Below, one piece after another: positions 1 through 64,000 of a stretch of DNA of 64,000 bases. The notes beneath the pieces were generated by a model. That model had not been told where the DNA came from. It saw nothing but the letters and a program-made list of their open reading frames with translations, and made no database searches. The translations under genes and the position numbers were made by a program. How positions within the stretch are numbered: position 1 is the stretch's first letter; the number at the start of each line of letters is the position of its first letter. Source of the stretch: Erpobdella octoculata (taxonomy: Eukaryota; Annelida; Clitellata; Hirudinida; Erpobdellidae); NCBI GenBank assembly GCA_963978895.1, contig OZ022243.1, positions 14,157,765 through 14,221,764 on the forward strand, written 5' to 3'.

Positions 1-1325
1 GTCTGGTTAGACTTTGCCAATGCTTATTGAGCTGTTCGTCACCAAATGTTGTGGAAAACTCTCAGATCGCATCATGTTCCAAATTTTGTGATAGAAATGT
101 TGCAACAGTATTTCGGACATTTCAAATTGAGGTTGTCAACGTCCTCATGTTCAACAGAATGGTTCCAGTTATAAGTTGGTATAGCAATGGGTTGCTCAAT
201 TTCACCCATTCTTTTCGTATTAGCGATGCAGCTGCTTCTGAATGCAGTGGGTTCTCGCGTGGAGGAAGCTTACGTTGGCAAAGGTATCTTGATGCCATCG
301 GTGAAGGCCTTCATGGATGATACAACTTTGGTTCTAAAGAAATGTATCTCAATGCGACGAGCTCTTGATGCATTCAGTGGGCTGCTATCATGGTGCGGCA
401 TGAGTTTCAAGGCAACCAAGTCAAGAAGCTTATCTATGCGACGAGGCAAGATCGACGACAACGTGACGTTTTCAGTTGCTGGCAACAGGATCCCAACATT
501 GAGAGAAGAACCGGTTAAGAGCTTGGGAAGGTGGTATGACGATTCGCTTAACGACACTGGACGGTGTTCTGAAGTTCTCCGATCGGCATTTGAAGATATA
601 AAGAAAATTGATGCGGCCCCACTCCAGAGCAGGTTCAAATTGTGGTTGCTTCAGTTTGTTCTGTTGCCGAGATTGCTGTGGCCTCTATCAATGTATGAGA
701 TAAGCTTACCATTGGTGGAGAAGTTAGAAAGGAGGATGAATAAATTTACAAGAAAATGGTTGGGTCTGCCTCCGGGATTTACTTCGGTAGCTTTGTACAG
801 CAAAACTGCCAAACTGAGGTTGCCACTGAAGTCTTTGGTTGAGGAGTTTAAGATAAACAAGATCCATACGCAACTAATGCTGGATAACTCTTCGGATCAA
901 AGAATTGTGGAGATGGGACCTCTTGTAAAGTCCGGAAAGAAATGGGTAGCCAGAAAGGAGATCGCAGAAACTGAAGCCTCTTTACGTTGGACAGAAAGAG
1001 TTGGGGCAGTTCAACAGGACAAACGGGGTCTCGGGTCAACCCATCGAGTTTGGTGGTCAAAAGCCAGCACCAGTGAACGAACAAGTCTGGTCATTCAGGA
1101 AAGAAAGAAAGCTATTGAGTCCCAGAGAATGATTAAGTTTGTTCAGTTATCTCAACAAGGAGATTGGACGACATGGGAAAATGCTGTTCAGCGTTCGCTT
1201 TCTTGGAAAGACATTTGACAATACACACCACTACGTTTGTCTTTTTTGATTAGATCTCTTTATGATCAACTGCCGTCATCCAGCAATCTTCGAAGATGGA
1301 AGTTGAAAGACGATGATTCGTGCAT
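1..1325 (+). pseudogene. Decayed LINE reverse transcriptase, 5' segment
   Basis: This reading frame matches the C-terminal half of a non-LTR retrotransposon reverse transcriptase. The frame starting at base 1 enters inside the RT palm, and the FMDD active-site box lies at about 310-321. A long thumb and linker region rich in Trp, Lys and Arg follows. In-frame stops at 28-30, 172-174 and 1216-1218 break the frame. It continues to a CxxC pair (CMLC) just before 1326, where a hAT element interrupts it. The remaining zinc-knuckle and endonuclease half is at 2046-2711. The 5' part of the LINE lies outside the window. It is a relic, not an active gene; the LINE clade is inferred from the downstream endonuclease. 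Confidence 0.85.
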
Positions 1326-1333
1326 GTTATGTG
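1326..1333. repeat. Target site duplication GTTATGTG, left copy
   Basis: The 8-bp sequence GTTATGTG is repeated exactly at 2038-2045 and flanks the hAT element. Eight base pairs is the duplication made by hAT transposases. Confidence 0.9.
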
Positions 1334-2037
1334 TAAGGCTGGGCCCGATTAATCGGCGTACGCATAATCGACGCCGATTATTGACATATCGGCATAATCG
1401 GTTATCGGCAAAAATAATCGGCGCCGATTAAAAATTTTGTAAAAATTGGTTTGTATATTATCTAGTGAAAGTACGGCGAAGCTAGCTAGACGCTATTTAT
1501 CTGCACCAGCTTCCAGCGTGCAAAGTGAGCAGCTCTTCAAAGGCGCTGGAGAAATTTTTTCGGATCGCCGTGGATCGTTGCTCGCCGAGAAGGGAGAAAT
1601 GTTATTATTACTTAAATATAACTTACCTCAACTTGGCTTTGATTATTTTATTAACTCTTGAACGGTAGCTATCTTCAATATAAATTTTTATCCATTTTGT
1701 ATTTTTATTAGTTTAGAATTAACTACTGGATTATTATTTTATTTTTTTCAATACTATAATTAGTTTCAACATTGAATGACTTGACAAAATGTTCTGGATT
1801 TTTAATAAATAATTATTATTCTATGGTTGTGTGAACGTTGGTTGAATTATCACGGCTAGCGCATGCAAGCAGGAAAACACGCGCTTGTATTATGGCGGTA
1901 TGTTTCGGATGAAGCATTTTCACTAAAGAAATAGTAATTATAAAATAATCGGCATCGTAATCGGTATCGGCAATTTTAATAATCGGCTATACGCGGTATC
2001 GGCATAATCTGCAAAAAGTCATATCAGTACAGCCTTA
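1334..2037 (+). mobile_element. Deleted hAT DNA transposon inside the LINE
   Basis: This 704-bp element has 8-bp terminal inverted repeats (TAAGGCTG at 1334-1341, CAGCCTTA at 2030-2037) and a perfect 8-bp target duplication. Many subterminal copies of AATCGG/CCGATTA lie near both ends, the usual transposase-binding pattern of hAT elements. It keeps only the C-terminal dimerisation domain of the transposase. It splits the zinc-knuckle of the LINE, so it is younger than the LINE. It cannot encode its own transposase and would depend on another copy. Confidence 0.9.
1446..1661 (+). pseudogene. hAT transposase C-terminal dimerisation domain remnant
   Basis: The 71-residue reading frame matches the hAT family C-terminal signature: a short Leu/Tyr helix, then PASSVQSEQLFKGAG, then a DRRGSLL stretch and a KGEMLLLLKYNL helix, ending at a natural stop. 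No BED finger or DDE catalytic core is present because the element is internally deleted. Only the protein tail survives, so no catalytic function is expected. Confidence 0.85.
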
Positions 2038-2045
2038 GTTATGTG

Positions 2046-2711
2046 GGCAATCGGAGTCTCTCATTCACGTTCTTTCCTGTTGTTCGTTTTCACTTTCACA
2101 CGGGAGGTACACTTGGCGCCATAACCAAGTACTCCGAAAATTGCTTGACTTCGTCAAAGAAGCGTGTAAGAAAGCAAAAACAAGAGGAATACAGCAGAAA
2201 AGGAAAATCTACTTTTTGAGAGAAGGCAATCTGAAGTTCCACAGGTTCAGATCTACAAGAGACTTTGAATGTGTGATGGGTGCTGCCGACGATTGGTCGG
2301 TTTCGGCTGATTTGAATGGCGAAAGAAAATTTCCAGAAGCTGTGAGATCTAGCGGTTTAAAGCCGGATATAATTATATATTCTGACTTGGCCAAGACAAT
2401 GCTCCTGATTGAACTCTCTGTGCCATGGGAAAGTAACATGGAATCTAGCAATATTTTCAAAGAGGAGAGATATAGGGATTTAGCATGTGATTTGAATGCC
2501 AAACGGTTCAGGACTGAAATTTTTGCAGTCGAGGTTGGCGTTCGAGGGTTGGTGCAGCTCAATGTTAAAACTGCTGAAAACTTTTGGTTTTTCAAACCGA
2601 GAAAAAACTCGAGCCATCAAGGAGATCTCCCAGACAGCTGAAGCTGCATCTTTTTGGATTTTCGCTAATAGAAAAAAGAAAGCGCTACAAGATGTACACG
2701 AAATGGTTTAG
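2046..2711 (+). pseudogene. LINE restriction-like endonuclease, 3' segment
   Basis: This is the continuation of the LINE after the hAT insertion. It starts with the His and Cys half of a CCHC knuckle. A restriction-like endonuclease of the R2/NeSL/HERO type follows: KPD at about 2360-2368 and the IELSVPWE core around 2406-2430 form the PD-(D/E)xK-like centre, with a following KEERYRDLA helix and a VEVGVRG segment. A frameshift between about 2590 and 2640 moves the C-terminal tail (ISQTAEAASFW) into another frame, which ends with a stop at 2709-2711. The domain is known to nick target DNA for target-primed reverse transcription. The exact clade is not resolved. Confidence 0.8.
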
Positions 2712-2964
2712 CCTTGTTTACATTGAGCGATAATCGTTCCGGCGATTTCAAGTTTTGTTTCGAACAGTTCTCTGCTGAACTTTGAATTTTCGTGTTTCAA
2801 GTTAGGAATTTGGAAATTTTTCTCGCTGAAGGGCGTCCGCCTGATCAACAGACGTGGGCCCACCTCTCTTAAAAGCGTCAAGAAGTTTAAGGGCCGAAAC
2901 GCTAAAAATGAGAGGTTCTTCTTCTGAAGACCTTCGGCGACGAAAGCTCGCAAAGAGTTATAAC

Positions 2965-3204
2965 ACACACATACATACATACATACATACATACATACAT
3001 ACATACATACATACATACACACACATACATACATACATACATACATAGATACATACACACACATATATACCTTGAATGAACATATAGTGCCGAAATATTG
3101 TAAAAAACACATACATACATAATCACACACACAGACATACATACATAATCACACACACAGACACACATACATGCGCATACACATACATACATACATACAT
3201 ATAC
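2965..3204. repeat. (CATA)n microsatellite, left part
   Basis: Tandem CATA repeats with CACA interruptions. The array continues on the other side of the pogo-like element at 4369-4410, so that element inserted into an older microsatellite. Long reading frames here (THIHTY or YVCM repeats) are repeat artefacts. Confidence 0.95.
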
Positions 3205-3209
3205 ACATA

Positions 3210-4368
3210 GGGGAGACCGGGGCTCAATGTTACAGGGGCTACATGTTACAGTGATAATATCTATGGTGTATATTTATTTGTAGTCAATATCAATGTTTCA
3301 GCGCATGCTCACAGTGAATCTGACAATATCCGGCGATGCTGATTTAAATATAAACAATACTGATAAAGTTGTAGCAAATAAGAACAGCACAGAGGGGCCT
3401 GATGCAGCACCTCTTCATCAATCATACATGCTATTATAATGACTATTTTAATTATTATTGGTTTTTTTGTTCTGTCTTATTTGTGATTTTGAATGTATGT
3501 ATTGATAACTGAATAAACAAACTCATAAACTATTTTCGAGTCGATATCTTTTTCCAGGTAGGTGTGCACTTTGTTTGTTTCTGCAGCTAGTTTGATTACT
3601 TCTGTTGTCATATTTTGCATGTTGGTAGCATGGTGATATGTGCTGATAAACAGACAATTTCTAGCGATGTAGCAGGGCCGTTGTATTAGTAGTGACTTGT
3701 TTTTTACGAAAAATCACATTGGGGCTATATGTTACACTTGTAACGGGGCTATATGTTACACTTGCAACATATAGGGTTACACTTGTAACATATAGCCCCG
3801 CATGATAAGCTGATGCTCACCAGTGAAACCTGTCCTCATATTGTTAGACAACCACGAATCGCACATGTCGATTGAGGTTATCGACCACTGCAAACTGAAT
3901 GAAGTCGTTCTTCTCACGTTTCCACCTCACTGCTCGCACAAGCTACAGCCGCTGGACCGCAGCGTATTTGGACCGCTGAAAAAATACGTCAACTCAGCTT
4001 GTGATGGTTGGATGAGAAGCCTAGTTTGTGGCGAATCATTTGAGTATGATATTTTTTGTATCGTTAGAGGTGTTCCTGTACAATAATCCCTGTACATTTA
4101 CGAAATATGTCTTTTATGCATCTGTAACAATGTAACCCCAGTCCTTGTAACATGTAACCCCGGTAGTGGGGTTATTTGTTACATTCGAGGGGTTCATCTA
4201 AAATCATAATTCCTAAAAATCCATGAACTAATAACAGGACTTACTTATCCTCATCTTAGTGTAACATGTTGCTGCACTAAACCCCACTGGCCTTAGGTAA
4301 ATTAAGGTTATAGGGATCAGCCAATTTACAAAAAAGTGAAATTTGTAACATATAACCCCGGTCTCCCC
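3210..4368 (+). mobile_element. Deleted pogo-like (Tc1/mariner superfamily) transposon
   Basis: This 1,159-bp element has perfect 13-bp terminal inverted repeats (GGGGAGACCGGGG at 3210-3222 and its complement at 4356-4368) flanked by TA dinucleotides at 3208-3209 and 4369-4370, as expected for the Tc1/mariner superfamily. Internally there are repeated GGGGCTATATGTTACA motifs near both ends and in the middle. A fragment of a DDE_1-type transposase is encoded at 3823-4086. The helix-turn-helix N-terminus is missing, so the copy is non-autonomous. Confidence 0.9.
3823..4086 (+). pseudogene. pogo/Tigger-type DDE transposase fragment
   Basis: The 87-residue frame carries the second catalytic region of pogo-type DDE_1 transposases: LILLDNHESH with the catalytic Asp, then LLTFPPHCSHKLQPLD and VFGPLKK. 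These motifs are shared with Tigger and JERKY proteins. The upstream catalytic Asp, the DNA-binding domain and the third acidic residue are absent. The frame drifts after SACDGWM and ends at 4086. It is a remnant of a larger transposase. Confidence 0.85.
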
Positions 4369-4399
4369 TACATACGCACATACATACATGCATGCATAC

Positions 4400-4560
4400 A
4401 TACATAATCCCGTTCCCGCTCACGCTCACGCTCATTATCTCCTTTCCACTTTTTCCTAACTTCTTTTAGCCCATAAAATTAAAATAGATTTGCTAAAAGT
4501 TGTTTGAACCCTTCAAACGTTGTTACGCAAACTAAATTTGAATTTTATTACACAAATTAT
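4400..4560 (-). repeat. Truncated copy of the GC-minisatellite Helitron-like family
   Basis: The segment with CCCGTTCCCGCTCACGCTC, then TTCTAACTTCTTTTAGCCC and AAATAGATTTGC, matches the body of longer copies at 9690-10264 and 58057-58375. Here the GC-rich CTAG end is missing. The family is read with its 3' end as the GCTAGT terminus, which puts this copy on the minus strand. Confidence 0.6.
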
Positions 4561-4860
4561 CTTTGATGGTCGTACATAGGCACTTTCGGCCTGGAAAGTT
4601 TTTTAGCCTACCTGAGCCGGGAGATCGGAGTTGGGAGTCCAAACATTCTTAACATTCATCCCCTGTATGAAAACTACCTCCTTGCCAAATTTCATCAAGA
4701 TCGCTCTCCCGCTCCGCTCATTTTGTGATCGATTTCAATTTTGTTATCACAAAAACCTTCTACCATTGCCTCTCAAGCTTGTGTAAAAATTGCACTACGA
4801 TTGAATGAATGGTGTAGCAATGCATAAAGGACATCTATACCTACATACATATTCTCATTT
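4561..4860 (+). repeat. Dispersed repeat (two modules), copy 1
   Basis: The first module (TTTGATGGTCGTACATAGGC, then GCCTGGAAAG and CCAAATTTCATCAAGAT) recurs at 5507-5700. The second (AATGGTGTAGCAATGCATAA) recurs at 5405-5490 and, inverted, at 9093-9240. Both end next to TA- or CATA-rich tracts. No coding capacity is visible and the family was not identified. Confidence 0.6.
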
Positions 4861-4889
4861 ATATATATATATATATATATATTTTATTT

Positions 4890-5356
<467 letters not shown>

Positions 5357-5399
5357 CCCGCTCATTTTTTGACGGATTTCAAATTTTTCTCTATATTTG

Positions 5400-5705
5400 A
5401 TTACCCTTGACTTTCAAGGTTGTGTGAAAATTTCATTACGATCGGATGAATGGTGTAGCAATGCATAAAAAACATACATACAAACATTCATTTTTATATA
5501 TATAGATTACCTTTGATGGTCGTACATAGGCACTTTTTGCCTGGAAAGGGTTCCCCCCCTAAGCCGGAGGATGGGAGTAGGGAGTCCAAACCTTGTTCAT
5601 ATTTTGTCTTGTATGAGAACCACTTCCTTGCCAAATTTCATCAAGATAGCTCCAGCGGTTCTGATTTCTATGCCCACACACAAACATACAAATATTCATT
5701 TATAT
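5400..5705 (+). repeat. Dispersed repeat (two modules), copy 2
   Basis: The AATGGTGTAGCAATGCATAA module (5405-5490) and the TTTGATGGTCGTACATAGGC module (5507-5700) occur again, in the opposite order to 4561-4860. They run into a TA-rich tract at 5710-5790. Confidence 0.6.
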
Positions 5706-5709
5706 ATTT

Positions 5710-5712
5710 GTG

Positions 5713-5790
<78 letters not shown>
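5710..5790. repeat. (TA)n microsatellite
   Basis: Imperfect then pure TA repeat directly before the 5' end of the Helitron, consistent with Helitron insertion into AT-rich sites. Confidence 0.95.
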
Positions 5791-5793
<3 letters not shown>

Positions 5794-6428
5794 AAGTCGG
5801 GTTTGTGTTACGACACTTATAACTCAAGAACGGCTGAACCGATTTTAAAGATTTTTGATTTATTGGATTTCTCTCAGCTCCTATTAACAGAATAACTAAA
5901 AAATATTGACATAGAATCATGGAGTGGCCCATGGGGACCGCAGTATGTACCCCGGTAGCTATACAGCCTTAACAGTGCGTCCTAGAAAAAAACTTCAAAT
6001 GGCAAAGTTGTAGAGCACCATCTATTTGGTCTTACGGACAAAATAAATCTTCAATTTGGAGTTTGAGTTATCGAGATATACAGATGTTTAATTTTCCGCG
6101 ACATGACATTTATGCGCAAATGGGGTAGAGCGCATGTTATTAAATTTTCTGACTATTTCATTGTTTACAATTGAAAATCTCACAGAACAAAATTAAGTAA
6201 ATATCTTTTTCAATTAAAATATAAAATAAAATAATTGTTTATGGGCCATAAAAATATAAAAGATATTTTTAGCATAGATGATTTTTAGTTTCGCATTTTC
6301 CGTTTTCCATTTGGCATTAGCAAAGTGTCAATGCTGTTCTGTCAATATTATATTTTCGTTCGTTGGAATTAATTTGCGAGTTTTAAAGTTTTATTACTTT
6401 TAACAAAAACATTATTAATAACAAAACA

Positions 6429-6605
6429 ATGCCGCGACCCAGAAGATCTAATCTTTCCCAAAATAGCCGTCAGGCAATTAGGCATCAGAAAAATGTTAAC
6501 CAATCCACCGCGGAAGAACTGGAATTAGCGCGAGAAAGGCGCCGCGTTAGTATGGCCCGGCTTCGTGCTTCCCGAAGACAAGAGCACCGAAGGAGATGCA
6601 GCTAA
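6429..6605 (+). pseudogene. Helitron N-terminal basic peptide
   Basis: A 58-codon frame opens with MPRPRRSNLSQ and is full of Arg, Gln and Glu. This resembles the start of Helitron2 Rep-helicase proteins. It stops at TAA 6603-6605, after which the sequence jumps to the Rep domain, so a large internal segment is lost. As it stands it would give a short, highly basic peptide with no catalytic domain. Confidence 0.65.
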
Positions 6606-6621
6606 CATTGGTTGATTAACT

Positions 6622-7722
6622 ATTCTACCGGTTACTTATATAGGTAGTCCGCGCCATATGCATGAATATGCGCAGGATGCAATGACATATGTTCGTCATT
6701 ACGGTCGGCCAGATCTATTCATTACCTTCACCTGTAATCCAAAGTGGATTGAAATTGTTCAAATGCTGCTTCCCAGACAAACATCAAGTGATCGGCACGA
6801 CATCACCGCACGTGTCTTCAAACAAAAAATTCGGTCCCTGATGAACTTCATTGTAAAGCAACACGTTTTTGGTGATACTCGATGCTGGATGTATTCAATC
6901 GAATGGCAAAAACGAGACTTGCCTCATGCACACATTCTCATTTGGTTAGTTGAAAAAATTAGACCTGACCAAATAAATGATATCATAAATGCCGAGATTG
7001 CTGATCCCGAAATCGATCCAGACCTACAGGATGTTGTAGTTATGAATATGATTCATGGACCGTGTGTCGCCATCAACCGCCAATTACCGTGCATGGTCGA
7101 CGGCAAGTGTTCCAAACGTTATCCACGAAAATTTACGACAGAGACCATCACTGGCACTGATGGCTATCCATTATATCAACGTCGATCACCCGATGATAAC
7201 GGTCGAACTGTCACAAAGAAAGTGAAAGGAAACGATTTCGTGGTTGACAACAGTTGGATTGTTCCATATTCGCCACTTCTTTCCAAAACATTCAAGACAC
7301 ATTGCAATGTTGAGTATTGCAATTCTGTAAAGTCAATTAAGTACATCTGCAAATATGTAACGAAAGGCAGCGATATGGCAGTTTTTGGCATTCAAAGCTC
7401 AGATAATGACGAGATTAGACGCTATCAAATTGGTAGATATGTGAACTGCAATGAGGCAATTTGGCGTATATTCTCATTCTCTTTTCACGAACGTCATCCC
7501 ACTGTTGTCCATTTTGATGTGCATCTGGAGAATAGTCAACGAGTTTATTTTAACGCGTCGAATATTATTCAACGTGCTGAAACACCTCCAGCAACAACAT
7601 TAACGAGTTTTTTGCGATTTGCCAAGCACAAACGTTGCTTTACTCGGAGATGCCACGTTATAACACTTGGAACGCTTCATCAAAAAAATTTCAACGTCGG
7701 AAGCAAGGCAGTGCGGTTTTAA
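6622..7722 (+). pseudogene. Helitron Rep (HUH relaxase) domain fragment
   Basis: The frame runs from a conserved IGSPRHMHEYAQDAM segment through LFITFTCNP to the HUH motif (LPHAHILIW, about 6920-6946), then a Cys-rich zinc-binding stretch (CMVDGKCSKRYP). The Rep catalytic tyrosines lie in KYICKYVTKG at about 7339-7368, and a YVNCNEAIWRIFSF block follows. These motifs define the rolling-circle replication initiator of eukaryotic Helitrons. After about 7600 the frame is joined to unrelated helicase-tail sequence by a deletion and ends at 7722. It is not expected to transpose by itself. Confidence 0.9.
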
Positions 7723-7930
7723 AATAATTCAATTTCCGATTCGCCTAGCATTTGCTATGACGATTAACAAATCACAAGGCCAATCTTTGAGTGTTTGTGG
7801 TCTGAACTTGGATAATGCATGTTTTTCTCATGGTCAATTGTATGTGGCGTGTTCATGTGTCGGCAGACCATCAGATATTTCGCCCGATAATAAAACAAAA
7901 AACATAGTGTATCATAAAGTGCTGGATTAA
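7667..7930 (+). pseudogene. Helitron Pif1-type helicase C-terminus
   Basis: The frame contains FPIRLAFAMTINKSQGQSL, the last conserved helicase motif of Pif1/Helitron helicases, followed by LYVACSCVGRPSDI and a natural stop at 7928-7930. Helicase motifs I to V are absent. It overlaps the end of the Rep frame in another phase, so the internal deletion is also frame-breaking. Confidence 0.85.
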
Positions 7931-8106
7931 AAAGAATTGACCCGAGTTCAACCAATGTTTTTCTAATAAACTATTAAAGTGAACGTTTTTTTATTTTGTT
8001 TTCTTTTAAACTTATATATATATATATATATATATTTGTCATTATTGTTCTTTATTGCTTAAAAAATACACTCTTTAAGGTGAAACGAAGTTCGCCGGGT
8101 CCGCTA

Positions 8107-8229
<123 letters not shown>

Positions 8230-8460
8230 CCAGCGGACTCGGCAAACTTCGTTTCACCTTAAAGAGTGTATTTTTTAAGCAATAAAGAACAATAATAACA
8301 AATATATATATAAGTTTAAAAGAAAACAAAATAGAAAAACGTTCACTTTAATAGTTTATTAGAAAAAAACATTGTTTGAACTCGGGTCGATGAATAAATG
8401 AATCTTTCATAAAAAGTCAGCAACAAAATTAGTAAATGCGTTTAATAATTTAGATAAAAT
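8230..8460 (-). mobile_element. Inverted Helitron 3'-end fragment
   Basis: This segment is the reverse complement of the Helitron 3' end at about 7935-8107: CAGCGGACTCGGCAAACTTC, TTTCACCTTAAAGAGTGTA, and later GAACTCGGGTCGA correspond motif by motif. The terminal CTAG is mutated (ACCAGC instead of ACTAGC). Only the last roughly 170 bp of the element are clearly recognisable, so it is a 5'-truncated or deleted copy. Confidence 0.75.
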
Positions 8461-8468
8461 TGCAATAC

Positions 8469-8811
8469 CCCAACAAAAGCGCTTAACAACCACTGTTTTT
8501 TGGCGGTGGAAGTGGCGCAGATGGTAAGGTAGTTGGCATAATGCGAGGCGGTGTTGCCGATCCGACGGTCGTGGGTTCGAGTCTGAAGTTGAGACATTTA
8601 TATCTGCGTTATTTCGTGGTGGATTGTACGCCATCCAAGTTTCTGATATATGTGGCTCGTAAAAACATATCAACGCTATGTTTCCTTATAATATATATCA
8701 TAAAACATATATCTTCGATAGTTATTAAATTAGCTAGTGACGGATTGTACGCCGTACAACTTATATTATCGAGCATTGATTCGTACCCATTCATAGTCGA
8801 GTGTTGTGTTC
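8469..8811 (+). mobile_element. tRNA-derived SINE, copy 1
   Basis: A box A-like sequence (TGGCGCAGATGG, 8513-8524) and a box B-like sequence (GGTTCGAGTCT, 8574-8584) form an internal RNA polymerase III promoter. The 5' module from CCCCAACAAAAGCGC onwards recurs at 8818-8943. The body after box B (to about 8811) contains two GGATTGTACGCC motifs. It does not fold as a functional tRNA: the box A to box B distance is long and no acceptor stem is evident. Confidence 0.6.
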
Positions 8812-8817
8812 AACATA

Positions 8818-9066
<249 letters not shown>

Positions 9067-9092
9067 GAATGTTTGTATATATGTATATATGT

Positions 9093-9335
9093 ATGTTAAT
9101 GTCCTTTATGCATTGCTACACCATTCATCCGATCGTAATGAAATTTTCACACAACCTTGAGAGTCAATGGAAATCAAAAATAAGAAAAAAATTTTTTGAA
9201 ATCCGTCACAAAATGAGCGGAGCGGAGCGGGTGAGCGAGCGGGAACTATATATATATATGTATGTGCGTATGTATGTGTGTATGTATGTATGTATGTGTA
9301 TGTGCATGTATGTGTGTCTGTGTGTGTGTTTATGT
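9093..9335 (-). repeat. Inverted dispersed repeat module and GTAT-rich tract
   Basis: TTATGCATTGCTACACCATT followed by CGATCGTAATGAAATTTTCA is the reverse complement of the module at about 4780-4840 and 5405-5490. It is followed by AAATGAGCGGAGCGG and an imperfect GTAT repeat (9253-9335). Confidence 0.6.
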
Positions 9336-9339
9336 ATGT

Positions 9340-9660
9340 ACTAGCGGAGATACCCGGCGTTGCCCAGGTTTTTTGAGGTTTTTCTAATGTTTGTCTCTTT
9401 CTCTCCCGTTTCCTTTCCCACCTGCTTTCCCACTCCTGTTAGCTTTCCCGTTTTCGGTCGTTTTCCCACTGCCGGTCGCTTTCCCGCTCCCGGTCGCTTT
9501 CCCGCTCCCGGTCGCTTTCCCGCTCCCGGTCGTTTTCCCGTCCCGGTCGCTGCCCCGTTCCCGCTCACGTTTGCTCTCCCATTCCCGCTCACGCTTGCTT
9601 TTCTGTTCCCGCTCGCTGTCCGTTCCGGGTCGCTTTCCCGTTTCTATAATAGACAAACTA
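9340..9660 (-). mobile_element. Helitron-like GC-minisatellite repeat, left inverted copy
   Basis: It begins ACTAGCGG followed by ACCCGGCGTTGCCC, the reverse complement of a Helitron-type 3' end (GC hairpin, then CTAGT). Inside is a tandem array of an 18-bp unit (CGGTCGCTTTCCCGCTCC type) with about six copies. It faces the copy at 9690-10264, so their CTAG ends point outward. Reading frames in this array are repeat artefacts. Confidence 0.65.
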
Positions 9661-9689
9661 ACCCACAAACATTCATATATATATATAGT

Positions 9690-10264
9690 CTTAGCAAATC
9701 TATTTTGCGTTTTATAGGCTAACAGAAGTTATGAAAGAATGTAAAAGAGAAAATGAGCGGGAACGGGAACGGGAACGGGAGAGCAACCGTGACCGGGAAT
9801 GGGAGAACAAGCATGACCGGGAACGGGAGAGCAAGCGTGAGCGGGAACGGGAAAGCGACCGGAAACGGGAAAGCGACCGGGAACGGGAAAGCGACCGGGA
9901 ACGGGAAAGCGACCGAGAACGGGAAAGCGACCGGGAACGGGAAAGCGACCGGGAACGGGAAAGCGACCGGGAACGGGAAAGCGACCGGGAACGCGGAAAG
10001 CGACCGGGAACGCGGAAAGCGACCGGGAACGCGGAAAGCGACTGGAATCGGGAGAGCAAGCTTGGAAGGAAACGCGAGCAAGAGAGAAAATCGATAACAG
10101 AACTTCTGAGCGGGAAAGCGACAGGGAGCTGGAAAACGACCGAGAGCGGAAAAGCGACCGGGAACGCTACGAAAACGGGAAAGTGGAGAAGGGAACGGGA
10201 GCGAGAGAGACAAACATTAGAAAAACCTCTAAAAACCCCGGGCAACGCCGGGTAACCCCGCTAG
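9690..10264 (+). mobile_element. Helitron-like GC-minisatellite repeat, right copy
   Basis: The repeat runs from TAGCAAATCTATTTTGCG through about ten copies of an 18-bp unit (GGGAACGGGAAAGCGACC) to CCCCGGGCAACGCCGGG, a GC hairpin, and ends CTAGT at 10260-10264, followed by TATATA. The hairpin followed by CTAG and an AT-rich target matches Helitron 3' ends. The 18-bp unit keeps all frames open on both strands, giving long SDRERE- or RSRSLS-like frames that should not be read as SR proteins. Confidence 0.7.
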
Positions 10265-10269
10265 TATAT

Positions 10270-11574
10270 ATATATATTTAGTGTTCTCAAGCAAAAAAAG
10301 CAATATTTCTTATTTAATAAATTGAAACTGTTTATCATCATAAACGTAACGGGGAGGATGAAGTAGTAAATGTTTTAACCACCACAGAGCTGAAATATTA
10401 CATAAGTTTTTTAATCCAACTCCCTGCCAATTTCTTCAATAAAAATAAAAGTTATTTTTAACGTGAATTATTTTTGTAAATAATATTCATGATGTGTCCC
10501 ATAAGGTCGCAGTGGGCCTTTTTGATCTTCAAATGAGCCCTCTTACATTGAAGTGGGCCTTCTATGGTTGAAGTTGGCTCCCTAGTTTTTTAAAGCAGGC
10601 CTCGATAGAAGTATTCGAGAATTATTTGGGAAAAGTACCTTCAACTACCCTACTCTTGGTCATCAGTATTTTTGGCAGGAAAAATATAGAAGTTTTAGGA
10701 AATTGTTGAGAAAAGTACCTCCGAATACTCCCTCTCCGGTCATCAGCTTATTTAGCAAGACAACTTTTTCATCGATAATAAATTTAGAAATTTGTAGACA
10801 TCTTCAACTTGGTGTCCCAAAACTTTGCCAAAATGACGTCCCTGGGCATAGGTAGCACTGGTCCAGACGCACCTTTTTTACCTGTTGTTATATTTTATTA
10901 TCGACATGAAAAAGAAGAAATTGAGTGCAACAAAAACTGATACTCCCTCCTTCAAATTCATGATTGTTCAAGTTTCTTCTTTGTTATCACAAACTCCACC
11001 CATTATTATTTTCCATTTAACTGTATTGAACCAAAAGATAGTAACTCATGAAATAAAGAAACGAAATAATATTTAGAATAGCGGCGGAGTCATTTTGTCG
11101 TGTAGAATTTTTGATTTATTGCTCAGCCTTGAATGAAAACAGTTTTTTTTACCTTTTGTACACCCGCGCGTGGTTCGAATTAAAGAAAAACTTGCATTTG
11201 TATGTTTTGTTGAGTAATCTATTTAAATTAAGTAAATCAATTGGGTCATCCTCAAACAAAAAAGCGCTACTTATAGCAAACCCTATCAGACATCGACATG
11301 AGTCCCTCAATCTTAGCAAGCTAACAAAGAGACGCCCACATCGGTAAAATCGATCCATCGACTAGTTGTTACCTTTTAGCATGACGTACTCCAATAAATT
11401 GATTTCTCTTCCCTTTTGCAAACAACCTTTGAAAAGATTCTATTGAAAGCAAACATTTTCTAGAATGATATTTATTTATAGCTGGTGAGCTAATGTGTAG
11501 CATGTAAAATCGAATTACTTAATTGAAGGTAAAAAAAATTAAAAATATAATATTATCCTTAATTTAAATTTCAG
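10270..11574. other. Intergenic or intronic DNA, no gene seen
   Basis: AT-rich sequence upstream of the Kv channel exon. A GAAAAGTACCT...CTCTCCGGTCATCAG motif occurs twice (about 10630-10670 and 10711-10745) and again at 33733-33760 next to a hAT relic, so part of this is probably a decayed transposon. The T1 tetramerisation domain of the channel was looked for and not found. Confidence 0.6.
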
Positions 11575-12121
11575 GCAATCGTTCGCTTCATATCTTGTCC
11601 GAACAAGCTGACATTTTGGATTGGCTTTCAAAACATTATCGACGTGACTGCAGTGCTGCCATATTACGTGACACTATTCAATGTCATCTCTACAATGAGC
11701 TGTTCCACTGCCAAGTCTAGTGCCTCTCTCGCCTTCTTAAGAGTCATCAGACTGGTTCGCGTTTTCAAACTGACCAAACATTCAACGGGCTTGCAAGTTC
11801 TCATACTCACGATCAAAGCCAGTACTGAAGAGCTCGGTTTGTTTCTCATGGTCCTTCTCGTTTGCATGCTCGTCTATTCGAGTGCCATTTATTACGCCGA
11901 ACTTGGAGTTCCCAAGTCAAACATTCACAGCATCCCCGATGCATTCTGGTGGGCCATCATCACAATGACGACCGTGGGATACGGCGATACGTACCCGGTA
12001 GGAGCCATAGGAAAGGTAATAGGAGCAGCGTGCGCCATATCTGGTGTGCTTGCTTTGGCAATGCCTGTGCCTATTCTCACGGGACATTTCAACAAATTTT
12101 ATGCACACAAAACAGGACGCT
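11575..12121 (+). CDS. Voltage-gated K+ channel (Shaker superfamily), internal exon S2/S3 to S6
   Basis: This 547-bp exon is bounded by an acceptor (TTTAAATTTCAG before 11575) and a donor (GTAAGT at 12122). In frame from GCA at 11575 it encodes the end of S2 and S3 (FISCPNKLTFW, NIIDVTAVLPYYV), S4 (LRVIRLVRVFKLTKHS), S5, the pore loop with the selectivity filter TMTTVGYGD, and S6 with the PVP bend (AMPVPI). Kv channels are plasma-membrane tetramers that repolarise excitable cells. S4 appears one Arg-x-x triplet shorter than in Shaker. The N-terminal T1 domain and the C-terminus are in other exons that were not found. The sequence is most like Kv1/Kv3-type channels; the subfamily is not certain. 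The exon is markedly richer in GC than its surroundings. Confidence 0.93.
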
Positions 12122-12565
12122 GTAAGTACATTTAGATTTAAGATTTCTTTCGGAGAAGTTTAGAAGAAACGAACATCAAGTTATTTTCAGGTTTTATTTT
12201 CTTATTTAAACTATTTTTTCCCAAAACTTCTAAATTTCCTGTTAAATTATTCCGCACTTGTTTTTGTTTAATTTAATTAATTTTGTTTTTAAGAAGCTCA
12301 AAGGACATCGAACCATTTTGAGTTCCACGTTGGTGTTTTCAACTGCTGCGATATGAAATGCCTTCTTGAGTTCTTCAGTTTCTGTTGAAACTTTTGTTCA
12401 TTTTGTTGCACTATTGTCGCTCAACAAAAATGCAACATTCCCCACCCCCAATTCAACTTTTTCGTGAAGAAGTTCCGAGTTTTCATTATATCAAGACTTT
12501 CTCACGGTCGTGATTCATTGATTTGAAATAAATCTTTTCAATGTTGCAGTCGTTAAAACGTCTAC
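12122..12565 (+). other. Kv channel intron, proximal part
   Basis: AT-rich sequence after the GTAAGT donor with no further exon seen. The following 20 kb on this strand also gave no recognisable Kv C-terminal exon. Confidence 0.6.
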
Positions 12566-12582
12566 GGTTGGAATTAAAATGT

Positions 12583-12800
12583 AGGGCAGCAAACAAGCAA
12601 GCAAACAAATTTTTTAGAAACAGAAACTAACGAGGTGTACCAGAAAATACAAAGAAGAGAAAATGCACGCAAACAAACAAACGAACAGACAAACAAACAA
12701 ACAAACAGACAGGCAAATAAACAAGCAGACAAACAAACAAGCAGACAAACAAACAAACAAGCAAACAAGTAAACAAACGGTCATACAAACAAACAAATTC
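12583..12800. repeat. Imperfect (CAAA/CAGA)n low-complexity tract
   Basis: Degenerate CAAACAAG, CAGACAAA repeats. The Cys/Leu/Phe-rich frames on the minus strand are artefacts. Confidence 0.9.
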
Positions 12801-12966
12801 TAAAGACACGCAATGAAAAAGAATTTATAACACGAAAACGACAGGAAACATTTGCAAAAGAATTTGTTGACGTGTTTCTTTTGTTCTACTGAGAAAAATC
12901 CTTTGTAAGAAACCGTGTGGAATATAAAATTATGCAGATGCAGAAATGACTGGGAGATGACTGGAG

Positions 12967-13190
12967 GCACACCACCATTGATATATACCAATGCACACCA
13001 CCATTGATATATACCAGTGCACACCACCTTTGATATATACCAATTTACACCACCATTGATATATACCAGTGCACACCACCATTGATATATACCAATGCGT
13101 ACCACCATTGATATATACCAATGCACACCACAATTGATATATACCAATGCACACCAACATTGATATATACCAATGCACACCACCATTCAC
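12967..13190. repeat. 26-bp minisatellite, about eight copies
   Basis: The unit (ACACCACCATTGATATATACCAATGC type) repeats every 26 bp, for example GATATATACC at 12980, 13006 and 13032. Units differ by one or two substitutions (CAGTGC, CAATTT, CAATGCGT). Because 26 is not a multiple of three, frames across it are artefacts. Confidence 0.93.
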
Positions 13191-13740
13191 CTTCGAGGTT
13201 ATTTTTCGTACATTTCCTTGTAAGCGTGCAAAAGGATCTTCATCTTCTTTTTTATACGACGCCATTGTGTAAATGAACTTCAACACTTTTCTCATCAACG
13301 CATGAACATTAAGCATTTTAATCTTTATAGCGGAGAAGCAAAATTTGATCGATGGAAATTTGATTTGATTTTTTTTTTGTTATAAATAAAGCATTTGGGT
13401 TTGATGAAGAAATTTCTACAAAATGTATTCAATCGAAATTTAAAATAAATAAAAATATGATGATCTCTTATGATATTGAAAAAAGTTCGATTAATTTAAA
13501 AAGGTTTTAATTTGGTTTTAAAGTGTGTTGTATGTGAGAGTGTTGTAACCAAGCTTCAATTTCAGAAATTTAGAAATTTCAACAGCAGAAATAATTTTTA
13601 TTTAAATTTAGTGTATCGTTGTTCTTCGGTTGAAAAAATGAAAATTTTAAGTTTAAGACTTTATTCGAGCCAAGAACAATTTTGATGCAACTGTCTGCAG
13701 CATGCCGTTATCATTCTATGAATCATCAACTCAAGATCTG
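13191..13740. other. AT-rich spacer, no gene seen
   Basis: No conserved coding motif, RNA gene or repeat family recognised. Confidence 0.5.
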
Positions 13741-13742
13741 TA

Positions 13743-14353
<611 letters not shown>

Positions 14354-14749
14354 TGTCACGCCCGCGTAAACGCAGGTGCGTGCCTGGATCTAACTTTGGG
14401 ATTTCCGGCGCAGGCGGTGCAAAGGGTATTGCACAACGTTGCGTGTTTGGATTGTTGCGCGAATATTTAAACGTTTTAGCCTGTAGCCTGTAGCCTGGAG
14501 GGCTTGTATTTATAAGGCTGTCGCGAACTACTTCGTCCCTTCTTCTTGTTCCTGTTCGCCATTGTTTGATCGACGTTGAAACTGTTTTATATCTGTTCGT
14601 CCTCGTGGTGATTGTTTTTCGATAATCTTGCTTGGTATTCGATAAATAAAACAATATATACTAATAAAGAGTGTCTTTAACTTTATTTCGACTTAAATTT
14701 TCTCCAGTTCTGTTTGAATATCGACTATCGCAAAGGCGAAGTCGTGACA
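14354..14749 (+). repeat. 5' LTR (396 bp)
   Basis: It starts TGTCACG and ends CGTGACA, a perfect 7-bp terminal inverted repeat with the TG...CA ends of LTRs. A TATTTATAAGG TATA-like box lies near 14510 and an AATAAA signal near 14644 is followed by another AATAAAG near 14665. It matches 20677-21072 along its length by eye. Confidence 0.95.
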
Positions 14750-14759
14750 GAAGATTTTT

Positions 14760-14777
14760 TGGTGGCAACGGTGGTAT
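14760..14777 (+). other. Candidate primer binding site
   Basis: TGGTGGCAACGG begins 10 bp after the 5' LTR. Primer binding sites start with TGG, complementary to the tRNA CCA end. Which tRNA would prime was not determined, and the 10-bp gap is a little long, so this is tentative. Confidence 0.4.
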
Positions 14778-15171
14778 AGTCAGTCGATACACCGATCAGT
14801 TTTGGGTGAGATTCGTCCTGGGCGATAGAGTTCATCGAGTTGGTGAAGTTCTATCGAGTTTGGTGATCTAACGACTTTGGCGGTATCCAGTGGTTTTGGC
14901 GGGATCAGCGGGATTCGACCGGGATCTGCAAAACCGACCAGGGATTCGACGCAAATCGACCAGATCAAGGAGGATCCTCACCGAAAGATCGACGATTGAC
15001 GATTCAGTGCTGGAGAAAGAGTCCGGACAGTTTCAGACCGTTCAGTTCGACCACGTGGCGACATCCATTTCGCAAGGAGGGCCGATCCACATCTCAGGTT
15101 AGAGATTTTATCGTTGCCGGATTGCCCAGTTAGGTTTTTCTTTCTTTTTCTGTGTAGTAGGTTTCATAAAT

Positions 15172-18100
15172 ATGATTAGAACCCCTACGGTTGAAGAGTC
15201 AGTTACGCAGGATAGTCCAACAGGGATCCTTAGCGAGGAGCACTATCAATTTGTTGATGATAGTCGGCGTCCACGTAGAGTTAGTGAAGATGCTAACGTT
15301 AGCAAAAATTCCAAATCAGATTTAGCTGAGCGCAAGTTAGCATTGCGCGAAGCAGAATTGGCGGCTAAAGAAGCTAAGTTAGAAGAGGATAGGGCGAACC
15401 GTAGACTTGCTGAGGCTAAGTTAGATGAAGATAGGGCGAATCGCAGACTTGCTGAAGCTAAGTTAGAACAGGAAAACAGACTTACTGAAGCTAAGTTAGA
15501 ACAGGAGAGCAGACTCGCTGAAGCTAAATTAGAACAGGAGCGTAGACTCGCTGACGCTAGGTTAGATGAGGATAGGGCAACCCGCAGACTTGCCGAAGCT
15601 AAACTAGAGCTGGAACGTGAAAGGATTCAGGACCACAATAGTCTTGAGGTTTCCTTATCCGTTCGCACTAGTCGCTTTCTAAATGCCATGAAGGGTATAA
15701 TGGCGGAGTTTCCTTCAGATCCTGCTGCAATACCGGGGTATTTTCAATATCTCGAAAATCAGTTTACATCATACCAAGTTGATGATGATGTGAAACCCAA
15801 AATATTGCAGGCCCATTTGAATAATAGAGCTCGCTCAATCTTGAGTCGATTGACCGTTGTTCAGTTAGGTGACTATGAGGAACTAAAGCAAATTCTATTG
15901 CAGGAATTTCGGGTCACTCCCAGTCTTTTAAGGGAGAGGTTTTATACTGTAAAAAGGAGACCTGGTGAGACTTATTCACAGGTAGCTTCTGAATTACACA
16001 CAGCGTTATCGTATTATATTAAAAGTAGGAATATTGATGAGAATTTCCATCAATTAGTTAGTTTGATGTGTGCCGATAGGTTGAAACAACTAATGTCTCC
16101 CAATTGTGCAGATTTTATTTTAACTCAGGAAAAGGATGATTGGTTAAATCATCTAGAGCTTTCACGCGTTGCGGATAGCTACATGGCCACACACGAGCAT
16201 GAGACTAGACCGCCTCGATTTAACAACCCAAAACCAACAGATAAAGGGTCAGGGTCTCCCATTCCTAATAGAATGACTAAAATATCCATTGATCCTAACA
16301 TGGATAAGGATAAAAGGTATGGTTTATGCTTCAAATGCCATAAGAAGGGTCATTCGTTCAAGGAATGTCCTCTACATAAATTCCCTTCCTCAAATTTACC
16401 TAATCCCAGAATTAATTGTTGTCAAACAGAAAATTCCTTTAATTGTCTCGGTGATAGGAAAACATTTGTTGATGATAAAAATTTGTCCTCTCAGTCAAAA
16501 AATTCCCGTAATTGTCTCGATAATAGGAAAACATTGGTTGATGGGAAAAATTTGTCTTCTCATTCAGAAAATTCCTTTAGAGGTCTCGTTGATAGGAAAA
16601 TATTGTTTGATGGTCAAAAATCTTTTCCCTGTCCCGAAGCATGTCCCATTATAGATGTTGATGATTATCACATTAGGTCTTATGAGAATGTATTTATCGA
16701 TCAATTACCATCTATTCCAGCTTTGATTGATGGTGGTGCAGAGGTGTGTTGCATTAGAGAAGATTTAATTAAATCTCTTCATAGGGTACCACATAAATTT
16801 ATAAAATTATCTGGCCTTAAGGGTCAACCAGAAATTGTAGGTTGTGTTAGATTAGTTGTTCGACCAGATCTTGTGGGTGATGACATTGTGAACCTAGCAC
16901 CCAAGGTTCGTGCATGGTTTGCTGTCGTCCCAAATCTTAATGAGCAAATTATTATCACTCCCTCCGTAAGTAATTTATTGAAAACGATATCATTGTATGA
17001 TACCGTTGCATACCCTATTAAGAACAAACAAAATGCACATGACTCTGATGTGAATGTTCCCAGTCTTGAAATAACTAATTCACAATATTTTGTTTTAGAT
17101 GAACCTCGTAATGATGAGCATAGTCCAGATGTTGCATTAATTCTCGGCGAAGGTGTTTCTCGTGCTGCTGACGCTAGGAAAGTGGATTCACAGGCCGATA
17201 CTTGTCAGGACATAGATGTTTCCGTAGTTTCGGGTGATGATATTTGTCCAGGTGCTGATGCTAGGAAAGTTGATTCACAGACCGATACTTGTCAGGACAT
17301 AGGTGTTTCTGTAGTTGCGGGTGATGATATTTGTCCAGGTGCTGATGCAGACGGAAGTGATTCACGAACCGACGCTCGATTTACAACCATTAACGATGAT
17401 TGTCAGGGGGTAGACGATAGTAATGATCCCGATGCGTTTGCTAAAGAGCAACATGATTGTCCTTCACTGAAGTCCTTCTGGTTGCTAGGTATAGATAAGC
17501 GTAAAAACTTTTATATCGACCGGGGACTTTTGTTTCACAAGGAGAATCAGTGGGGTCATTCCATAAAACAGTTGTGTTTGCCCAGGAGCCGTATACTTGC
17601 AGTGTTACAGATGGGGCATGATGCTCCCTATTCGGGGCACATGGCTGCCAAGAGTACACGGCAACGTATTCGACTCAGTTTTTGGTTTCCCGATATGGAG
17701 AAACAAGTCCAAACCTATTGTGAGTCGTGCCCCGTGTGCCAGCTAAGGGCACCTGTTAAAAAAAGAGACCGAGTCCCCATAACTCCCATACCACGGGGAG
17801 ATGAACTACCATTTAATCATTTAGTTATGGATTGTATAGGGCCCATAATTCCAGCGGGTGATAGTGTGACTATCCGACCCAAGTACAATTATGCCCTGGT
17901 TGTTGTCGATTTGTTCTCTAGATGGCCGATGGCTTACCCATTAAGGTCATTAGATGCTAAATCTGTATGTGAGATCCTTATTCAGATCTTTATGACGTTT
18001 TCCATACCGCGAATAATTAGTTCCGATTGTGGTACGAATTTCAAAAATCAGTTAACGACGACTTTTCTTAAATGTTTGGGGTGCAGTCCTAGGTTTAACA

Positions 18101-20205
18101 CCCCAGGGCATCCTGAAGCATCCGGGTTAGTGGAGAGGTGTAACCAGAGTCTTAAGAACATGATTTTTAAATTGGTTGAGGCACATCCTAAGGAGTGGTT
18201 TAAGGTTCTTCCTTTTGTATTATGGAGTTTACGTGAGAAACCGTCATCTACAACTCATATTGCTCCTTATACATTAGTGTATGGTACTTTGCCACGAGGA
18301 CCACTTGCTATCCTCAGAGACTCTTGGAGTAACGAAAAGGAGTTGCCTTTTCATTTAGGTAAAAATCCGTACAAATACTTAGCCGATCTCAGACAAAACC
18401 TACAATTAGCTAAGGAATTTGCTGAAATTGCAGGAGACCAAGAGCAGAGCAACTATGCACGAAAATATAATGTTAGGAGCAGTGATAGGTCTTTTTGTGT
18501 AGGTGACAGAGTAATAATTTTAGCACCTGTAAAAGGGGGGTCTAAATTTATGAAGAGATGGCAGGGTCCCGGGGTAATAGTGAAGGTGAAAGCACCATAC
18601 TCTTATTTAGTGGAAATTGAGGGCTGTAAACACCATCTACATGCAAATAAGATTCGGAAATACCATGACCGAATTGAAACCGCCATTAATAACAATTGTT
18701 CTGTAGTATACGAGAAGGACCACGAATTTGGTTTGATTGATTTCCCAAGTAAGTTTGATCCTTGTCAGGATAAACCTCCGAGTTGTAGGGTAGCAAAGGG
18801 CTGTTTGGACCATCTTTCACAGGATTATCGCACACAATTATGTGACATAATTGATGATTTTCCCGAGATATTCTCAGAATCATTAGGAGTTTGTTCTGTA
18901 GTATCTCACAAAATCGCGATTTCTCCTGACTTTACCCCCAAACACCTGAGAGCCTATAGAACCCCTGAATTGTTGAAGGTAGAAGTGGCTAATCAGATAC
19001 AAGATATGCTTCGCCAGGGTGTCATTGTACCATCGCAGAGTCCTATGGTAAGCCCGATGGTTTGCGTTTTGAAGGGACCTAAGGGAGAAAAGGGGGTCCG
19101 TATAGCCATCGACTATCGTCATGTTAATCGTTATACGAAGGGAGACTGCTTTCCCATTCCCGATATCCCCAACGTACTTCAGAAGGTCGGCAGAGCAAAA
19201 TTCATAAGCTGTTTTGATGCACGCAAAGGGTACTGGCAAATTCCTATAGATCCGGAATCAGCATGGTTAACGGCATTTTCTTGTGAAGAAGGGTTGTTTG
19301 AGTTTCGCAGAATGCCCTTTGGTCTAAAATCGGCGGGAAATACTTTCATGAGGGCGATATCGATGATCCTTCAACCAATAAGATCCTTTACGGAGCCGTT
19401 TATTGATGATTTTGCCGTTATTTCGTCTAGTTGGGAAGAACACAAACTACATCTTTTGCAATTCTTCACCATCATTAAAAATGTAGGGTTAACCCTAAAC
19501 CTGGAAAAATGTCGGTTTGTACAACCTAAGGTGGTATTTTTAGGACATGTCGTAGGTTCGGGGATTGTCGCACCTGATCCCGATAAAATAGCCATTGTAC
19601 AAGAGATCAAACCTCCCACAAATAAAAAGGAAGTCAAGCGGATAATGGGGTTGTTCAGTTATTTCCGCAACTTCATACCCAATCTAGCCCAGACTGCCCA
19701 TCCTATCACTGAGTTGACTAAAAAGGGTGTTCCCAACAAAATTCTTTGGGAAAGCAAACACCAGGTCGCCTTACAAAAACTCATAGACGACCTTACCAAT
19801 GCTACAACCCTAAGCACAATTGATTATAGTAAAGGGTTTGGATTAGCAACGGATGCTAGTGGAGTGGCTGTTGGGTGTTGTTTGTTCCAGGGGAGTGGAG
19901 AAGGGGCAGAAGTCCCTATTGCTTTTGCCAGTCTGAAGTTAACCCCTACTCAGACAAGGTGGTCCACCATAGAGAGAGAGGCTTATGCTGTCGTGTGGGC
20001 TCTAAGTAAATTCAAATCCTGGATATTGTTATCTGAGATCGTGATTTTTTCGGATCATAATCCTCTCACGTACCTTACCGAGTCAGTTTCCAAAAGCGCT
20101 AAATTGACTCGATGGGCACTTGCCATCCAGGAATTTAATCTGACTTTCCAGTATAGGTCAGGTAAACAGAATATAGTAGCTGACGTCCTGTCTCGATTAA
20201 GTTAG
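15172..20205 (+). CDS. Gmr1-type Gag-PR-INT-RT-RNaseH polyprotein (1,677 aa)
   Basis: One open frame. Residues about 45-155 are a charged coiled coil of repeated RRLAEAKLEQE-type units. A Gag core follows, then a zinc knuckle (CFKCHKKGHSFKEC, about 386-399) and three tandem units of about 21 residues (NSRNCLDNRKTLVDGKN type). The protease lies near residue 518 with the triad ALIDGGAEV, i.e. DGG rather than D(S/T)G. Two 29-residue acidic repeats (ADARKVDSQ...GDDICPG) sit at about 665-725. The integrase has its HHCC finger (two His about 815-823, CESCPVC about 850), catalytic Asp in MDCIGP (about 886), Asp in SSDCGTNF (about 950) and Glu in LVERCNQ (about 987), and a GPG-type C-terminal module (WQGPGVIVKV). 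RT follows, with IAIDYRHVNR and the FIDDF box at about 1410. RNase H (LATDASG, EREAYAV, FSDHNPL) ends with ADVLSRLS at the stop. No frameshift separates Gag and Pol. The protein would form virus-like particles and integrate cDNA. Confidence 0.95.
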   Translation: MIRTPTVEESVTQDSPTGILSEEHYQFVDDSRRPRRVSEDANVSKNSKSDLAERKLALREAELAAKEAKLEEDRANRRLAEAKLDEDRANRRLAEAKLEQENRLTEAKLEQESRLAEAKLEQERRLADARLDEDRATRRLAEAKLELERERIQDHNSLEVSLSVRTSRFLNAMKGIMAEFPSDPAAIPGYFQYLENQFTSYQVDDDVKPKILQAHLNNRARSILSRLTVVQLGDYEELKQILLQEFRVTPSLLRERFYTVKRRPGETYSQVASELHTALSYYIKSRNIDENFHQLVSLMCADRLKQLMSPNCADFILTQEKDDWLNHLELSRVADSYMATHEHETRPPRFNNPKPTDKGSGSPIPNRMTKISIDPNMDKDKRYGLCFKCHKKGHSFKECPLHKFPSSNLPNPRINCCQTENSFNCLGDRKTFVDDKNLSSQSKNSRNCLDNRKTLVDGKNLSSHSENSFRGLVDRKILFDGQKSFPCPEACPIIDVDDYHIRSYENVFIDQLPSIPALIDGGAEVCCIREDLIKSLHRVPHKFIKLSGLKGQPEIVGCVRLVVRPDLVGDDIVNLAPKVRAWFAVVPNLNEQIIITPSVSNLLKTISLYDTVAYPIKNKQNAHDSDVNVPSLEITNSQYFVLDEPRNDEHSPDVALILGEGVSRAADARKVDSQADTCQDIDVSVVSGDDICPGADARKVDSQTDTCQDIGVSVVAGDDICPGADADGSDSRTDARFTTINDDCQGVDDSNDPDAFAKEQHDCPSLKSFWLLGIDKRKNFYIDRGLLFHKENQWGHSIKQLCLPRSRILAVLQMGHDAPYSGHMAAKSTRQRIRLSFWFPDMEKQVQTYCESCPVCQLRAPVKKRDRVPITPIPRGDELPFNHLVMDCIGPIIPAGDSVTIRPKYNYALVVVDLFSRWPMAYPLRSLDAKSVCEILIQIFMTFSIPRIISSDCGTNFKNQLTTTFLKCLGCSPRFNTPGHPEASGLVERCNQSLKNMIFKLVEAHPKEWFKVLPFVLWSLREKPSSTTHIAPYTLVYGTLPRGPLAILRDSWSNEKELPFHLGKNPYKYLADLRQNLQLAKEFAEIAGDQEQSNYARKYNVRSSDRSFCVGDRVIILAPVKGGSKFMKRWQGPGVIVKVKAPYSYLVEIEGCKHHLHANKIRKYHDRIETAINNNCSVVYEKDHEFGLIDFPSKFDPCQDKPPSCRVAKGCLDHLSQDYRTQLCDIIDDFPEIFSESLGVCSVVSHKIAISPDFTPKHLRAYRTPELLKVEVANQIQDMLRQGVIVPSQSPMVSPMVCVLKGPKGEKGVRIAIDYRHVNRYTKGDCFPIPDIPNVLQKVGRAKFISCFDARKGYWQIPIDPESAWLTAFSCEEGLFEFRRMPFGLKSAGNTFMRAISMILQPIRSFTEPFIDDFAVISSSWEEHKLHLLQFFTIIKNVGLTLNLEKCRFVQPKVVFLGHVVGSGIVAPDPDKIAIVQEIKPPTNKKEVKRIMGLFSYFRNFIPNLAQTAHPITELTKKGVPNKILWESKHQVALQKLIDDLTNATTLSTIDYSKGFGLATDASGVAVGCCLFQGSGEGAEVPIAFASLKLTPTQTRWSTIEREAYAVVWALSKFKSWILLSEIVIFSDHNPLTYLTESVSKSAKLTRWALAIQEFNLTFQYRSGKQNIVADVLSRLS

Positions 20206-20662
20206 GTTTGGAGTAGCTGTGGCTACGGTTAGGTTTATTTATCCTAGGATGTTTAATCTTTGGTTAAGTATTTCATTGTTATCGTAAATTGATGATAGTT
20301 ATATGGGTAGCTTTGTAATGTTCTTTGGTTAATTTCTTTCTCTGGGCGATCTTGGTTAACGATAAAGTGGATCGGTCGCAAGTTTTTATTTGCAGGTCTC
20401 CAGGAAGAAGAGCGCGTCACTGAACAAAGAGCTGCAGGACGTCTCATTTGTCCTTGCTCGGAAGGTTCTTCGACCACGTCTTTCTTTCGCGTGTGGCTCA
20501 TCGTCGCGACTGTTCTGGATTTACAGGTTCCCAAGACGAGCACCAGGAAACCCGACGACGAAGGAAACCATTCAGTCAACCGGATCCACACTCAGCCAAC
20601 CGGATCGACCCAGATCAAAGAATGAAGATATGGCCGATAACGAGAAGGATCGTTATCGACTT
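20206..20662 (+). other. 3' untranslated region of the LTR element
   Basis: About 450 bp between the Pol stop and the polypurine tract. No env-like frame with a signal peptide or membrane segment is seen. Confidence 0.7.
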
Positions 20663-20676
20663 TAGGGGGGGAGGTA
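20663..20676 (+). other. Polypurine tract
   Basis: An AGGGGGGGAGG-type purine run directly upstream of the 3' LTR, the expected primer for plus-strand DNA synthesis. Two bases (TA) lie between the run and TGTCACG. Confidence 0.8.
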
Positions 20677-21072
20677 TGTCACGCCCGCGTAAACGCAGGT
20701 GCGTGCCTGGATCTAACTTTGGGATTTCCGGCGCAGGCGGTGCAAAGGGTATTGCACAACGTTGCGTGTTTGGATTGTTGCGCGAATATTTAAACGTTTT
20801 AGCCTGTAGCCTGTAGCCTGGAGGGCTTGTATTTATAAGGCTGTCGCGAACTACTTCGTCCCTTCTTCTTGTTCCTGTTCGCCATTGTTTGATCGACGTT
20901 GAAACTGTTTTATATCTGTTCGTCCTCGTGGTGATTGTTTTTCGATAATCTTGCTTGGTATTCGATAAATAAAACAATATATACTAATAAAGAGTGTCTT
21001 TAACTTTATTTCGACTTAAATTTTCTCCAGTTCTGTTTGAATATCGACTATCGCAAAGGCGAAGTCGTGACA
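20677..21072 (+). repeat. 3' LTR (396 bp)
   Basis: Same length and ends as the 5' LTR (TGTCACG ... CGTGACA). No difference was found on reading the two side by side. It is followed by the GTGAT duplication and the resumed GATGGT repeat. Confidence 0.95.
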
Positions 21073-21257
21073 GTGATGGTGATGGTGACGATGATGACAA
21101 TGAAAATGTTGGTGTTCATTGTTATGATAATGACGTTGACGGTGTGATGAGGATTTAAAACGAGTTATATTTCAAACACCTCTCGCGTTGTTATGACGAC
21201 CGAATTGATTAAGAAGATGACGTAAGGTACACGAGTCAAAACAAAAGAAAATGAGTA

Positions 21258-21546
<289 letters not shown>

Positions 21547-21551
21547 GTATT

Positions 21552-21592
21552 TTTATTTTTTATGTAAGTCAATGACTTACATAAAAAATAAA
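21552..21592. repeat. 41-bp perfect palindrome
   Basis: Two 20-bp arms (TTTATTTTTTATGTAAGTCA and its complement) around a single A at 21572. It lies immediately after the compound microsatellite. No flanking duplication was seen. It could fold as a hairpin in RNA or DNA. Confidence 0.9.
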
Positions 21593-21639
21593 GACTAAAT
21601 TGTAATAAGTATCCGTCAAATCGTAAAAGGAAAAATCAA

Positions 21640-21757
21640 AATACCAACCAACTTACTCAAACTTTAAAAAATACACCAGAAGTATACCAAGTCAAGTGAA
21701 AATATGTTTTGGTATCTAAGCTTTCGGCTGGTCAGTCAGCCTTCTTCAGAGATGTTT
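21640..21757 (-). mobile_element. Penelope-like element 3' fragment (tentative)
   Basis: On the minus strand the segment reads TCTGAAGAAGGCTGACTGAC followed by CAGCCGAAAGCTT, the stem plus CGAAA pattern of Penelope-like untranslated ends. It is cut off at 21757 by the next hAT element. No coding domain remains. Confidence 0.4.
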
Positions 21758-22496
21758 AATGTATGCAGTAATTATTTCGTTAATGGAAATAGAAATTAAA
21801 ACGATAATTATTAATTTTTGTTAACGAAAACTAAAACGAAAACTAGAATAGAAAGTCAAAACGAAACTGAAATAAAAATAAAAATTAGTTAGTTAGAACG
21901 AAATAAAAATAGAAATAAAAAAGAATTTGTTAAAACGAAATAAAAAAGAATTTGTTAAAACGAAATAAAAAAAATTATTAAAAACAAAATTAAAATTAAT
22001 TGACTAATACAAATTTAATTGAATTTCTGAAATTTCGCTTCTATGGTACTTTCTTTTAACATGCCTTTGACCCTACGATTGTTTATTCCTTTTCTATTGT
22101 ATCTGTGTTTTGGTTTGTCATTATTTATTGAGTCAGAAATGTCGAAAGCTGGCGTTGGTTTGTCAAAAATGTTTGATAGTCGTAAACGTGAAAGTTTAGT
22201 TTGGAATTATTTAAATATGGTGTCACTACGAACAAAAGTGTTTGTTTAGCGACTCTAGCAAAATAAGATATTAATAACATCGATGGTGCTTTAAAACTAT
22301 AAACCAGTGCAGTTTTCAACTGGCCGGTAAAAAATTCAAAAGCGCAGTGATACAAATTTGTTTGTCTTAGCCAGTAACACAGCTATCTAGAATCTAGATA
22401 TATCGACGTAATACGTATATCTAGAGCTGACCATAGCCAAGATTTGATACAGTTTTGAATAGCTTGACAGTATATATCCGCTACTTTCCCTCATGG

Positions 22497-22590
22497 CTTT
22501 GGACATACTGGCAGCACCTGCTTCACAGGCATATGTGGAGAAGATATTTTCATTATGTGGCCTTTTGAGCGGAAGGAAGAGACAGACTAA
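22497..22590 (+). pseudogene. hAT dimerisation-domain relic
   Basis: A short stretch translates as APASQAYVEKIFSLCGLLSG, matching the conserved PASxxxxExxFS core of hAT transposases. The rest of the transposase is absent. Confidence 0.65.
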
Positions 22591-22599
22591 AAAAACTTA

Positions 22600-22762
22600 G
22601 AAATTATAGTTTTTTTTAAATTGAATAAACAGTTTTTTTTAATTGAATAAACAGTTTTTTTTAAATTGAATAAACAGTTTTTTTTTAAATTGAATAAACA
22701 GTTTTTTTTTAAACTGAATAAACAGTTTTTTTTAAATTGAATAAACAGTTTTTCAATTGACT
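22600..22762. repeat. Tandem repeat, about 26-bp unit
   Basis: AAATTGAATAAACAGTTTTTTTT repeats about six to seven times with variable T-run length, inside the hAT element. T-run length variation suggests slippage. Confidence 0.9.
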
Positions 22763-23063
22763 TGTGTTTAGTTACAAGTGCAAAATAGGGAGGTTGCAAA
22801 CGAAACTAAAATTATTATGAATTCAAAACAAAAACGAAACGGTAATAATAATTCCTGGTGCAAAACTAAACCGAAACTAAAATTATTGAAAAATTCAAAA
22901 CTAAAACGAAACTATAATAATAATTCCTGGTGCAAAACGAAACTGAAACTAAAACTAAATTTATTTCTGAAACTAATTAATCACTGATTGTATGTGGCAC
23001 ATAAAAATCCTCACAGTGAAGGCAAGTTTTTATTACAGCGTAGTTGCTTAACCACATTACATT

Positions 23064-24816
23064 CAGGGCCGTAACCAGGAATTTGGAAGTGGGGGACCAT
23101 AGAACTTTTTTTTGGGGGGGGGCACTGTATAACTTTTCTGTTCACATAAGTTGCACTGATTTTACCCTCAAAATGTGATTCACGGAAAAAACAGGTTTAG
23201 CGATTGAAATTTGAATCTTATTCTACCATATTTAATTTAATTTGAAAATATTCTGAATCAACATGAAAACTTCCCGAAGCATGTAAATAAAACAATAACA
23301 CAACATTTAAACACGGAAAAACCTTATAAAAAACACATCACATGGGTCATAATGTCAGAAAACAATACGGTGTGATTTCTGGGCAAACTTTTCTATGAAT
23401 ATGTTCAGATCTACATTTAGCATAAAAATTTTTTTAAAAGCAAGTAGTACCAGTTAAAATTTACGCTCAAGGCCCATTGATTGGCGATAAGGCCGCAAAA
23501 TCCGCGTGAGAGTGGAGAAACTGCTCTTGCACGTAGCAGTCGACACACCGATGGTGCATGCTCCGGCATACAGCTGATACACATTTCGAAATGCGTCACG
23601 GTACTGCAGCATTGCATAAGTTGCATTTTCCAACGACGAATTTGGCTGGAATTTGTTACGGCACAGTCGCATTGCAATATGCAATTTGCCAGCGAGCGCA
23701 TCTTGGTCGAGGCAAAGGAGCTGGCTGAGTGGTTCCAAGCACTTCTCAACCAGAATGTTCTGAAATGATGGAACGAAAAATTTTACAGCTTGAAACAAAA
23801 CCAAGTCGGACTTGCTAAATCGGTGGTTCATTTCAAAATGGACAGAATCTATGATGTTGCAGAAAGCACGCCTCATGAGTTTGCGTGAAGTAACTTTAGA
23901 ACCAATAACATGGTAATGACTCAAAGTGGAGGTGATCACATAGCCGGTCAGCCAGGTGCTCTGAACTTGATTTAGATTTACTGACACTACATGGTCATCT
24001 TCATTTTAATGGAAAGCCAGCAGCATCTGCCATTTGATCAAAGACCTCTGCAGACCGCAAGATAAAAAGTTTCATAGCAAGAGACACGTTGCACAAGCGA
24101 CCTTGCAACAAAGCAATGACCTGTGACAGCAAGCTCAGTATTTTGACAATGGCATTTGAAAAAAAAAAAAACAAATTCCTACTTTGAAACTTTTTTAAGC
24201 AGCACCGCTGCTTCAACACATCAGCCGGAGCTTTTTCTAAGTTGGCAACAATTTCGAGGATCTGCAAAATTTCCTCTCTGTTGTTTTTGACAACCATTGT
24301 AGATTGATAAAGGCCAGTCCATCTTTGAGAAAGTAACCGCTTTATTGTGTCATCTCCATATGTGCAAGCAACAAACGAATCAGGCTTTTAGCATTTAACT
24401 CACTAGCCTTGATCATAAAGATCATGTGCTTTACAGCCTTTCCACCGTGCACATAGCGAATGACAATCGACAAATCCTCAACATTGCATTGATCTCGAGT
24501 TTCGACGCACTTGATCGAATACCAGTTATTGTCAGAATCTTTGCATTCTTCGATATTCAAAACTTGTACCACCTGTGCCATCAATTTGATTACCTTGTTT
24601 TTGGATAAGAAACGACAGGTATTTGGCATTTTTGAGGCATGTTTTGTGAAATCCTACACAATTTATCATCCTTCGCCATAGCAAATGCAAACAATTTATT
24701 AAATAAGACACCTACATTTGTTTTGTTATCCATAGCAATAAAAAAACTGGGGCCTGATTGAGCTGGGGGGCCCGACCAAAACTGGAAGGGCCTCATCAAA
24801 ACTGGTTACGGCCCAG
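23064..24816 (-). mobile_element. Decayed hAT transposon (DUF4371/ZMYM-like type)
   Basis: Terminal inverted repeats CAGGGCCGTAACCAG (23064-23078) and CTGGTTACGGCCCAG (24802-24816), mismatched at one outer base. Flanks are ATTACATT (23056-23063) and ATTACAAT (24817-24824), an 8-bp duplication with one mismatch. The minus strand carries pieces of transposase. Its right end lies only about 30 bp before a candidate exon. Confidence 0.88.
23454..24629 (-). pseudogene. hAT transposase pieces, multiple frameshifts
   Basis: Read from 24629 leftward, the minus strand gives a segment with YSIKCVETRDQCNVEDLSIV and VIRYVHGGKAV, typical of DUF4371-containing hAT transposases. A degraded middle follows, then a C-terminal part with ACTIGVSTATCKSSFSTLTR, the dimerisation region. 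Stops and frame changes separate the pieces, and an A-run near 24168 marks one break. The family includes the domesticated ZMYM-like and p52rIPK-like proteins, but this copy is clearly dead. Confidence 0.8.
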
Positions 24817-24845
24817 ATTACAATTGGTCTCTTTGTGCTAATCAG

Positions 24846-25048
24846 CTGTGTGTTTGCGTTTCATTCATTCCTACCAGATGTTAATGATTTCTTTAAGGCC
24901 GTCTATCGTATTTTCAAACGCAAGCGTTTCACGGATGTGCCATATGGAACTATGGAATCACCCTATGCGCCTTATGGTGATGGGAATCGCATAGTCATAC
25001 CTCATAGCTGCCACCCACCCACGCGTTATTTTCGTTTGCTACGGGAAT
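24846..25048 (+). CDS. Candidate exon of an unrecognised protein
   Basis: After a pyrimidine-rich stretch and AATCAG, an open frame runs to a possible GTGATG donor at 25049. It encodes CVFAFHSFLPDVNDFFKAVY, a basic patch (RIFKRKRF), then Tyr/Pro-rich TMESPYAPYGDGNRIVIPHS and a RYFRLLRE tail. Its base composition is richer in GC than the surroundings, like the Kv exon, and codons look natural. I did not recognise the family. A hAT element ends 30 bp upstream, so the acceptor survives in native sequence. Beyond 25054 the frame enters a microsatellite and is not coding. Alternatives are a pseudogene fragment or chance. Confidence 0.35.
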
Positions 25049-25054
25049 GTGATG

Positions 25055-25516
25055 CTACATACATACATACATACATACATACATACATACATACATACAT
25101 ACATACATACATACATACATACATACATACATACATACATACATACATACATACATACATACATACATACATACATACATACATACATACATACATACAT
25201 ACATACATACATACATACATACATACATACATACATACATACATACATACATACATACATACATACATACATACATACATACATACATACATACATACAT
25301 ACATACATACATACATACATACATACATACATACATACATACATACATACATACATACATACATACATACATACATACATACATACATACATACATACAT
25401 ACATACATACATACATACATACATACATACATACATACATACATACATACATACATACATACATACATACATACATACATACATACATACATACATACAT
25501 ACATACATACATACAT
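25055..25516. repeat. (ACAT)n microsatellite, about 460 bp
   Basis: About 115 uninterrupted ACAT units. Open in all frames (YIHT or VCM repeats), which is artefactual. Confidence 0.99.
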
Positions 25517-27070
25517 AAGAATCTTCTTATCTACATCGATATTTTTATATTTTTTTTAATTTCACGATTTCAATGAAATTTTAGTAGATTGCGGTTATTT
25601 ACGATGAAAACATCAGCGAAGCCAGAATCAGAATATTGATAAAAATAGAGATAACTGTAATAACAAAAGTTTTGAAGTTTAATTGAATTTAGAACTACTT
25701 TGGATGATGGTTGATTGACTAGCTACTATTTGTCATAAAAAATAATCCTAGTAAGTAGTAGTTAACGTATGAAAGCCGTTAACTAAATTTATATTTTGCA
25801 TGCTCCATTGTTTCAAACCGTTGACGCCAGATAATATCAACACAATAGAAATCTGCATAATACTGCTGCTGCCTCCCTTTCAAGGATTTCCTGACTGAAG
25901 AAATATCGTCATTACGATTGTTGCGATGTTACAAAAAAGTCGCCCATAAAGATGGATTGAGTATTGGCGACACAAGTTCATGGTTTTTTCTCGTTGTCAT
26001 CACCATATAATCCCGCAATCGTTGTCACAATACCCACAATGTCACATACGGGACACATTTGCAATAAAAGATTGGCTGTCCAAAAAATGTTTAATTCATG
26101 AGCATATTCTACTAAGCGACGTCCGTGGAGTATACACAGGCACGTTTAAATGAAGTGGTCAGTTTCCTGTCTTTTATCGCTGCCATCAAGATTCAAATTT
26201 GGTGAAGATACACTCATGATGAAACGTGGGAATGCTAATACACGAACCAAAGTAGTACTCGTTCTCCTCACTATACGGCTGCCATTCATTACCATGGAAA
26301 ATTTTGAATTATGAAAGACACCTATTATGCTTTATGGTAAAACGCCACAGGCACTGCTTGAGAGGACATCCAATATTTGCATCAGCCATAAAAAATAACT
26401 CCTCATAAATGCTAAACACGTATGCGCTCAACAGCAGATTTTATATCCCGGATAACCCTGATATCCAGCGAGCAAAAAAAATTATTTTTATTTATAGCAT
26501 CGCAAGCCTATGCCACATAACACTCACAAGTCAGTCGCCCTTGAAATTAACGAGATTTCCGAGGTCGGGTGTGCATGCATGCATGGTCATGACTCTTTAT
26601 AATATTTCCAAAGGAGAACGTCTCCCAGCAATTCAAACTTTTTACGTGAACATTATTGAACACCAGAGAAAGCTTTTTTTAAATTAAAAGAAAATCTAAT
26701 TCAGAATCCATGTGCGCAAGAGAAATACGCGGACATTTTACAGTCGTAAACAGACCAAAGATCAGCAATGAGAGATCTTAATGCTAGCATACAACTTGAA
26801 CAATAAGAAAATAAATTTGAGATAAATCCAGTACAATTATTAATTATTATAACAAGTAGATGTTCATGAAACAAAAACAACTAAAATTCAGCTTTTTCAA
26901 CTAACAATATATTGCACACTTAAAGCATTATTAAAACTAATAACATTATAACGGCAAAAAAACTACCATCATTTGATTTTTGGGTTTGAGATATATAGTC
27001 TCAAAAATGAAACAAATTAATAAAACTTATTATGCTCTAAATATTCAAGTGAGATAATTAATGAATGCAT
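25517..27070. other. Intergenic sequence between candidate exon and glutaminase 3' end
   Basis: AT-rich with a moderately GC-richer patch at about 25850-26600, but no conserved frame, splice pattern or known repeat was recognised. The left part of this stretch or the last few hundred bases may be untranslated region of one of the flanking genes. Confidence 0.5.
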
Positions 27071-28177
27071 TCAAACTTTGTTTCTTGCTTTATATTCCTC
27101 AATGTATCTTTGTATTTCTACATGTTTGAACTGTATAGCATTGTCTAGAGGCGTTTGTCCCCAACGGTCTTTAGCATCGACATTAGCTCTGCATCTATCA
27201 ATAAGAAACTCCACGCACTCCAGATGACCTTCAGATGATGCAACATGCAGAGCTGTGCGCGAGTCGTAGTCAGTTATGTTCATGTCATAACCTGTGAGAG
27301 CAAGTCTTCTCAGAGTCTGAAAATCACCGTTATATGCACCAAACAACAAGTCTAAAAGTTTTGAGCTTGAATACTCGGAATGTCTCTGTCTTGGATCAGT
27401 TTTTCTTGTTCTCAAGAGACTGTCGTAATTATGAAAATTAAAACATTCAACCAACTGCTCACAGAAGTGAACACCTCTGACACTGTTTCCGATCAAATCA
27501 AGAGGAGGTGACCACAGGCACATGCCAAGAACATTTGGAATAACAAGTAATATGCAACCTGATACAGAAGACTTAGATGGGAGTCCGACCTTGAAAGCAA
27601 AAGTTCCCGAATAATCATACATGCCACAGGAATGCATAAGTGCAAGAGTGTTTCTTACAGAGATAGGACTCAATACAGGTTCTTGAGTCAGAGGACAGTA
27701 ACCCCCATTGGCCAGCGTTGCTGCAATAACAGACGCAGAATTTGCATTCACTTCCACAGAGCACATCATGAAATAAAAATCAAGTGCATCTTCTAAACTT
27801 GTTCCAGGTGGAAAACAGTTGTGTTCTTTTAAATAGTATCCAATAGCCAAGTTGCGATTGGCAGTCTCCTTTTCAGATAGATAGATTGAATTATTAAAAC
27901 CCACGTGATCTCCACCTGCAAGAGCTTTGTATTGGTTTTGAACATAATCAAATCGCTCCCCCATACTCAGCTGGCTTCGAATCATGGAACCGACTACAAT
28001 GGCTCCGGAGTTGATCATCGGGTTGTGAGGTTTGAGTTCTTGGTTGAGCTTGATAGAATTGAAAGATTCACCACTTGGTTCATATCCAACATACTTGTGA
28101 ACCTCATCTGCACCTCTTTCATTAATAGCTAAAGCATAAGTTAGGGGTTTTGAAGATGATTGCAGAGTGAATGGAAT
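27071..28177 (-). CDS. GLS: Glutaminase, last exon (catalytic half plus ankyrin repeats)
   Basis: This 369-codon exon follows an acceptor (TGTGTTTTCAG at 28178-28188) and ends at TGA 27071-27073. It begins IPFTLQSSSKP, containing the SxxK catalytic Ser-Lys dyad of the beta-lactamase-like fold. It continues through KPHNPMINSGAIV, SEKETANRNLAIGYYLKEH, ALDFYFMMCSVEV, MHSCGMYDYSGTFAF and LPSKSSVSG, all substrate-pocket blocks of GLS. The C-terminal about 100 residues carry ankyrin repeats (DSRTALHVASSEGHLECVEF, DRWGQTPLDNA). The enzyme hydrolyses glutamine to glutamate and ammonia in mitochondria and works as an oligomer. In vertebrates this portion is split over many exons; here it is one. It is intact, with no sign of decay. 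Confidence 0.96.
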   Translation of the reverse strand: MPFTLQSSSKPLTYALAINERGADEVHKYVGYEPSGESFNSIKLNQELKPHNPMINSGAIVVGSMIRSQLSMGERFDYVQNQYKALAGGDHVGFNNSIYLSEKETANRNLAIGYYLKEHNCFPPGTSLEDALDFYFMMCSVEVNANSASVIAATLANGGYCPLTQEPVLSPISVRNTLALMHSCGMYDYSGTFAFKVGLPSKSSVSGCILLVIPNVLGMCLWSPPLDLIGNSVRGVHFCEQLVECFNFHNYDSLLRTRKTDPRQRHSEYSSSKLLDLLFGAYNGDFQTLRRLALTGYDMNITDYDSRTALHVASSEGHLECVEFLIDRCRANVDAKDRWGQTPLDNAIQFKHVEIQRYIEEYKARNKV

Positions 28178-28629
28178 CTGAAAACACATTAAAATGATTA
28201 AAATTGAGAAGAAGTGTGAAAATTAAATAACAATCAATGAAGAAATATGAAGCATTCATAAAAATAGATATTATTTGTTAGTCAACTAAGTTTATCTGAT
28301 AAATTCACATTTAAAATAACATATATCAAAGGTATAATCTGTTACAGTGTCCTAATGGATTTTATTGGACGATTGGCGGTGTGAATCCCACAGCAGTCAC
28401 CAGCGCCTCTGATTATGAAAATTAAAAATCTACAAAGAAAGCACAAGCAAAAAGTGGTGCAGAAGCCTTTTGCAACTAATTTAACTACTCCGGAAGTTCC
28501 TAGAACAACTTGTATGTAAGGCAGGTTACAGTTTTATTTGTCACTGTTACATTGTGGCTGAAATTCAAATATGCTAAAACTTGAAGCAAAATTGAAACCA
28601 ACATAAAGGAAGAGAGAGAAAAAGAGAGA

Positions 28630-28671
<42 letters not shown>

Positions 28672-28919
28672 AAGAGAGAAAAACAGAGATGAAAAATATA
28701 GACAAATAAAAGCCACAGCAAAAACAATTTAATCTTTACAATAAGAATTACATTAAAAAAAATTAAAATCAAATCTACACTTTAAGAACATTTGAAATAC
28801 ATCCTGAATAGCTGGTCGACAAAAAAATTCAATTTAAGTGAAAAATCATTTACCACTGTTTGCTATTTAAAAACAAAAAATTGTGAGACAAGTACTAAAA
28901 ATAAACAAAACTTCTCAAC
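28178..28919 (-). other. Glutaminase intron
   Basis: A 742-bp phase-0 intron with donor GTTGAG and acceptor TTTTCAG. It holds a (GA)n tract at about 28625-28670 and is otherwise unremarkable. Confidence 0.85.
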
Positions 28920-29294
28920 CTTTGTATCACCAGCAGAGAACCTCTGTCCATCAATGGTACACAGTGAGACTCCCCAATTATCAGGATTGTACTTGGACAA
29001 TTGTGGAATGTAAGAAGCCACTTTTCCAGTTTTTATAGCTTTGCAGTCGGTGTGTAACTGGTTAATTGTGATACAAAATTTTTGAAACTCTGGTATGACC
29101 AGATCATCAGTGAAAACTTTCTTAATTAATGGGATGTTGTTGTGGATTGCTGTTTTGAATTCATCAAAATCAAGAAGAACTTCTCCCATTGAACCTGAGT
29201 ATTTTTTAGTTTCTGAACTTTGGTAACCCTTCAGAGCATCCATGGTTTGAGAGAGCCTTGGATCATTACTCCAAAGTCCAGCATTATTAAAAAC
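28920..29294 (-). CDS. GLS: Glutaminase exon, N-terminal helical part of the catalytic domain
   Basis: A 125-codon, phase-0 exon starting VFNNAGLWSNDPRL after TTGTTCAG and ending DGQRFSAGDTK before GTTGAG. It matches the GLS stretch ending in the GKVASYIPQLSKYNPDNWGV block and joins exactly to IPFTLQ of the next exon, as in other glutaminases (GDTK then PFCLQ in human GLS). It supplies the residues before the catalytic Ser-Lys dyad. Confidence 0.95.
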
Positions 29295-29420
29295 CTGAAC
29301 AATGAAAAGAACTTAAGATGTAAGCCTTAAATTTGAATCATGCACATTTTCTACAATAAAGTCTTTTAAAAAACAAGAACTAAAAACAAATTACCAATAA
29401 AAATTTTTGAATTCACGAAC

Positions 29421-29600
29421 CTTCAATATTCTCGGAGCAGGAACATGTCCTTGGTCATTCTTGAGAATATGATAAAGATGTTCTGCAAAGTTAAATTCTT
29501 CTTGAACTGGAAGACGATGGGGTACATTGCATTCAAATTTTTGATCAGTATCAACTTTTGAAAATGAAACAACATCTCCATGCTTGGACATGCACATGCC
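29421..29600 (-). CDS. GLS: Glutaminase exon, EF-hand-like N-terminal region
   Basis: A 60-codon, phase-0 exon. It starts GMCMSKHGDVVSFSK after TTTGGCAG and ends with VPAPRILK before GTTCGTGAA. It corresponds to the four-helix/EF-hand-like segment upstream of the catalytic domain in GLS, where LEDLLFYTIAEG and KIPVHKFITAL lie in human. Similarity is low in sequence but the position, length and phase fit. The intron between it and the next exon is 126 bp. Confidence 0.8.
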
Positions 29601-30572
29601 CTGCCAAATTAAATTCATGATGAATTGAAAATTGAAAATAATTAATAAGACTATTTTTATATGTCAGTTATTAAAGTATTATCAACTTTTATAATTTTTT
29701 GTAACATTTTAAAACTAAAATCAAAGCGCTAATAATTTGTAATCATGAGCCAAATAACGCTGATCATATGATCAGTGCTTTCTAGCATTCAAAGATTATC
29801 ACAAAAACAAGTATAGGAAAAAACGAATTTTTCAACAGAAACGTTGATTTCAAATACACTGGATTTAGATAAGTTTTTTTTTAATTGAATTATGTATTGT
29901 CATCCAATATAAAGCTATGCTGAAAGTTTCAGCTTCCTAGCTAGTCAAAAAGCTGGTTACATTTTAATTGCAAGATTTGTGTACAGAGAAAGCCACACAC
30001 ACACACACACAAACAGAGTATCATCATTATCAACATCATCATCATTATTATCAAAATTATTATCATTATCATCATTGTGATCACCATCATCATCATCAAC
30101 ACAGTTTCCTCAAAAATATTTTTGCATTTTGAAATGAAATTGGAACAGTTCACTTCTATCACAGCTGATGCAATATGGAAAAAAGTGAAGAAAACAAAGT
30201 TTAAAAAATCTTCAAGTTGACAATCAGAAATGTCACACAAATACTTTGATGCAGCAATAAATCAAATGTGCAAATTACTTTATGTTCTTTGTTAGGTGTG
30301 AGCAACAGTTTGCAAAAAAAATAAAATAAAATAAAAACATCACTCGGAACAAAAGGTCGAAACAATAAACCAATAGATCCTCATCATCACCACAGATCTT
30401 GCTGCAAATGAAGACTTTGTGACATTATCTCATCATCAAAATGGAAATTTCAATAAACAACTAATCTAGTTTTTAAAAGGTTTTTATTATCACAAAACTC
30501 ACAATTACTATACCATTCAAAATGACATATTTGAATATTAAAACAAGAGTTGGTATGACACAAACATCTGAC
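29601..30572 (-). other. Probable glutaminase intron
   Basis: About 970 bp with a short (CA)n run (29995-30012) and CAT/ATT-rich sequence (30020-30100). No other exon was recognised. Confidence 0.5.
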
Positions 30573-30734
30573 CTCTGAACTTGAGAGCAGAAAAGCTGAA
30601 CTGCAGTTGACCTCTGAAAGGATTTTTTTAGAACGACCTTTATTGAAAGTGTGATATACTTTTGAAGGTACACGAAAATACTGTTTGAAAGATGATTTTG
30701 CAAGAATACCAGCGATGCAAGCCATGATTTCCAT
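30573..30734 (-). CDS. GLS: Candidate first exon of glutaminase (mitochondrial presequence)
   Basis: From ATG at 30734 the frame reads MEIMACIAGILAKSSFKQYF and then many Lys, Arg, Ser and no acidic residue for about 35 positions, as in a mitochondrial targeting sequence. A phase-0 donor (GAG then GTCAGA) at 30572 would join to the exon at 29600. GLS is mitochondrial and its N-terminus is not conserved, so this assignment rests on position, phase and composition only. An alternative start at the next Met (MACIAG) is possible. Confidence 0.45.
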
Positions 30735-31960
30735 TCTCGAAAATTGCTGTTTTAATAACAAATATTAATTTTTAATTAAATTACTTTCTTAATATTAAAT
30801 TAATAAATATACAGATTGAATCTGAGCAATATTTCAAGTTCAATTTAATAACAAAAAATGAACTTGTTATTCATTAATTGCAACTCAATTGATACTAAAT
30901 TGTGACAATAAATGAAACCTTGATATAATTTAATCCTCTATTCAACTACACTATATCTAAAGATGTAGCATACTAAATGATATTTAAAAATAAAAATATT
31001 TGTGCATAGAAATTTAATTTTAGGAAACATTTTTATTCAACTGATGAGTAGTTGTATATTTATTTATTTATATTATTATAATTGTTCGGAGATGGGAAAC
31101 AGCTGACACTTAATACTTCTCAATTTAGAGAATTGTCAATATTAATTATTCAATGATTTAAAAATTTGCATCTAATAGTTTTGCTAAAATAATTTAAATT
31201 CAAAAGCTTAAAATTGATTTAAAAATTTGCATCTAATAGTTTTGCAAAATAATTTAAATTCAAAAGCTTAAATAATAAAAACAGCATATTTTAATTAGTC
31301 TAATACCTTCTTCAATTTTTCAGATTCTTGCGATTAGTAAAAAATTAACATGAACAATTATAAAAATTTATTTGCACACACAAAATATCCCTATGATGGA
31401 AGCTTTTTAAAAAGTAATTCAATTTTTAATACTTAAAAAACCAAAATGTATTCCCTCATAAATGATAAGAAATAAATAAAACAACTGCTGAGTTGTACCT
31501 ATTTAATTAATTTTTTACCAAATATGTGTTTACATCACTTTGAAACTTTTGATTTAAAAAACAATGATCCGAAATAACACTAACCAGCTTGAATGAACAG
31601 AAGCTGGAAGAGAGGAATTCTAATAGTTGGTACTCTGTAGTTCAGTCCATACTTTTCTTAACTAAATTAGAAGATGACTGTCTGAAGAGGCTCTAATTTA
31701 AAAAAGCACAATAAAGTATAATTAAATCAACAGTTTAGTTGAGTTGTTTAGTTTAAAGAAGGAAAATAAACCTTTCTGAACAGTTAAGGTCAGTTTAAGA
31801 TAATCGTAAAAATATTTAAAAAAGCAAATAATTTAAACAAATTAAATACAGATCCACTATGCTGGTCAGAAGAAAAAGTAATTGTTAGAGAAAGTAGTTT
31901 ATGTTTCCATGATCACAGTTGGTAGCAGAGTAAGTAGGTGTGCCAAATACCAGCTAGCGC
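30735..31960. other. AT-rich intergenic region
   Basis: Probable 5' flank of the glutaminase gene. Apart from a 60-bp tandem duplication (31151-31271) nothing was recognised. Confidence 0.5.
31151..31271. repeat. 60-bp tandem duplication
   Basis: The block GATTTAAAAATTTGCATCTA ... TTTAAATTCAAAAGCTTAAA occurs twice in a row with a one-base length difference. Confidence 0.92.
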
Positions 31961-32141
31961 TATGAAGTTTTTTTCCGCTATTGGTCCTTTCTTAAATGGA
32001 CTCTCACCTTTATTAACAAAGATACTAAATAGCACTTTAAGACAAAAACTTCTTCGTAAAGCCGTAAGAAGCTCGTATTTTTATTTATCATGTTTTAACG
32101 TACTTTCAGTTACATTTTAAATTGTATGTCATGAAATTATA

Positions 32142-32354
32142 ATGGCTTATCAAGATAGTTTGCGTCTTTTTACTAAATATGTGAGGGGCGCTGTTTTAGA
32201 CTCGACATGGGCGCGTGGGGAGCGGGTTTCCCCCAAGCCTGATGCTAAATATGCTGCTGATTTCATTTCCATACCCCTTTGGGTTAAGTTAAATTCCAGG
32301 TGGTCAGTTTCTTCTCCTAGCCTCCTCTCGTTTTTCTTTCTCTCTAGGTGCTAA
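32142..32354 (+). other. Short open frame of unknown nature
   Basis: A 70-codon frame starting MAYQDSLRLFTKYVRGAV. It is bounded left by TTACATTTTAAATTG and is followed by a T-rich stretch ending in CTCTCTAGG, which resembles a splice acceptor. A 26-bp motif just upstream (32088-32113) recurs at 35186-35211. I did not recognise it and it may be part of a decayed mobile element. Confidence 0.2.
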
Positions 32355-32521
32355 GTTTCTTAATTTTCTTAGCAGCTTTTCTTTTCTTCACATGGCCAAC
32401 CTATTCTGTTAGTTACCTAACTCTTTTAAGATCTCTCTTTCTTCTACGTGAACAGTCTATTCTGTTAGACTTTTTAAATATCTTTATCTTCCATGTGCAC
32501 AGTCTAGCTCATAGGCGTATG

Positions 32522-33750
32522 CAGTGGCGTAACTACCGCCCCTGCAGACCCCGCAATGCGGGGGGCCCATAAGGGCTGGGGGCCCGAAGTGGCCACCAAT
32601 AAAAAAATTTACCTTCATGCATGCACTCACAGTCTTACATCACGATGAGTTGTGCATACGGCGGAGTTCAAAAGTTTATTAAGAATAAACAACTTCTCGC
32701 AGTCTATGAACATTGCTCGGGACCCAGCCTAAATCTTGTTGTCAATGACGCAGTGACTGCAGTACGTGATGCTGAAGCATTTTTTACCATCATGCAGGAA
32801 CTGTATGCGTTCTTCGGTCACAGCATACGCAGATGGGATTTGTTGTCATTCATAAAGGGTGAGTCAGCAGTTACACTGAAGAAGCTCAACCGGATTCGCT
32901 GGGCTGGGCAATTGTCATCACTTATTGGCATTAAGCACAGATACTGCGATATAATGAAAACGCTGACTCGCATTGTTTTAGAGAACAGAAACGCTGCCGA
33001 GCGTGGTGATGCACTGAAGTTCCAGAAACACCTGCACAAATTTGAGTTTGTGTTGATTCTCGTTGTGCTGACAAAATTTTTTTATCAGCGATCAATGCCG
33101 GATTAATGTATCCACAGTCCAAAAATGCTGATCTTCTAAAAGCTGTGCATCATTTGGAGACAGCATTCGATAATCTGTCTGATTACCGCAACAACTTCAC
33201 AGACGCTGTCGACGAAGCAACACCAATTTGGCAACTTTGGGGCGTTGAAACCAAATTCAAGGATATACGTGTGGCAAGAAAGAAGCGTCATTTTGATGAA
33301 TTAGCCGAAGATACACAATTGACAAAATGCGTAAAAACGTTTTCGGATCACCGTGTTCAACTGCCTGATTGACACTCTGACATCTTAGCTTACCCAACGA
33401 TTCACGGCAAGAAACAATCTTATCAAAAATGTCTCCATCATTTTCCCCAAGGTTTTTTCATCCACACCGGAACATGGCATCGTATCACAAGCAGCAGCTT
33501 TACAGAAAGACTACGGCTCTGATTTAATTGAGGCATTTCCAGTACAGCTGGTTACACTTGCATCTTTACTCAAGTCAGAAATCGCCAAACTCTTATCTGT
33601 CACGGACCTTGCACATCTGCTGATTGTGGAACACGCTACGATGACTTCAGCTTTCACAGGCGTTGTCTCTGCACTGCTACTGTTTTTCACCCTGCTAGTA
33701 ACAGTCGCCACTGCTGAAACATTTTGGGGAAAGTACCTGTAACTACCCTC
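32522..33750 (+). mobile_element. Truncated hAT transposon (DUF4371/ZMYM1-like type)
   Basis: The left end CAGTGGCGTAACTACCGCCC is a classical hAT terminal repeat, followed by GC-rich GGGGGCCC sequence. Transposase pieces follow on the plus strand. No matching right terminal repeat or duplication was found, and the coding sequence stops abruptly near 33720, so the right end is lost. Confidence 0.78.
32621..33725 (+). pseudogene. hAT transposase, central and C-terminal pieces
   Basis: The first frame (32621-33106) has HCSGPSLNLVVNDAV, KLNRIRWAGQ and a following helical region, matching the catalytic-core side of ZMYM1-like hAT transposases. The second (33106-33372) has LKAVHHLETAFDNLSDYRNN. 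A third, about 33530-33720, has EIAKLLSVTDLAHLLIVEHA and LLVTVATAETF at the start of the dimerisation motif. They lie in different frames with stops between, so the gene is dead. Confidence 0.82.
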
Positions 33751-33849
33751 TCCGGTCATCAGATTTTTTAGAGGAAAAATGAATAAAGGGTTTTTAAAAA
33801 ATTTGTTTAAAGACCAGACTTACTCTCCCAATGCATAACGTTCCCATAC

Positions 33850-34878
33850 CAGGCTTGTTATCAAGACTACTGAACCCAAGACCAAGATCAAGACCAAGAC
33901 TTTTATTTGCAAGGCAAAGATCAAGACTTTTATTTGCAAGGCAAGATCAAGACCAAGATTTTTATTTGCAAGGCAAGATCAAAACCAAGACATATTGAGA
34001 AAAGACCGAGTTTAAGACCAAGGCTTTGTAAAAATCATTCAAAATGAAGACGTCTTAATAAACTTTTTTCAACTAAAAAACTGAAGCATGAAAAATTCAA
34101 TAACTAAATTAATAAACTGTTTAAAATTTAAACTGTTATTATTTTAAATGTTTATTGCATTTAGTAAACACAAGTTCAGATAACAATGTTTGTCCTAAAC
34201 TAAACAAGCTCAATTTGGTCTCATGAATAGACCTCCACGACTAAATATCCGCTCCACTGGCACTGAAGTTGCTGGTACACATAATATCTTTTATTATAAT
34301 AATTATAATAACGAGCCCAACATTTTCAATCTGTTATCATTTTTTATTTTTAGCCAGCAGTTCCTACCACGTGCTGCTTCAGAGTAAAGCACTGTTAGCT
34401 CGACACGTTGCAAATGGCTTCACATTTTTTTCCTTGTTGCAGCAATTTATAGGACCGAAATCCAAAGTTAATTATTCGAGGAACATTTGTTTCACTAGCC
34501 ATTGTATTATATTTAAAAAGTAATAGAAACAATAGGATTACGAAGACTACGAAACAACAACTATACTTTACTTACTATAAGTAACTTATACCGATCACCG
34601 ATTAAAAAACGGAAAAAGGACAAAGCTCACATTCTATTTAGATAAAACAGCTAAAGATATAAACACTACAAATTAAATTAGCTATAATGCTTTTACAGTT
34701 TAAAATTTTTTAGAAATTTTTTTTCTTCTAAAATCAACACCACTCGAGAACAATCAAAACCAAGACATTTGAGTCCAAGTCCAAGATCAAGTCCGAGACC
34801 TTAACACACAAGATCAAGATCAAGACTTTGAAAAACGAACTCGAGTTCAAGACCAAAGTCTCGAGGACAACAAGTCTG
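33850..34878 (-). mobile_element. Non-autonomous hAT element with CAAGACCAAGAT ends
   Basis: A 1,029-bp element flanked by the perfect 8-bp duplication TCCCATAC (33842-33849 and 34879-34886). Its ends start CAGGCTTGTTATCAAGAC and, inverted, CAGACTTGTTGTC. Subterminal regions consist of repeated AAGACCAAGATC motifs. On the minus strand at 34214-34275 the hAT dimerisation motif PATSVPVERIFSRGGLFMRP is recognisable. The rest of the transposase is deleted. Confidence 0.88.
34214..34275 (-). pseudogene. hAT dimerisation-domain relic
   Basis: The minus strand reads PATSVPVERIFSRGGLFMRP in one frame, the conserved C-terminal hAT motif, then reaches a stop. No other part of the protein is seen. Confidence 0.8.
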
Positions 34879-34886
34879 TCCCATAC

Positions 34887-35511
34887 GCCTATTGCCTAAC
34901 TTAATTTCTTTAACATATCATATCACTTTTCTGTCTTTCTTCTTTTTTTAACTCTGTTTCTCTAAACAAATACATATTTCTATTAAAATGCTTTTAATTT
35001 TCATACCAATATAAGCAATTTAGTATTTCTCTTTTCCTGTACTATCATACCAAATAGGATTTTTGAAAAATCCTAATCATATTAGCAAGTAAAACGAGCT
35101 AAGTTTTGTTGTTGTTGATGGCTTGTGGGAGTGATGCATCTTCCACCATTCACCTGGATCCATTCTTGATTATATATCATTTTCATGTTTTAACGTACTT
35201 TCAGTTACAGTTTAGATGGATTAGCACTAGTTTATAAATATTGATCACATCAAATTTAAAGTTTGTTAAAACTGTTGGCAAACAGTATCAAATAACATTA
35301 TTGCTGAAAAATCTACCAAATAGCTAACTAACTTGATTTTATTATCTTAAAGTTAAAAGTTAAAAGTTTGTAACATAATTTCAAGCAATTTAATAAATTT
35401 GTTGGAAGAATGTATTTTAAGCATCATTATAAAAGTGAATACAAATATAAATATAATTGTAAATTTTATAAGTTGAACAACAATTATATATCCTGAAAAG
35501 CTATAATGAAT
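34887..35511. other. Intergenic sequence
   Basis: AT-rich, no gene recognised. Contains the second copy of a 26-bp motif (35186-35211). The right part may be 3' untranslated region of the adjacent minus-strand gene. Confidence 0.5.
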
Positions 35512-35772
35512 TTATAATGCCAGACAGTTGTCCACTCCATTTCTTCTAAAAAATGTATCAGTAATTAAATGCTTCCTTCCATGGTCAGGCAAGGAAACTT
35601 CACTGCAATCTTTTTCTTTAGCAAGCCACCAGCCATATTCTCTTGAACTTGTCATAGGAGCAGTCAAATCAGAGTCACCCGTGTCATTGTTGTCAGCAGA
35701 AGCCACAATGTTTTCAATTATTTTTTCTAATGCAAGCTTCTCAGGATCAACTTTCTTTATGTTGAAATTCTT
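35512..35772 (-). CDS. Small three-exon gene, exon 3 (C-terminus)
   Basis: This 87-codon exon follows an acceptor (TTTATTTTAG) and begins KNFNIKKVDPEKLALEKII. It ends with a compact block, MTSSREYGWWLAKEKD, then LITDTFFRRNGVDN, and stops at TAA 35512-35514. The pattern of an S-x-YGW motif followed by a short ITxxFxRxNG motif resembles the C-terminal motifs of small ciliary microtubule-associated proteins such as the CFAP90 or CFAP144 type. That resemblance is from memory and weak. With exons 1 and 2 it gives a 181-residue protein with no signal peptide or membrane segment. Confidence 0.75.
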   Translation of the reverse strand, partial: KNFNIKKVDPEKLALEKIIENIVASADNNDTGDSDLTAPMTSSREYGWWLAKEKDCSEVSLPDHGRKHLITDTFFRRNGVDNCLAL

Positions 35773-35840
35773 CTAAAATAAAAAAAAATTACTGTTTATT
35801 TAAAATGCAACTGACCGAAATGTATATCTAAGAAACTCAC

Positions 35841-36086
35841 AGGTGTTAAATTAAGCTCTTTGATTTTAACACAAGCTGAATGTGCTGGGCGAAACATTTC
35901 TAATTTTTTTTTGGCTACTTCGTATTGCTTTGAAGTGCCAGGTTTAGATGTTTTTGCATCGAGTAAGTTTTTAAGCTGCATGTTGATCCTGGACACATTT
36001 TCTTTCATTAGAATTTCTTCCATAAATCTTTGCTTATCACAGCCTGCTATGCATCCTCCATTGCCATTTTTAACTGCATTTTGATT
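35841..36086 (-). CDS. Small three-exon gene, exon 2
   Basis: An 82-codon phase-0 exon between acceptor TTACTTTCAG and donor GTGAGT. It begins NQNAVKNGNGGCIAGCDK and continues with a helical, charged segment (FMEEILMKENVSRINMQLKN) and a Lys-rich stretch ending KIKELNLTP. The 68-bp intron to exon 3 is short. Clean consensus splice sites on both sides support a real gene. Confidence 0.78.
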
Positions 36087-36668
36087 CTGAAAGTAATTTT
36101 AATCTTATCAATAATAGTTCTGGCCTACAATACTATTAAATTAAAAACAAGATTTGCTTACTGAACCTTATTGTTTCAAATAATTCAAATAATAAACTGA
36201 TTTTTTTATTGACTTGATCATCCATCTGTTAATTACAGCAGTTATTAAAACAATATTTTATAGATCTTTTACAATGTAATATATCGATAAACTTTTTTTG
36301 AAAATATTTGTAATAGTTTTCTGCTTACATTATTAGTAAGACTACTAAATAACAATTTTTAGTAGTCCAAGATCACCAAGACTTATTTGAATTTCATTGA
36401 ACATTCAGTTTTCTAGTTAGCCTCATCCTTGGCCTTAACTTAAATATGTCTACTAAATTAAAATAATGGATATCTTTGAGCATCGAGGCTAGGGCTAGGC
36501 CCATAATCTATCTTGAGTATTTAAATTTAATGATTATTTTAAAGTTAGTAGTCAGATTTGGCCTTCAACTTTCATCTACAAATTTTCTAAAATCTCAAAA
36601 AAGCAGAGCCATTTTAATGTTTCAATCAAAAAATTTAATTGTCTATCGAAAATTAAAAATAAACTTAC

Positions 36669-36707
36669 ATTCTGCGTGTTTTTTGACTTGAATGAATTTG
36701 CGGGCAT
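36669..36707 (-). CDS. Small three-exon gene, exon 1 (start)
   Basis: ATG at 36707 opens a 13-codon exon (MPANSFKSKNTQN) ending at a perfect GTAAGT donor (36668-36663). It is phase 0 and joins exon 2 at 36086 across a 582-bp intron. The upstream flank is AT-rich. The start is chosen because it is the only ATG in phase before the donor. Confidence 0.7.
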
Positions 36708-36996
36708 TTTAAAAATCTATTTTAAATTATTTATACCTATTACCTATAGTTTGTTGGCAAAATCTTATTTTTACAAAATCTGGCTTGATGACTGACCACT
36801 TGCTGAGCTATCTCGATGGCAACACAAATAATAAACAATATATCCAAAACATTTCTAATGTTTAGAACATTTATTTGAAATCAAAAACATTTAAAAAAAA
36901 TTTTAGCTTTAATTTTTTTGCTTTACTAAAAACCCTAAACGATCATAACCATTTATTTTAATATTACAATAGGAAAATAGAAAATTGTTTCAATAG

Positions 36997-37056
36997 GTAC
37001 TACCCACTGATCTCTATAATATAACACTATTATATATAGAGATCAGTGGTACTACC
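36997..37056. mobile_element. 44-bp palindromic mini-element with 8-bp duplication
   Basis: A near-perfect palindrome (CACTGATCTCTATAATATA ... TATATAGAGATCAGTG, 37005-37048) is flanked on both sides by GTACTACC (36997-37004 and 37049-37056). Eight-base duplication and CACTG/CAGTG ends suggest a hAT-type MITE reduced to its two terminal repeats. No longer relative is in the window. It lies about 300 bp upstream of the small gene. Confidence 0.7.
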
Positions 37057-37424
37057 TAGCAGCCAAGGAATGGATGTAAGACTGGTTCGGTTAAAGAATA
37101 TTTTGATATAACAAAATATCATTGGTCAGTTGATGACGATAGTAAAAATAAACATGAAAAATTACTTAGCAAATTAACTTCAGCAGACGTGACTTAGCAG
37201 GAGAAAAAACAGCCAGTCTCAATAGTATTGCCTGTGACTCTACTATAGTCTATGGCTCTATGGGCAGTCAGAAACTCTTTCCAAATGTATTCAAAATGCC
37301 GATGTGGGCGGGGATTCTTTAGTTATTGTAAGATGTAGATGTCAGATCTTACGTATATTTGTGTAAATAGCTTATTTTATTGTCTTTTGTTATGTTAATT
37401 CTGTATGTGCGTCGCCTGTATATG

Positions 37425-37650
<226 letters not shown>

Positions 37651-37833
37651 AATCGCGATTTCCGTGCTCGGATTTTTAACCCTCCCGGCTCGCATGTCGG
37701 GTTCACTATAGCGGACTCGCCCGCTTGCACCTGAAGTCCTTTACATAAGAAAATTTACCAGATAGATATGATTTAACCTACAGCAAATGATTTGAACATC
37801 AGTTAAGGTTAAGCTCCAGAGTCAGTCTATTCT

Positions 37834-38160
37834 GTGTCATTGTTTGCTGTGTATTCAGACGTTCTTGCAATTGATGGTTCTACATCTGCTGATGGTTGGT
37901 ACGTAGATAATGATGCAACCAGTCATTTGACTTTTAGAAGTGAAATACTGACAAACTTCAAGAGATTCTTAAATGTCCAGAACCTACAGATAGCAGATGG
38001 AAATCACGTTGAAGCTGTTGGTGCAGGTGCTGTCCACTTGAAAACAGTGATTGATAAAAAGAACATCAAAGTAAAACTTCAAAAAAGTGTGGTATGTTCC
38101 AAAGTTGAACAGAACTTTGTTTTTAGTATGAGCAGCTCAAGACAAGAAGGAAAACAGTAA
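37834..38160 (+). pseudogene. Copia protease fragment with altered active site
   Basis: The frame contains WYVDNDATSHLTF where Copia elements have WYxDSGATSHMT. The catalytic DSG is DND here, so the protease would be inactive. A following region (LQIADGNHVEAVGAG) is the usual second conserved block. It ends in a stop at 38160. Confidence 0.85.
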
Positions 38161-38451
38161 TTTCGTGTCTACACAAGAAAAATGTTATTTCAAGGTTGAC
38201 AATGTAAAAGTTCCTAATGGTGCTTGAGAACGGAATGGTGGTTCGTTCAGGCTGATTGCAGATACAATTTACACTGATGTTTGTGATCCGTTTTGTAATT
38301 CGTTCTCAAATTAATGAGAAAATTGTGACAACAGTTCAAAATTGGTCATTGAAAACTCATCAAGATGAGTCTGATGATAATGACGATGAGACTACTGAAA
38401 GCAGTGGAGCTGTGACGTGACTGGGCAGATACCTACCATTAATAATAAAGG
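38161..38451 (+). other. Misplaced Copia segments between protease and integrase
   Basis: The piece 38268-38311 is a diverged copy of the integrase start at 38519-38560. It is fused to 38312-38445, a diverged copy of the linker before RT at 39160-39290 (shared GTGGAGCTGTGAC and ATACCTACCATT). The order shows that sequence from another deleted copy, or a rearrangement, has been pasted in. Confidence 0.7.
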
Positions 38452-38901
38452 ATGTGTCTTCGGGAAGGCACATCGCTTGGAACCAGGGTTCGAGCAACAA
38501 AACCAGGCGAAAGAATACACACTGATATTTGTGGTCCATTTTGTAATTCATTTTCAAATTATCGCTATTTTGTCCTGCTTAAGGATGACTACAGTGGCTT
38601 CCGTTTTGTCTACTTCATAAAAGAAAAGTCTGAAGTGTCAGAGAAATTGATGTGGATGCTTACTGAGTGCCAAACAGCTGGACATACAGTGATGGAGTTG
38701 TTGGGTGACAATGGTGGTGAATTTGACAATGCTGATGTGAAGAAAATTTTGCACAAACATGGTGTTCGACAACGTCTGATAATGCCATACACACATCAAC
38801 AAAATGGTTGCAGTGAACGAGAGAATCGCACCTTAGTAGAAGCCGCCAGGGCCATGAGATTAGCTCATGCGGAATTACCTCAAGCTTTAGGGTACAATTG
38901 A
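38452..38901 (+). pseudogene. Copia integrase core
   Basis: The frame includes IHTDICGPF (first Asp), LLGDNGGEF (second Asp) and QNGCSERENRTLVEAARAM (Glu), the DDE triad with normal spacing. The preceding HHCC finger is disrupted. It ends at a stop in 38899-38901, after which homology continues in another frame. Confidence 0.88.
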
Positions 38902-39193
38902 TTCAGAGAATCGAACTACGCCTACATGTGTTAAAGGAAAATCACTATATGAACTGTGGTACAATAGGAAACCGAAAATCACTCATTTGCGAATTATTGG
39001 TTGTACTGCATATGTTCATGTTCATGATCAACAAAGAAAAAAGATGGACACTAAAGCTGGGAAGGGTATATAAGTTGGCTATGAAGGCGATGATGGCTAT
39101 AGAGTTTTTCTCCAACCAGGAAATAGAACAGTTTGTTCAAGAGATGTTGTTTTTGATGAGAAAATTGTAACAACAACAGCTCCAAATTGGCCA

Positions 39194-40923
39194 TTGAAAT
39201 CTTATCAAAATGAATCTGATGCTGATGACGATCATATAACTGAAAACAGTGGAGCTGTGACTGAGGAAATACCTACCATTGATGATGAACTGGCACAGAG
39301 GGGTGCACCTGCTTCAGGCATACAGTTGCGTGACCGTGGATGCATCAAGAGGCTTGCTCGTTTTGATGACTATGTGATGATAGCAGCAGACATGTTCAGT
39401 TCTTCAGAACCTACCAGCTTTGAAGAGGCAGTTCAAAGTAATCAGAAGAATGAATGGCAGCAAGCGATGAAAAATGAAATGCAATCGCTTTGTGAAAACC
39501 AGACGTGGCAAAGTATGGATCTCCCTCCTTAGAAAAAGGCTATTCCGTGCAAGTGGGTCTACAGAGTCAAGACTAATTCAGATGGTTCCATCGAACGTTA
39601 CAAAGCAAGACTTGTAATTGAAGGCTATGCTCAAAAGAAAGGAGTTGATTACGATCAGACCTTCAGTCCAGTGGTCAGAAATACAACTGTTAGAACTCTT
39701 TTAAGCGTTTCAGCCAGTGAAATAATGCATCTGATGCAGTTTGATGTCTCAACGGCATTCTTATATGGTGATCTGCTAGAGGAAATCTTTATGGAGCAGC
39801 CTGAAGGGCTTACTGATGGTTCTACTAGAGTGTGTAAACTGAAAAAAAGTTTGTACGGACTTAAGCAGGCTCCCAGATGTTGGAACACGCGGTTTGGTAA
39901 TTTTTTAAAGAAGATCGGATTTAAACAAAGTGATTCTGATCCGTGTCGGTTTATATTGAAAAGAAATATGAAGAAATTGTTTCTTGCTTTATATGTTGAT
40001 GATGGCATTGTTATGGCTACAGATAAACAAGAACTCTTGGAATTTGTAGCGAGGTTAAAATCTGAGTTTAAAATTATAAAAAAGCCAGAAAAATATTTCC
40101 TGGGAGTAGAAATCAATCAGAAATCTGGTGGCTCCATAAAAATCAGTCAAGCTGCCTATACGAGAAAAGTTCTTGATTCGTTTGGTATGAGTGATTGTCG
40201 GCCATGTGTTACCACAATCATCTTATCTGAGAAAGCAGAAGTTGATGATAATAATGAACCAGTCAAATTTCCTTACAGGTGAGTTGTGGGGGCACTCATG
40301 TATTTAATGACGGGTACCAGACCCGACATTGCATATGCTGTTATTGTTGGTTCCAGGAATTTGGAAAATCCTGGTCATAGTGATGTAGTCTAAATGAAAA
40401 GGATTTTGCGATATCTTAAGGGTACAGAAGATACAAGAATTGTCTACAGACCTCAACAGAATAAAAACATACTCCTGTGTTATAGTGATGCTGATCATAC
40501 AGGTGACAATACCACAGGCAGGTCTACGACTGGTGTGGTATGTATCTATGCTGAAGAAGCAATAAGCTGGTTGAGTCAACGACAGACATCAGTTTTTATC
40601 TCAACCATAGAAGCAAAAGTAGTAGCGGCTAGTGAGGCCACACGTGAGGTTGTTTGGTTAAAACGTCTGCTGAACGACATTGTTGGATTTGATGGTATTC
40701 CAGTCATACAACTGGCAATGAAGCTACTATTCGTTTGGCTCTGAACTCAGAACATCACCGAAGTAACAAACACACTCGTCAATTCTTCATCAGAGAAAAG
40801 GTTGCAGACGGTGAAATTGGGATCAAGAGTGTCACAACAGAACTTCAAGTGGCAGATGCACTAACAAAAGTTCTACAAGGATCAAAGCTAAAGCAACTGA
40901 TGATCCACATGGGACTCGGTTAA
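39194..40923 (+). pseudogene. Copia reverse transcriptase and RNase H
   Basis: The linker and RT start (FEEAVQSNQKNEWQQAM) reach a TAG at 39530-39532. RT continues as KWVYRVKTNSDGSIERYKAR, FDVSTAFLYGDL, KSLYGLKQAPRCW and the YVDDGI catalytic box at about 39990. A TGA at about 40280 interrupts before a GALMYLMTGTRPDIAYAV block. RNase H follows (LCYSDADHTGD, SWLSQRQTSVFISTIEAK, then RQFFIREKVADG, VADALTKVL) and ends at 40921-40923. The YVDD box and RNase H acidic residues are kept but at least three stops and a frame change kill the gene. Confidence 0.9.
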
Positions 40924-41007
40924 TTTATCCTGGAAAATCAAGTAGTTTACTAAGAATGAAATTGGTCAGACTGATTGCTGTTACGATTTTAACTCAAAAT
41001 GAGAAGG

Positions 41008-41276
41008 TGTTGAATATAGTTTTGTTTTGTTTATAAATCGAACAGTTTATTTTATCTTTTATTAATCGAACAGTTTATTTTATCTTTTATTAATCGAACA
41101 TTGTTCTTTCTATTTTATGTACTTCCGTCTTCTTTCTTTGTTGTTTTCGAGTCGACATGTTGCTTTTAGCTATGTACATTAAATTCGGGTTTTACTCTTA
41201 AATAAGGTATAAAACACAATAGGTTGTAGCAAATTGTTAATAACTCTCGTTGCAACCCAGAAACGTAAATCCAACA
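41008..41276 (+). repeat. Copia 3' LTR (269 bp), probable
   Basis: It starts TGTTGAATATAG directly after a purine-rich AATGAGAAGG stretch and ends AATCCAACA, giving TGTTG/CAACA ends. A 26-bp block (AATCGAACAGTTTATTTTAT) is repeated inside. No 5' LTR is available for comparison, so the limits are by motif. Confidence 0.65.
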
Positions 41277-41429
41277 CTTTTTTTTATACTAGTTTATAGT
41301 TTTTTACACCAGGTGTTTTAAGAGTGATATAGCAGCATGTAGGATATACCGAAGAACTGGTTGTGTAAAGTTGTGTTGGATCACCATGGGATCCTTTTAA
41401 CGGTTCCCTCCTCCTTGAATCTAACACTC

Positions 41430-41580
41430 TTTGTAAATTCCTTATAATAACTTCAGCGCCGGTCTTGCTTGCTTGCTTGAAAGTTTGCAAACTATGAAAG
41501 TGAAAATTAACTAAATTCCCGTCATCCAATTGAATTGAAATTGGAAACAGAGGCTTGCTCTTCATGACAATTTATTTTTT
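41430..41580 (-). repeat. Dispersed repeat shared with 50900-51035
   Basis: CGCCGGTCTTGCTTGCTTGC, AAAGTGAAAATTAACTAA and CCCGTCATCCAATTGA recur almost unchanged at 50905-51030. The family was not identified. Confidence 0.65.
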
Positions 41581-41677
41581 TAAAGTTTAAAAATTTTTGA
41601 AAAAATAAATTGTTATTAAAAAAAAATTTTACATCATAAAAATACATTTTAAAAAACAACGTTTTACTTGCGCCGAT

Positions 41678-42514
41678 GTGTACGCCAAGGCAGAGAAAGT
41701 TCTTGACGAATATTTCAAACCGCTTGTCAACATTCCGTTTGAAAGATATTCGTTTCGCCAGCTAACACAAGAGCCCACAGAATCGATTGTTCAGTTTTTT
41801 ACACGGCTCAGACAACAAGCAGACCTGTGCCAGTTCTGCAACCAAAAGGATGATTTCATTCGAGATCAGGGGATCGCTGAATGTCGTTCTACAGCATTAC
41901 GAAAACAGTTGCTGGAACATCGTGTAGTAACAGACAAACTCTGGACATTGCGAGAGCTAAAGAGGCAGCTGAATGCCAAGTTGCCGCCATGCAGAAGATT
42001 GATTTGATGGCGACATCTCGGGAAATAAATGCTGTTTATTCTAAACCGGTAAAAAGTAAAAATGGTAAAAGGATTCAAACATGTTTTTGGTGTGGTAAAG
42101 AAGGACATTTTGCCAGAGATCCCAGATGTCCTGCAAGAACTTTGTAGAAAATGCAATAAAGTGGGACATTTTCAGTCACAGTGTAATTCTAAAGTAGTTT
42201 CAGAGAAAAGTTACAGACCTACAACGCGAACTGATTCTTCAAATAAACAGGTACGCCGTGTCAACACAGTCGACGAAACTGATGATGACGACGATGATGA
42301 AAAAGTTTTTGCTTTTACAATAAACAGTGGTGATGATGATCATTATACAGTGGACGTAACTGTGGGTGGAGTAATTTTGCACGACATGTTAATTGACTCT
42401 GGAGCGTCCTGCAATGTGATTGATCGAGGTACTTGGGAATCAGCAAAAAAGAAAGAAATAAAATGCAAATCAGAAAAATCCAACAAGAAAATTTTTCATA
42501 TGCATCAGAAATAG
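41678..42514 (+). pseudogene. Gypsy Gag, zinc knuckles and protease pieces
   Basis: A Gag capsid-like frame (FKPLVNIPFERYSFRQLTQ) stops at 42007. Two CCHC-type knuckles follow in shifted frames (CFWCGKEGHFARDPRC and CRKCNKVGHFQSQC). The protease then reads DMLIDSGASCNVID with an intact DSG triad at about 42390-42410. At least two frameshifts separate them. Confidence 0.85.
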
Positions 42515-43974
42515 CATTAAAAACTCTTGGCAAATTCAGTGCGAGCACACAGGTTGGGAATCATAAAACACCAACTGAATTTGTTGTCATAGACGGAGTT
42601 GGTCGACCAATTTTGGGATGTAAAACTGCCATTGAGCTTGGAGTTCTCCGAGTCGACCCATGCAGATCAGATGTGAATTTGCTCAGTATCGATAAGATAG
42701 CAACACAATTTCCAGGTCTTTTTGATGATATCGGTAATCTGAAGGATTACCAAGCCAGGATACACATTAATCCGGCCATAGTTCCAGTTGCACAAAGTTC
42801 ACGCAGAACACCGTTTGGATTGCGAGATAAAGTGGAAACTGAAATTTGTAATTTGCTAGCTCAGGACATTATTGTAGTGGTAATTCCAAAAAGATCTGGT
42901 ATTCGACTGTGTACAGATATGCAACAGGCAAATGAAGCAATAATAAGTGAAAGACATCCAATACCAACAGTCGATGATGTTTTGCAAGAGCTGAATCAGA
43001 GCAAAGTGTTCAGTAAGATTGACCTCAAACTTGGATTTCGATAGATTGAACTCTCAGAAGAGTCGAGACCAATTACGTCATTTGCAACGCATTTGGGATT
43101 ATTCCGGTACAAACGCTTATTTTTTGGCGTAAATGATGAACATGATGAACGACTGACAGCGGTTCTTACTAAACTTGTTCCTGCTGGTCTTACACTGAAT
43201 AGAGACAAATGTAAGTTCCGAATCAATCAACTGGAATTCATGGGGCTCCTAGTTACAGAACGTGGGGTTGATCCGACACAGGCACGCATTGAAGCTGTAG
43301 TACAAAACGCTTGCGAACCATCATCGTCAACAGAAGTTCGAAGTTTTCTGGGTTTGGTAAATTTTACCGCAAAATTCATTCCAGATTTAGCAACTGTCGC
43401 CGAGCCATTAAGGAAACTTACGAGGCAGGACGTTCGATTTGTCTGGAATGATCAACAGAAAGCTGCTTTCACAGAATTGAAGACACTGCTTACCAAAGCA
43501 GAAACGCTTGCATATTTTGATAAAAATGCCAAGACTGAGGTAATAGCAGATGCAAGTCCCGTTGGCCTGGGCGCAGTACTGGTACAGTGGTAAAATCATG
43601 AACTCAAGTAATCAGTTATGCAAGCCGTAGCTTGACCGAAGTTGAACGTCGCTACTAACAAACTGATAAAGAAGCACTTGCACTCGTCTGGGCTTGTGAA
43701 CGATTCCATATTCCTAGGAGGAATACAGTTCTTATTAATAACTGACCACCGACCACTGGAAGTAATTTATGGAAAACAATCAAAACCATCGGCAAGAATT
43801 GAACGTTGGGTTTTGCGTCTCCAGCCATACGACTTCAAGGTAATTTATCGTCCTGGTAAAGAAAACATTGCCGACGCGTTGTCAAGACTGACCAAAACAA
43901 AAGGCTCTTTTACCAACCTGGCTGAGGAATACATTCGATTTGTTACTGAGAATGCTGCATTGTGTGCTATCTAA
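42515..43974 (+). pseudogene. Gypsy RT and RNase H lacking the catalytic YIDD box
   Basis: RT blocks run to FSKIDLKLGFR, then a TAG at 43042-43044, then GLFRYKRLFFGVN. That is followed directly by DEHDERL at about 43133, which normally lies some 40 residues further on. The segment that should contain the F/YxDD active site is deleted. The thumb (GLTLNRDKCKF, LEFMGLLVTERGV) and RNase H (VIADASPVGLGAVL, then ITDHRPLEVIYG and ADALSRL) remain, with stops and frame changes near 43593-43680. The deletion alone makes RT non-functional. Confidence 0.88.
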
Positions 43975-44165
43975 ATACAGACAATAGAAATCGAGAATGA
44001 GGGTGATACAGATCTTCAGAAAGTTAGAAAAGCTTTGAAGTCCGGTGATTGGAGTCAGTGTTGTGCGAGCATCAAAGCTACAAGAAATGAGATTTCAACC
44101 ATCGGCAAAATCGTTTTACGTTCCACTCGAATAATAATACCAAAATCTTTACAAAAAAAGTCATT

Positions 44166-45272
44166 TTGCTGACACATGAAGGACGCCAGGGAATAGTTAA
44201 AACAAAAGCCAGACTGCGTATTAAAGTGTGGTGGCCTGGAATGGACCAGATGACAGAAAGCACTTGTCGTTCTTGTCACAAGTGTCAGTTGGTTAGTTCA
44301 CCATCATATCCAGTACCTATGACACGTACTGAATGGCCGGAGGGACCATGGCAGCACCTAGTGACCGATTTGCTTGGTTCTTTACCCAATGGTGATTACT
44401 TATTAGTTGTTATTGATTATTATAGTCGCTACTTTGAAGTAAGAGTTTTCAAGTCAATTACATCTACAAACATAATAAGATGGCTCGATGATATTTTTAT
44501 CGTTCATGGTTTTCCGATATCAATAAAAACAGACAATGCACCCAATTTCAAAGCAGTAGAATTCTAAAATTATTTACATAGTGCAGGAATTGAACATCAA
44601 ACCAGCATTCCCTTCTGACCAGAATCGAATGGAGAAGTGGAACATCAAACCCGTATTCTGTTAAAATTCTTGAAAACCTGTGAACTTCGAGGTCTGCGAT
44701 TGAAATCTGAGTTAAACAAATTTGTAATGGCATAGAAAACATCACCCCATTCCACGACTGGAACTTCCCCTGCTGAGATGCTATTCAGCAGAAAAATCCG
44801 TTGCAAATTGCCGGACTATGAGGCCAGTACAAGTGGTACGAAATCAGACCTGGATATTCGCACCAGAGATCATAAAAAGAAAGAGGAAGGAAAACTGCAT
44901 GCAGATTTTAAGCAAAAGGCAAATTTCAGTGACATCAAGCTGGGCGACACAGCGATGCTGCAGCAGAGACCACAGAACAAATTGTCTCCAACTTTCAACC
45001 CAAAGTTGTTCATAGTCGTTGAGCGACAAGGCAGCCTGCTGGTTGTGATGTCAGATGAAGGAGTAACATATCGTCGGAACGTGGCTCACGTGAAAAAGTC
45101 CAGATCATCGGCAGAGTCTTCAGAGCACGAGGAAGTGGCCGTGGAGGACGATGCGCCAGAACAGAAACAGGCTTTGGAAGAAGAGGCTATGGAAGATCAT
45201 GCTCAGGCGGATACAGACACACCGGAACCGGAAATAGGCAGCGGACAGCCAAGACGTTCTGGGAGGATTTGA
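44166..45272 (+). pseudogene. Gypsy integrase and acidic C-terminal tail
   Basis: The zinc finger reads LTHEGRQGIV ... CRSCHKCQ, where an Arg replaces the second His. The core gives LVTDLLGSL (Asp), IKTDNAPNF (Asp) and, after stops at about 44565 and 44619, NGEVEHQ (Glu). A tail follows (44778-45272) with KLGDTAMLQQRPQNKLSPTF, VTYRRNVAHVKK, and a Glu/Asp/Ala-rich end finishing PRRSGRI. Integrase is broken by stops. Confidence 0.85.
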
Positions 45273-45344
45273 ACTCGTCTGCGATATCTTGAAGAATATG
45301 TTTTTTAGTTGACTGAACATTCAAGATTTATAGAAGGGGAGGGA

Positions 45345-45504
45345 TGTGGTGTATTGGTTCTATGTTTGGACTTTCCGGTTATCGACGGTAGCGAGCCGAG
45401 GAACTGTTGTGTTTTATAATAATAGGAACTTTTGTGTTTATAATAAATAAATAGTATTTTACATTAATAAATCAGTATTTTACAGACAATGTAAACATTA
45501 CACA
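45345..45504 (+). repeat. Gypsy 3' LTR (about 160 bp), probable
   Basis: A purine tract (GAAGGGGAGGGA) is followed by TGTGGTGTATTGG; the probable end is ACATTACACA. The very short length fits Mag-lineage LTRs. It contains AATAAATAAATAG, a likely polyadenylation signal. The right limit is by motif only. Confidence 0.6.
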
Positions 45505-46590
45505 GCGAAGGCGAAACAAGTAGATAGTTGATCGTATCTTGTTTATGATTGACTTGTTTTACTTGTTATTTATTTTAGTTTATTTATTTGTATTATTTAT
45601 TTTTTTCCTTTCGCTTTTTGAATATTTGAGCAACATTTTCGTTTCTTTTAGCTTCCGTGCTTTTGGTTCTCCGTTGTGTTTACTTTGCCTTGAAAACGGA
45701 GAGTTTCTCTCCGAAACGCGTCGGCAATAATTAAAATAAAAATATTTCGTATTATGAATTACAATAGTTTGTTTGAGGCTGGTATTATTCCACAGTTTAG
45801 AAAAGTGAAACGTATTATGAGAAAATTTGTTTCATTCTCACCAACTTCTGAATGCGAGTGACCCTGAGTGCTCGTCGGTTTGGCTGGACGATTCGCCAGT
45901 CTTCTCTCCCGATAACTCAGTACCAGATGATATGGTTACATTCAAGCACTTTGCCTCGAATGTAACTATAAAACGTCGATAATATTTTTACAATTTCCTT
46001 GCATTTATAAAAACATACTCTCTCATATTTAAACGTGGCAAGTTATCCTTGCTTAACTCTAATGGATTCTTTTTAACTGTCTCAACATTGTTATTACAAT
46101 TAACAATATAATTCATACTGTCTTTCTCTTGGTTATATATATATATATACTAGTTAAATACTTTTTAACATTTGCAATTAAATACAAGTTAAAGCTCTTG
46201 GTTTATCTCTTTTATGTATGCTAACAATTTTTCTTCAATAAAATATTTTTTTGTTCATCGTTCAAAAAATTCAATTTGAATTGGGAAATTATTGCTATTG
46301 CTAGAAGATATTTTTCATTTTCTAAAACAGGATCAAATCGTTTCTCTATACCATGTGATAGTGTTAGTAAAAGAGGCTTGATGGTTTTATCTGAACAGGA
46401 TGATATTTTGTTATGCCCATGATGGTTGGAATAATGTGCTTATGATGATGGGGTAAAAGAAGCACATCGTCAGAATTATCAATATTATCTTGCTGACTTT
46501 CTATCAAATCTGCTATACTTTATTTTTCTTTAGTTTCATACATATCATATGCTGGCTCATTCACTTCAGTTTCATCATCTATAGAGTTTT
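45505..46590. other. Intergenic sequence with a Penelope-like fragment
   Basis: At about 45640-45800 the motif GAGAGTTTCTCTCCGAAACG followed by CGTCGGCAATAATTAA resembles the 3' untranslated end of Penelope-like elements. The rest (45800-46590) is AT-rich with no recognised feature except a short (TA)n at 46135-46149. Confidence 0.4.
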
Positions 46591-47216
46591 TTCAGACACC
46601 AAAAAAAATAAAGTAGTTAAAAAATAGTTAACTACTGTAGTTAATAAATAGTTAAGTACTAGCTGTTAACTAGTTTAACAACAAGTAAATTAAAAACGAA
46701 TTTTTAAAACCAATGCTCTTATATGTAATTAAAACACAAATTTTGCAATCAATTTTTTCTTATATTACTCTTTTATTTTATATTAAAGTCGAAATATCTT
46801 AATTATATCGAAATATCGAAATTATTTAAAATTAACTAAATTATTTGACTTATTGTAAAACTAATAATTGAATATTGCATTGTCTTCTATTTTGAGCATG
46901 TATGCAAAATCTGAAAAAAATCTATCATCAGGAAGTGACTCAAAAATTGATTGCAAGATTTGAAACAGACAGAGAAACAGACAGACAGAGAAACAGAGAC
47001 GACGAGTTAATAAAAGCATTGGTAAAAAGTAGTTGTTAACTAGTTAAACAAAAAGTAGTTGTTAACTAGTTTAACAAAAAGTAGTTGTTAACTAGTTAAA
47101 CAAAAAGTAGTTGTTAACTAGTTTAACAAAAAGTAGTTGTTAACTATTTCTTAACTACTGTAGAGTAGTTAATAACTAGTAGTTAACTATTTATAGTTAG
47201 TAACTACCCATCACTG
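46590..47216. mobile_element. Decayed hAT-type MITE with GTTAACTA repeats
   Basis: Both sides carry many AGTTAACTA/TAGTTAAC motifs in opposite orientation, and the right end reads AACTACCCATCACTG, a hAT terminal repeat. The left terminal repeat is not clear and no duplication was found. At 47030-47155 a 26-27-bp unit (AAAAGTAGTTGTTAACTAGT) is repeated five times. Confidence 0.55.
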
Positions 47217-47218
47217 AT

Positions 47219-47236
47219 ACACACACACACACACAT

Positions 47237-47306
<70 letters not shown>
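47219..47306. repeat. (CA)n(TA)n microsatellite
   Basis: CA repeats then about 55 bp of TA repeats next to the MITE. Confidence 0.95.
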
Positions 47307-47310
<4 letters not shown>

Positions 47311-48132
47311 CCATTTTTCTTATTTCAATAATTTTAATTATATTTAATTAGTGTAAAATGCTAGAGCTTCGCAGCAGTTGATCTAATTAGAAAGACTATA
47401 TAAATACGTTTTGTGGTTACTCTACTAAGCAGAACAACGAGTACTTCGTGTTTCTACATTTTACATTTCCGCTCTAACGAGTGTATCATTGAAAAAACAC
47501 AATTGGTTGAGTTTTTTCTTATTAATTACGAAAACATGTCCATTTTCAATCAAAATATCATAGGCACATGAACACGATCATAATATGAAAACATAAAAAA
47601 AGAAACATCAGGTTTTGTTGTTTTCTTAATTCACGTCGTTTTAAAAACTATATAAACCAGCAAAAGTTTATTGTTGCTGTACGGAGTTTAAAGGTCGACA
47701 ACATAAAAGAGTAATGGCCTAAAATATTTTAGTTCTATGCTTAGGAGCATCGGTTCACCAAACTTTTTCAAATCAGAGCTTCCACTGCTTCCATTAAATA
47801 ACCATCATATCACCACAATTATAAACAGAAAAATGTTTTCACATGAGTGGTTTCCTTGAAATAAAATTATTAATTTCAAAACTAATTATAATAATTATAA
47901 TTTAACTACGACTTAAAGCATTTTCTCGTAAAGACAACGACGAGTACACTCAATTATTTCTATGCAAAACAAGTTTTCAGTCAAAATATTAATGTCTTAG
48001 AATAAATTCTTTTAAAATGTGCAGCAAATGTCAACATATAAAAAAGTTGTTGTGCTTCAGATTGTATGCATTTAACAAGAACCAACAAAAATGACTAGTA
48101 CACATATGAATGAATAATTAACGCAAGCTATC
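47307..48132. other. AT-rich sequence downstream of the Wnt gene
   Basis: No coding motif recognised. Because the Wnt gene is on the minus strand, the right part is probably its 3' untranslated region. Confidence 0.5.
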
Positions 48133-48594
48133 TTATTTACAACTGTGCACATTAATTTCGATTTCACAAGTTTTGCACTTTACAAAACAGCACCAGTGGA
48201 ACTTACAGTGACACTGTTCCGTAATGATAATACGTTTTGAATGATAACCTCTATCGCAACACATGAGGGAGCATCCATCCGTCCCTGGGGATGTCTGGTT
48301 ACAGGTTCTTCCCACGGTACCCAGTGACCCTGCTATAAGATCAGAATTACAATAATCTGGAGGGGGATCCGTGTAAATTAGGTCTTCTTTTGTGGGTCGA
48401 TTGAACCGCCGATGTTTCGGAACCAGTTTTGTTCCATGTCTGTTAAATCTGACTTCAGCTGCGCTGTCGTATCTCTGTCTAAGACGTTCGCCTGTTTCCC
48501 AAATCGAAGGCAAATGATTCCAGCATGTTTTCAAGTTGCAGGCTCCAGACACGCCGTGACATTTGCAAAATGGTTTTGAGTATGCATGTACAGC
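48133..48594 (-). CDS. Wnt protein, last exon (probable Wnt5 class)
   Basis: A 154-codon exon after acceptor TTGAACAG, ending at TAA 48133-48135. It begins AVHAYSKPFCKCHGVSGACN, the Wnt signature with the Ser that carries palmitoleate in known Wnts. It continues with LKTCW, YDSAAEVRFNRHG, FNRPTKEDLIYTDPPPDYC, GSLGTVGRTCN, DGCSLMCCDRGY and the Cys-rich C-terminus CHCKFHWCCFVKC, ending HSCK. Cysteine spacing matches secreted Wnts, which bind Frizzled with the lipid and this Cys-rich finger. The closest match I can recall is Wnt5 (IYTDPSPDYC, VDARERE). The subfamily needs a tree. Confidence 0.93.
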   Translation of the reverse strand, partial: AVHAYSKPFCKCHGVSGACNLKTCWNHLPSIWETGERLRQRYDSAAEVRFNRHGTKLVPKHRRFNRPTKEDLIYTDPPPDYCNSDLIAGSLGTVGRTCNQTSPGTDGCSLMCCDRGYHSKRIIITEQCHCKFHWCCFVKCKTCEIEINVHSCK

Positions 48595-48740
48595 CTGTTC
48601 AAGTGTTTGTTGTCATTTGATTTGAATCGTAAACATCGATTTAAAATTTGTTTTACGTTAATTGTAACAAAGCAAAAATAATTTCTTATAGTTGGGTTTG
48701 AAAATAAAGTCGTGAATTGAATAATAAATTAAACACTTAC
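48595..48740 (-). other. Wnt intron (146 bp)
   Basis: Phase-0 intron with donor GTAAGT and acceptor ACAG, splitting between GRR and the next Ala, close to the CHGVSG signature. Confidence 0.9.
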
Positions 48741-49033
48741 CCTCCTTCCTGCTTCGTTGTTATGAAGATTCGTAAGAGTGCGTGCTAGCTCTTTTGATTT
48801 CCTCGGAAAATTCTGATCTCTTTCTCTAGCATCAACAAATTGAAGAGCAAATGTGTAACCCCATGCATTGTTGTCTCCACATCCCTGCCAGAGCCAATCT
48901 TTCGGAAGAGATAGAGGACGCTTCTTATCACTGCAACCACATGTCGTCAACTCGCTATTTCTACAGGCACGAGCTACTGAGTGGACGACGCTTGCGGCTA
49001 TGATTGCGTTTACGAAACCTAATTCAGGAGTGC
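48741..49033 (-). CDS. Wnt protein, penultimate exon
   Basis: A 293-bp exon after acceptor GCATGCAG. In frame (two leading bases complete a split codon) it gives TPELGFVNAIIAASVVHSVARAC, CGCSDKK, PKDWLWQGCGDN, YTFALQFVDARERDQ and LTNLHNNEAGRR. All are conserved Wnt blocks in the expected order, followed by GTAAGT. The VDARERD motif favours Wnt5. Upstream exons with the signal peptide and first cysteines were not found between here and the Helitron-family repeat at 49195, nor further right. Confidence 0.92.
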
Positions 49034-49194
49034 CTGCATGCAATATTCATTTTTAGTGTATTATTTTAATCTACAATTTCTTCATATGATCATAATAAAT
49101 TTGGATATTACTATTTCAATTTCTATTGTAAATAGTACATAGTATATAAATTAGAAGTAATTCTAATTTTTTGTAATTCAATTATTTTTATTAA

Positions 49195-50568
49195 TCTATA
49201 TATATATAAAAGAACATGTCCTGACTGACTGACTGACTGACTGACTGACTGACTGACTGACTGACTGACTGACTGACTGACTGACTGACTGACTGGCTGA
49301 TAATCAACGCCGAGCTCAAACGCCTCATCCTAGGAACGTGAAATTTGAAACTTATATTACTTTTATTGCGTAAGCATCCACTAAAAAAGGATTTTTGAAA
49401 ATTTTGTTCTTGAGGGGAAGAAACTGGAAAACAATTTTTTTCTAAAACAATGTATATCTCGAAAACCAAAAATGAGGAGATTTTGAAATTTGGTATATGG
49501 ATTCTTCTTGAAAAATAAAAAGATAGGTGTTTCACCATTTTTTGAAAATTCGGTTTCCCGGACCTCAAATGTGGGTTGGAAAATTGGGTTATTTGGTTTT
49601 TAAAGTAGATGCAACTCAAAAGCTTTGAATGCTACAGGAGTAAAAATTAGTATTTAGTTTCTACTGCAAAAATAATGAAATACGTATTTAAGCATTTTTT
49701 GAAAATTTGGTTTTCAGGACTTCAAATGAGGGGTGGAAAATAGGGTTATTTGTTTTTTAAAGTAACTGCTACTCAAAAACTGTAAATACCACAGATGTAA
49801 AAATTAGTATTTAGTTTCTATTCAAAAATAAAGATATACGTGTTTTACCATTTTTTGAAAATTTGGTTTCCAGGACTTCAAATATGGAGTGGAAAATAAG
49901 GTTACTTGGTTTTTAATGTAACTGCTACTCAAAAACTGTAAATGCTACAAAAGTAAAATTAGTATTTAGTTTTTACTCTAAAAATAATGATATACGTGTT
50001 TCACCATTTTTTGAAAATTTGGTTTCCAGGACCTCAAATGTGAAGTTGAAAAAAGGTTATTTGATTTTAAAATAACTGCTACTCAAAAGCTGTAAGTGCT
50101 ACAGATGTGAAAATTAGTATTTTGAGGTTTTTGTGCTGGTTAAAAGTAGATGAGTTCAGTTTATCACCGGACGGACGGGCCAAGCCGTTATTTTAGGGTC
50201 TTCATACGGCCCTGTCCAGACCTTAAATCAAGGTGGGACGGACCGAGATTTTTAACCAAGTATATAGACATTTGAGTGATTTTAGGGTGTTCAGACGGGC
50301 GGGCTAAAACTGAAGTCAAGGTGGGACGGGCCGAAGTTTTTCATCAAGTATATAGAACTTCTAGGCCTGTAAAAACGGGTCGGGCCCATATTAAACGGGC
50401 CGTGCCGGGCCAGTAATTTCGGTTTTTGAAACGGACTGGGCCAAGTTGTCGACGGGCCGAGCCGAGACCTAAAAAATTGATCCGTGCAGTACTCTACTAT
50501 GTATGCACGTTTCAAATTCTCTAATTTCATGCGAGGGAAGCCGCTACAGGCACTGCTAGCAACAATAT
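49195..50568 (+). mobile_element. Non-autonomous Helitron-like element with 156-bp tandem repeats, copy A
   Basis: It starts TCTATATATATATAAAAGAA and CATGTC, with a (CTGA)n tract at 49219-49296. AACGCCGAGCTCAAACGCC follows, then four tandem units of about 156 bp (each with TTTTTTGAAAATTYGGTTTC). A GGGCCGGGCC-rich segment precedes the end GCGAGGGAAGCCGCTACAGG and ACTGCTAG at 50567. A short AGCG/CGCT-type stem before CTAG is Helitron-like. The same structure recurs at 61451-63282. Confidence 0.75.
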
Positions 50569-50654
50569 AAATAATCAACACACAAAGCAGCGTGTGAAAA
50601 ATTTACATAAAAGGATCTAGAGTCGCAACGCTAAAAATTAGCTTTATAAATTTT

Positions 50655-50870
50655 TGATATAACTAGAGTTAGCCCGTCAAAAATGACAGATTTGTTGAAA
50701 TCTCATTGTATATTATTTTTCGATTGCAGCGCCACCTTTTTTGATCTTTAGAATTGACAGCGTACAATTGCGTAATAACTTTTATAACACGCCTTCGCGC
50801 ACTAGTTTTATCAACTGCTGACCACAACGCCGCCGCGTTATGCAAAATTGCTAGCATACATACATAGTAC
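50655..50870 (-). mobile_element. Helitron-like 3'-end repeat, inverted copy (empty site)
   Basis: On the minus strand it ends CTGTCATTTTTGACGGGCTA, then ACTCTAG, i.e. a TGTCA/TGACG-type hairpin about 10 bp before CTAG, as in Helitrons. It corresponds to 60660-60915 on the plus strand. At about 50803-50818 it has GATAAAACTAGTG without the 40-bp palindrome found at the matching place in the other copy. Confidence 0.65.
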
Positions 50871-50899
50871 ATACAGACATAGGCAATTATGTATGTTGA

Positions 50900-51035
50900 T
50901 GATAACTTCACCGCCGGTCCTGCTTGCTTGCTTTATTGTTTGCATCCATTGAAAGTGAAAATTAACTAACTTCCCGTCATCCAATTGAGCTGAAATTTGA
51001 AAATAGGTTCGCTCCTCGTGACAATGCATTCTATC
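50900..51035 (-). repeat. Dispersed repeat shared with 41430-41580
   Basis: Matches the other copy through CGCCGGTCCTGCTTGCTTGC, AAGTGAAAATTAACTAA and CCCGTCATCCAATTGA. Not identified. Confidence 0.65.
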
Positions 51036-52149
51036 AAAGTTTGAAAAATTGAAAAAATTGTAATATAAAAATTATTATATATGTTTTAAAACAATTAAAT
51101 AAATGTTTACGTATATAAATTAAAAAAAATGTTTTAAAGAAAAATTTGCATTAAATGAAAAGCCGGCCAATCTTGAAATATAAAGGATTTGTGAAAAAAA
51201 ACTCGTTTTTTACTGCTGACTTGTTATGGGTTGTCACGCCACCACACCCCTCACCCCTATGAAAAAATCATATGTTTTGGTTCACCACTCTGGCTACTAG
51301 CCGAAATATTATTATGTAATACGATATTTTTAAAATTGATCAAACAAATGCGTAACATCAAACGGACGGACAGTGGGACAGGAAAGTCGTACAACAGCGC
51401 TGTTTGCTCAAAAGAAAATGCGCTAAAAAATTATAAAACTTTAAAAAAACTATATTTATCATAGCAGTCACTCATTTTTATGATTTTTTTAAAGAAAAAT
51501 TTTGGAATTCTTCACGCCACCAAATTTTTTTATTTTTTAGCTTGTGCAGGAGTTACACGCGTCACATGTTTCGCATTGACAACAAAAACTTTTAAAATAA
51601 AATATAATTTAGTTGAAAATATATTAAAGAAGTCGTAAAAGTAGGACGACAGTGTATTTGTTAGGTACTTCCCGACTGTCAAATCTTTGATTTTTCATCC
51701 TGGAGAAAAATTGAAAAAGTCAAAAATTTTTAAGTGTTTAAAAACTTTAGCTTTCGAAAAAATTTAAATAATAAAACGCTTTACTAAAGTTGTGATTCCA
51801 CAACTGCAGCAAGCGGATATCTGTGAGACTTGAGGATCAATTCGGAAGTCTAGCACAAGACAACTTTCAGTGTGAATATCAATTTAACTTCAATCAACAA
51901 TAACTAGAAAAATATAACTAACAGATCATACAACTTTTGTGGTGTTTGGCTAGAATTTTAGATTTTTCACCCTCTATAATTTAATTTCTTTATACACTAC
52001 AAATTGTGGATGCTTTCCAAGAACGGGCAATTTTTATACTTTATTAGATTTAAGACTTGCTCTTATCTTCTGTAGAGTGTAATTGAAAATAACCCAATTA
52101 AAAAAAACTCAAAATAAATAAAAAACACAAACCTCTCATAACTCTGGAT
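51036..52149. other. AT-rich intergenic sequence
   Basis: No conserved coding frame, RNA gene or repeat family recognised. Confidence 0.5.
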
Positions 52150-53090
<941 letters not shown>

Positions 53091-53265
53091 CTCTGGATAT
53101 TTCGAAATAGGTACATATTGTAAATCTTAATCAAGCTACTTGCAAATATGCATGAACACTCCTAAAAAAACAAAAAGCTAAATATCGAAAGATGTCTTAC
53201 TTTAATGTTAAACGCAAGCTCATTTTAGTTATATATAACAACAAATTATAGCTACTTGTATCCAC

Positions 53266-53560
53266 TAAAGAGGCGTGATGGGACAGCCATCAAGAGGTGC
53301 AATGGGACAGCGGTAAAAATACTTGACTTTTGAGCTTGGGGTCCTAGATTCAACTCCCGGGTAAGTAAAATCCCACATCACGTAACTTCCTTAGGCAAGG
53401 AGTTCACTCTGAATTCATATAATCCGAATGCTCAAGTCAACTCAGCCTTTCATCCTTCTGTGGTAGTCAAATGAGTACTGGTGGCTCCACTGGGAATAAA
53501 TAAAACGATTGAGGCGCTGAATACGACTGCCTGCATCGTAGCGGTCTTGAAATCGATTTA
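53266..53560 (+). mobile_element. tRNA-derived SINE
   Basis: A box A-like region (ATGGGACAGCGGTAAAAA, about 53308-53325) and a box B-like sequence (AGATTCAACTCC, about 53346-53357, followed by CGGG) form a pol III promoter. A conserved-looking SINE body follows (ACTTCCTTAGGCAAGGAG, GGTGGCTCCACTGGGAATAA). The head shows a partial duplication of GAGGYGYRATGGGACAG. The precise 3' end is not clear. Confidence 0.6.
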
Positions 53561-54330
53561 TTTCGGTACAACACCACCATAATCTGGTCGGAATCTTTTA
53601 TGTAAAATTTTATGCTTAGCACTTTTGATCGTTTGATAAAAGTATCCCCTAAACTGGAAGAAATGCTTTTTTAGAGAATTGCCTTGTTTTCTTTTGACTA
53701 GTCTCTTTTTTAAATGTATATGAGACGCGAAAAAAAAATTATTTTTTTTTAGTAGTTTGTTATGCTGGAGATCATCATTTTCCTCATAGTAGAAAGTTTT
53801 CTGTTTTCTCTTAATGCAAATTCCACGTCTGAGTTAAAAAATGAGCACTGCACTTAAGCTATAAAACGTTTTGTAAACCTCTAACCATTATAGAAGTAAT
53901 ATGGTTATAACCATGATCTTCTATAGACCTGTTTCGATGAATTAAATCAGTGATGGGTAAGATTTGAAATCAAATGATTTGAAATCGTGATTTAAATCAT
54001 ACTATGTAATTTTTGATTTTGATTTGAAATCATTTGAAAATGCGTGATTTTGATTTTGATTTGAAATCAAATTTCCATAAGCGAAAATGATTTTGAACGA
54101 TTTAAAATCAAATCAAAATATTTTTCTTGTAATTTTATGCTATTAGCTTATGGTTTTGTTTTTACCATTGTTATACTCATTTTTTTACTCATTACTCATC
54201 AATGTATCTAATCGGTCTTTCTTGTTCGTGCTACTTATTTACGTTCCGCTGTTAAGGTTGTTTGAAAATGGATTGAGCTCGTTTGCCTGTTATTTGAGAC
54301 AGAACTTTTTTCAAGATTATTAAAGAACTG

Positions 54331-54425
54331 GATGGAAAAGTAATCGCTAAGTGTTGTAACTGTGTCAACAAAGAACTCTTGGGGACCATGAATGCTACCA
54401 GCAATTTTTTGCACAAAGATAACCA
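54331..54425 (+). pseudogene. hAT BED-type zinc finger piece
   Basis: The plus strand reads DGKVIAKCCNCVNKELLGTM, then NATSNFLHK, the start of a BED zinc finger with its CxxC pair and the usual ATSNFL block. The distal His pair is lost because the inverted segment starts here. Confidence 0.7.
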
Positions 54426-54481
54426 ATGTACAGTCATTTTGCTGTTATTTGACCAAATGTCAGCAGTGGTGCACACTGAAT
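54421..54481 (-). pseudogene. hAT transposase middle piece, part 2 (inverted)
   Basis: On the minus strand: DSVCTTADIWSNNSKMTVHW, the hAT block that follows the BED finger. It continues from the piece at 56507-56657, split by the P-like element. Confidence 0.75.
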
Positions 54482-56499
54482 CATGGACGTCTATATAATA
54501 GCATCTGGACAATCAGCCAAATCCTTATGAGCTGTTGTGTTGTACCCAGTTGGTCTCATATCTATTTAGCTGTTCGTATTCGAGTTGTTCGGTCTGCGTT
54601 TGGATTTATAGTTATAAAGCCTGTACTGGTTACTTTTAACATTGAAAATGTTTATAACATTGAAATATAATAATATTTATCGTTTAAATTACGCTTTAGT
54701 TTAGTGACTGCGCTCAACACTTGTTTATTTAAATATAGCTATTTTTAGCTTTACGCTATCGCTATCGTAAGTTTGACTAGATTGACGTTTGGAAACAATT
54801 GGGATTGCTACTATTTCGAACAATTGGATTTATTTCTGTATTATAAAAGTTTTTATTGCTAAAAATGCCGCACAAGGGCCAGGCATATCGTTGCAAAACA
54901 GGCTACAAAAGTGATCCGGGACTATCGGCGGGCGAAAATAAACCAACAATGCATAGCGTTCCTATAAATGACAATATACTTCTACAGAAATATAATTAAA
55001 GCAAATCCTCGAAATGACTGGAAACCAACTGCCAGTTCAAAAATTTGCTCAATTTTTTTCAATGAAGTAGACTTTGAATCCAGTTGTGTCGATACAAATC
55101 AGCATCAAAGAAGGAAAAAACTAAAATTAGAGTCCGGACAGCTTTTTCAACGTCGACTGAAAAAAGGTGCAGTACCTAGTATTTTTCCCGGTGCTCCAAA
55201 ATACTGCTCAACTTGTAGAGTACCGTCAAGATCTACTGTTTGTGCTACAGTTTCAATTCGCCACGAGTACGAAATAAAAAGAAATGTTGAGATGGAGAAG
55301 AATTTTTTCAAAAGTGATTGTTTAGCAAATCAAACACCTAACGTTTTGGCAGAACGGTTGAAGAATGAAATGACTTTGCCAACAAACTTCACTATTACCA
55401 CAACTGATGGCATTTTGTTAATTTATTGTTTTAAAGTAGAAGCTGGTAAAGTTAAAGTGGCTGTTTGCATCTCGGTGGCAGAAAATCTGTCAACGGTTGT
55501 CAGTGTGGTTAATGTAAATGTTCCAGCCGACACACTCAAAGATTTTTTAACAAACGGATTAGTTACGACAACGTCTCAGCTTATTAATTTGGCAGCTCGG
55601 ATGAAGACTTGGTCAGAAAATTTAAAAACTATAACCTGTCCGTCATTCACAAAAATGGCTATTAGCATTTTAAAAGAAAGAATAAACATCTTAACAGAAT
55701 GCAGTCCAGAAAGTGAAAAACAACCCAAACTTGAATTTGTTTTAGAACAAGCCAAACTGCTTACAAAAAGCAAGTTTCATTGTCATTACTCACCAGGGCT
55801 CACAATCATGTCATATATACGATTCATGCAGAAAGTCCAGCAGCTTATAACACTTTAAGAGAATCGAGTTGTGTAACTATTCAATTGACCAGCATTTTGA
55901 AAAAGATCATCAAATGTCTTGATGAAATGTATGGGCTCGATAATTTGGTGCTTGCTATTTAATTTCTGTAAAACAGATCCTTGATAGCAGCAGCAGGAAG
56001 ATTTGACATGACCATCAGAGTACACTTTAATTTTATGCGTACATTGCTAGAAAGTTTTTAAAGAAATCAAGGCATCACCAGAACTGGCAAAATTATTTCT
56101 ATCGTCATCGAGTCACAGAGTGCTTTTCTGCAAAATAATTGATTGCACACCTTTGAATCTTAACTCAGAACTGAAAACATACAATTTTTACTGTTTTAAT
56201 TATCACAATGTTAAAATATTGAAAATTTTCTAATAACTTTGACTTTACTACTAATAACTATAATTGTTATAATTTTAAATTCTTAAGTTTACTTTTTCTT
56301 TATTTTTACTTTTTATGGATTTTGGTTAAGTAAAATATATTTGTTTTATCTCAAAACAGCGTTGTGTTTTTCACTCCACATGATTTAGCTATAAATCAAA
56401 CTTATAATGCGTATATGAAGCATTGCGCAGTCATGGGACCAACTGGGTACAAGGCTATTATTGGCTGACTGTCCAGATGCTATTATATAGACGTCCATG
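54482..56499 (+). mobile_element. P-like element with THAP domain
   Basis: A 2,018-bp element with inverted ends (CATGGACGTCTATATAATAG at both termini, with similarity continuing about 60 bp inward). It is flanked by a perfect 7-bp duplication ACTGAAT (54475-54481 and 56500-56506). The CATG start matches P-element ends. It encodes a broken THAP-domain transposase. P elements usually duplicate 8 bp; 7 bp is seen both here and at the related 40-bp copy at 60729. Confidence 0.85.
54865..55962 (+). pseudogene. P-like transposase with THAP domain, frameshifted
   Basis: ATG at 54865 opens MPHKGQAYRCKTGYKS, the first half of a THAP zinc finger. A frameshift at about 54960 moves to the frame starting at 54968: NPRNDWKPTASSKICSIFF, then NEVDFE and LKKGAVPSIFP. 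THAP fingers are C2CH; the His expected after KICS is Phe here. A P-element-like middle and helical region follow to 55858, and another frame (55780-55962) carries AESPAAYNTLRE. The acidic catalytic residues cannot be placed with confidence and the C-terminal part is missing. Confidence 0.78.
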
Positions 56500-56506
56500 A
56501 CTGAAT

Positions 56507-56657
56507 CTACTGTGTTAAGCTTGTTATGCAAATGAGACATCACTTGTTCATGCTTAACATTAATTCTGACTGAAAATGTTTTTCTCGTCACTACCATCAT
56601 ACTTGGTGCAAGGTCTTTTATTTTATACAGACTGCCCTTTGCAGCACATTGATTCAT
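56507..56657 (-). pseudogene. hAT transposase middle piece, part 1 (inverted)
   Basis: The minus strand reads MNQCAAKGSLYKIKDLAPSM and on to LNTVDSV, and then would join part 2 at 54481 if the P-like element were absent. Its orientation is opposite to the BED finger and dimerisation domain of the same hAT element. Confidence 0.7.
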
Positions 56658-56684
56658 GCCAGATTGTCAGGAAGATGTTCGTGT

Positions 56685-56825
56685 GTACTACAACACACCT
56701 ATTCCTTCATCGGCGCCTGTTGATCGTCTGTTCAGTATAGCAGGTTTGATGCGAAGAAGAAACAAATTTTCTGATTCACTTTTTGAGATATTAACACTCT
56801 TGAAATTAAACCAAAGCATTTTTTA
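56685..56825 (+). pseudogene. hAT dimerisation domain
   Basis: The plus strand reads YYNTPIPSSAPVDRLFSIAG, then MRRRNKFSDSLFEILTLLKL, followed by a stop. This is the C-terminal hAT motif and supports plus orientation for the element as a whole. Confidence 0.82.
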
Positions 56826-57069
56826 AAATAAAGATTTTGTGACTTGTAATGAATTCTAGAAGAATTATCATCAGTAGCAAATTTAATAAGCGCAAACTTT
56901 TTAGTAATGATTTCATGATTTAAAATCATCAAAATCATGATTTTGATTTAAAATCATTTTTTGGTGGAAAGAAAAAATGATTTTGATTTCAAAATCACTC
57001 TGAAGTGAATGATTTTGATTTTGCTTTCAAATCATTTGAAATGTGATTTTACCCAACACTGAATTAAAT

Positions 57070-57389
57070 CATAACTCATTGGCATGAAATGATCAATCCA
57101 TACACCTGGAGGTCTGGTTGGCTTGGGTGATGATATCTTTCTGGGGTCCCGCAGGATTCGGTTCTTGAGGACCACTTCTGTTTCTAGTTTCGCTGCAAAA
57201 TATGATATTTTCAGCCACCAAAAATATTTCGACTCTCTTCGGACAGATCGAAACCTGTTTCTCCAATTTTGCTGACTAGATGGCGTCAAACCGATTTTCA
57301 CGAAACTCGGAGAAAACCGAGCTGTAGTGGTTTGGGTCCAACCGTCCAGACACGTGCCGCTTGCACTACTGTAGCTTGCTGGTGCTGAA
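57070..57389. other. Unassigned sequence between hAT and LINE
   Basis: GC content is higher than the surroundings and a minus-strand frame of 123 codons is open, but no conserved motif was recognised. It may be the upstream part of the LINE. Confidence 0.4.
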
Positions 57390-58013
57390 ATATGCCTTTT
57401 CAAACAATCAAAAGTATCGGTGTTTATCTCGATTCTACCTGTCTATGGTGATGCATTTAAGCAAGACCTCAGCTGGCTGCTATACGGTACTGTGGGTCCT
57501 CAAAAGAGTCAGATTTCTTGTTCCTCAAAAGGTGTTCACAACTTTCTTGGTCTAGTTTGTGCTAACACATCTGGACTACTGTAACATTTACAAACTTGAA
57601 TAAGAAAATAATTGATATCCTCCGAAAAAATAATCAATACTGCCGACAGACTTGTCTTTGGGTCGAGAGGTTCTTTTCATGTCACTCCACAACTAATACT
57701 GCTTCAATGGTTTAAAATCCCCCAAGAAATAGCTTACAAAGTTTCAAATATCATTTTCTGCGCGAGGCTCTACGGATTGCCGGAACATCTTAGCTATCTC
57801 TTGGCGACTGCTAATACACAACAAAAAAGATCATCCCTCCAATCAACTGATCTTCCCATTCTGATAATCCCAAGATCGCGTCTTTCAGGGTTTGGAGAAC
57901 GATCTTTCCACGTCGTTAGACCTATCACCTGGAATGCTCTCCTATCGGTAATCCAAAAGCAGACGACTTCAGGTTATTTCCAAAAGGTTTTAACAAACTT
58001 ATCTTTTTAACCT
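57390..58013 (+). pseudogene. Decayed LINE reverse transcriptase C-terminus (CR1/L2-like)
   Basis: Fragments in several frames: IGVYLDS near 57418, then a region with HIWTTVTF (normally HLDYCNSLF) near 57566, and KLNKKIIDILR. An open frame (57612-58010) contains HVTPQLILLQWFKIPQEIAY, LRSTDLPILIIPRSRL-type sequence and FGERSFHVVRPITWNALL. These are the C-terminal RT motifs of CR1/L2/Jockey-type LINEs. Only the last 200 residues are present, as expected for a 5'-truncated LINE copy. Confidence 0.8.
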
Positions 58014-58056
58014 GTTTTTTAATACAATTGTGTCTATCTAATTTTTTATATATAAC

Positions 58057-58375
58057 TAGCGGGGTTACCCGGCGTTGCTCGGGGTTTTCAGAGGTTTTGT
58101 TATCGTTTTTTTCTCTTGCTCGCGGATCCTTCCGCCGCTTGTTCTTCCGCTTCCAGTCGCTTTCCTGTTCCCGGTCGCTTTCCCGTTCCCGCTCATTTTT
58201 TCTTTTCCATTTTTTTCTAACTTCTTTTAGCCCATAAAACGCAAAATAGATTTGCTATAACTGGCTAAAAGTTGCTTGAAGCCCTCAAACGTTGTCTCTT
58301 CTAGAAATCTAAATTTAATTTAGATTTCTAGAAGAGACAGACCCACAAACTCACACATCTATGTTATAGTAGCCC
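58057..58375 (-). mobile_element. Helitron-like GC-minisatellite repeat copy with palindrome
   Basis: Begins ACTAGCGGGGTTACCCGGCG, the complement of the Helitron-like 3' end, with only two or three minisatellite units (GTCGCTTTCCCGTTCCC). TTCTAACTTCTTTTAGCCCA and AAATAGATTTGC follow, as in 4400-4560 and 9690-10264. At 58294-58338 it carries a 45-bp palindrome not present in the other copies. Confidence 0.65.
58294..58338. repeat. 45-bp near-perfect palindrome
   Basis: Arms of 21 bp (GTCTCTTCTAGAAATCTAAAT and complement, given here in two parts: GTCTCTTCTAG, AAATCTAAAT) around TTA. No flanking duplication was found. Confidence 0.9.
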
Positions 58376-58378
58376 ACG

Positions 58379-60219
58379 TCACTCACTCACTCACTCACTC
58401 ACTCACTCACTCACTCACTCACTCACTCACTCACTCACTCACTCACTCACTCACTCACTCACTCACTCACTCACTCACTCACTCACTCACTCACTCACTC
58501 ACTCACTCACTCACTCACTCACTCACTCACTCACTCACTCACTCACTCACTCACTCACTCACTCACTCACTCACTCACTCACTCACTCACTCACTCACTC
58601 ACTCACTCACTCACTCACTCACTCACTCACTCACTCACTCACTCACTCACTCACTCACTCACTCACTCACTCACTCACTCACTCACTCACTCACTCACTC
58701 ACTCACTCACTCACTCACTCACTCACTCACTCACTCACTCACTCACTCACTCACTCACTCACTCACTCACTCACTCACTCACTCACTCACTCACTCACTC
58801 ACTCACTCACTCACTCACTCACTCACTCACTCACTCACTCACTCACTCACTCACTCACTCACTCACTCACTCACTCACTCACTCACTCACTCACTCACTC
58901 ACTCACTCACTCACTCACTCACTCACTCACTCACTCACTCACTCACTCACTCACTCACTCACTCACTCACTCACTCACTCACTCACTCACTCACTCACTC
59001 ACTCACTCACTCACTCACTCACTCACTCACTCACTCACTCACTCACTCACTCACTCACTCACTCACTCACTCACTCACTCACTCACTCACTCACTCACTC
59101 ACTCACTCACTCACTCACTCACTCACTCACTCACTCACTCACTCACTCACTCACTCACTCACTCACTCACTCACTCACTCACTCACTCACTCACTCACTC
59201 ACTCACTCACTCACTCACTCACTCACTCACTCACTCACTCACTCACTCACTCACTCACTCACTCACTCACTCACTCACTCACTCACTCACTCACTCACTC
59301 ACTCACTCACTCACTCACTCACTCACTCACTCACTCACTCACTCACTCACTCACTCACTCACTCACTCACTCACTCACTCACTCACTCACTCACTCACTC
59401 ACTCACTCACTCACTCACTCACTCACTCACTCACTCACTCACTCACTCACTCACTCACTCACTCACTCACTCACTCACTCACTCACTCACTCACTCACTC
59501 ACTCACTCACTCACTCACTCACTCACTCACTCACTCACTCACTCACTCACTCACTCACTCACTCACTCACTCACTCACTCACTCACTCACTCACTCACTC
59601 ACTCACTCACTCACTCACTCACTCACTCACTCACTCACTCACTCACTCACTCACTCACTCACTCACTCACTCACTCACTCACTCACTCACTCACTCACTC
59701 ACTCACTCACTCACTCACTCACTCACTCACTCACTCACTCACTCACTCACTCACTCACTCACTCACTCACTCACTCACTCACTCACTCACTCACTCACTC
59801 ACTCACTCACTCACTCACTCACTCACTCACTCACTCACTCACTCACTCACTCACTCACTCACTCACTCACTCACTCACTCACTCACTCACTCACTCACTC
59901 ACTCACTCACTCACTCACTCACTCACTCACTCACTCACTCACTCACTCACTCACTCACTCACTCACTCACTCACTCACTCACTCACTCACTCACTCACTC
60001 ACTCACTCACTCACTCACTCACTCACTCACTCACTCACTCACTCACTCACTCACTCACTCACTCACTCACTCACTCACTCACTCACTCACTCACTCACTC
60101 ACTCACTCACTCACTCACTCACTCACTCACTCACTCACTCACTCACTCACTCACTCACTCACTCACTCACTCACTCACTCACTCACTCACTCACTCACTC
60201 ACTCACTCACTCACTCACT
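58379..60219. repeat. (CACT)n microsatellite, 1.84 kb, about 460 units
   Basis: The tetranucleotide TCAC is repeated without any interruption that I could see. This is the longest simple repeat in the window by a factor of three. Confidence 0.99.
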
Positions 60220-60244
60220 GATTCTGTCACGCTTACGTAATTAA

Positions 60245-61130
60245 TCTTATAGATGATATCAGTGTGCACGTAAGAATCTATGGCGCGCAGGCGTGTAATA
60301 AAAATTATTATGCAATTGTACCTATCTCAGTCTCAGTCCTAGATATCAAAAGAAGTGGCGCTGCAATCGAAAAACATTACATAATAGATTTAAAAAAATC
60401 TCAGAACCAAGGACCACTTCTCGATGGCCGTCAATTCACAAGAAATGTCGTGTATACTGAAATTCTTTAATAACCAATTATTGCACTTTTCAATTTTCAC
60501 ATCTTTTGAATTTATATGAAATACTTTAGTAAATTGAAAAATTTAACACAATAAAAAATTTCATTAAATTTGCTGATATATAAAAAATTTTTTTATGGTT
60601 ATCAAATGTCATTTTGTTTTTGTTAACTATTTTTTATATTTGGGGCGGGCAAAACCACTATGTATGTATGATAGCAATTACACATAACTCGGCGACCGCA
60701 GGGGTCAGCAATCAGCAGTTGATAAAAGCATGGACGTCTGTATAATAGCTATTATACAGACGTCCATGATAAAAGTTAGTGAGCGCAGGCGTGTTATAAA
60801 AGTTATTACGGAAGTGTACAATGACAGTCTCAAAGATCAAAAAGGTGATACTGCAATCAGAAATAAACATATAATAAAATTTTAAAAAATCCGTCATTTT
60901 TGACGGGCTAATTCTAGTTCTTTAATAAAATACTTATTGCATTCTTTAATTTTCACATCCTTTAAATTTATATAAAATACGTTAGTAAATTGAATATTTA
61001 AACACAATAAAAAGTTTTATTAAATTTACCTATGTATACAAAAAAAAATTTTTATGGTTATCAAATGTCATTTTGCTTTTGTTGACAATTTTTTTTATAA
61101 AATGTATTCAAAGTACAACGTATTTTTAAA
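60245..61130 (+). repeat. Tandem duplication of a Helitron-like repeat region
   Basis: Unit 1 (about 60270-60650) and unit 2 (about 60780-61110) share GCGCAGGCGTGTWATAAAA, TCTTTAATAAM, CAATTTTCACATC-type, and TTATGGTTATCAAATGTCAT motifs in the same order. Unit 2 includes the hairpin CCGTCATTTTTGACGG followed by TTCTAG, a Helitron-type 3' end (about 60900-60926). In unit 1 that segment is replaced. The 40-bp palindrome lies just before unit 2. Confidence 0.65.
60722..60775. mobile_element. 40-bp P-like mini-element (two terminal repeats only) with 7-bp duplication
   Basis: Positions 60729-60768 form a perfect palindrome of two 20-bp arms (CATGGACGTCTGTATAATAG). The arm matches the ends of the P-like element at 54482-56499 with one substitution. 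ATAAAAG flanks it on both sides (60722-60728, 60769-60775). A related repeat copy at about 50.8 kb (minus strand) has GATAAAACTAGTG with no insertion, an empty site. Confidence 0.85.
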
Positions 61131-61143
61131 ACACCACTAGTTC

Positions 61144-61154
<11 letters not shown>

Positions 61155-61183
<29 letters not shown>

Positions 61184-61185
61184 TA
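61155..61185. repeat. (TA)n tract at Helitron-like end
   Basis: Short TA repeat directly before ACTAGCGGGGGC. Confidence 0.9.
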
Positions 61186-61385
61186 GCGGGGGCACCCGCG
61201 TTGCCCGGAGTTTTTAGAGGTTTTTCTAATGTTTGTCTCTCGCTCCCGTTTCCTTCTCCGCTTTCCCATTCCCGTCACGTTCCCGGTCGCTTTTCCGCTC
61301 CCGGTCGTTTTCCCGTTCTTGGTCCCTTTCCCGCTCTATCTTTCGCTCTCAGTTGGCTTCCCGTTCCCGTTTCGGTCATTTATGT
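61183..61385 (-). mobile_element. Helitron-like GC-minisatellite repeat, short copy
   Basis: Starts ACTAGCGGGGGCACCCGCGT and continues GTTTTTAGAGGTTTTTCTAA as at 9340-9400 (minus family strand), with about five degenerate minisatellite units. It ends in a GTATA/TA tract at 61385-61450. Confidence 0.65.
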
Positions 61386-61388
61386 ATG

Positions 61389-61450
<62 letters not shown>
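61386..61450. repeat. (TA)n microsatellite
   Basis: TA repeat between the GC-minisatellite repeat and the next Helitron-like element. Confidence 0.95.
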
Positions 61451-61455
<5 letters not shown>

Positions 61456-63282
61456 ATATATATAAAAGAACATGTCCTGACTGATAATCAACGCCGAGCT
61501 CAAACGCCTCATCCTAGGAACGTGAAATTTGGAACTTATATTACTTTTATAGCGTAAACATCCGCTAAGAAAGGATTTTTGAAAATTTTGCTCCTGAGGG
61601 GAAAAAACTGGAAAACAAACTTTTTTCTAAAAAAATTTTCTAAAAATTTTTTCTGAAATTTAGTATATAGATTCTTTTTGAAAAATAAAAAGATACGTGT
61701 TTCACCATTTTTTGAAAATTCGGTTTCCCGGACCTCAAATGTGGGTTGGAAAATTGGGTTATTTGGTTTTTAAAGTAGCTTCTACTCAAAAACTGTTAAT
61801 GCTACAGGAGTAAAAATTAGTATTTAGTTTCTACTCCAAAAATAATAAAATACGTGTTTTAGCATATTTTGAAAATTTGGTTTCCAGGACTTCAAATGTG
61901 GGGTGGAAAATAGGACTAATTGTCTTTTATAGTAGCTGCTACTCAAAAACAGTAAATACCACAGATGTAAAAATTATTATTTAGTTTCTTTTCTAAAAAT
62001 AAAGATATATGTGTTTCACCATTTTTTACAAATTTGGTTTCCCGGACCTCAAATGTGGGTTGGAAAATTGGGTTATTTGGTTTTTAAAGTAGCTTCTACT
62101 CAAAAACTGTTAATGCTACAAAAGTAAAAATTAGTATTTAGTTTCTACTCTAAAAATAATGATATACGGGTTTGACAATTTTTTGAAAATTTGGTTTCCA
62201 GAACTTCAAATGTGGGGTGGAAATAGGGTTATTTGGTTTTTAAAGTAACTGCTACTCAACAACTGTAATTGCCACAGATGTAAAAATTAATACTTAGTAT
62301 CTACTCCAAAAATAATGAGGGGAAAAAACTGGAAAACAAACTTTTTTCTAAAAAATTTTTCTAAAATTTTTTTCTGAAATTTGGTATATAGATTCTTTTT
62401 GAAAAATAAAAAAATACGTGTTTTACCATTTTTTGAAAACTCGGTTTCCCGGACCTCAAATGTGGGTTGGAAAATTGGGTTATTTGGTTTTTAAAGTAGC
62501 TTCTACTCAAAAACTGTTAATGCTACAGGAGTAAAAATTAGTATTTAGTTTCTACTCCAAAAATAATGAAATACGTGTTTTAGCATTTTTTGAAAATTTG
62601 GTTTCCAGGACCTCAAATGTGGGTTGGAAAATTGGGTTATTTGGTTTTTAAAGTAGCTGCTACTCAAAAACTGTTAATGCTACAGAAATAAAAATTAGTA
62701 TTTAGTTTCTACTCCAAAAATAATGAAATACGTGTTTTAGCATTTTTTGAAAAATTGGTTTCCAGGACCTCAAATGTGGGGTGGAAATAAGGGTTATTTG
62801 ATTTCAAAATAACTGCTGCTCACAAACTGTAAGTGCTACAAATGTAAAAATTAGTATTTTGAAGTTTTGTGCCGGTTAAAAGTAGCTAAGTCCAGTTTAT
62901 CATCGGCCGGGCCAAGCCGTTATTTTAGAGTCTTCACACGGGCCAGGCCAAACCTTAAATCAAAGTGGGACGGGCCGAGGTTTTTCACCAAGTATATAGA
63001 TATTTTAGTGATTTTAGGGTCTTCAGTTTGGCCGGGCCAAACCTGAGGTCAAGGTGGGACGGGCCGAAGTTTTTCACCAAGTATATAGAACTTCTAGGCC
63101 TGTAAAAATATGCCGGGCCTAATTCAGACGGGCTGTGCCGGGCCAGGAGTTTGGGTTTTTAAAACGGGCTGGGCTAATTTGTCGACGGGCCGAGCCGAGA
63201 CCTAAAAAATGATCTCTACTATGGATGCACGGTTCAAAATCTCTAATTTCATGCGAGCGAAGCCGCTACGGGCACTGCTAGT
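61451..63282 (+). mobile_element. Non-autonomous Helitron-like element with 156-bp tandem repeats, copy B
   Basis: Same start as copy A (TCTATATATATAAAAGAACA and TGTCCTGACTGA), but with almost no CTGA repeat. It has about seven units of the roughly 156-bp repeat instead of four. A second GAGGGGAAAAAACTGGAAAA block at about 62317 shows that part of the head plus repeats has been duplicated. The end, GCGAGCGAAGCCGCTACGGG and CACTGCTAGT, lies at 63273-63282 directly before TATATA. Confidence 0.78.
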
Positions 63283-63295
63283 ATATATATATATA

Positions 63296-63560
63296 TATTC
63301 ACGCAAGCAAGTTTCATTGAACTTTGTCGCCCATTTTGCATTCAACAGTTTCTTGTATAAACCTTGCAAAACAACAATATCTTTCCTTTCTGAAACTACA
63401 CCAAGCAACGTTTTAAAATCTTTATTTTTTCCAGCTGACTGGCCAGTTTCGGTTAATTTAACCATCTTCAGAGCTTCATTTATAATAATAAAACGGTATA
63501 TATTAAAATCGAAAAAACACTTTCTCAAACTTATAATAATAAAGTTAATTAAACAGCAGT
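63296..63560 (-). mobile_element. Penelope-like element fragment (tentative)
   Basis: On the minus strand, GCTCTGAAGATGGTTAAATT followed by ACCGAAACTGGCCAGTC is the hairpin plus CGAAAC pattern seen in Penelope-like ends. A short frame follows and reads into (TA)n, as at 4890-5137. It is probably the same family. No RT domain is present. Confidence 0.45.
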
Positions 63561-63784
63561 TAGTTTGTTTTCAATACATGCAGAATTAGACGTAAAATCA
63601 ATAAAAGTAGCCGAGTATTAATAAACACGCTTTCAGTGAGTAAACAAGTGTCGACGCGTTCAGCCAAAGTCTCACTAAAATACAAATTAAGTACACAGCC
63701 AGCCACACAGCTGATGTCACGCTCACTTTTCCCGTAGTTTTTGTTTTCTACTTTCTTCTTTTTATATTAATGTAACGGCATGAA
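63561..63784. other. Unassigned AT-rich spacer
   Basis: No feature recognised. Confidence 0.4.
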
Positions 63785-64000
63785 ATTAGAGAATTTGAAC
63801 CGTGCATACATAGTAGAGTACTGCACGGATCAATTTATTAGGTCTCGGCTCGGCCCGTTGACAACTTGGCCCAGCCCGTTTCAAAAACCGAAATTCCTGG
63901 CCCGGCACGTCCCGTCTAATATGGGCCCGACCCATTTTTACAGGCCTAGAAGTTCTATATACTTGATGAAAAACTTCGGCCCGTCCCACCTAACTAAATA
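63785..64000 (-). mobile_element. Non-autonomous Helitron-like element, copy C (partial)
   Basis: The minus strand matches the 3' GGGCCGGGCC-rich part of copies A and B (CCGTGCATACATAGTAGAGT, CGGCTCGGCCCGTTGACAAC, TCTATATACTTGATGAAAAA). It lacks the last 40 bp including the CTAG end and runs off the window. Confidence 0.75.

Follow-up and report, generated by a model that had tools for sequence, protein, structure and literature searches.

A 40-bp palindrome in Erpobdella octoculata is probably the excision scar of a P-like transposon

The genomic window analyzed here, a stretch of 64,000 nucleotides (64 kb) of Erpobdella octoculata DNA, contains a perfect 40-bp palindrome made of the terminal inverted repeats (TIRs) of a P-like transposon and set between two copies of a target-site duplication (TSD). 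We conclude that this palindrome is very probably the scar of a P-type excision of a larger P-like element and not a tiny jumping element; on this reading, what looks like a puzzling "transposon without an inside" becomes the readable record of one excision. If so, the palindrome belongs among the excision footprints, a class of product already known, and the longer stagger that it predicts becomes the main point of interest.

Results

Positions 60729–60768 form a perfect 20+20 palindrome flanked on each side by a 7-bp ATAAAAG copy, which gives the overall layout ATAAAAG-CATGGACGTCTGTATAATAG CTATTATACAGACGTCCATG-ATAAAAG across positions 60722–60775 (Table 1). Re-reading of these positions bore out the preliminary description, which had reported both the perfect palindrome and the perfect 7-bp duplications, as well as an arm nearly identical to the ends of a 2-kb P-like element at 54482–56499. 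The arm matches the end of this element at 19 of 20 positions with one mismatch, and TIR position 12 is G in both palindrome arms and A in both ends of the 2-kb element. Given this difference, any element excised at 60729 would have been a different copy or subfamily from the 2-kb element, and neither palindrome arm appears to have changed since the join. Outside low-complexity sequence and simple repeats, the palindrome is the longest in the 64-kb window, the runner-up being 10+10. With bases modelled as iid, 2.5e-7 palindromes with 20-nt arms are expected per window, and the probability of a 7-bp flanking repeat by chance is 1e-4. When the window was scanned with the arm at up to 5 edits, the arm itself was recovered only at the two ends of the 2-kb element and in the two arms of the palindrome, the remaining rows being far weaker matches.

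A palindrome of 10+10 is also present at 56928–56947, between two 8-bp TTAAAATC copies, and could be a hAT-like scar or could simply reflect local repetition. We set it aside because it lies within a stretch of repeated AAAATC/GATTTT words.

Table 1. Positions of the palindrome, the 2-kb element and the empty site in the 64-kb window
Feature	Position	Strand	Remark
Left target-site duplication ATAAAAG, 7 bp	60722..60728	+	Empty site has one copy-equivalent, ATAAAA plus one-base difference
Left TIR stub, 20 nt, CATGGACGTCTGTATAATAG	60729..60748	+	Putative retained 3′ tail of left flank; 1 mismatch to 2-kb TIR
Central self-complementary GC	60748..60749	.	Putative 2-nt annealing point of two tails, or blunt 20+20 join
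Right TIR stub, 20 nt, exact inverted copy	60749..60768	-	
Right target-site duplication ATAAAAG, 7 bp	60769..60775	+	
P-like element, 2018 bp, decayed	54482..56499	+	Same TIR family as palindrome; A (not G) at TIR position 12
Target duplication ACTGAAT, 7 bp	54475..54481	+	Second copy at 56500-56506
Left subterminal inverted repeat, 20 bp	54540..54559	+	Partner at 56433-56452, 95% complementary
Open frame of 2-kb element	54968..55855	+	Weak match to second part of THAP domain; stop same as homologue P0001
Paralogous host-repeat copy without insertion (empty site)	50661..50868	-	Sequence and global alignment

Copies of the host repeat in which the palindrome lies were found at 60463–60639, 60918–61098, 60285–60400 and 50661–50868, two of them being direct repeats approximately 456–459 bases apart. 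A pure TCAC tandem array of approximately 460 copies (58379–60219, 100% matches in Tandem Repeats Finder) lies just upstream of the palindrome.

The host-repeat copy at 50661–50868, on the minus strand, is without the 40 bp and without one ATAAAAG copy, its sequence GTTGATAAAA-CTAGTG aligning with the GTTGATAAAAG-palindrome-ATAAAAGTTAGTG of the window. In a global alignment of the two copies, the score rose from 159 with the insert to 206 after removal of the 40 bp and one duplication, and a 48-base gap shrank to one base. This copy also differs from the palindrome locus at other places, including a 7-base gap upstream, and is therefore a paralogue and not the same locus. Its lack of the 40 bp and of one duplication shows that something was inserted at 60722–60775. 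At the palindrome locus both target duplications are kept, with ATAAAAG on the left and on the right, whereas the empty site is without the second copy.

The 2-kb element carries the CATG ends and the TIR plus subterminal inverted repeat of the P superfamily. Its TIR is 39 bp long with 1 mismatch, of which 30 bp are perfect. The target duplications at both loci (ACTGAAT and ATAAAAG) are 7 bp, which fits Galileo and not Drosophila P. The open frame gave a match to the THAP domain (PF05485) with an E value of 0.0051 and 18 bits, below the Pfam cut-off of 23.9, that covers profile positions 36–87 only. The Pfam search of the frame gave no transposase match, P transposase is absent among its 6 PDB sequence matches, and its AlphaFold model, with a mean pLDDT of 33.8, was too poor for use. 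The sole homologue found in a protein collection (P0001) has ten member sequences and shows 96% identity over 55% of the frame. As this homologue comes from another source, has ten members and ends at the same stop, the decayed form has seemingly been copied, which suggests that it is itself repeated. The 2-kb element is P-like in its ends, in having a subterminal repeat besides the TIR and in the length of its duplication; the protein evidence is thin, and we regard the P membership of its transposase as weak.

The palindrome holds only terminal TIR nucleotides, 20 (19–21) nt per end, symmetrically and within the 39-bp TIR, and nothing beyond TIR position 20–21 is present in the 40-bp unit, nor is the subterminal repeat. 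The only joins that yield the observed 40 bp are 19+21, 20+20, 20+21 sharing 1 nt and 21+21 sharing 2 nt. The palindrome centre is a self-complementary GC at arm positions 20–21.

Drosophila P transposase is reported to cut the 5′ strands of the element 17 bp inside its 31-bp TIRs (PMC7776569), and the flanks that remain after excision are described as keeping both target duplications together with identical 17-nt 3′ tails (Chan et al., 2010; PMC2895639). Two tails of identical sequence can anneal to each other only at a self-complementary tip. We propose that a longer P-like element, belonging to the TIR family of the 2-kb element and with G at TIR position 12, entered the host repeat and produced the 7-bp duplication ATAAAAG. 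A P-type transposase may later have excised this element by nicking, approximately 20–22 nt inside each TIR, the strand that carries the element's 5′ end; each flank would then retain its duplication and a 3′ tail of TIR sequence, the same in both flanks. To judge from the junction, host end joining would then have annealed the tails through the self-complementary GC at their tips, or made a blunt join, with subsequent fill-in. A 21-nt tail annealed at GC would give exactly 40 bp, and the predicted product is TSD, 20 bp of TIR, 20 bp of inverted TIR and TSD, a footprint that would have no function of its own.

Compared with the 17-nt Drosophila stagger, and with the stub of at most 17 nt looked for in a footprint, the tail stub here is too long at 20–21 nt. 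This length weighs against a mechanism identical to that of Drosophila; it cannot be assumed, though, that the Drosophila length is transferable to a distant family. If the palindrome is a footprint, the longer stub implies that the inner cut in the excised element's family lies at least approximately 20 nt in, most simply, we infer, at 21 or 22, with short repair synthesis at both tails as the alternative. The 7-bp TSD at the palindrome, as opposed to the 8 bp of Drosophila P, also counts against the footprint analogy. No second, differently joined footprint was found, the palindrome at 60729–60768 being the only one known here.

Discussion

The same 40 bp might also have been a mobile unit of two TIR stubs, moved in trans by a P-like transposase and inserted with a 7-bp duplication, and the palindrome, the duplication and the empty site are all compatible with such an origin. 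If true, a spacer-free 40-bp pair of P-like ends would move as a unit. We nevertheless consider this quite improbable and rejected it as first choice. Drosophila P is reported to require no less than 138 bp of 5′-end and 216 bp of 3′-end sequence, and the P-MITEs of Anopheles to retain somewhat less than 100 bp at each end (both PMC1562414), whereas the 40 bp lack even the subterminal repeat. No further copy exists within the 64-kb window, and a deletion product would be required as the ancestor, followed by a second, unprecedented step. We sampled 28 loci from eight large contigs of 28.9–52.9 Mb (272,000 bases, of which 13,378 are N), and none of them contained an arm at 2 or fewer mismatches; since these eight contigs sum to approximately 330 Mb, the sample speaks only against a very abundant family, with several thousand copies, and not against one of low or middle copy number. 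Pattern scans of viral and genome contig collections, which may omit the genome of the window itself, gave 0 matches each. Weaker arm matches in the genome sample, at L008:2831 (3 mismatches) and L024:3688 (4 mismatches), were not counted as copies, and a blastn comparison of the L008 stretch with the 10-kb locus around it gave no usable partner end. These two sites share an ATGGACG.CAATATAATAG core and perhaps represent a related family or chance. Of the earlier claim that a P-like copy had transposed here, the insertion with target duplication (seen from the empty-site paralogue) and the P-like ends hold, and movement of the 40-bp unit itself is not supported. As the 40 bp fit an end-joined excision product, for which a product class known from Drosophila suffices, nothing follows about whether a transposase can pair or move spacer-free 20-bp ends, one of the two options in the preliminary description.

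Alternatively, an inserted longer P-like copy may have been reduced to 20 bp per end, either through an ordinary internal deletion or through sister-chromatid gap repair that stopped early. Internally deleted P copies and products of repair synthesis plus joining are described in the literature as well known, and the 2-nt shared GC would be compatible with a small microhomology; this route, however, needs chance break points at equal depth in both ends. In a rough model that places breaks uniformly on the 2-kb element, 44 of 2,033,136 break pairs (2.2e-5) gave a perfect palindrome of 24–80 bp, and the same outcome was reached by 44 of 1,296 pairs (3.4%) when both breaks were 5–40 nt from the ends. 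With these values we rejected random internal deletion as first choice and consider loss of the interior by either path unlikely. Abortive gap repair after insertion had been suggested before: an origin after insertion comes closer to our reading, and end joining of cut ends is the simpler route to it. A different transposon superfamily that leaves hairpin flanks would be a further source of palindromes, hAT excision being described as giving hairpin-ended flanking DNA and footprints of irregular form, but the palindrome here is the TIR sequence of a P-like element and not flank sequence. A chance palindrome was rejected at 2.5e-7 expected per window, and we attach almost no probability to either of these last origins.

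An excision footprint, if this is what the palindrome is, would reveal a P-like family with 20–22-nt tails instead of 17, legible from genomic scars, which would be new and is likelier than a mobile 40-bp unit. Should more such scars be found, sequence data alone could reveal, through the stub lengths, where an untested P-like transposase cleaves, and the junctions could tell how the animal repairs breaks with long 3′ tails. The palindrome also calls for caution, in that very short TIR-only "MITEs" may be excision scars.

Among P superfamily elements, Galileo resembles the loci described here in its mostly 7-bp target duplications, around which a palindromic target motif has been reported, and differs in its very long TIRs and its TSD consensus GTATTAC (PMC4168063), compared with a 39-bp TIR and the TSDs ATAAAAG and ACTGAAT here. 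Zebrafish Pdre2/THAP9, for which excision has been shown in cells, has the same layout of TIR plus subterminal inverted repeat, but with a 13-bp TIR, a 12-bp subterminal repeat, an 8-bp duplication and CATACC ends (PMC10983969). The P-MITEs of Anopheles gambiae are likewise non-autonomous relatives with flanking duplications; they are described as repeated, with somewhat less than 100 bp of P sequence per end, a spacer and 8-bp duplications, none of which the 40-bp unit shows (PMC1562414).

The closest comparison is offered by the footprints of Drosophila melanogaster P, a review stating that, when excision is followed by end joining, overhang sequence stays behind as a footprint between the target duplications. 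Table 1 of Chan et al. (2010; PMC2895639) lists 66 isolates by our own sum (68 in the figure legend), and both 8-bp duplications are whole in 44 of the 66. Perfect TIR palindromes between whole 8-bp duplications account for 19 of the 66 (14 measuring 30 bp and 5 measuring 32 bp), and these 19 junctions are 2-nt self-complementary, with AT or TA near the tip. A point against the comparison is that the isolates come from Rad51-deficient flies; with Rad51, repair synthesis is reported to precede joining in most recovered products. The Drosophila footprints are assayed excisions, whereas the palindrome described here is a natural genomic locus, and their arms are 15–16 nt instead of 20 and their duplications 8 instead of 7 bp. 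What the two share is a TIR palindrome with a 2-nt self-complementary centre, intact duplications and CATG outer ends (PMC2895639).
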